Source of the DNA: Antedon mediterranea
Taxonomy: Eukaryota > Echinodermata > Crinoidea > Comatulida > Antedonidae
Length of the DNA: 64,000 nt
Assembly (NCBI RefSeq): GCF_964355755.1
Contig: NC_092670.1
Span: 15,685,201-15,749,200, forward strand
Direction: 5' to 3'
Of the stretch, positions 1 to 64,000 are shown in pieces. The notes below the pieces were generated by a model. That model was not told where the DNA came from, did no database searches, and worked only from the letters and a program-made list of their open reading frames with translations. The position numbers and the translations under genes were made by a program. Position 1 is the stretch's first letter, and each line of letters starts with the position of its first letter.

Positions 1-3175
<3,175 letters not shown>

Positions 3176-4895
3176 GAGGTATTCTTTGTTATATATATAT
3201 ATTGGTGCAATCGCAATGTGTGCACTTTGCTTACAAAAAACGTCCCATTTCACAAATCACAATATTTATTGACACTGTTGCAAATAGTTTTTCCTGGATT
3301 TATAACCTCCTTCATTCTTATGTTAGTAGTATTGCTTTTTCTTATGAAATGTCCCATTTTAAAATTCAACACACACCATCTGACACTTTTCCTACCTAGT
3401 CTTTTCCATTCCATACTTGCTTATAATTACTGTATGAAAGTAGGTTTGGTGACTCAACACACACATTCACCATCAAGAGTTGGCATATGCTTTATTCCTT
3501 TTCCATCCCATACTTAGGTAGAACTCTTAAGATCGATTGACTCTACTGCTCAGAATTCTCACTCATTCACTGTTTATATAAATTCTATTCCTGAGAAGTC
3601 TTTTCAATACTTATTGCATTATAGTAGAATTCACAACTCAATTCACTGACTGATTGACTCTATTCCTCAATCTTTTCTATCCCATATTAGCTGAATACAT
3701 TAATCATCATTTCTTTGATATTGTATCTAGTACAGATACACAGATACCTCACTGTTATTATTGAAATCTTTTCAAAGAAGCCATACTACTGCACCCATAG
3801 TCTTTTATAAATACTTTCCTTTTGTTCAACCTCTTTGTGCATTGGCTTATGCTTTTTAGTATGATCAGCTAACAAAATGGAACTTTTTGAAGTATAATGA
3901 ATGGAAAATTAACAATCCACATTATGGTTATTAATGTATAAGTCTAACTAAACTTGTGCAAACAGGTTAAGCCGGTGTAGGTGTCTAATATGTATATTAT
4001 ATGTTGTTGTGTTGCCTATAATTCTTTGTGGGACTTGGAGTTAGTTTGTTTGTTTTTGGGTTGGATGTGAAATTGCTGAGATTGGATAAGGTAGGTATGT
4101 ATAAGTGTACTGGGGAGGTTCTTCTCAATATACCTAATCATCTTTCACTCTTTTGTGTACTGTTGCACACATACCTCGTTAGTTTTCTTATAGAAATATA
4201 TATTTATGTTTTTGTTTGTTTAGAGATGGTTATATAGCTTCATTGTTTTATGTCTTTTAACCATGATGCTGTGTGCTGTTGTGATCTTTAGCAAGTAAGA
4301 TTTTAGGTGGTGCTACCCAGAATTAAAGCAACCTGTTTCAACCAGAAATGATTTTTATAAATGAGTACAGTTTTGCAAATAATTTATTATAATAATTTCT
4401 TAAAAGCAATAATTACAATATTGAATTTCAGATTATAACAAAAAAATAAATCATGAGTATTATAATTTTTCCTTTCACCCGTCAATTGAGTTTTATACAA
4501 TTTAAATTATTATTATTATTAATTATCTCAAATTGTACTTTTCTTTACATTTTTACTAAAAGGGACACATCTGTATTATATTAGCTGCCTTATATTTTTA
4601 TAATTTTGTTAACAATTTCTTTTAAGGCTTTTTTACTGTTGAATTATGCTATTCTGTATATTATTTTGATTTAATAAAAAAAAGGCCACAGATTTTTATG
4701 TATTTTAAAAAGGAAAGAGAGGTGTGTTTTACCTGTTGTTCGTAACAGTATACAAATTAGTATTGGGATTATCGATTTGCTATTGTTGATCAAAAAGTTC
4801 ATATTGCTTTTAATTAACAAACACTGAAATATTTTTAAGTGAGTTGTTTATGTACTTAAGATCATTTTGGAATGCTTAAAATGTACAGTACATCT
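3176..4895 (+). other. 3' UTR / intergenic sequence after TMEM184
   Basis: AT-rich noncoding sequence without conserved exons. An AATAAA-type run near 4674 could end the TMEM184 transcript, but several other AATAAA strings occur up to about 5950, so the 3' end cannot be fixed. Confidence 0.4.
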
Positions 4896-5231
4896 ATTGG
4901 TTATCATATCCCGTGTTGGTTCCCATATCCTGTGTTGGTTACCATATCCCGCGTCAATTACCATATTCTGTGTCGATTACCATATCCCGTGTTGGTTACC
5001 ATATAACATGTTGGTTGCCATATCATGTGTTAATTACCATATTGCATGTTGTTTACCATATCCCGTGTCAGTTTCTATATCCTGTGTTGGTTACCATATC
5101 CTGTGTTGGTTACCATATCCTGTGTCAGTTTCTATATCCTGTGTTGGTTACCATATCCTGTGTTGGTTACCATATCCTGTGTCGATTACCATATTCCGTG
5201 TTGGTTACCATATCCTGTGTCAGTTTCCATC
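4896..5231 (+). repeat. 19-bp minisatellite
   Basis: About 17-18 tandem copies of a 19-bp unit close to CTGTGTTGGTTACCATATC, with variants (GTCGATT, GTCAGTTTC). Because 19 is not a multiple of 3, the array is open in all three forward frames and gives spurious 19-residue repeat peptides. It lies between TMEM184 and CCDC40. Confidence 0.95.
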
Positions 5232-5324
5232 CTACATTTGTCCAGATTGCTTTTTATAGGATTTGAACCAAGATGTTTTCAGACCAATCAAATACTGCAA
5301 GCCAAATGTCACCATAACTCCCTG

Positions 5325-5486
5325 CCATAACCTCTCATCCATAACCTCTCATCCATAACCTCTCATCCATAACCTCTCATCCATAACCTCTCATCCATAA
5401 CCTCTCATCCATAACCTCTCATCCATAACCTCTCATCCATAACCTCTCATCCATAACCTCTCATCCATAACCTATCATCCATAACC
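5325..5486 (+). repeat. 14-bp minisatellite
   Basis: Nearly perfect tandem copies (11-12) of CCATAACCTCTCAT, only about 95 bp after the 19-bp array. The uniform copies suggest recent expansion. Confidence 0.97.
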
Positions 5487-7214
5487 GAACAACCAATATG
5501 ACATTAAAAACTGAACAGTAACTCGCCATTATTTACTGTCGTCCTTCGACTGCTGTACTTAAGTTCTGTTCTTTAAGTTGCTTTCTTAAAATGTGATCAG
5601 TATTTCTTAAGATGTATCCAATGTTAATATTCTTGAATATGTATGCTATACTATGTTTTGTATGCCTTGTTGATGTAATCTTAATCATGGTACTGTACTT
5701 ATTGTAAATACTTAATTTAATCAGTTTACTATAAACATATATTTTTTAATGTTTAGATATATAGACTGTAAAGATAGCACAAAGATTATATATAGTGAAA
5801 ATTCTTTTTAAATTTATTGTACTATTTCAAACAACAAAGAAGAATAAGTATAGGAAAAACACAATTTACAAAAGTACTTATAAATTACAAAAGTGAAACA
5901 TATAATTGATGTTTTATATTAAGTTCTGTATATTGGATGGAAACCAAAATAAAATTAGTATATCTATACAGCACTCACACGAATAAGTTTTCTAGGGCTT
6001 GCTAGTAGAAGGTTGTTGAAAGGGGGAATTTGATTAAATGATTTATAAATTTGCAATAGTTATTTGTTGTGTTTGTGGAGTGATTTACTGCAAGAATGTG
6101 TAGCTGTTGAGTGGATGAACATCAATGCAAATTAACAAGAATAGCGGATAATAAAAAAAGAGAAGAAAACGTTAATCTAAAGCTATGTCTACACTATCAA
6201 ACAAAAAAGTGTGATGCACCCATTTGTGGGATATCACTACCATATTTGGGCACATCAAATTTTTTTTAGTTTAATAGTGTAGACAGAGCTTTAGGAATGC
6301 TTATCCGTGTGAGTATGGTAATTGATAAAAGTTGTCATGTTATACTCCTTTATCACATCACCTAGTAGGAAAAAAAGTGGAATTTACACACACCATACAA
6401 AATTCAGGTGTTGACGCCCTAGTGTGGTGATGTAAAAGAGGTATACAAGACTTTTTAATGACCTTTCTGACCAGTGTTGCTGGCTCTGTGGAGTTCCGCC
6501 ACTACTAGAAGTAAATGTCCACCACATCTGGTTAAAACCTCGATCATTCAGTGTTTTAGATTTAGAATACAATTATACAAACATTACTATTACAGGGATA
6601 TCAGTACCGATCTCTATTATATATACAGTATATGTTGTCATGTATGTAAAGATTATGTACTTAGACTTTCATCTATATATAAATCTGGGTGAGATGAGTT
6701 ATTCCAATAAAAGGAAACAAAGTATTTGTATTGCGTGTATATAAATATTATAAACAAGTGTATAAAATAGTTTTATTGTATAATGTTTAATAATAGTGGT
6801 ATATGTTTTCGAGACAATAATTTTAAACGTAAACAAAAGTTATTCTTTCTATGTTGGAAGATGTTGCATTCCATATTATTATTAATACTGTATATTCCCC
6901 CGTTTTAGAATCTGTGGGGAAAATGTTTTGTACTCCTGTAGTCGTAAAGTAACAATTGATAACTTGTCACATGTCTATAGAAACTTAAGATGTATGTTTT
7001 TATCTATAGAAATTATTCTGCTAAAACCTACCAATATGTTTATTGTAGCATGGAGGAAAAATCTTCTCCATGATTGTAGTATGTATTGATGGCTGTCACA
7101 AGTTTAATAAAAATATATATATGTAAAAGCGAGTTTGATTTACTTCAATAAAACCAACTACCACAACACTCATAAGCAAAACACAAACAATGTAATATAA
7201 TTTAATTGAAACAA
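5487..7214. other. Intergenic sequence between convergent TMEM184 and CCDC40
   Basis: AT-rich, with one short MITE copy (6179-6292) and no recognisable coding sequence. It probably holds the end of the TMEM184 3' UTR. Confidence 0.4.
6179..6292. mobile_element. Palindromic MITE, copy 1 (internally deleted)
   Basis: Ends read GCTATGTCTACACTATCAAA and the reverse complement of GCTCTGTCTACACTATTAAA. The interior keeps GTGTGATG and TTTGGGCACATCA but is about 30 bp shorter than the other copies. It is flanked by TAAA and TTTA. Confidence 0.85.
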
Positions 7215-7220
7215 TTTATT
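7215..7220 (-). terminator. Candidate poly(A) signal of CCDC40
   Basis: TTTATT on the + strand is AATAAA on the coding strand, about 135 nt after the CCDC40 stop codon. Confidence 0.5.
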
Positions 7221-7354
7221 TTTAATTATACAACGAAATACACTTATATCACATTGGTTTTTAAGATAAGTATATCTAATACAGATGTGGTCTGCAAATT
7301 CCATTCAAATTGTATAAATGTAATTTAAAAAATTTCAAGCATTTTGCATTTTTT

Positions 7355-10300
7355 TTAATCTTCTTCGACGCCCAGACGAGAGCTAAGTGCAAGTGTTACC
7401 TTACGCAGGGATGGCTGAGCATGAGGAAACTCCTGATTAAGACGATCGATGATTGTAGCAAGCGTGTGCACACGATCCGTTTGCTTTTGATACTCCGTAT
7501 CCAACGCAGACTCAGTCTTACATAACAGCGTGTATTTGCCATCTCGGTTTGACTGGTAGTATTTTGATTTCTGTTGTCTGGCTAGAATCTCCGTCATATT
7601 CTACAATAATTAATAAATTTGATAATTATTATTTATAGCATGTGTAATAATCAGGTTTATTTTCAGTGGCTAGTTTGTTATGAGCTACTTAAAACGTATT
7701 GATAATGAATAACTGCAGAAGGGATGTATTTCTCATCAGAACATGGCATTGACAACCAAGTCCCAAGTAGTGTACATGTAAAAATCGACTATGGATATGT
7801 GAATCGGCTAGTGAGACATACAGAAGTGTTATTTAACTGGATGTTGGTGTTTCAACAGCTGCTCATACATGTACTGCGCGAACATGTATTGCCTTGGTAT
7901 TAACTGACCAATCAGTAATCAAATAGCGCACTACTATTCTTTCCTCCCGAGATTTCACAAGGTTGGTGTATGCATGTGTGAAAAGATGCAATAAGTCCGG
8001 AGATCAAACCTGGTTACAACTTGTTACAAATTGTAAAAATGTATGCAGATGTGAAAAGGGTATTACACTACTATACACACCAATGCAAAAACTAACCTTT
8101 TGTTTGATTTCCATCAGTCTGTCGATATCTCCATCAAGTGTGTCAGCCATACTCTGTAGCTGTTGGAATGTCGTCTGCTTTTCTTGCAACTGTTCACTTA
8201 GCATCTGCTGATGTGTTCTCAGCTGTTGGATCTCTGCATCACATGAACTACTGTCCTGCAAAGTGAAATTGTATTGTATTATTCAACCATCATCATCATC
8301 ATTGGCTTAAGAAGAAATCAATGATTGTTTCTAACATCTGTCTCACTATGAAGGAGGTGTAGCTGGAGCATTCATCCTTTTTTTTCTTCTTGTTTGTACG
8401 CTGTAAATATGTTTTCACATTGTAGATATTTTCCTAGAGTATGTTATTAATTATTTTAAATTTTGTGACAGTTTATTATTGGTTTTATACTGAATCTTAC
8501 CATTAGTTTACTACTGTAAAATTGTAAAAGAGGAAGTTTGTTATACAAATGCTATTGTATACATCCATACACATGGGATATTAAAATGATCGAAAATTGT
8601 TGGGAAACTGACTATTAAGGGAGCAAAACTTTCCTAGTGTTTTATATTTACCTGTTGAACTTGCTTTATCTTTTTACCCATCTCAACCAGTTTCTTTTTA
8701 AAGGTTCCTTTTGTTTCTACTTTTTTGTTCAATTTACTCTGCGCATCTCCTCGTGTCACAATCGTATCTCTACGCGACACAGACTTCTCCATATCCTGGA
8801 TCAACTTCTCCTGGAGTTTCATCAGCTGTGTGTGGCGGACCTCCATACGGTGGATCTCGGATGTCATGGCCCGAATCTCTCCTTGTCCTACATCGGAGTC
8901 AACTGTTGCTTTAGCTTCACGGGCCAGCTGGGTCTTTTTCTCCCAAAGCATAATCTGGCGTCTTAAAAGGTAACGAATATTTTCCATTAAATTAACATAC
9001 AGTATTTCTTTATTTTCTTTACACTTTGTGAATATTCTATATTACAGATAACTATCAACTGAGGTTTGATGTAATAAGTTTAGATCACACTTACAGAATC
9101 ACAGAACATTACACCGACATGATGTTGTATACAATGTCATACGGATTAAACATCTAAATACATTGTTAAGATATTTCAATGTTGTAACATATACTTACTC
9201 CGCCTCCACAAGGCTGTTTAGAAGGCGTTCTTTCTCTTCTGCCTGTTCCTCTAGTTTGTTTTGCATTTCAATTGACTCCTTTTCAGCTTCCTTTATTCAG
9301 AAAAGAAGAGTGTAAAAGAAAAACAGTGTAAATTTAAAAAAACACTGAATTTGTATACATCTTTAGACTTGCTGTATTATTACAACAATTGCTTTTCTGT
9401 TTTCTACTATTATCTGAATAAATGTGAACTACTGTATTAAGCTCGGTCTACACTATCAAACTAGTTCGACAAAAAAAGTGTGATGTGCCTAAATATGGTA
9501 GTGATATGACATCATCATGTCCAAATATGGGCACATCACATTTTTTTTGTCACATAAGGTTTGATAGTGTAGACAAGGTTTTAAACTGACCTTGAGTGAA
9601 AGAATGAAATCATTCTCCACCAGTATGTTATCCTGTTGCAGGTTTTGTTTAATTTTGCCTTCTTTAGTCAGCAACAGGTTCAACTTGATCATATCATTCT
9701 GCAAGTTTCTCATACTGACTGACACGCTACTATGCTCCGTCTGGTGCGTTGTGATCTCATCTAATGTAAAGGATAACATTTGTTAGTTTGCAATGTGGTA
9801 CTGTAACACGTCTGAAATTCCAGGAATTTTGTTATTTATCACTAATGTTGTGGTTGTTATAAAACGCATGTTACATGTATACTTGTTCTGTGCATTTTCT
9901 GTATGTTATGAGTACATCTTCTGTATATATTTGTGGGTTTAATAAGGTATATTATTATGTATATATTTCATAAAATAGATTTCCTTACTTTCAATTCTCA
10001 TTTTTTTCTGATGAAGGATTGTAAGTGCCTTTTTCATAGTGTCTACCTCGTTCTGTTGGCTATCTTTTTCTTTGCTCATCTTCACAAGTTCACTTTGCTG
10101 TCTTAGCCAGAATTGTTGGAGGTCGCCAATTTCTTGACCTCTGGTGTCGATTGACTTCTGCATAGCAGCTACTTCTTGCTCCAGTGGACCTAGCTCTTCC
10201 CCCTACAATTGACAAATATATTTATGAATTAATATGCAAGGTATAATAATATGCCCCTAGAGGAGCTTTTATCAATTATAGCTACCTTACATCTCTTCGG

Positions 10301-13300
10301 GCCTCGTAGCCAAAAAGGCTACAAATCAAAGATACTGGTATGAAAATCTAAAAAAGAAGTAAATTTAGAGTGAAAAAAACTTCCTCACCCCTTGTTCATT
10401 CTGGATGGCCTCGACCTTTTTATTAAATTGATCTATCATTCCTTGCTTTCTTTCGATAACAGCGTTACGTTTAACAATCTCTCCTTCACTACGTGTGATT
10501 ATTGCATTCTTCTCGTGAATTTGCTGATCAAGATCGTCCAACGTTTTCTTCAGGCGCTCTACACGTGACATGGTGTGCGAGTTCTCTAGCGTGTCCATTG
10601 CTACCTGGTTCTCTACTTGAGCTTTGCTAGATTCCTAAAACATAATTGAGAATTATTAGGATATCAGTCATTCCCTTTTTTGTCTTCTTTTCATGCACTA
10701 TAATATAATGTGTTATTCTTTTGTTTATTGAATATGATTAGACAGTGGTAGTGGTAGTCCCTAAACACAATAATGGTCTTAGACTAAAAAGCAGTCGGAA
10801 GAATGTATAGTATGTACTGTACTCCTGTACAAATTCAAATATTCCAGAATTTTCATATTACATGTAAACGATTGCATCCCTTTTTAATGTATGCTTATCA
10901 TATACCCAAGGTATACCACATCGAATGAATACCTTTTCCTGCAATATTATGACCTTTTTGTAGGTCTGCTGTATAGAACTACACACTATTATATATTTAT
11001 ACTTTATAATGTCTACCATACCAGTTCCTTAATAGCCTGTCTGGTCTTGGAGGCCATTCTCTTTGTGTACTGTGATGCTTTGTCAAGTGTCAGTTTATTT
11101 CTCATCGTCTCCATCACATTATCTTCTAATGCTACTTTTTCCTGGAATTCTTTTTCAATCTGCTTACGTAAACCATTCAGCTCATGTACACGCAAAGTTC
11201 TATCCTGAAATACAACACATCAATTTCATTGTAAACAAAGCTGTTTATCTGCAAGTACACACATCGATATTCTCTGATATAGTTTAGTTAGAAAGTATTT
11301 CATATCAGGATTTCGAACTATGTAGGTTAATGCAGTATTAAAGTTAGAACAATGGACAGAGCAAATTGTACATACAATAGAATATGTTTTCCTGAAGCTT
11401 TGATTTGTTAAGCTCTGTTTACACCATCAAACTTTATGTGACAAAAAAAATGTAATGTGCCCATATATGGACATGATAATGTCATATTACTACCATATTT
11501 GGCCACATCACACTTTTTTTTTCAAACTAGTTTGATAGCGTAGACGGAGTTTATTACAAATACTGTAGTAAAGGCACTCCGAAATGACATGAAGCTACTG
11601 CAGAAACTCCATACAGTAATTACTGCAGTTGTAATTGTGCAATAGTCAATGATACTGTACATACTGTTGTAGCCCTGTTAAGTGACTGTTCCGTCTCATG
11701 CAGCATTCGTGTGTAGGTACTATACTCCTGTTTCAACTGCTCTTGCTTGGCTAGACTGGAAGCAATCAACTTCTTAACAGTGTTGATGTCTGCCTCGTTT
11801 TTGTTCAGCAGGATCAAAAGCATCTCATTACGCTCCTGTTCTTTCGTTATGGACTTCTTGTATCCATCAATCTCTGTGTTAAACGAGAGAATTTGCTGTC
11901 TCTGTTGACTAAAACAATGACAAATTTGAGTATCATCATTTGTATTACATAATGTATTTGTAAAATTGGTCATCTATTATTGAAATTAATTGTTCATTTC
12001 TCTTCACCGTGGGAAATTTATTTCACATGCTTCAGTTAACCCCAAGATGCACCAGTACTTTCCATGAACTAGTCATGAATTTACACTAATACTTGACCTA
12101 TGACCCAGGTCAGAATAAAGTTGAATGCATGATTATCAACTTACTCTAGTGCTTCAAGCATAGCGGCATGTGCTTCGTCACGTCTTCTCATGCCAATCAA
12201 ACTGCTGTTCCATTGCTGGTAAAGCTGCTTGCGTTCCAATTGAATTGACTAAAATACAGTAAAGAAGGTTAACTTATAAGCTATGACTGCCACTGGGACA
12301 TATAATGATATACACATAGTAATACACACAAACATTGCAAGACAATTGTTAGGCATTCTTACTTCAATCTCCATGCGTGCTTCAGTGAGCGCCTCTGTAG
12401 CTGCCTTTGTCTCTTCAGACTGTGCAGCACACTGAGCTTCATGCAGTGCAATTTGCTCCCTCAATTTATCCACATTTTCTGTCAGCCTGTTCACATACAA
12501 GTCCTATAGGGGAAAAACAAAATAAAAAGGGTGCAGTCAATTCAATTTCATGACAGTTTTTTCTCTTTATTTTGAATAAACCTCCTTCTATATAAAGGAA
12601 TGGAATATGGCGTTTACTATAGTATAAACAGAATATACAACTGTCTTCTTACTTTGTCTACATTATCAAACTAGTTCGACAAAAAAAGTGTGATGTGCCC
12701 AAATATAGTAATGATATTCCTAAATATGGTAGTGATATGACATCATCATCATGTCCATATTTTGGTACATCACATAGATAGTGTAGGCAGAGCTTTAAGC
12801 AATTAACATTGTTATAAAGGTGTTGATATTATGTAATTAATTTAATTTCTAGTTTAGTACCTGTTTCTGTTTCTCCTCCTCTGCTTTTGTTACTTCAACA
12901 TCAGACTTTTCCGCAGCTCGTCTCATAACAGCGATATCTCCCCGTACATCTTCTTTAGCATTGGTCATATAGAACATATGTAGTGCGAGGTTTTCAACTT
13001 CAGTCTGGAGTGCAGACCCTAAATGGAGATTTAAAAAAATGAATGTTACAGTAAATTAGAGCATGTCAACACAGAACATAAAACAGATTGAAGAAACTCT
13101 ATGTCATACCTTCTTTTCTTTGTTGGTTTATGTTATCTTGTGTTTTCTTATACATAGTTCTAACCTCTCCAAGCTGCTCTTCACACTGGGAACGGAACTG
13201 CTGCAAGCTAGCTAGTTCATCATGTTTACTCTCTAGGTCCATTTGATGGCGGGCTAGCTTTTGCTGTAGGCCGTACAGATGTACACCAAGCTCTTCACGT

Positions 13301-15618
13301 TCTTTGCCTTTGTTCTTGACGGCTTCGTTGAGTTCACTTAGGTCAAGTTTCACTTTTTCATGTTGCTTTACAAGATGGCTGTTCAAGGCATCTTGGAATC
13401 GTTTCATCAAAGGCTGTAAGAATTAAAATTTAATCATCATGTCATCGACATGCTTCATGCCATGTTTCTTAAGCTCTGTCTACACTATCAAACTAGTTTG
13501 ACAAAAAAAGTGTGATGTGCCCAAATAAGGTAGTGATATGCCCAAATATGGTAGTGATATGACATCATCGTGTCCATATTTGGGCATATCACATTTTTGT
13601 CACATAAAGTTTGATAGTGTAGACAGAGCTTTGGTTTTATACTATACTATTATACACTAGTGCATTTTTGGTAATTGCCTAGTAGATTGACAGTAGATTG
13701 TTGAATACATACATGGTCAGGATCAAGGACAACAAGCTGGTCTTCATCATCACTAGCATCAGAGTCAATGCCACCCTCATCATTGTCACCAAGCATATTA
13801 TCATCGTCATCATCGCTAAGTTCGTCTTCGGGTATTTCTGTTGTCCCATATGTTGGTGTGTCTTGGGAACCTAAGAAAAATTAATGATTCACAAAATTGG
13901 TCATAAATAACAATCATCGAGTGGAAATCAATTTTATTTCACTTACACTTACAGTAGATGGTTCAGGGATATAAATTTATTGAAACATTGTTTAAAAAGT
14001 TTAAATTCGGTTGCCTTACCTCTTGATATGCCACGACCTGGTTGACCTGCAGATGAACGCCTTTCAGCCTCTTGGGGTTGTGAATACTTCTCTGCTGAGC
14101 TTTGCCGCACTGATGGTGGGTTAGGTGAACCGGAAGGTGGGAGTCTGTCACGGCCATCTAGTGAACTTGAAGCTGATGGAATTTTTCCTTTTCTGGAACC
14201 GGGTGAATTGCCTGCACGTGACCCTGGTCGTTCTTCTTCTGCAACTACAGATATGTGCCTGGCCCGATACTAGAAAAAAAACCAAATTACTTTTATTATA
14301 CAGTAACTTGAAATTTTATGAATAACCACTCTACAGATTGTAATAACATTATTCCGTAGGTTTACAGTCCACCACCACTATGTACATACTTCTCTTAATG
14401 CTTGGACATTCAAATCTGACACAGCTTGTTGTAGTGCATTGACTTGCTCGTCATCTAGATCGGAAAAAGAAAAGTACATCATTTGAATATTAATAAAACT
14501 AAAAAGAATTCAGTTCAGACTATTATTATTCATTGTTTTATCTTAACTTAAAGGCCAGGTGCAGGCAAAACATTTCTATTGATCATACATTCCAATAATT
14601 ATCGATCTATAGTTTCCCCTATGTTTCATAATTTTTGGGATTTTATTTGTGTTACACGAGCTTGTTGAAAATAAGAACTTTCTTATCAGTGGGGGGATAG
14701 TGGTAAAAAATGTTATTAGATGACTAAATATAGGTAATATAACTTGAATATTACATTTCTGATATTTTTATTCAACTTCAGATTTTTATTTTCATGCTAT
14801 AGCAAAAATTATCCACCGTATATCCACCATCTTTTTTTACCGTCTAGGGAGTCACCAGATATGTTATTACATTAGGTTAACTACCTAACTACTGAAAAAA
14901 AGTCTTCCTGGTTTTTATGGAATAATTTTGACAAATTTTGTATTTGACCATGGGAAATTCATGTTTTTTCGTCTTGATTTCTGTTACAAATATTTGATTT
15001 ATGTACAATTAACCAAATATTATATTTAAAATTCATGCCTGTACCTGAGCTTTAAGAATACAATAATTGGCATACCTTTCTCTGGTTCAGTGGTTCCATC
15101 TGTTGTGCCATCTTTGGCAGAAGGGCTAGAGAAACAAAAATAATGGTGATTGAGTTGAGGCAATGTTTATCTTATCTATACTAGGCTAGTATACAGTATT
15201 ACTATTAGTAAATAGTATTAAATTATTATTTTAATGAAGAAAAGAATAACATTACATATGCATCCATATCATCATGATACTCAATAAATATAATTTTAAA
15301 CATAACGATTCTTCCTACCCGTATAAAACTTTTGGATTAAGCTAGGCCGGCTAAGTAAAATTTTAGCAGTCATCCGCCGAAATTGTTGGCTGAATCTTTG
15401 CAGTGAGAATACAATACAACAACAGCCTATTTTGGCCCTCTACTACTCTAGCTAGCAAATATTGCCTAAAATCTAATTAGTACAATGCAAAACTTATTAC
15501 CGATATATCAATTAATTTACTACATTAACATTGTATAATTGAAACATATAAACCCCTAATAAAAATATGTTTTAACGTAATATAAAACAAATTTATACCT
15601 CTCACTTCGATCTGACAT
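7355..15618 (-). CDS. CCDC40: CCDC40, axonemal 96-nm ruler coiled-coil protein
   Basis: Coding exons in transcript order: 15618-15599, 15125-15076, 14454-14390, 14269-14020, 13870-13713, 13413-13110, 13018-12861, 12503-12363, 12248-12145, 11908-11665, 11204-11022, 10634-10389, 10202-9989, 9760-9591, 9290-9199, 8961-8652, 8255-8097, 7600-7355. They sum to 3114 nt, 1037 residues plus stop, all GT-AG with consistent phases (human about 1142). The N-terminus is disordered and acidic (SDDDDDNM). Near-continuous coiled coil runs from about residue 182, starting PLMKRF. Family blocks include GYKKSITKEQERNE, IERKQGMI, RQIMLWEKK, EIHRMEVRHTQL and a C-terminus around ATIIDRLNQEFP. With CCDC39 it forms the ruler that positions inner dynein arms, radial spokes and the N-DRC. 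The start MSDRSE has A at -3; the upstream open frame has no ATG. It is divergent from ACO2. Confidence 0.95.
9439..9582 (+). mobile_element. Palindromic MITE, copy 2, beside a CCDC40 splice donor
   Basis: Full-length copy in the orientation that begins with the CTAGTTYGAC arm and ends with the CACATAAGGTTTGATAG arm. Its right end lies about 8 bp inside the intron that follows CCDC40 exon 9760-9591, so only the donor consensus separates the exon from the element. Confidence 0.92.
11410..11552 (-). mobile_element. Palindromic MITE, copy 3
   Basis: Opposite orientation (begins with the CTTTATGTGAC arm, ends with the CTAGTTTGATAG arm), in the CCDC40 intron between exons 11908-11665 and 11204-11022. 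Left flank is TTAA. Confidence 0.92.
12651..12797 (+). mobile_element. Palindromic MITE, copy 4
   Basis: In the CCDC40 intron between exons 13018-12861 and 12503-12363. The AAATATRGTARTGATAT segment is duplicated inside, and the 3' arm is shortened before GATAGTGTAGGCAGAGCTTT. Confidence 0.9.
13470..13633 (+). mobile_element. Palindromic MITE, copy 5
   Basis: Long copy with the interior segment (AAATAWGGTAGTGATATG) present twice, in the CCDC40 intron between exons 13870-13713 and 13413-13110. Left flank is TTAA. Confidence 0.93.
14552..15051. mobile_element. TTAA-flanked inverted-repeat element (piggyBac-type MITE)
   Basis: Termini AGGCCAGGTGCAGGCA (left) and the inverse of AGCTCAGGTACAGGCA (right) form an imperfect 16-bp TIR. 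The element is bounded on both sides by TTAA (14548-14551 and 15052-15055), the piggyBac target-site duplication. The 500-bp interior has no ORF, so it is non-autonomous. It lies in the CCDC40 intron between exons 15125-15076 and 14454-14390. Confidence 0.75.
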
Positions 15619-15940
15619 TGTTGTTAATTGTATCGTTACTATTGGCGATAGTAGAGTAGAGACAGCTGCTGCGACTAATTTACGAACCGCATTTTCTTTA
15701 GCGGGCGGGCGGTGGATGAATAATCCACTCTCCTCCTCCTTTTCGTGCACACCGCGCGCACACTGCACACTCTCCGCACCCTTTCCTCGTGCAAACGTTT
15801 TTTATTTACTATATGTGATTATTATTTATTACTATTTTGAAATACAATATTATTTACAGTAAAACAAAATTTAAATAGTGAAAAAAGGAAAGTGTCTCTA
15901 TGTATAGTTTGAGGGCGCACTTTACTTGGAATTTTGATTA

Positions 15941-15948
15941 TGACGTCA
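15941..15948. promoter_or_regulatory. Perfect CRE palindrome TGACGTCA
   Basis: An 8-bp CREB/ATF consensus about 57 bp upstream of the ACO2 start codon, inside the shared promoter. The match is exact; function is inferred from position. Confidence 0.6.
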
Positions 15949-15962
15949 TTACAGAATTGTTG

Positions 15963-15995
15963 CGTTTCACCGGCGATCAGTGAATCCCGTGCACG
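15963..15995 (+). promoter_or_regulatory. IRE-like hairpin with CAGUGA loop upstream of ACO2 start
   Basis: CAGTGA (15978-15983) is flanked by arms that pair: 75-77 with 84-86, 71-73 with 87-89, 68-69 with 90-91 and 63-65 with 93-95 (last two digits of 159xx). C15970 and C15974 are left bulged. Vertebrate ACO2 mRNAs carry an iron-responsive element with a CAGUGN loop just before the start codon. Here the bulged C is 4 nt before the loop instead of 6, so this is not a canonical IRE. Confidence 0.35.
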
Positions 15996-16004
15996 TTGAT
16001 AAAA

Positions 16005-32527
<16,523 letters not shown>

Positions 32528-32570
32528 TGATGTTTTCTAAATATCTACGCATATTCTTAAATTTGATGTG

Positions 32571-32576
32571 AATAAA
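32571..32576 (+). terminator. ACO2: ACO2 poly(A) signal AATAAA
   Basis: AATAAA 44 nt after the stop codon; the first canonical signal downstream of ACO2. Confidence 0.65.
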
Positions 32577-33549
32577 AATCATAATGACCATAATGGACTT
32601 TATTATAAACTTATTTGGTCACAATAATATTACAATATTTGAAATATGTTGTATATGAACTAATAAATTAATGTACAGAAATGAAGAAATTATGATTTTC
32701 GAGGATTGTTTGTAAGAAAAAAATGTTTAGTTTGTAATGATTGTACTATGTATTGTACAAATAGCATTTTAAAATAATATAATTCACAAGTTATTAGGTC
32801 ACAAAGGTACACTGCTGGAAGTGTGTTTTACAGTAATGGTGTAGCATTTTAAGATATTGTTGGGTCACAAAGTGAAAGGTTGTGTGTTTTTGAGTAAATT
32901 AATTTGCTTGTGTTATGTTTGATATAGGGCATGGTTACAATTTCACAAAGAACTGCAAACAATGATACCAATATCATATGATTTTATAGGAACATTTTCT
33001 GTCTATATAGGTAGGCATTTATATAGCACTTAATACACAAGTCTATGCATTTTACAAATTGTTTGGAAATGACAAGCATAGGACATAATGAATGGTAAAT
33101 AAAAGTTACATAATGCAGTAAACCTACCTATTGTTTTTTTACTGGTTTATTTTTCCATTTATTGTATACAAAAATCATCAACTGAAGTTCAAGATGAGCA
33201 ATTTTGAGTGGGATATTTTTTAATTTGGAATTTACACCAATGCCCTAAGGATTGTTTTAAGGACTGAACATATGACTGACGGGAATGTAAACCATCTTCC
33301 CAAAGTTAACTATACAACTATAGAGGCCTAGCACTGTCCTTTTGAACATGGACACTTTCCTGTAAAAGAGCAAGTTCTTTATTTGGTACTAAATTGTACT
33401 GCCAATTCCTATTTAGAGGACAACCCTGTTAATTAAGAGGACACTTTTGGGGTTTCCAAATGTGTCCCTTAATAAGGGTCCCTGACAGCGAAAACAGAAA
33501 AAGTGGTCCCTATTGTACAACCTCGCGTCATAATCGCTTTACAGACAAG

Positions 33550-33660
33550 GCACTTTTGACCAATCAGCAGACGACCAATGAGAGAAAGGGCGGGCAGACG
33601 ATGCGGCTTAAACGGCGGTGATAGACCACAGCTTTGAATTTCGGACAAAGGTAACATAAA
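33550..33660. promoter_or_regulatory. Promoter-like CCAAT/GC-box cluster with no assigned gene
   Basis: Two CCAAT boxes (GACCAATCAGC and GACCAATGAGA) about 15 bp apart are followed by a GGGCGGGC GC box in a locally GC-rich patch. On the + strand a donor-like CAAAG|GTAACA follows at about 33650. Nearby open frames resemble no protein known to me, so a noncoding transcript or a repeat-borne promoter are the options. Confidence 0.3.
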
Positions 33661-34837
33661 TAGATCAATTAATCGATTTACTCTAGCAAATTCCATATAT
33701 AATCTATCGATGGTAAAGGACGAAACTATGTGGAATGTTATTGTAAAACAAGAAAAACAAGAAAGCTTTTAAGGTAGGCCTTATTTTTAAGATTACATTG
33801 TGTGCACGTCATGCCGACTCCTCAGCTGGCCACGTCGTTGGGAGTGAAGTGCGTCTTATACTTAGCCTATACTTTGAAACTTAGGCTAAGCCTACTTATT
33901 ACCAATAATCAAGATTGGCTGCAGTCTACATAGAATTGTGCAGATGCATATTATAAATGACATAATTTTCGAGAATCATCCTAGAATACTACAAAATCAA
34001 AACTATGGATAATTTTCCTGTAAAAAGAAAAAAAGGTAGGCCTAGCTAGCCACTATTTATTTACTTACACCAGCCTGACTGTAGTGAATTGGTATGGTCT
34101 CAGTCGACAGCCTAAAACTAAGCCATGAAGTTTGCCACGACTACTAGCCTAGGCTTAAAGTTATTAAATATTATGAAAGGTTTCTTTATAAAATAATTAA
34201 AAGTTTACAATGTGTCATGGATCGAATGAAGCCTTATTAGTCTTATTCTTGATTCAGGCAAGCTAGGCATAGACATATCATTGTGGTAGGCCTAATTAAA
34301 GTTACCTACAGTAGCCTGCCAGCATCTAGGTATAGAATGACTATAACTAGGCATTTAACTTAGCCTTCTAGTATAGTAGTATATATTTATTTTAATATTA
34401 TGTTTACCCAAGTCATAATAATCATACTGTATAACATTAAAATATATTGTTGTTTTTTTGGTATTGGAAATAACATTTTTGTTTACAGCATCATGCATGA
34501 TCCAATAGTTACAGACTTCAAATATTGAAAGAGAACATCCAGAAAGTGGGCCTGAGGCAAATAAGAAATAAAAAATCATGAAATAGGTACAGTAGGTAAT
34601 ACTTAGTTTATTATTACCCATTAATATGTGATAAAACCAAATAGTGTTTGTGGGAAAACGTGACTCGTGACAACAAATTAGTTTTCTTGGCTTTTTTGTA
34701 AAGAAATGCTTTATTCACATAAAAATTTCAGCAAATAAAACAGAATCACAGATGAATATAATTACTGCAATAAGAAATACAATTCAAAACCTTTGGGGTT
34801 GTATACTGGTTAGCAGAAGATTAGTTGGTACTTTAAT

Positions 34838-34900
34838 CAGGGCCATAGCCAGGATCTGTCAAGGGGGGTTCAGACACTAAGTATTTGGGTCACGGCAATC
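34838..34900 (+). repeat. Terminus of a dispersed CAGGGCCRTAGCCAGG element
   Basis: CAGGGCCATAGCCAGGATCT and the following AAGGGGGGTTC...TATTTGGGTCAC match the inverse of the right end of the element at 61797-62169. The other end was not found. Confidence 0.65.
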
Positions 34901-35207
34901 ATTATTATCGTCCTATTATTATAACTTCCTCTTTTTTGACTACTTCATCATTGTTATACTCGTAGTCTTCAATGTAACACAATGAAAGTCTGTGGGCATG
35001 TTAAAACAAATTAAACACAAAACCATTTTTTTTTTTGCATATGATATTATTATAAAAAAAAATACAGTAGTACAATATGCTACACTACACTTGTAGTAAC
35101 AAATGAAATCGGGGCATCTGAGGCCCTTTCATAGTGATATTTCTCAGCACAATCAGATAACTGCATAAATAAATAAACATCTATTTTACAAATCTGTATG
35201 ATACAAC

Positions 35208-35213
35208 TTTATT
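35208..35213 (-). terminator. BRAT1: Candidate BRAT1 poly(A) signal at MITE edge
   Basis: TTTATT on the + strand is AATAAA on the BRAT1 strand, about 160 nt after the stop codon. It overlaps the TTAA flank of MITE copy 12. Confidence 0.5.
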
Positions 35214-35215
35214 AA

Positions 35216-35348
35216 GCTCTGTCTACACTATCAAACTTTATGTGACAAAACAATGTGATGTGCCCATATATAGACAAGATGATGTCATATCACTACCATA
35301 TTTTGGCACACCTTTTTTGTCAAACTAGTTTGATAGTGTGGACAGAGC
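35216..35348 (-). mobile_element. Palindromic MITE, copy 12, in BRAT1 3' UTR
   Basis: The cleanest copy: perfect TTAA on both sides (35212-35215 and 35349-35352), termini GCTCTGTCTACACTATCAAA and GACAGAGC. It lies 20-25 nt beyond the BRAT1 stop codon. Confidence 0.95.
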
Positions 35349-35371
35349 TTAAGATCAGAAAGTATTCTACA

Positions 35372-38300
35372 TCAATAACAATCAATCAACTGTTCAGTTC
35401 CATCACGAGGTGTTGCTGTAGCAACAATATCTTCCAGCAACAGCAGTGGATTTGTGGAGTAATCGTTTATGATGAGCGATTTTTCATCAACAATCTTATC
35501 AAAATTGGTGCTTAGCAACTCCATCACAAAATCCAAGTTGGATTTAAAATCGCTAATATCTGTGAACCCTAATTCACATCGCAATTTCTCGCAGCAGTTA
35601 CACATTATTATTGATTTATTTATTTTTTGGTTGTGTATTAGTTGTTTCAGATTTTCAATTGTTAATCCATTTGACGTCAATCCATTACGAAGTTTGATAA
35701 GAACCTTACAACACGCTACCCCTACAAGTCTATCATGATCAGATACAGATTCCATTAATTTCTGTAGACCCATTTTATGTAGACACGTTAAAGCAAATAC
35801 TAAACAACTTAATCTACTGTGATTAGTTGTGTAATTACAACTCTTGTTCTCATTAGGTAAGAAATCTTTTAAGATAATTTTCATAATATCTGCCCAGAAG
35901 TCTATTGCTTTTATTTTAACTTCCCAATCAATATCACTTAGTGCTTGATTAACAGCAACCATACAAAAATTCCACATGTTTGTGTTGGTAGATTTATCTA
36001 TCAGAGTATGGTCTACACGAGGCACTGTTTTATGTTCATCGAAGTTACCAGCATTTTCAATATCAGTTGGAAAAATGTCAGTTTGATTGTCTGTCCCCTG
36101 AAAGTCTGCTATAGCGATGGTAGGCTGTTTAGTTTGGCACACTGTGTTGAAACTTTCGCATGATTCGGGGTTGAACTTAAGAATTATACTTAGAAAATCT
36201 CTGTCATGTGTCAGCAAAGACAAAGATTCAATAGCAGCTCGCCGAGCAAAACCACCATCGTCGGTAGCTACTATGCGACACAACTCCATCAATACATCCT
36301 CCTGTAAAAAATGATATTACATTACTGTGGTTTGATATGAATCAGCAATAGCAATTAAACAAATATCATGTTATATTACAAACTGCAGTAATTATTTTGA
36401 ACAATATTGTACAAAACCTTGATAAGTTCAGGGATTACTGTATTATATATACATTGCCTTTTAAATCTTACTTATACTATATACCTAGCCTCATTAATGT
36501 AAATTTATGGCATGATTTCTTGCATACAAATAAAGCCGTGGATAAATAAAAACAAAATATATTGTAAAGTTAAACAAGTCTATTTTTTAAACCATGATTA
36601 AAAATGACATTAATAAATTTTATGTACTTATAAAAAAAAAAAACTTAAAAATTCAGGCCATCTTTCTGATACTCAAATAAAATATAGATCCAATAACATT
36701 TTGTTATAAAACATACAAATCCTCAAATACTGAAAGAGCTTTAACAAGATACCTTGGATAAGTTGCATTCTGTGAGAAATGCTTCGGTTAGATCCTTGCT
36801 CAGCAGCAATAATCTACTCATAGAGACAGCTGCAGTTGCACGTACGTAGCTCTCTGTATCTTTAATCCGTTCCCATAAAGACAGAGAAACCTTATGTTTC
36901 TTAACCCAGTCTACAATATCACCTAAAAAATAAACAAATTAAAATGTACAATCTACATATCAATTTATGGGTATAGACAAATTTATTCACAAACACCCAC
37001 TTTATTGTATGTGATGGACAAATAAAACCCACACAATAATCCACATAATCTACCCACTCATCAACACATCTTAAGCATTACTTACATATACCATGGACCT
37101 ATCTAATTTATAGGTTCATGCATATACTAATATAAATTTTATTAAGAAAATTGTTATCCACATGCCTGTCTACCCACTTGATACTGGGAATCCCAGATAC
37201 CTACCTGTCCATTCGCCCACACAATCTGTCTAATTCTATTAATATTTCAATATGCAGTGCTTAATTTTTGTAAATCTGGAGCTGAATTAAATCCTTTTTT
37301 TAATCTTTACTGCACTTTACATACAGTATTTGCATAATGCTAATACATTAATTATTATTTAAATTGACGAATAAGAGATCTAACTTACATGTTCCAATAC
37401 GTAGAACATGATCGATGAAACCAACACCAGAATCTCGTCTTTCCCAATTAGGGTCATGTATCAGCTTCTGGATACCAGAGGCTAGAATATTACCATCATC
37501 AGTGCTGTACAAAGAGTCTAGGCAACATGCCACTTCTAATGCTTTTGTTAGCAGCTAAAAAAAATTTAAAAAAGTTTCGAAGTTGAAACAAACACATTAT
37601 ATATCATTATCTTTTTAAACTTGTTTTTATAAAATCATAATTTTTCTACAGATTTACAAAAAGATATATAAAACATAATTTCTACAAGATCGCCATGATG
37701 AAATTCAAGTGGAATACATTATGCAATGTCATACACAATTTCAGTTAAAAGGAAACAATTAAGGAAGGCGGAACTGAATGTCAGACTAATTAACAGTAAG
37801 TAAACACTGCCTTGATTCAATCAGTTTTTTGACTTGGTTCACAATAAATTTAAATTACTCGCGAACAACCAATTACACTTATCTATGAAGATTGCAACAG
37901 TAATTAAAAAGTACTATTAACACATGCTGCTAATTGGTTGTTAGGTAAATAAGAAAACATAAGCTTCAGTCGTTGACGTGATCCTATAAACGTGAACTTA
38001 GCAATTAACTAACAATAAGTAGGTAATATTTCAGTCAGTCAAAGATGTTTTGATTATCAAGTTTAGTACATAGTACGATTCAGTAATCTTTGAATAACAC
38101 ACAAATTCGTTTTATTTTATATTGTAATAGAAATACATTCGTAGAAATACAGTATTTGGTAGAAAAGGCGGTCTAAGTTATGATGGTCAGATTTAATCAT
38201 AATCATAAAGTGGTAACAATTAAACACCATTATTTTTTGTTTTATTTTCGAAAAGTTTTATTTTTTGTGTGAAAATTATATGCAAAAATAATATTAGGAA

Positions 38301-41300
38301 CAATTAAGTTAAAACCAAATCTTTAGCTGTAAGATTGCAAACTAAAAGAAATTAATTACAGCTTCACGGTTTACATATTTCAGATATTTTTGACACATTA
38401 TTTATGGAAAGTTATTCTATTTTAAAGGTTACTGTAATAAATCTATGAAAATTGGTTAATTAATAGTTAAAAATTCATATAGCATTCACAAGCTGAATTT
38501 AATTATTAAAATATAATTTTGAAAGTAGTAATTGACCATACGTTGTACACAAACTGAATACATATTTCAAATGGTTGGTATAGTATAGCAGTAGTTTTAG
38601 TATCAATATTTCCTATTCCAAGGAGTTTATCTTTTCAACCCTGTTGGTTTGTCTGTTTGTTGGCTTGCTTTATTTGTGAGCGCCTAGAGGCCACAGGTTT
38701 CTGATTCTCCCCAAACGTGGCCATAATGATGTAAGATTAAAAATCTTGAGAGAGTTTGATTTATCTAAAACAAGGCGAGATGGCATGAGTTCATAAACTG
38801 TCTGTATATACTATACTCCCTTATTTGTGTTCCCAGGCAAAAAACGCTTTACTTTCATTGGTACAGAATAAAAATGCCCATGTGTATTAAAGACTTGGCA
38901 TCAAAAAGATGAGGAATATTTTGTCTAAACAAAGTTCATTAGACTCTAGCATGAACCAGTTATATTACAAAAATGCTTCTTTGTTGAACAAACTATATTG
39001 TTGATAATATTCATAAATCATAAAATTCATCATAACACTCCTGAGCCAAAAAATGAATAATCTTTACCAAGTCAAGCGTTGAGTAAATATTGATGCAAGG
39101 ATAATATCTGTCAAACTTGTTAGAATAATATCAACATTGTCACTTCAGAAAATGAATGAGCTTAAGACAGTTCATTTTATGAACACAAAGAAATCATAGT
39201 TCTATAACGCATCAAAATTTCATAAATACTTGATGCAGGATCGAGGGAGTGATATGATATCTAATAATTTTTTCTATCTTTCCTAAATCACAAATGCAGA
39301 AATAAAATACAGTTAATGCATTTCAACATACTGATACATCTGTGTTGGGGTCTTGCACAACAACATTTATAGAACACAGCAGTTGAAGTGGCCAAGGCAT
39401 GACTGTAAAACAAAATAAAGAATATATAAAAAACATAAATATATAATTATTGCAAGGTTATTCAGCCTGATAATTGCAAGATTAAAATTTCTCATGATTG
39501 TTTAATTTTTTTGGCTGAATTTAATGAGATTAATATAAATCAATTAAAGCTAATTAGATAGTCAGTTCTTTCTAATTAGAAAGCTTATTTTCATTGATTG
39601 TTTGTGTTGATTTTGTAATAGCACATAAGTATGGTCAGAAGAGACAAAATCATGATGGTATAATTAAGTTTCTTAGAAAAGTCTTGAGGAAAGGTTCACT
39701 TGAGGTATAACAACTAGCTTTCATCATAATATAATTATTCAATAACTACTTTTTATTATAGTCATGCTTTCGTATCTAAAAAATACTCAATGTTTTCATA
39801 GATTCTGAGATTATTTATCAGAGCAAGGAATATTATTATCATGCCCTTTACAACAGCGCCTCAAAGAATGCAAAACATTCTTGAAATCAATCATTGAAAT
39901 GGATTAAGAGAAAAAGAAAAGCAATCAGTTTTCCAGAGTGTGTTGCTGTTTATAAATGACATTTTACCATCATAGTAAATCATAATAGGGAAAGTAGTTT
40001 TTTTTTAAATAGTGATTCTGCATACAGATTGTAGTACAGTATTCCAATATGCAGAATCTTCTTTCATATCATTGAACAACACTCAGTATGGCTTTAACTC
40101 AACTGTATCTTTGTTTATGTATTGGTGGATTTTGGAAAAAAGTTATAGAAATTGGTATCAGATTCTATTGTAGTACTGTACTAACCTTTTGTACTTTTAG
40201 ACTTGCATACAATTGCCAGGATATCAAAGCATTTCTTACTCAATTTTGTAGAACCAATAAGAGAGTTCATCAATGGGTTTGGCTCACATTGTTCATGTAT
40301 GCCTTCTAGTAGTTTGACAAGTAACTTCAAAATATGCATTGTCTCTTCCTCTGTCAGATCCATCTAAGTATAGATACGGTAGGAGTTAAGGTGTCTGTCA
40401 CAGAATGGTAGAGGAGTATTATAATAGTGCAAGTTCATGGCTGTGAAAAAGAGGACTTTCAGTCTGTTATTGTTGTTGAAGCTTTTTAAATATAGACTTT
40501 TAATTATCATTACATTTTTATTTTATTTTTCGAATTAACCCTTCCAGTTTAGCCCAGTGGGTTAACTGATATTCAGGGACACATCAGTTTTCACAATTTA
40601 GCCAAGTTTGCCATTGAAAATTTTATGTGAACAATTGAAACTACCCAAAAATAACACTGTCAATCTATATTTTAGAATTCACCTAAAATTCAATGAACAC
40701 TAGTTACATTATGCTTATTATAATGTGCAATAACATTCTTTTTCCTGCTAGTAGTGGTTGCCATATAACCTTTAATAGTGCAAGTTGTTTATTATTCTTG
40801 ACTAAGAAATCAGATCAAATATTCTAAGCTCCTACATGATGCTTTTAATTTTAATCAATACAATATCTCAGATTTGAATGGATACGTTCAAGGTAACTTG
40901 TTGTTTATTCTGATTAATGTAATTAAAAACAAATTTGTGCTGCCATCTTTTGCTGATATTAACCTTCTGAAGGAATTCATTTCTTTTTTAGGAACAGTAC
41001 CCTTAATATGACTTTATAAAAAAAGGGGGAAACCCAGATAATTTCCCCTCAGAGATTTGATATTACGATTTATGTAATTTCACAAGAGGTATTGTGTAAA
41101 GATAGAAATGCCACAAGCAAAATTCAACTCTGATCTGCTGATGATTAGCACAGAAATGAAAATAATCTATTAGACATTCAGAAATTTATTTAAAAAAGGC
41201 ATAAAAAAAGTTTTAGATATTTAAAGGCTGGGTAAAAAGCTGATCTATATTTAATTTCCTGCTGTATTTGTTGCCACTATACATCTGACAGATTGTTGCA

Positions 41301-44300
41301 AACATGCTAATTGCTTGTAGGCAGCACTGAGTATCAATAGCAAAGATGTAGACACAATGTAAGGGAGTTGACCAATTACAATTGACAGTTTGAATAATCC
41401 ATCACCTGTGATTGGTTAAATCACTTATGTTGTGCTTACGTCCTTGCGTATGTTCTAGTGGGAACCAAGCATTAGAGATATAATATTTGTTACTGTGTGT
41501 AAACAGGTTAAGGTTAGCCAACCTTACACAACTACTGATTTTTTCTTGTCTTAATGTGCATGTGGAAACACAATGGCAAAAGACGACCTATCACCACGGT
41601 CGCTTAGTCTTATTATTTTTAGCTTCTTAATGGTGATAGAACTTTCTCATTCTGTTTTTCTCCTTAAATGAGTTTAGGATTAAGCTTCATCTATTCTGTT
41701 TATTTTTTTAGTTTTAAAATGTTCATATTTAACTATAAGGTAAAGTTTACTGTTACAAGTTTTGCTTCAAAATATTTTGAACTTTCCATTTTTAACCTTT
41801 ATGCATGTATCAGATTATATAAGCTCTAGCGCTTTCAATAACAATTTGTAGATAATCTTTATCTTGATATCATGATTGTAACTTATGCTAATTCTAAGTT
41901 CCTACTAGAGCCTACTTGAATTCCTGATTTAATTTAAAATATTAAATATCATATTTAAAAGAAACACAAAAAAATCAATTTGCACAATTTCGACATACAC
42001 AACATTTTAACATTAAATGTTTGTGATTACTAACTCATGTAACTACATTTTATTCACTTTTTAACATGTTTTATGCAATTATTTGGAAGCTTCTTCTATT
42101 CACACTATTTATATAATATTACCGTAAGTACTACAAAATAAACTTCTTTTGAAAAACAGTAAAATAATTTGAAAATGATCTTGTCACTACCTATTAAAAG
42201 TAAGGTTACTGTACTTAAAATGCTTACCTCTTTTACATTTTCTAATACCAAATTGAGTGAGGTAGACATCAGTTGGAAACAAGCAGCTTTGTTCTGTCGG
42301 CATATTTCCGACAGAATTACAGAACAATCCTTGTCAACAAATGTTACACACTCAGACAGCTCACCAGTTTGTAACAGAATTGGTAATAGAACCATCTCCA
42401 TATTGTTCTTTTTTTCAACACTAAAAATATGAATATGAATGAGCATTATTACTTAGTTAATTGGGAAATGTTGGATTTCAACAAAAGACCAAAGTCCTTC
42501 TACAATCAAACTACCAAATAGCTAAAAGGCCATTTATTAAACAAACATTTTCTGGAGTGAATGAATAAAACTTCACTCTGCATTCACTCAGTTTGTTGAG
42601 AAATATTGTATTTGAACTAAAGACTTTTAAATACCAAACTACAAGGCCATTATTTACAATTCTAATTTTGTAATTTGTTGAATTTAATTTTAAATCCACT
42701 TGAAATAAAACGTTCTATTTCTCGTCAAGACTAATCCTTTTCTGTAATTCAGAGCATTGGCTATAATAATGACATCAATGTCTTGTATAATTTCTTTCTT
42801 TTCTTGCAAGGTAGTCTTAAGGCACATATATAATTGCTAAAATTATATTATTATCCATATATTATTTTTTTAAGTGGATTCAAGTCAGATCAATCACACA
42901 GAATTAGATTATTTATTTTCTCATTGAATCTTTGAACTTCAGTTAAAAGAGGAAGCAAAATTATTTTGGGGAAAACATTTGAATACTAGTATTTGTAAGG
43001 AAATATAATATCCACTATACAGTATTTTGTATTTAAAAATTAAATATTTAGTGTTTTTATCTATTGCATCAAGGGAAAATCGATTAAATTTAATCAATTC
43101 ATGATTTCTGTTTGGTGCGTAAAAAAGGCGAAATTGAATATCATACAATGTGACGGATAGGTATGTAATGTCATTAAAAGCTTTGAAATATAATGCACTT
43201 TAACAAATTGAGCGATAAAAATGCATTTAATATGGGTGCAGTGTTGCATAAAGTTTGTGAAATTTTGCAAACCCTATGTAGCATGAAATTCTATAGTAGT
43301 ATACAGATTTGCTGCAGTATTTTACTATAGTAATGTTATCCATTGTATTTTCACTATGCAGAAGTAAAGACATTTTTAAATAATTATTCAAATAAGGCAT
43401 AAATAAAAAACATACCTTTTATGGAATGATTTTTTAAATTTACTAAATCCATATTTGAATCATTAACTTTACACTACAGCATGTTAATAACTATTACTAT
43501 TGTACCAACCCACTTTCCTTTTTCACTAGCCTCAACTGAGACGACGTCACAAAAACTAATAAAATATATTGTTTACTGTAGAGATGTACTGTATATTCTT
43601 TGAAATCTTCATCGGGTTAAAAAGGTAAAAAGGCACAAAGATTACCTACTGTACCTCAGAAGGTTTTACACGTGGGAAGGACTAATATTAAATCAAGCCC
43701 TGAATTACAGAGAATGTCATTATTAATATTATGTTGTAACATTTTACCACATGTCTAGTAAATGTTTGATACAATGGACATCAAAAACGTTTTGCACTAT
43801 TAACATCGACACATACAGACAGATCTGATGTCAGCTATAAGACTGGATTAAACAGTCTTATGAATACTAGCTGAATACCGTATACTATATATTTAGAAAA
43901 ACCAGACATTTCGAAAACTAAAAAATAAGCGGTGTTTTTAAAGAACAAATGAATTTATGTATAACAAATTAACATTTATACAATTTATCATTTAATTTTA
44001 CATGATTTTATCAAAACAATTTTTTATTATAAGTAAAATATAACAAAATAAAAACAAAGCAAAAGGATGTATATATCTCATCAAGCATTTCTACTGCAGA
44101 GTATTCAAAATTAATTTTATAACACCTTCATTCCGAGAAAGAATTGTAATTAAAATGATAAATAAAAAGTTGAAATATCAATAACAAATATTACAAAAAT
44201 GCTGTGCATCTTAACTAGTACTATCCCATCATGCATCACGCGATTGATTTTTTATTTGCAGAGTATGTCACAATAGGGAATAGTGTGTGTTCCATTCGCT

Positions 44301-47300
44301 GCACACGCTAATCCATTCATTAAAGAGAGCAGTCGCAAATATTAAATATTATTTTCAATTTACTTCTGAAATGATTGAATCCATAGATTAAACTTGCCTG
44401 TACATAGAACATAACTCTTAGTTTGCTGCTTTTCACACATAAAACACATTTTGAGAAAGGCAAATAAAAAAAATGACAAAGCTGCTTTATATTGTATGTC
44501 AAATTATGCATGCATTGTTTATTTTTATAGACAATATTATTATCGCTCAGTTGATGTGTAACATTATGCATGGTATTGTTTGTCATATTTACTATTGATG
44601 ACTTTCCACCGACTTAACTGGCGTTAAGAATGGTGTGAGTTGAAAGACCCAAGATGGTAGAGATGAATACTTGATAACCCTAACTAGTTTGACAAAAAAG
44701 TGTGCCCAAATATGGTAGTGATAATATGATAAAATATGGTATAGTAGTGATATGATATCATATCATATGGGCCCATCACATTTCTTCGTCACATAAATTT
44801 TGCTAGTGTAAACAGAGTTTAAATATATTTTGTCTCTTGTGTAATTCAATGTTTTGCCTGGAACACATGGTTGTGTGCTGCGTTAAAAATTATATTACAT
44901 GAAATATATACAGAAATATATTACATGTTTGTATATTTTGAACTTTCATAATTTGCTGTAAATGTAAATGATATTAAAATTGTAAATATACGATCACTAT
45001 TATTATGATGTTAATGATATAGTGTGTTGATCTTGTATATTTGAAAGACAATAATAATTTAAAATTTCCTTATGAATACATTTTTACGTTATGATAAAAC
45101 TTCCAATCAATCACCGATGCTGCTTACTGTAGTTTAGATAAGATAAAGTTTGTTTCTAGTATGTACTAATATGACAGCATTGACTAAAATGACTACACCG
45201 CCTCAGGTACAAGACATTATTAACTGTTTCTCTATCAGACTATTAATAATTTTTTAGAATTTTGTAGCTACTAGAGACATAATCTTAAAAGGGTGATAAA
45301 ACACAAATTTATTCCAGACACCAACTGAAAGCTAATCATATTTTGTGAAGTATCAACTGTCCACACACAGAATTAGGATCACTGCCGAATAATCTGTAAA
45401 CACTCACTGATAGGTCCAAAATATCATTTAGCATATTATTAAAATTCTTTTATTTAGTCTTTAGGTACAATATAGCCATGGATTACCAATAGTCAATTAG
45501 TCACTCTCCTCTCAGATAGGTGGTAATCTTTTAAACGATGAGTTCACTTTGGAAACCCCCTACCTGACTCGAATGATGAACTTGGTTCACACGGGTAAAC
45601 TGTGTACACTGGACCTACTTACTCAACAATATAGGGAAAATGACCAATTATTTAACTTAACCAACCATCAGAGCAAGCGCAGTAGTGTAGATGCTAGTGA
45701 TTTGGAGTTGTGGGTTTGATTCTCACTCATTGTGTTTTTAAATGTACCTACTAGGCCTAAATAAAATATACCAGAGTAAGAAAATCATCTGACCAATTAG
45801 CTCTTTGATGCAAAGTCAGTTAGTATAATATAAAAATGAGTTTTTACCTTTTCATCTCTGTTCTCCACAGTAAACTAGCAATAGAAATTGCTGCTAAGAG
45901 TTTTTTCTTATGGAAAAGCAACATGGGAACCTCTTGAATGATTTCACAAATATTTTCTCTTTCCAAAACTCTGTCAAATATTAATAGTAATATTGCAATA
46001 TTACCTACAAAAAAATTGTTAGATGAAATACTGAATATAGCTATAGTAATTTCAGTATAGATACTGTATATGAGAAGTGGTAATAGAGAGCTTTAGATTT
46101 GTGATGACCAGCAACCTTGGCTCATTAATGTATCATCAGTCATCATTTGAACTGAGAAACCACTAAGTTTATGTCAAGGAATAAAGTGAAGAAGAAACTT
46201 GGAAACAGGCGCACAATTAATTAACATGGCCTAACTTATTCCTTGGTGGTCAAAAGTTCCCTAGTATTGTAGATTCAATCCTGAATTTATCTCTTAGTAT
46301 TCATACTTACGTTGACAATTTAATGATCTCTGTTTGTAGATCAATGATGTCAAGTTCCACATCTGTTGTTGCACTACCAGTAAGGAAGGTACTGAGCTGA
46401 GACACCACATTGTACTGTCTTATAGCCTTAATTCCTAACTCTGGGTCAAATTTCAACACCTTACGTAAAACTTCAATTGAAGACTGTTGAAGACTAAACG
46501 TGTCAGAGTTAATAATGGTTGTCAAAATCTTCTGAAAAGTTTCATATTCAAGTTGTAGGCGTTGTTTCTTCAGTGGAGAATCTTTTTGAGTAGTGACGAG
46601 TGTTTCTTGTGAAGTTTTAAGCTGCTCTTGTTGAATCTGTAAGATGTCTTGTGAAATGTTATCCTGCTCTTGGTGAGTCTTTATTTGTTGAAGGATTGTG
46701 GAAACAAAGAAATCTTCGGCAGCAGATTTGACAAACATTGATGAGTCTTTCAAGCAATTCCAGGCTACTTCGTTTGCTCCTTAAAAAATTGTAAATATAA
46801 TCAATAACTGTCTTAATGATTCACAAAAACAATAATTTGAATGGAGATACCAAGAATATCAGGACAATTCAAAGACACATTATTTTGAAGGCAGTAAATT
46901 GTTAATAGCGCCCTCATGTTTGTTTCAAAGAAGCTTTGCAGAATACAATTTCTTAAAAGAAACCTAAGATTCCCCATACAAACAATAATTTGAATGGAGA
47001 TACCAAGAATATCAGGACAATTCAAAGACACATTATTTTGAAGGCAGTAAATTGTTATAGCGCCCTCATGTTTGTTTCAAAGAAGCTTTGCAGAATACAA
47101 TTTCTTAAAAGAAACCTAAGATTCCCCATATGTTAATAAAATTTGTTATAATAATATGCAAGAGCAAAAACGAGGATATTCTTTTCACTGTATTATTGAT
47201 TGGTTTCATACACTATTAAATTGCATACATTTCAATATATATTCAATTTATTGCACATTGCTCAAAACGCATTATAAATTAAATAACAAAATATTAAAAA

Positions 47301-48746
47301 TTCATCACTACACTTAATTAAAAATATTTAATTTATAAACCCATCCTCCATGTCAATGTGCGACTAATGTTCAAGTCAAAGAAAAAAATAGAAGAGAAAA
47401 ACAAACCAAAAAATAGATAAATACCATTTTCACTTTAATTTGTATTATGAACATTTTTGAACTTTTTTTTTACATAAAATTATTATTTTGTGTTGGCTGC
47501 AGTTAACTTTTTATTATATTAGTAATTGGTAATTCTTACCATTTTGCAAAATGCGTAGAGATTTGACACGGACAGCACGAGTAACTGCTTCCAACCATGC
47601 ACACCGTACTGATGGATTCCACCATAGTTCTTCTTGTGCTTGGTTGATATGCATTTCAAATATATTGCTTGATACATCTACAGCTTTTATTTCTGATGAA
47701 GCACCAACAACTTGTTCAGTTGAACATTCTTTTTTTAATGAACTCCCACAGACATTAAAAGCACAAGCAATGTCAAACTTGTGTGTTGGAGCGAACTCAA
47801 TCAGGATGCTTAGAACTTTCAAAGCAAATACTGTTCTTTTTGAATTTGGACCGTACTTCAAAGAATCAGAAAGAAATCGTACAACTGCTGACGTTTCAGC
47901 TACTAAGTTGCAGTAGTATTCTGTAAGGATAAAATTCAGGTTTACTACTTGGTATTATGGCAATAATATTAAGGATGTCTGAACATTTTGTTTATTTACG
48001 ATGACCTATTTACGATGACCTATTTACAGTTGGTAGAAGTTACGGGGAATTTGGGCAATGCTATCTATTTTTCAACACAGTTCTGGTAGATTCTAGGTTC
48101 AGGCAATGACTGTAGCTCCTAGGTAGCTCCTTATTATCTCAGCGCTTATACCACTGTGATTTTATTTTAATTCTCCCTTTAAAACCAAATCCGAAAAACA
48201 TTTACCATAATTTACTGTAAATGTTAATTGTTATGACCCTATAATTGTCATTCGCACACAATTATCTAGGTTAACTTTTTTTAAATAGCCAATCAATGGA
48301 AGATTTGTATAATGGGTCTTTAAGTCATTATGAACCGGATGTATAATATCAGCAGAGAATGAAAGACAAACAACAACGTTCTCTTTGTGTATAAAGGATT
48401 ACATTTTAAAGTGATTTTCTCAAACTACTGTACCTCGCAACTTTGGAAACTGTGCATGTTTTAAAATACTGTATCCGTTACTATACATGCCCCATAAAAC
48501 CTTAATTACTAAATCTGTGTTGTGATACATTCCCATTTCCTAAAATGTTTGGGTTGGATATAGCTGCATTTACATTTATTCTACAGACCTTTTACTGGTA
48601 AAATAGTGTTTACCTTTTGTTTTTGACGATGTTCTTAGCCAGTCCAGTAATTTTTCAGCAAAGGAGTCATCTTTAAAACTATCCTCTGACTTTAATACAA
48701 TGTCTAGAACTTGTGGAAGGAACTTCATACACGTATAGAATGCCAT
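35372..48746 (-). CDS. BRAT1: BRAT1, HEAT-repeat partner of INTS11
   Basis: Coding exons in transcript order: 48746-48614, 47920-47540, 46779-46311, 45970-45848, 42420-42228, 40363-40186, 39402-39332, 37554-37389, 36922-36753, 36301-35372. They total 2814 nt, 937 residues (human 821), GT-AG with consistent phases. The N-terminus carries FAEKLLDWLRT, close to the vertebrate EKLLDWFKT block. HEAT-type helices include NWERRDSGVGFIDHVL, ESYVRATAAVSMSRL and DGGFARRAAIESL. The C-terminus is LLLEDIVATATP...DCY, as in vertebrates (LLQDMLATGG...DCY). BRAT1 binds cytoplasmic INTS11/INTS9, and its C-terminal Cys region sits in the INTS11 nuclease site; it is also linked to ATM signalling. The last exon is very long (930 nt). 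The fourth exon's acceptor was chosen by frame: a nearer-looking acceptor at 46006 gives an immediate stop. Confidence 0.9.
41367..41471 (-). mobile_element. Solo copy of the CTAGTGGGAACCAAGC element
   Basis: In a BRAT1 intron. GACCAATTACAATTGACAGT, TGTGATTGGTTAAATCACTT and TTCTAGTGGGAACCAAGC match the units of the foldback cluster at 54.6-55.0 kb, with divergence. Confidence 0.75.
44681..44820 (+). mobile_element. Palindromic MITE, copy 13 (degraded)
   Basis: Lacks the 5' terminus; keeps CTAGTTTGACAAAAAAGTGT and a diverged CACATAAATTTTGCTAGTGT end. It lies in the BRAT1 intron between exons 45970-45848 and 42420-42228. Confidence 0.82.
46831..47130 (+). repeat. Two-copy tandem duplication, 153-bp unit
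   Basis: Units start at 46831 and 46984 and are almost identical (AATAATTTGAATGGAGATAC at both starts), except for a 1-bp change in the GTTAATAGCGCCC region. It lies in the BRAT1 intron between exons 47920-47540 and 46779-46311. The near-identity means the duplication is recent. Confidence 0.95.
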
Positions 48747-48771
48747 TCTTCAGCATCTCACATTCCTGACT
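48744..48771 (-). promoter_or_regulatory. BRAT1: BRAT1 5' leader with start-stop and overlapping uORFs
   Basis: An acceptor-like TTACAG ends at 48772, so a 5'-UTR intron is likely and the leader visible here is 25 nt. It contains ATG immediately followed by TGA (48763-48758), then a second out-of-frame ATG (48756) whose frame runs past the BRAT1 start at 48746. Both could reduce initiation at the main start. Confidence 0.5.
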
Positions 48772-49784
48772 CTGTAACTAAATGCAGTGTTTTCCTAATA
48801 TAGATATCAAGTCGGGCATATTAAAAAAAGACCGAATTATTGATATACTGTACAAGGCACTCAAATAATATTTTTTTCTATAAAATTGACAAAATAATAG
48901 CCTCAAATTGCTCTTTGTCTATGTCTTTAATGGCTAGCATAACCTACCACTACTAGATAGTGTTTTTTTATGTATAATTTTCTTACGCAATTTTTAATAC
49001 TGGTTGGAGCCAACTGAAATGTAATCATATTTTGCTTGGTTAAACTTAAACTAATTGCTTGAATATATTAATTTTTAGTCATAAAGTGAAATTTCCGCGA
49101 CTTGACATAGCATGTACATTGGATTTGTTCCTTGATGTTAAATGTAAATGTTTGTCCAAGTCATATCATGTAAAATTCATTAAAAAACCTCCAATTAAGA
49201 TTGGCAGAACAAACTGGTAAAAAAATCTGTATTTCTTTGATTGTATATTTACTCAGCATCAACTTATGTATCCAATATCAAAAATACATTATCATCAAAT
49301 TAAATTATTATTATCTTTTGTAGTTTTAAACACATTCATCATTATTATTCTTCACAAGATTCTCTATGGAATACATTGTTAGATATGATTTCCTAGTAGC
49401 AATTAAAACAATGTGATAGGAGATACCCAGCAATGCTCTACTGTTCTCTCTTGAGCAAAGATATGACTAATTAACACAATAGAAAAAGCATAGATATGTT
49501 GTTACTTAAATGTGTACGCCACATAAAGTGTTACTGACAATAGTTGTAGTTCTTATCTTATTTTGTTGAATGGATTAAAGAAATCCCCTCGAAAAACAAC
49601 CATATATTTTATGCTGTAAAATGACAATAGGATATTTACTGACTTTGTTGTGTTGAGAGGCCAGACAGAGGGAAGCTGCTTTCCATTCTGTTGAGTGTCA
49701 TTTGCATAGTAAATACAGGTAATTAAAATTATGTCACAAATGTTGGAACATATTTAGCAGCCATACCCTAATAATATCCTGGAG

Positions 49785-49985
49785 TGCCTAATTTTGTTAA
49801 ACCTCTAAGCACTGTAAATTAACTCCGTTCATTTTAAAAAATCAAACTCCGCTAGTAATCAGCACAAAGTTGTCTTGATCTTACTTAAATTAAATACCCA
49901 TTGGTTCACCTGGGTTGATTGATACAAGTAATTCTTTGGATTCGAACCAACGATCTCACGATCATTACTCAAAAATTCCTGCACC
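49785..49985. repeat. SINE-like sequence
   Basis: AAACCTCTAAGCACTGTAAA resembles 27020-27045 (AAACCTCTAAGCGCTGTACA), and GCTAGTAATCAGCACAAAGT resembles the SINE at 29135-29316. The 3' part carries GGATTCGAACC, the inverse of a tRNA T-loop, as tRNA-derived SINEs often do. Confidence 0.45.
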
Positions 49986-51523
49986 ACATATCCTTTATTT
50001 ATAGTAATGTATTTTCAGGAAAATAAAGTCTTGATCGCACTGTATTGAATTGTCAACTATATTGACCAACATTAAAGGTGAATGTTAATTGTCCACAGAA
50101 AGAAAACTTTGTGTTCTATTAGTAATAATCACACAAATTAAAAAATCAAAAATATATTAATCAAAAGATATTATTTAGATAAATATTAAATTATCAAGTA
50201 TAAAAACTTTCTTTGCTAGTACACTATGTATCTATGCCTAGATTTCGAACGTATTTCCAGCGGGTAAAACAAATCGTTGTATAGTATATAATTATATTAA
50301 TTTGAATCATAAAGAACAATTTAAATAAATAAGTTATGAAGTATTAACACAAGTTGATAGAACATGTCGGCCTGGATATCTAACCTCTTCCAAAAAACGT
50401 AATAACATATTGGTAGTGTAATAGTATTTATTTATGTACAGTATATATAAATTTTCAAACTGCTGCTATGGTACAAACTTGATTATAAACTCAAATATGT
50501 AAAAAATATGCAAGTAAAATCAATAGGAAAAACTGACTAATGTACATATAAACATTGTTAAATTTGAAACGTTGGCCTAGCTTTGGAAACCTTATCTCAA
50601 AAAAAATCAAACTACTTCAATGCAAATCAATAATAATATCATTATGAATAAATAATATATTCATACTTGTTCTATCTAAATTGCATCTAGTTTTTATAAA
50701 TTACATTCTATGCAGCAAGAAATGATTAAATGCAATCAGCACAAAGCAACAATATTATTTCAGTAATTATTGTAGGAAAAATTGAATGATGCTATTTAGT
50801 AGTAGTGATTAGTGTGAGAGTTTGATTTCAGAGTTTACAATTACATCTAGAAAAAAAAAGGTAAAAGTTTTTGAATTCTTGAAATTACTACTCTAGTGAC
50901 AGTTTGAAGATGTTTTACAGAACAGTGCTATGTATCAAAACCAAAACCTAAATTTATCAGAATTGACAAATGAAATGAGAGCAAGTGGGATGTCATTGTC
51001 AGAGCATACTATGCAACAGGACAAAACACCACGTCAAACGGGGTCACATGGGAGGGGTCATACAATATATTTTTTGAATCATTTTTTCTGGTGGAACTAG
51101 CCTTAAAAGCCCTTTGGGCTTATTTATGTTTCTTCAGCATAAGTGCATTCTACTTTAAAAAAAAAAACAGTCATGTTATTTCACAATGATGTATCTTATG
51201 AAAATAAAATTGAATTGAATCTTGGCTAGGCAGGGCCAGTAGGGTTTATGATATAAAATGTTATCAAGTACATGCTAACGTTATATTTAATGTTATATTG
51301 TGATATTTAATTTTAGGTTTATACATTTTTATGTAGAAAACTGTCAAAATACTGATGTTTATTTTGAAATTAAAGATCACCATCTGTGATAAGTGATGTT
51401 TTGTTTTTGGCACGTTAAAGACAAATAAAAATAACAATATTTTAACCGATTTTAAGTTTTTTCTGGAGAGAAAAAAAAATGTATATATGTTAAATTTACC
51501 ACTGATGCAAACCATGGAGGCTC

Positions 51524-51590
51524 TGTGAGCCTTGCGCAATTTGAATCAAAATATTTACATCAAATTGCGCAGTAACCTGCTGCGCAAGTA
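51524..51590. repeat. Fragment related to the TTGCGCAA element
   Basis: CCTTGCGCAATTTGAATC and its facing ATCAAATTGCGCAGT form a loose palindrome of the same type as 52198-53000. Confidence 0.6.
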
Positions 51591-52161
51591 TTTTTAGTAT
51601 TTGATTATTTATATAACCAAATCACGATAACCTTACTTAATATCATAAATTTATAAATAATGCAAGGAAAAATTATTATTTATTAATAAACTTAACAGAA
51701 TAAAATGTTTTGGTTATGTTTTAATAGAGAGGTCTAGTTAGCTAGCCTAGAAAAAAGTCACATGTGTTTTATAATGAGCTAATGTTGCCAAGCTGGTATG
51801 CGAGACTGTTGTTGAGTGACAATGAGTGAATATGGGCAGTTTTGTACAATTTCAAATTGCGCATGTACTTGACAATTTTGTTTTTATATTATCCTAAAAT
51901 AAAACTACCAAAAGCAGGCAACACCGGTCCCCTGCCTGGCGATACCGGTGCTTACCGGACATACCTAGATTAGTATGACCGGGCAGGGAGGAAATCATTA
52001 TTGCAATGGATTTTACGGGCCTAGTTAGGCCTACTACTATGTACTAATTAGACTCAGTAATTAGGATAGTACAGTAATATAGTAGGCCTACATAGCTAGC
52101 TACAGTAGGCTCTTCTAGTCTCTAAAGTCTAGCCTAGGCCTAGTACTAGAGTAGTAGGTAG

Positions 52162-52186
52162 TATCATGGAGGTAACCTCCATGATA
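52162..52186. repeat. Perfect 12-bp-arm palindrome
   Basis: TATCATGGAGGT and its exact inverse ACCTCCATGATA flank a single base. It lies 12 bp outside the TTGCGCAA inverted-repeat element. Confidence 0.9.
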
Positions 52187-52197
52187 GTATTAGTATA

Positions 52198-53000
52198 TAT
52201 GTTATGCGCGATTTGAACGATTTGCGCAATTTGAAATTGCGCAAAAAAATCCTTGCGCAATTTGAAATTGCGCAAAGAATTCTTGCGCAATTTTAAATTG
52301 CGCAAGGATTTTTTCGCGCAATTTCAAATTGCGCAATCAACTTGCGCAATTTCAAATTGCGCAAGAAAATCTTTGCGCAATTTTAAATTGCGCTGCACAA
52401 TTTGTAAATTGCGCAAGATAGTTCTTGCGCAATATGACACCTTTGCGCAATTTGAAAACGAACTGTAAATTTTCCCATACATGGCTAGGCTAGGCCTAGG
52501 CAGAGGAGTTTAAAATTTAGTATTTTATTATATAAATAAGACCATTTCAATGAAGATAATGTTTAATACTCACTTTTTAAGTTTTTAATATTAGTTTAAG
52601 CTAGGCCATGTAACCTAGTCAGTATCAGTAGTCCAGACCCTAGCTAGGCTAGAGTAGTATAGCCGGCCGCCCGCGCCGCGCCCGCCTGGTGGAACACCAC
52701 CGCTTCGTTTTCCTTCGTCGGTTCTTCGACGGTATGCTAACTTATAACAATATTTGCACTACTAAAATAAGGAAATGCGATATTTATCTTTAATTTTGAA
52801 TCATTCTTAGAAACTACTATAAAAATATGGGTGTGCATGATTTCACAATCTGTCGAAAAACCTTGCGCAATTTGCAGATTACTTGCGCAATTTAATACGT
52901 TGCTTGCGCAATTTGAAACACATGTTTCAATTCAAATTGCGCAAGGATTTTTTTTGCGCAATTTCAAATTGCGCAAATCGTTCAAATCGCGCATAACATA
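52198..53000. mobile_element. Inverted-repeat element built from TTGCGCAA palindromes
   Basis: Terminal inverted repeats of about 72 bp start TATGTTATGCGCGATTTGAA at both ends and differ by one A in a poly-A run (52198-52270 against 52931-53000). TA flanks each side. The arms are themselves arrays of 23-bp palindromes, TTGCGCAA-TTTSAAA-TTGCGCAA, facing each other. About 19 exact TTGCGCAA cores occur between 52219 and 52980. The spacer includes TAGGCCTA-type palindromes and a CpG-rich patch (52660-52740). There is no transposase ORF. Confidence 0.85.
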
Positions 53001-53899
53001 TACATGCAGTAGGCCAGTACTGTAGATCGTCTTACCACCAGTTGGTCCCGATAGTCATTTGTGTTATTCTGTTATATAAATTAATGTGCCACATTTCATT
53101 CTCATTTTCCGAGTATGTTTTGGGCCCTATCGTCTTATTTATTGGGCCCGATCGTCTTTCACCCTTGATGGGTAGTAGATGAGTAGTAGTAGCGGAGTAG
53201 TAGTAGAGGCCTACCTCTAGCTAGGCTAACTAGGCTAGGCCTAGAAGCTAGTATAATCTAATATAAAACAATCAATTTCAAGAGTAATACCTATATAGAA
53301 ACTTCAGCTGTCCAATATTATGTTTTATTTTGCTAGTATAAAAAAGAATCCTAGGCCTAGGCCTAGTCGCGATCATACATCTCGCGCGGGGGACGAACAC
53401 ATGTGTTTCACTCTGCTGCTGCTTCTTCTTCTTTAATATAGAGAGCGTATCGTATCGCGCTAATCAAAGAAAAAAAAGCATTCTCAAAACACTCAATTGA
53501 AGAGAGAAAAACACAATTCTACAAAGACTACTAGTTTAATATTAATATTAACCGTCGGGACTCGCAAACAAATGAAAATGTATGAGTGCCAACGTTTCAC
53601 ATTTAATTTCACAAATTAAAAAAGTCAAAGAGAAAGTATAATTTGTTTGTATCGATGTGATTTTCGCGTGTTGTAGTCGAAATCTTGTGCTTGTTTCATC
53701 AATTAGCCTAAGAATAGTTTAGGTTGAAACTGCTCAGGATGCAAATGTTTTTAAAATGATAAATTACCCGACTAATGAATTTCCCCTACAGCAGTAAAAC
53801 AATATAAAAACAGACAAAGAGTTTAAACTGCATTAACGTATAAATTATCAAAATTAGTTTTTATAGTAGGCCTATTTCCAGTTTCAGAAATCGCATCCA
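53001..53899. other. Noncoding region rich in TAGGCCTA motifs
   Basis: Contains repeated CTAGGCCTAG palindromes (53205-53365), a CpG-rich stretch (53365-53460) and no recognisable exon. It could belong to the BRAT1 promoter domain. Confidence 0.35.
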
Positions 53900-54235
53900 G
53901 TTAAAAATTGAAACGATTAGGCATATAAATCTAACTTATTGAGAACGTAATAAAGAGTTAAGAGTACAAACATACCAAGTGACGTTAATAACGTGATGCT
54001 GACGTGATCCTTTCCATCTCAAGTGTCAACGCGGTATTCGTAACAGTTTAACACGATGATCTTTTTCTTATGTAGCATCGAACTATAATTAGCAACACGC
54101 TGGTTCTGTTTCGTTCAGGTAGATATCTTAATTTGTTCTTTTTCAACTGTACTAATTACAGACAATTTACTGCGTTTCGGTACCGTAGCCTATTGTATGC
54201 GTCAACATTGGCGGTCTCAATGTACGCCCATTACA
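53900..54235 (-). repeat. Promoter-like duplicated segment, copy 1
   Basis: A diverged copy lies at 54300-55100. Shared anchors in order: ACAAACATACCAAGTGACGT followed by TAATAACGTGAT, CTTTTTCTTAT, CTGGTTCTGTTT, GTACCGTAGCCTATTGTA. On the - strand ATTAACGTCACTTG|GTATGT is a donor-like site ending at 53976, so this may be an untranslated first exon of BRAT1. Confidence 0.7.
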
Positions 54236-54299
54236 TCAAAGTGTTTTATATTTAAAAACATTATAATATTAAATATATATATTCAAAAAATATATTTTA

Positions 54300-55100
54300 A
54301 AGTGAAACGATAATAGGCGTTCATCTAACTTATATTAATTGAATTGAGAACGTACAGTGTACAAACATACCAAGTGACGTTAATAACGTGATTCCTTGTG
54401 CAGTATTCGTGTAAGACACACGACGACCTTTTTCTTATAAAGCTCATCGAACCATGGAGGCATAAAAATCGAATTATAATTGGAAACACTGGTTCTGTTT
54501 TCTTCAGTTCTTTTTCAATTTTAATATTAGCCTATGCTTGGTTCCGGTTCCCACTAGAGACGCAACACAAGGACGTAACGCAACGTAAGTGAAGCTTGGT
54601 TCCCACTAGAACGTAACGCAAGGACGTAAACGCAACGCAAGCGTTTTAACCAATGACAAGCGAAGTTATAGACAGTTAGCAATCACAAGCGAATAAGCCA
54701 TCGCTTGTGATTGGTCAATTCACTTGCGTTGCGTTGCGTTGCGTCGCTAGTGGGAACCATGCTTAAGTTGACCAATCACAAGCGATGGATTATTCGAACT
54801 GTCGCTTGCCACTGGTCATGAACTCGCTTGCGATGCGTTTACGTCCTTGCGTTACGTTCTAGTGGGAACCAAGCAAGGACGTAACGCAACGCAAGTGAAT
54901 TGACCAATCACAAGCGATGGCTTATTCGCTTGTGATTGCTAACTGTCTATAACTTCGCTTGTCATTGGTTAAAACGCTTGCGTTGCGTTTACGTCCTAGC
55001 GTTACGTTCTAGTGGGAACCAAGCTTGAGGGACAATTAAAGCGTTACGGTACCGTAGCCTATTGTAATGCGTCGATTGTCGACATTGGTGGTAATGTAGG
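54300..55100 (-). repeat. Promoter-like duplicated segment, copy 2, interrupted by foldback
   Basis: Homology to copy 1 runs from about 54300 to 54530 and resumes at 55026-55100 (GACAATTAAAGCGTTACGGT and on through GTACCGTAGCCTATTGTAAT). The inserted 54537-55026 is the foldback cluster. The donor-like CACTTG|GTATGT is conserved, with exon end at 54371. Confidence 0.7.
54537..55026. mobile_element. Foldback MITE cluster with 144-bp arms
   Basis: Arms 54593-54736 and 54883-55026 are inverted and nearly identical; one difference seen is CCTAGCG against CCTTGCG. The outer ends read AAGCTTGGTTCCCACTAGAA and its inverse. The 146-bp spacer holds a third, diverged unit, and a partial unit precedes the left arm. 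Internal motifs are GTAACGCAAGGACGTAA and CAATCACAAGCG. No ORF. Confidence 0.9.
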
Positions 55101-57124
55101 CCCATAGTCTAGGCCTACTGCAATTGTTACTCCACACCAAAAAAATTAGGTATATATTGCGTTATTTATGGGTTATGACACAATCTAAGAAAACAAAACC
55201 ATAATTACCACAAATAAAAAGGGGGGCGACAGTCGATGACCTTGTGATGTGACACGAGCCAGTTTCACATCATGGTCTAACGCGCACATGGCGTTGAAAG
55301 CTCTTGCAGAACAAATGCTAAATAAACATCTTCATAGACAGAAATCTTAGTGTCTAGGAAATACAAGTCAAACGGTTTAAGATATTATTCATTTTACTTT
55401 CCCTACAGAAAAATATTTTTTTAAAAAGCTAATTAAATGGCGTCAAACAGGCGAGATATCCGATGGTTATTGAATGATTTTTCTGTTTCAATTTTGATAT
55501 ATTTGTACTTTAAAACGCCAATTAATAATGTCGACATAAACTGTCTCTTCAGAGAAGCAAATTCAGTCAGATAAAAACTATAGAAAAAAGTCCTGAAGAA
55601 AAACCAAAAGATCTATTCACACGAACGATTCAAGGAAAATGAAAAACTTCAATATTCTAGTCTATATTTATATATAGGCCTAAGTCAGGCATAGTCCATG
55701 TTGTGAATACTTTGTACTTTCTAAAGTTGTCGTCAATCTCATTTCATATCAGGTTTTAGGGCATTTATATATATATATATATCAATTACTAAAACAATGT
55801 TGTGGAACGGTAACATTCGTAAATACACTTTTTTTTTTATAGAAAATTATATCTAAAAAAAGTTTTCTTACAGAATACGTTGTATATTATTTTCTTTCTG
55901 CAGTGAGGGACGAATACTAATAAGGATTTCCTATAAAATGAATTATCAATACATTATGTCTATTATATTCCCTGTGACTGTAAACTCAATATGGCGACAC
56001 TATATTTTATGTGTGTACAATATTTCATATGAGTAATGATGAATAACAAACATAATAAAAGTGTACAATGTTTATTATATATTATATTAGACGAATATTT
56101 TATTATTTTGATTAGTATCACAACAAATATATCGACCAAAATGCGTAATTATGAGATGAATTATTATGTCTGTTAGAATCTAAATTATAAATTCTACAAT
56201 TCTAATAGAATATTACATTTAAACTGTTTTGCAACTAATTTGACAATGCAAACGTACCTGATAGCGTTTTAGTAATTTAGTAATTGCCTATTTATTATTG
56301 GTTAAATAATCTAATGTATTAAGGCTTTATAATTATTTGATTTAAGTTAACATCCACTTCTTTATTGTTAGAGGCGTATAAACAATTCCAGATTACTTGA
56401 AATCATTTCTTAACAGGGATGGATTCATAATTAGAAACGTAGCAACAATTAGATAGGATAGGCCTCAGAATAGTCTTAACTATTTTTTCTCATACCAACA
56501 TACGGAAAACAACAAAGTTTTTTTACAACTGCTTGTTGAACCTTTGAACAGCTACTGTTTGGCCTATCATGAGATCAACCTATTTCTCCATGGTTATAAC
56601 AAGGCTGCAGCTGTTGGTGGATTGAATTGGTAACACCCCGCTCCTGAACGCTTTAAACAAGATAGATATTGTATGAAAAAATACTAATGTTTGCTTCATC
56701 AGGAAAATCAATTTGTTACCCTTCCTGATTCTGATTAAGTGGCGCCAATTAAGAGAAACCTTAGCAATACACCTGCCTCTGATTACATTGTATTAATTAG
56801 CAAAAGGTTAAAGGTTAACGGAAAGTATAAATCTATTTTCCTTTTGACTTATGAACTGTACATATCACTTCAGTGTAAAGTACCAACATGAAAAAGAAAG
56901 AATTAATTAAGTATTTTATACAGGTCTATGTTTGATTTGAATTTATTTCGAAAATATTGCATAAAATTACAATATAGAAGTTTTTTAGGATAGTAACACA
57001 ACGCTGAGCTTATTTCCACTGGGGTCGTACAGTATTAATTTTATCTATAATATAGGTCTAACTTTATATTTAACACTTGTGTCCACAATTCCATGTGACT
57101 TTCAAACGATGGTAATCACAATTG

Positions 57125-57210
57125 CGACAGTTTAGATGACTCATCGTGTCGTGATTTGTCAAATTACTTGCGTTGTGCGTACGTGCTTGCTGTTTCATAT
57201 GAGAACCATA
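57125..57210 (-). mobile_element. Degenerate copy of the CTAGTGGGAACCAAGC element
   Basis: CGTGATTTGTCAAATTACTTG, then CGTTGTGCGTACGTGCTTG and ATGAGAACCATAC follow the order of the intact units with many substitutions. Confidence 0.5.
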
Positions 57211-59939
57211 CACAAATCTGCTGCAGTTACCACATTACAGCAGTAACATTGCTTATTTGATTTCTTAATTAAACAACAGCATTATAATGACAGAATCACT
57301 CTACAAGGGGTTTCATAATCCTAGCTTTAATTTTCTATACAATTACAGCAAAGGATTCAGAATAGTTGCCGATCAATAAGAACCTTATTGTATGGATACA
57401 AGGTAGCCAAAGACAAAATGATCCAATTTAATGTATTCGTTAAGCATAGGTTCATGTGATCGATTACTATGAAACCATGTATATTTTGTTGTTGTGTACT
57501 AATTATGGCCTGTGGGTCTTTATCTAACCTTTGACATAACATTTGTATACCTCCAATCAGAATTGTGATTTCATTTTGATTGATACCGTACTAATGATAG
57601 TTCATTAAGTCGTTAAAAATGGTTAGATAATTGTGTTTTTTTACTTGACATTATTTTTGGTTTTTTTTTACATCATTTATATTTCATTTAGCATTTTGTT
57701 AAAACATCAGTTTGCATTGTTTTCTGTATAATTACTAAACATTAATACAAAGTATTTACTTTTTACCATTCTTTTTTTTTGTTAAATCATCTATTTACAA
57801 AACCAATTGTATAGGCCTATTAATTAAAATTACAAACGTATTGTTTATTTAGGTCTACTGTGCTTTATACTTAAGTACGTTAAGTGCCTAGTAGATGTAC
57901 ACTGATAGTCTCAAGTATTATTTTCGGATAACTTTAACCATGGAGAAATAAGTTAGGTTATTACTCCATGCTTTATCAGAAGAGAAACGGAATAGAATAG
58001 AACATGTGGCACATGAAAAAAAAATGATAAAGCTTTCTTTGTGTTGTCTTACTTTATCAGTTGTGCATTAATTAACACTATGATATGCCATTACTATCTT
58101 ACTGACACCTTCTGATATCAGGATACACATCGTCATTACAAACCGTTAGGTAAACATGTAATCAGCAAATGTCGGTTTAATTGATACGTTGCGTGTTGAA
58201 CTAATTACATAAATGCTATCTAAATCGGTTTTATGTTGGTAGATAAAACTGAAAATCGATCACACAATCTTTGAATAAAACCAAACATTGGCATTAGTAT
58301 AACGCACGCACAGGAGGTCTACTTCGTGGTTTATCTCTCTGTTATGCCGCTTTTGTCGAGGCCTAATAAATGCAACAAAATGCTCAACATGATAATTGTT
58401 GCCTGGAATAAAATTCCATCCCAGGGTGTGACTAAAGAGATTCTCTTGAAGATGAGCAATCCGATCAATACAAGAGAAGTAATTAACCATTGTATTCGTG
58501 TGTTAATAAAGGTGTCTAAACATCTGCATATAAAAATAACATCCCCATAAGTGCCCTTACAGACAACAGTGAAAGTACAAATTGTCAAAAACATTGCGCG
58601 AATTGTTTTCAGACCTATCCGTCCATAGGGCGGTTACAATATTAATGATTAATTGATGGGGCGGCTTTTGCAGTCTTACAATAGACGATCATTGATATCG
58701 TGCGCACCTTCAGGTTTATACCGTAGCCTATGTTGAAGACGAAAGTCTATAATAATACGATGGAGAGGAAAACCATATTGCGGATACTCGCCAACAGGCA
58801 ATTGTGCGAGCCTTTCTTTCCTAACAAAACAATCAGCTTCATTATTAGACAAATTCAATAGCAAAAAAAAAGAACATACGGTATTCTTTCTGTAAGCTTT
58901 TGTTCAAATAATTTGAGTGGATCGTTTTAAATCTCTCAAATTTTGTGTAATCAAAGCCCTAATATGTGCTTTGATATGCATTCTCCTCACAGTTCGATAA
59001 TCATTCTGCGCTTCCGGTTACATCTGTTGGTATTCGTCGACACAAAAACGTGCTAGGAATGTTAATATTTAGTAAATGTGTATGGTTTGTCAATATCTTA
59101 AGTTTACAGCAATATGATTATTAGTTTAGCCCTGAATTTGTTTGTACAAAATGATCGTACTGAATTTCTCTATTTTTGAGATCAATAATTCTTTTTTAAC
59201 TGATTACTCAAGTGTGACGAACGCACGAATATTACACGCGTAAGGCAATTTATTTTTTATCCGTGGTGGAAAGGAAAACACCTGCTGTCCGATATCACTA
59301 CAATTGTTTGATAAAACAATATTCTATGTCGCTTAGAAGGTGTAACATACGATATAGCGTACACAACCGCTTAAAATTAAGCTCAGATTTGAATATAATG
59401 CATAAGGATTAAATGCATATTAAATAGGATCGTTTTCATGATGATAATCGATTGTTTTGCACATTCTTAATACAAGAAATATTCTTTACGCACTGTACAA
59501 ATACAACAATACTATTTAACACGAAGGGAGGGTGGGGAAATGCATGATAACAATAAAACATTGAATCACCATTTCATCCCCCTGCTGATTTTATTGAAAT
59601 TAACATGTTTGGGAAATATTCTGCACCAGTAACAATAACGAAAAAATGCTATATGTTCTGAGGACGGATACACTTCCCCTCAGTAATAATGTTCTATTGT
59701 GTTTTGACAAATTTTGTTAAATATACCTAACAAGATCATGGAAAATACGAAACAATCTTATACAACTCACAGATAGAATGTAATAATGTTTTGTATGTTG
59801 CGGTATAGAGTTTATACTGACATCTCTTTATTTTGAGCTCTTTTTTTATATTTCTATTTTTAAATTTTGGTACAGTATTTTCAATTATTACTGTACTACT
59901 TAAATTGTTTGTCTTTCTTTTCTTTTTAATCCATTGTAT

Positions 59940-60125
59940 TTTGCTTAAGTGATGTACGACTACGACAGCGATCGAGTCAGTCGGCGGTGTTGACTAGTTT
60001 TTATTTTGTATCTGTTTGTTTTTACTTTGTGTATCTGTTGAATGTCTATCTGTATATAGAACGCACCGTGTATGAACGGGTGCCACCGTTGTAAAGGTGT
60101 AGTTTCAATAAATTATATATTATAA
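59940..60125 (+). other. Possible 3' end of a retroelement or unknown transcript
   Basis: Sequence richer in GC than its surroundings (GACAGCGATCGAGTCAGTCG, then GAACGGGTGCCACCGTTG) leads to AATAAATTATATATTATA. A microsatellite tail follows. This resembles a LINE 3' UTR plus tail, but no coding part is recognisable upstream. Confidence 0.3.
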
Positions 60126-60164
60126 CATGTTTCCCTTAAATTTAGCTAACTATATTAGTATAGT

Positions 60165-60222
60165 CTATCATTCTATCATTGTCTATCTATCATTGTCTAT
60201 CTATCATTGTCTATCATTCTTC
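60165..60222 (+). repeat. TCTATCATTG microsatellite
   Basis: Five or so imperfect copies of TCTATCATTG with extra CTAT units. Confidence 0.85.
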
Positions 60223-61557
60223 AGGTGTGAAGTGAAATAAAGTTAGTAATAGTATCAATTTTTATATTACGTAAATATTCTTAAAATATCCAACAATACT
60301 TACCTTTCATGTAATCTTAATTTCGCCACGTAAGATTAAGAATAAGCTTGACATGTGTCTTATTTCTAATTCAAGAAACGCGCGTTCAAGAGATGTCTGT
60401 ATCGTCCGTCCAAGTGACAGCAACCTCAATATTCAAGCGGATAACCAAACAGTTTATTGAGCATGTGGACAAAAGGTGGTTGACGGTTAATCAATCATGT
60501 TTTAATCATTGTTATGCAGTATGTTGTTTAAAAAAAGGCACAAAATAACAGCAATTCTGCTTACCGACCTACCTTATAAGAACTGTCAAGATTATTATTA
60601 TTGCAAAGTTGTTCGCGTGCCCAACAATATTAACCGTGCACACTCTGAAACCCTGCTGGACACCACTAGAAGACCACTCGGCACTATCATGGCTCAGATC
60701 ACCTGTTCTGTCTGACGGTTTCATGGGTTTAATGTTATATGATGGATATATTATAATGTTCATTCAACGTCTTTAAAAAAACGCATTACATTCGTCAATT
60801 ATTCGTTGCACCCGACTCTACAGCTCACTATGTCGGTCGGTCGGTAAACACTAACTCAAATTTGCGCACACGCGACTGCAGACCTGTATATGGCCTTGTT
60901 ATCTATAAAATAATGATGGAATGCTCATTGTTATTTTAAAAAACGCGTTAATATTCGTTGATTCTTTCGGAACAGCTGATGAGCAAAGACACATACAACA
61001 ACTCAATTTCCAGTTTAAAGGCGCAAGATGCGACAACATTATGACAATCAAATTCGATTGCTAGTCACGCAACAGACCTACTTTTAAGAACAATAAAACG
61101 AATTGTGTCATATTAAGTCAGTGGTCCTTTTTAAAAACAAAGTTAGACGCATACACTTATTACTGACCAGACAATTACCTATTACATTCGTTGAAAACGC
61201 TCATGAAAAAATATTCAATCTAAATGCAAATAATTTAAAGTGGTGTTGAATTTGCTTCAATATGGATTAAGTTTATGTAAATGTTACACAGTAAATCAAA
61301 ATAAAAAACACATATAGCTTATTAAGCATTCGTTAAAACAGGTTCTGAAGAGTTTTTAATTGATTAGGTAGTGTATTACTCGTCAATCTTTTCTGTGTCT
61401 ACACTTACTGCGTCAACTGGACTTTTAGATAATTATTCAACAACTAAGATTAACGAGAATACATTTTTATTGCTGCAATTTAAATTTTTTTAAAATCGTA
61501 TAGATGTGTTGTCGTACAATATTTCATGTCACAATACTGTACCGTGTATTATTTCAT

Positions 61558-61696
61558 TAAACTCTGTCTACACTATATCGAACTAGTTTGACAAACAAGT
61601 GTGATGTGCTTAAATATGGTAGTAAAATTCCAAAATATGGTAGTGATATGACATTATCATGTCCAAACATAAAGTTTGATAGTGTAGACAAGGCTT
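61558..61696 (+). mobile_element. Palindromic MITE, copy 14
   Basis: Begins CTCTGTCTACACTATATCGA and ends AAAGTTTGATAGTGTAGACA. The central GGGCACATCACATTTTTT arm is deleted. Left flank TTAA, right flank TTTA. Confidence 0.88.
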
Positions 61697-61796
61697 TAGG
61701 GTATAGATATTTTCAAACAGTAAGTAATCGGTGATAATTGTGTTGTTTATTCACAAATAAATTATTCATCACAATTAGGAATATCAACATTATTAG

Positions 61797-62169
61797 CAGG
61801 CTCGTAGCCAGGGTGGGTTTTTATGGTTCGGGTGACCCCCCCCCCCCCCCCTTACAGCGAATCCCCTTAATCGACTGCGAACCCCCATCCCCGACATGCC
61901 CAATACCCTCACCTCATCTCTGAAAATCCTCTAAATACGTGCCCCACGGTACAAAAGGTTATTCGTAAATTGAAAAATTCGTTCGTGAATAACTCTTACA
62001 CCTTCTTCCCTGTATGAGCGTACGTCGAGCGATACGTGTCTGTAAATTTATAAAAGTTACAAATGAATTGCCGATTTTCACCCGAAAAATAAATACGCAT
62101 TTTTGGGCAGTGACCCAAATACTGTACTTAGTATCCGAACCCCCTTGACAGATCCTGGTTACGGCCCTG
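61797..62169. mobile_element. MITE with CAGGSYCGTARCCAGG termini and poly-C run
   Basis: Left end CAGGCTCGTAGCCAGGGTGG; reverse complement of the right end CAGGGCCGTAACCAGGATCT. The right half repeats the sequence at 34838-34900 in inverse. A 16-base poly-C run lies near 61836-61851. The termini resemble common hAT-type invertebrate MITEs. No transposase ORF. Confidence 0.65.
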
Positions 62170-62418
62170 ATTTGAGTTATCTACTTTATTGTTCCACGTT
62201 AATTTCATCAATGGATCTTCTGATCTATCACATACGAATGATTCTGCCACGTCTTATTCGAATCGCTGCCGCATTACATACATAATAATGACAAACACGT
62301 ATTTCAATTTCCTGGCAAATAAATGTAGATATTAGTGTCAAAAGTTATATCGTGCTGTTTTCAGTATTTATTCAAAAAAAGTCTGAATGGATATATTATT
62401 TGGTTTGTCAAGATAGCG

Positions 62419-62478
62419 ATGGAGGTGGAGAGAAAGCAAATACAGGAACTGGATTGGGTATCGAATCTCTGTGGTCAA
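62419..62478 (+). CDS. Candidate first coding exon of an unknown gene
   Basis: ATG in a strong context (GCGATGG) opens 20 codons, MEVERKQIQELDWVSNLCGQ, ending exactly at a donor-like CAA|GTAAGG. I do not recognise the peptide and no continuation was found in the window. The frame also stays open to about 62541. This may be chance. Confidence 0.18.
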
Positions 62479-63304
62479 GTAAGGAAGAGTAATTTTACTT
62501 TCCTTGCTATGTCCCGTGTGCAGAAGCAACAGGAATTGTAACTTCCAAATCGGCCCGGTTCTTCAGTGACGTCATAATTCAAGTTGTTGGGTTATATCAA
62601 GGCAATTGTCAAGTTTCATATCTCGTTTTAAACATGATAATTATATGCATTTTTTAATTTGCAACCAAAACGTGAATTCTTCTTTATACCCGGCCGTATT
62701 CCTCTTTCTCATTAAGAGCCTTGTTTCAAATGAGAATATTTTCCAAGTGAGTAAACCTCTAATATTTCCAATATGTATCGTCGCGCATCATATAAGCTTT
62801 AATGTTTATATTTACTGTACCAGGATAACCTATGCCTAATGTCATTTATTCATTCAATCATATCTTTACTTAGTCTTTTTAAAAATCTCAAACAAGAAAC
62901 AACACAAAACGATGGTAATCAAGTAGACAATAAGCAAGGAATAAAATCGCTGAAGCAAATCTCACTAATAACTGACTTATCCACCTTAGATTACATAACA
63001 AAAAATTTGATAAATTAAAGAAATAAAATCAACGTTTTAGAATAATAGTAAAGTCAGCATCATTTTAGGGGATGTCATTGAATTGAATCTAGTCATTTAT
63101 TAACCGAACCTGGGAGAGTTAATGTAATGTATAAATATTTTTATGTTGTCAATAATTGCATGCCTTTCCGAATAATGAGGCATTCGTAGAAACAGATTAT
63201 GAATAATCGCTTTCCGTTTTGCTTATGTCTATAGAAAGTAGGCCTATGGGTTAATGGACTGTTGGTTTTCTACTCTTAATAGCTCGTATACTAGAGTAAA
63301 ATAT

Positions 63305-63316
63305 TGCGCATGCGCA
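63305..63316. promoter_or_regulatory. NRF1-type palindrome TGCGCATGCGCA
   Basis: A perfect 12-bp match to the NRF1 consensus in AT-rich DNA, typical of TATA-less metazoan promoters. A donor-like TTTAAAG|GTATGT follows at about 63330 (+ strand), so a noncoding first exon is possible. Confidence 0.3.
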
Positions 63317-64000
63317 GATAGTTTAAAGGTATGTTTTTGTTGAGTGCTTGCCGAAACTACAGTAGGCCTACAAAAAACTGAAATGTTCAATAACATCTTG
63401 TATTTATGAGTGTTCAGTATGCGAATCTGTATGTCTAATGATTTTGTTGAATTACCACAAAGAAATGTTTGATCAGAGATGTTATGTTGTGTAAATGGAC
63501 AAACTCATTATGTTGTTTGCGTTTTTTCGGATGTACCAACATGAGAACTGTACGTGTCTTCTGCAAATAAGTTCTGTCAACATACATTTCCCGCCAAAAG
63601 CACTTAATTGTCTTATGATTCACACAGGCAACATTTCTAGTATAGTTCGCCGAACATTTGTCCATCAATGAGATGATTTACATCACCTTGTATTAGTATC
63701 CTCCACTGAGAGTGTACACTATTAAAAGCATTCAATTGCAATAATTAGCTACGATTCGATCGACAGCGCGTCACACAGGTAATTTAGATAAAGTAGCAGA
63801 CGACAACATCGTCTTTCTAGTCGGCGTGCTATGCTCTACTTCAATGGTACTTTATGACAGTAAATGATGTAATATGAAATCAGTAAGTACACTAAGCTAC
63901 TGAACTTTGTATTCATGAATAACTAGGGTTATTATTACATTCATCACCTTTGAAAAGAATCTATAATGGTTTTCTGGTAAAGGAGTAGGATATCTGACTT

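Follow-up and report, generated by a model that had tools for sequence, protein, structure and literature searches.

Introduction

How does a segment of 0.8 kb come to hold about 20 copies of one 8-bp core that resembles a C/EBP-type (bZIP) site, and do these copies serve a host transcription factor or the DNA element in which they lie? The question is raised by a segment in Antedon mediterranea DNA, located in what is called the window below, i.e., the whole stretch of 64,000 nucleotides analyzed here (contig NC_092670.1, positions 15,685,201–15,749,200). A preliminary description, made from the letters alone, took the segment for a mobile element that would deliver a ready-made bZIP binding array or extrude as a cruciform. 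The matter is of general interest, as mobile elements can disperse across a genome numerous copies of a motif resembling a host transcription factor site. Here, we report the boundaries of the element, its family in the genome and its target sites, and we discuss its classification and the possible origin and role of its repetitive ends.

Structure of the Element and of Its Arrays

The alignment of 19 copies together with their flanks places the element at 52200–52998 of the window, a length of 799 bp, and the following features can be assigned:

52196..52199, no strand: left target site duplication TATA; the empty sites of copies L008 and L016 show the same duplication
52200..52998, no strand: whole non-autonomous element (MITE), TGTTATGCGCG...CGCGCATAACA, from the aligned copies
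52200..52266, plus strand: left terminal inverted repeat (TIR), matching the right end perfectly over 50 bp and at 98.5% over 67–68 bp
52204..52218, plus strand: terminal motif ATGCGCGATTTGAAC, identical in 12 of 15 bases to the array unit TTGCGCAATTTGAAA
52222..52450, no strand: left array with 13 exact TTGCGCAA cores, from core count and spacing
52461..52860, no strand: non-coding interior, partly different between subfamilies, from the copy alignment
52863..52976, no strand: right array with 6 exact TTGCGCAA cores, from the core count
52932..52998, minus strand: right terminal inverted repeat, the inverted match to the left end
52999..53002, no strand: right target site duplication TATA, from the flanks of the aligned copies

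The window copy opens with TGTTATGCGCGATTTGAACG and closes with its reverse complement. The nearly identical ends of the preliminary description are hence an inverted repeat as claimed, although not of the 72 bp given for it, and the flanks that it read as TA are indeed duplicated, but as 4-bp TATA on each side. The interior contains a GC-rich block (61.5% GC across 52650–52740). Pfam returned no family over the cut-off in the two tested frames that overlap the element, and Rfam none at the gathering score anywhere in the window.

The earlier count of about 19 exact cores in 0.8 kb was reproduced: 19 exact TTGCGCAA cores lie within 52200–52998, where 13 fall into the leftmost 260 bp of the element and 6 into its rightmost 140 bp, and the 20th core of the window is found at 51532. 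In 100 dinucleotide shuffles a 64-kb window held on average 0.66 and at most 3 cores, and 20 were reached in none. The step between cores is mostly 15–16 bp, and core pairs form 23-bp palindromes about 31 bp apart. Of the stacked 23-bp palindromes described before, five are exact copies of TTGCGCAATTTNAAATTGCGCAA (52222, 52253, 52283, 52342, and 52954); the remaining core pairs of the window copy are palindromes of the imperfect kind only.

The left array also includes inverted arms of 54 bp with 7 bp between them, and the left 261 bases of the element fold as single-stranded DNA with −104.9 kcal/mol compared to a mean of −52.8 kcal/mol for 200 dinucleotide shuffles (z −14.2). It is extremely unlikely, in our view, that the element acts as a hairpin source for small RNAs or has a structural role via a cruciform: the fold and the inverted arms would suit such a role, but the palindromes by themselves account for a fold of this strength, which does not show that a cruciform is extruded in cells, and the negative Rfam result points the same way.

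Two further structures were observed nearby. Just outside the left end of the element, at 52159–52189, lies a near-perfect 31-bp palindrome, TAGTATCATGGAGGT-A-ACCTCCATGATAGTA, and positions 51531–51710 are occupied by an old decayed relative, TTGCGCAATTTGAA...TCAAATTGCGCA, which has 20 further matches of 69–87% identity (19 candidates, all scored). The preliminary description placed the element a few kb upstream of BRAT1, a neighbor that was not confirmed: two exon-like open frames on the minus strand at 46307–47954 (157 and 146 aa) perhaps represent this gene, but neither a PDB (E 0.1) nor a Pfam match (cut-off) was obtained for them.

A Young Family With High Copy Number

The genome (354 Mb, 18 contigs) was searched for further copies. 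A 22-bp pattern of TA plus terminus gave 202 exact matches and 706 within two mismatches, with 0 in both cases for the reversed control, so that other copies with the same TIR, for which the preliminary description had proposed to look, are abundant. The exact 23-bp palindrome occurs at 1,692 sites (counted once per strand); with five exact sites in the window copy this corresponds, very roughly, to an estimated 300 copies. Eleven of the 19 aligned copies, the main type to which the window copy belongs, are 99.4–99.9% identical to the consensus and the last burst was therefore recent, while the other eight (76–97%) are mostly members of other subfamilies or chimeras. L155/L168, a relative of the decayed element at 51531–51710, begins with GGTTATGCGCAATTTGAACGGTTTGCGCAATTTGAA, so that the lineage seems to predate the recent burst by far. 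The family is mobile, young and present in high copy number. The proposed mobile element is strongly supported by hundreds of ends, by 4-bp duplications and by the empty sites of two copies, and the copies and duplications exclude the contrary case of a single copy lacking a target duplication. A literature search that mostly covered the openings of abstracts returned no earlier description of this MITE family, which does not prove that none exists.

The fetched copies fall into at least three subfamilies, A (window-like), B (L002-like) and C (L004-like), with A/B chimeras in L003, L009, and L014; the interiors can partly not be aligned between subfamilies, and the ends and arrays are still recognizably alike. 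When 163 end pieces were assigned to the nearest subfamily, 54 left and 69 right ends were of type A, 13 and 8 of type B, and 9 and 10 of type C. In subfamily A, 41 of the 54 left ends carry 13–15 cores and 66 of the 69 right ends 5–6 cores; core numbers are more variable in B and C. Left ends range from 3 to 15 cores in A, 3 to 11 in B and 2 to 11 in C, with clean gains and losses of units. Mini-copies with both termini and a target duplication also exist, namely L059 (49 bp, 1 core, duplication TATA; G000:C3:25663591-25663639), L089 (83 bp, 3 cores), and L054 (132 bp, 5 cores), and with their 1–5 cores they indicate that long arrays may be dispensable, or may have been lost after insertion. 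The three form a natural series bearing on the number of units that an end requires. Two copies are interrupted by other DNA: L106 (G000:C6:24058170-24059910) is broken by another inverted-repeat element beginning CGCCGTGGCTAAAGATACGGTACCGTATT, and L001 (G000:C4:899900-904150) is split by an insert of about 2.5 kb with inverted ends around ATGTATTGTCCCC.

Target Sites and Empty Sites

A direct repeat of at least 4 bp flanks 24 of the 25 copies seen from both sides, the exception being L003. It measures exactly 4 bp in 20 copies, 5 bp in L054 and 6 bp in three copies, the length of the latter being ambiguous in their TATATA context. Most of the 25 copies were selected for TA at both ends, which favors TATA; all seven at non-TATA sites carry a matching repeat (AATA, CATA, GCTA, TGTA, CCTTA, GATA, and, in L089, TGTA/TACA). 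Among 157 TA-flanked ends, which were chosen by the adjoining TA so that positions −2 and −1 are ascertained, R is present at −5 in 91% and T at −6 in 85%, and TATA is the commonest site (47/157). The ends thus show that insertion prefers T-R-NNTA targets, fitting RTATAY.

Empty sites were found for two copies among the matches listed, for which 19 copies were compared locally with fetched loci. The site of L008 is empty in L147 (566–677), which reads TTTGTATA-CTGTAATG with one TATA where L008 has TATA-element-TATA, and L016 also carries no insertion there. The site of L016 in turn is empty in L008, AAAATATA-CATTTACT, with 166/166 bases identical across the junction. L008 and L016 are hence MITE insertions at different points of one host repeat which mutually show their empty sites, and L147 carries a third copy of this repeat. 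A short L016 query gave no match to L147. Both empty targets are of the form RTATAY (GTATAC and ATATAC). The L012 matches in this comparison derive from a second copy beside L012. For the window copy, joined flanks of 201 nt yielded no paralogous empty site: all 33 of 33 candidates were scored and none crosses the junction, as they comprise the two flanks themselves and 31 others that all lie within the right flank.

Classification

Kolobok elements duplicate TTAA, and no TTAA is present among the 24 duplications of the two-sided copies. This rejects Kolobok as well as piggyBac, which has the same duplication (PMC7351741). Tc1/mariner elements, with their 2-bp TA duplication (PMC10045372), are rejected by repeats of 4 bp such as CATA/CATA, GCTA/GCTA, and AATA/AATA, and Ginger1, with its CCGG or CCGT/ACGG duplication (PMC2836005), by the 24 of 25 two-sided copies in which the duplication is TATA or another NNTA.

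Published Ginger2/Tdd transposons combine TGTNR termini and an RTATAY target with TIRs of about 50–180 bp and a duplication of 4 bp, or of 5 bp in Tdd (PMC2836005). The 25 two-sided copies, selected by an exact 20-bp end, read TGTTA...TAACA; their duplication has exactly 4 bp in 20 of 25 cases, RTATAY is preferred at the 157 TA-flanked ends and occupied in both empty sites, and the TIR of the window copy also lies in the published range with its 50 bp perfect and 67–68 bp at 98.5%. As termini, duplication and target match the published group, the element is best filed as a non-autonomous Ginger2-like MITE with a putative link to such a transposase; its membership is read from ends and target only, because no transposase was found. 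This latter result would also suit a MITE of another TGT-ended superfamily (IS481EU-like elements, for instance) or of an integrase-type superfamily yet to be described, and IS481EU families have TGT..ACA or similar ends and can produce 4-bp duplications (PMC10045372). We consider such an origin rather unlikely, since the IS481EU families in that source are known from parabasalids and often have duplications of about 15 bp (PMC10045372), and since the RTATAY target fits Ginger2.

Search for an Autonomous Partner

The autonomous relative that the preliminary description suggested to look for was not encountered at the ends inspected. No transposase-bearing relative was present at 157 of the 202 exact TA-flanked ends, inspected mostly 400–550 bp inwards; of the other exact ends, 28 were paired only by distance (about 0.7–0.9 kb) and 17 neither way, and ends with one or two mismatches fell mostly outside this inspection. 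Among the longer candidates, L001, L081, L082, and L106 seem to be copies into which a different element has jumped, and L144 and L145 (8 kb each) have neither an exact CGCGCATAACA nor a frame that appears transposase-like by eye. Diverged termini were also searched for. The pattern TATGTTATGCGCGB gave 0 matches (reversed control 1) and GTTATGCGCAATTTGAA gave 36 matches, 16 of which were inspected about 1.5 kb inwards: some are recent array-bearing copies (e.g., L160, L161, L169, and L173) and others are decayed, and the frames of at least 150 aa at these 16 places are not transposase-like as judged by eye.

A search for integrase domains (rve, PF00665) yielded 150 scored matches from 838 candidates. 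None of the eight loci inspected contains TGTTATGCG, and each has 0–1 cores. Four of them show a reverse-transcriptase-like motif (L147, L148, L149, and L150), two an RNase H-like sequence by eye (L146 and L153) and two an integrase-like frame only (L151 and L152), and the inspected matches mostly look like Gypsy elements. Separately, an open frame of 366 aa that is integrase-like and ends in a chromodomain-like tail lies on the minus strand of L080 (G000:C3:25658600-25663671), together with other long frames; by eye the whole has a Polinton-type look, and it lies within a few kb of the 49-bp mini-copy, of which we judge it to be a chance neighbor.

Do the Arrays Represent C/EBP Sites?

The C/EBP-beta consensus is given as ATTGCGCAAT (PMC6433916), and TTGCGCAA is the center of it. 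The C/EBP array of the preliminary description therefore stands as far as the 8-bp core is concerned, but just 1 of the 19 cores extends to the full RTTGCGYAAY, and in 18 a single flank is present. According to the same source, one ATTGC half must have T2, T3, and C5 for high affinity, while three changed positions in a site made binding only about 3-fold weaker (PMC6433916). All 19 cores possess at least one full half and keep the positions called critical in both halves. Binding of a host C/EBP protein to the cores in vitro is plausible, because the critical positions do not include the flank base that these cores lack.

Whether such binding explains the array is a different matter. An element that disperses host bZIP sites as an enhancer array, regulating nearby genes or itself, would draw on the match to the consensus center, on the critical positions kept in 19/19 cores and on the 1,692 exact 23-bp palindromes in the genome. 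We think this improbable: besides the rarity of complete sites, the repeated unit TTGCGCAATTTnAAATTGCGCAA is longer than a C/EBP site, and it resembles the terminus of the element, which gives an explanation internal to the transposon. As a cause of the array, C/EBP is thus unproven and the less probable one. A combined history, in which the end signal evolved by convergence towards a host C/EBP-type bZIP site, or was captured from one, and was then iterated, so that bZIP protein and transposase compete or cooperate, appears very improbable to us. Were it true, transposition would be gated by C/EBP activity and the recent burst would have strewn thousands of strong bZIP sites over the genome (1,692 exact 23-bp pairs).

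A Proposed Origin of the Arrays From Iterated End Signals

The array repeats have the look of additional copies of the end signal that the element itself carries, and the putative transposase probably grips them. The terminal ATGCGCGATTTGAAC agrees with the unit TTGCGCAATTTGAAA in 12 of 15 bases, in a comparison made after the unit was known; when the 20-bp terminus was shuffled, the same agreement was reached in 103 of 20,000 dinucleotide and in 2 of 20,000 simple shuffles. Ends reading ATGCGCAATTTGAAC are 13/15 like the array unit by manual count, and the diverged terminus GTTATGCGCAATTTGAA, found at 36 further places, is one step nearer to the unit than the window terminus. As the terminal motif resembles the unit and diverged ends resemble it more, the array is plausibly an iterated end-recognition motif, as would be expected if its units served transposase binding in the manner of the Hermes subterminal repeats (PMC10368747). 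Moreover, arrays are found at both ends and are kept in subfamilies whose interiors align incompletely.

If the cores are bound, they might be expected to change less than the spacers. Between subfamilies we counted 1 core and 11 spacer changes, and within them 23 core and 42 spacer singletons, which lies in the expected direction and is not significant (Fisher p = 0.09); 59 of the 76 left ends entered this test, subfamily C was represented by 3, and the decision to end the region with the last homologous block was taken once the uncut result had been seen. The uncut comparison, which is distorted by a non-homologous tail of subfamily B, gave p = 0.16 (A–B), 0.02 (A–C), and 0.46 (B–C) for left arrays and p = 0.32–0.55 for right arrays.

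The absence of significant core conservation would be expected if slippage or hairpin-primed repair had amplified a terminal palindrome into a functionless, tolerated array, and such neutral growth would also agree with the existence of mini-copies and with array lengths that vary among copies and subfamilies by clean gains and losses of units. We hold it to be rather unlikely. The full layout is preserved in the majority of A-type ends (41/54 left, 66/69 right), which may partly reflect their youth, arrays are still present where a subfamily has had its interior replaced, and palindromes without selection would tend to shorten.

Taking the termini, the target and the arrays together, we consider it fairly probable that a DDE integrase-type transposase of the Ginger2/Tdd kind mobilizes the MITE in trans and that the arrays of the MITE are an iterated end-recognition motif. 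The partner would be a Ginger2-type transposase (H2C2 zinc finger and DDE domain, no GPY/F motif) flanked by TGTTATGCGC, for which the subterminal TTGCGCAA cores and 23-bp palindromes would constitute iterated copies of the recognition motif. Transposase dimers could bind the array cooperatively on its 15/31-bp helical rhythm, whereby the array would concentrate the enzyme at the ends of the element and an array-loaded MITE would out-compete other substrates; binding of host C/EBP-type bZIP proteins would then be incidental. Since the family is young and numerous and offers variants with 1–21 cores as well as clean empty sites, the response of transposition to the dose of subterminal sites would be measurable.

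Comparison With Known Systems

The element shares with MITEs in general that it is short and non-coding, has inverted ends and a target duplication and reaches a high copy number with many near-identical copies; it differs in that its ends are unusually repetitive (19–20 cores in 0.8 kb).

With Ginger2/Tdd it has in common the TGTNR ends, the 4-bp duplication, the RTATAY target, a TIR of at least about 50 bp and many short non-autonomous copies, for which Ginger2-1N1_NV of Nematostella (non-autonomous, 252 bp, >50 copies) is a published example (PMC2836005). It differs in that each end carries a large subterminal array of palindromes and in that its partner transposase was not found; the word subterminal does not appear in the main text of the Ginger2 paper (PMC2836005). 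If our reading holds, the element would represent an integrase-type (Ginger2-like) transposon that uses palindromic copies of its end motif, lined up in long arrays with a fixed phase.

Phased subterminal repeat arrays are familiar from hAT elements, which provide a working analogy for the arrays described here. For Hermes, Tol2, and Ac, short repeats are described close to either end, among them a pair that is palindromic and phased, and these subterminal repeats are bound cooperatively by the transposase (PMC10368747). In Hermes, binding of the palindromic subterminal repeats by BED domains is cooperative, and the phasing is called crucial (PMC10368747). The element is not a member of this group, as hAT elements have 8-bp duplications (8-bp target in PMC10368747) and other termini, and compared to the hAT repeats its units are denser, nearly identical to one another and similar to the terminus itself.
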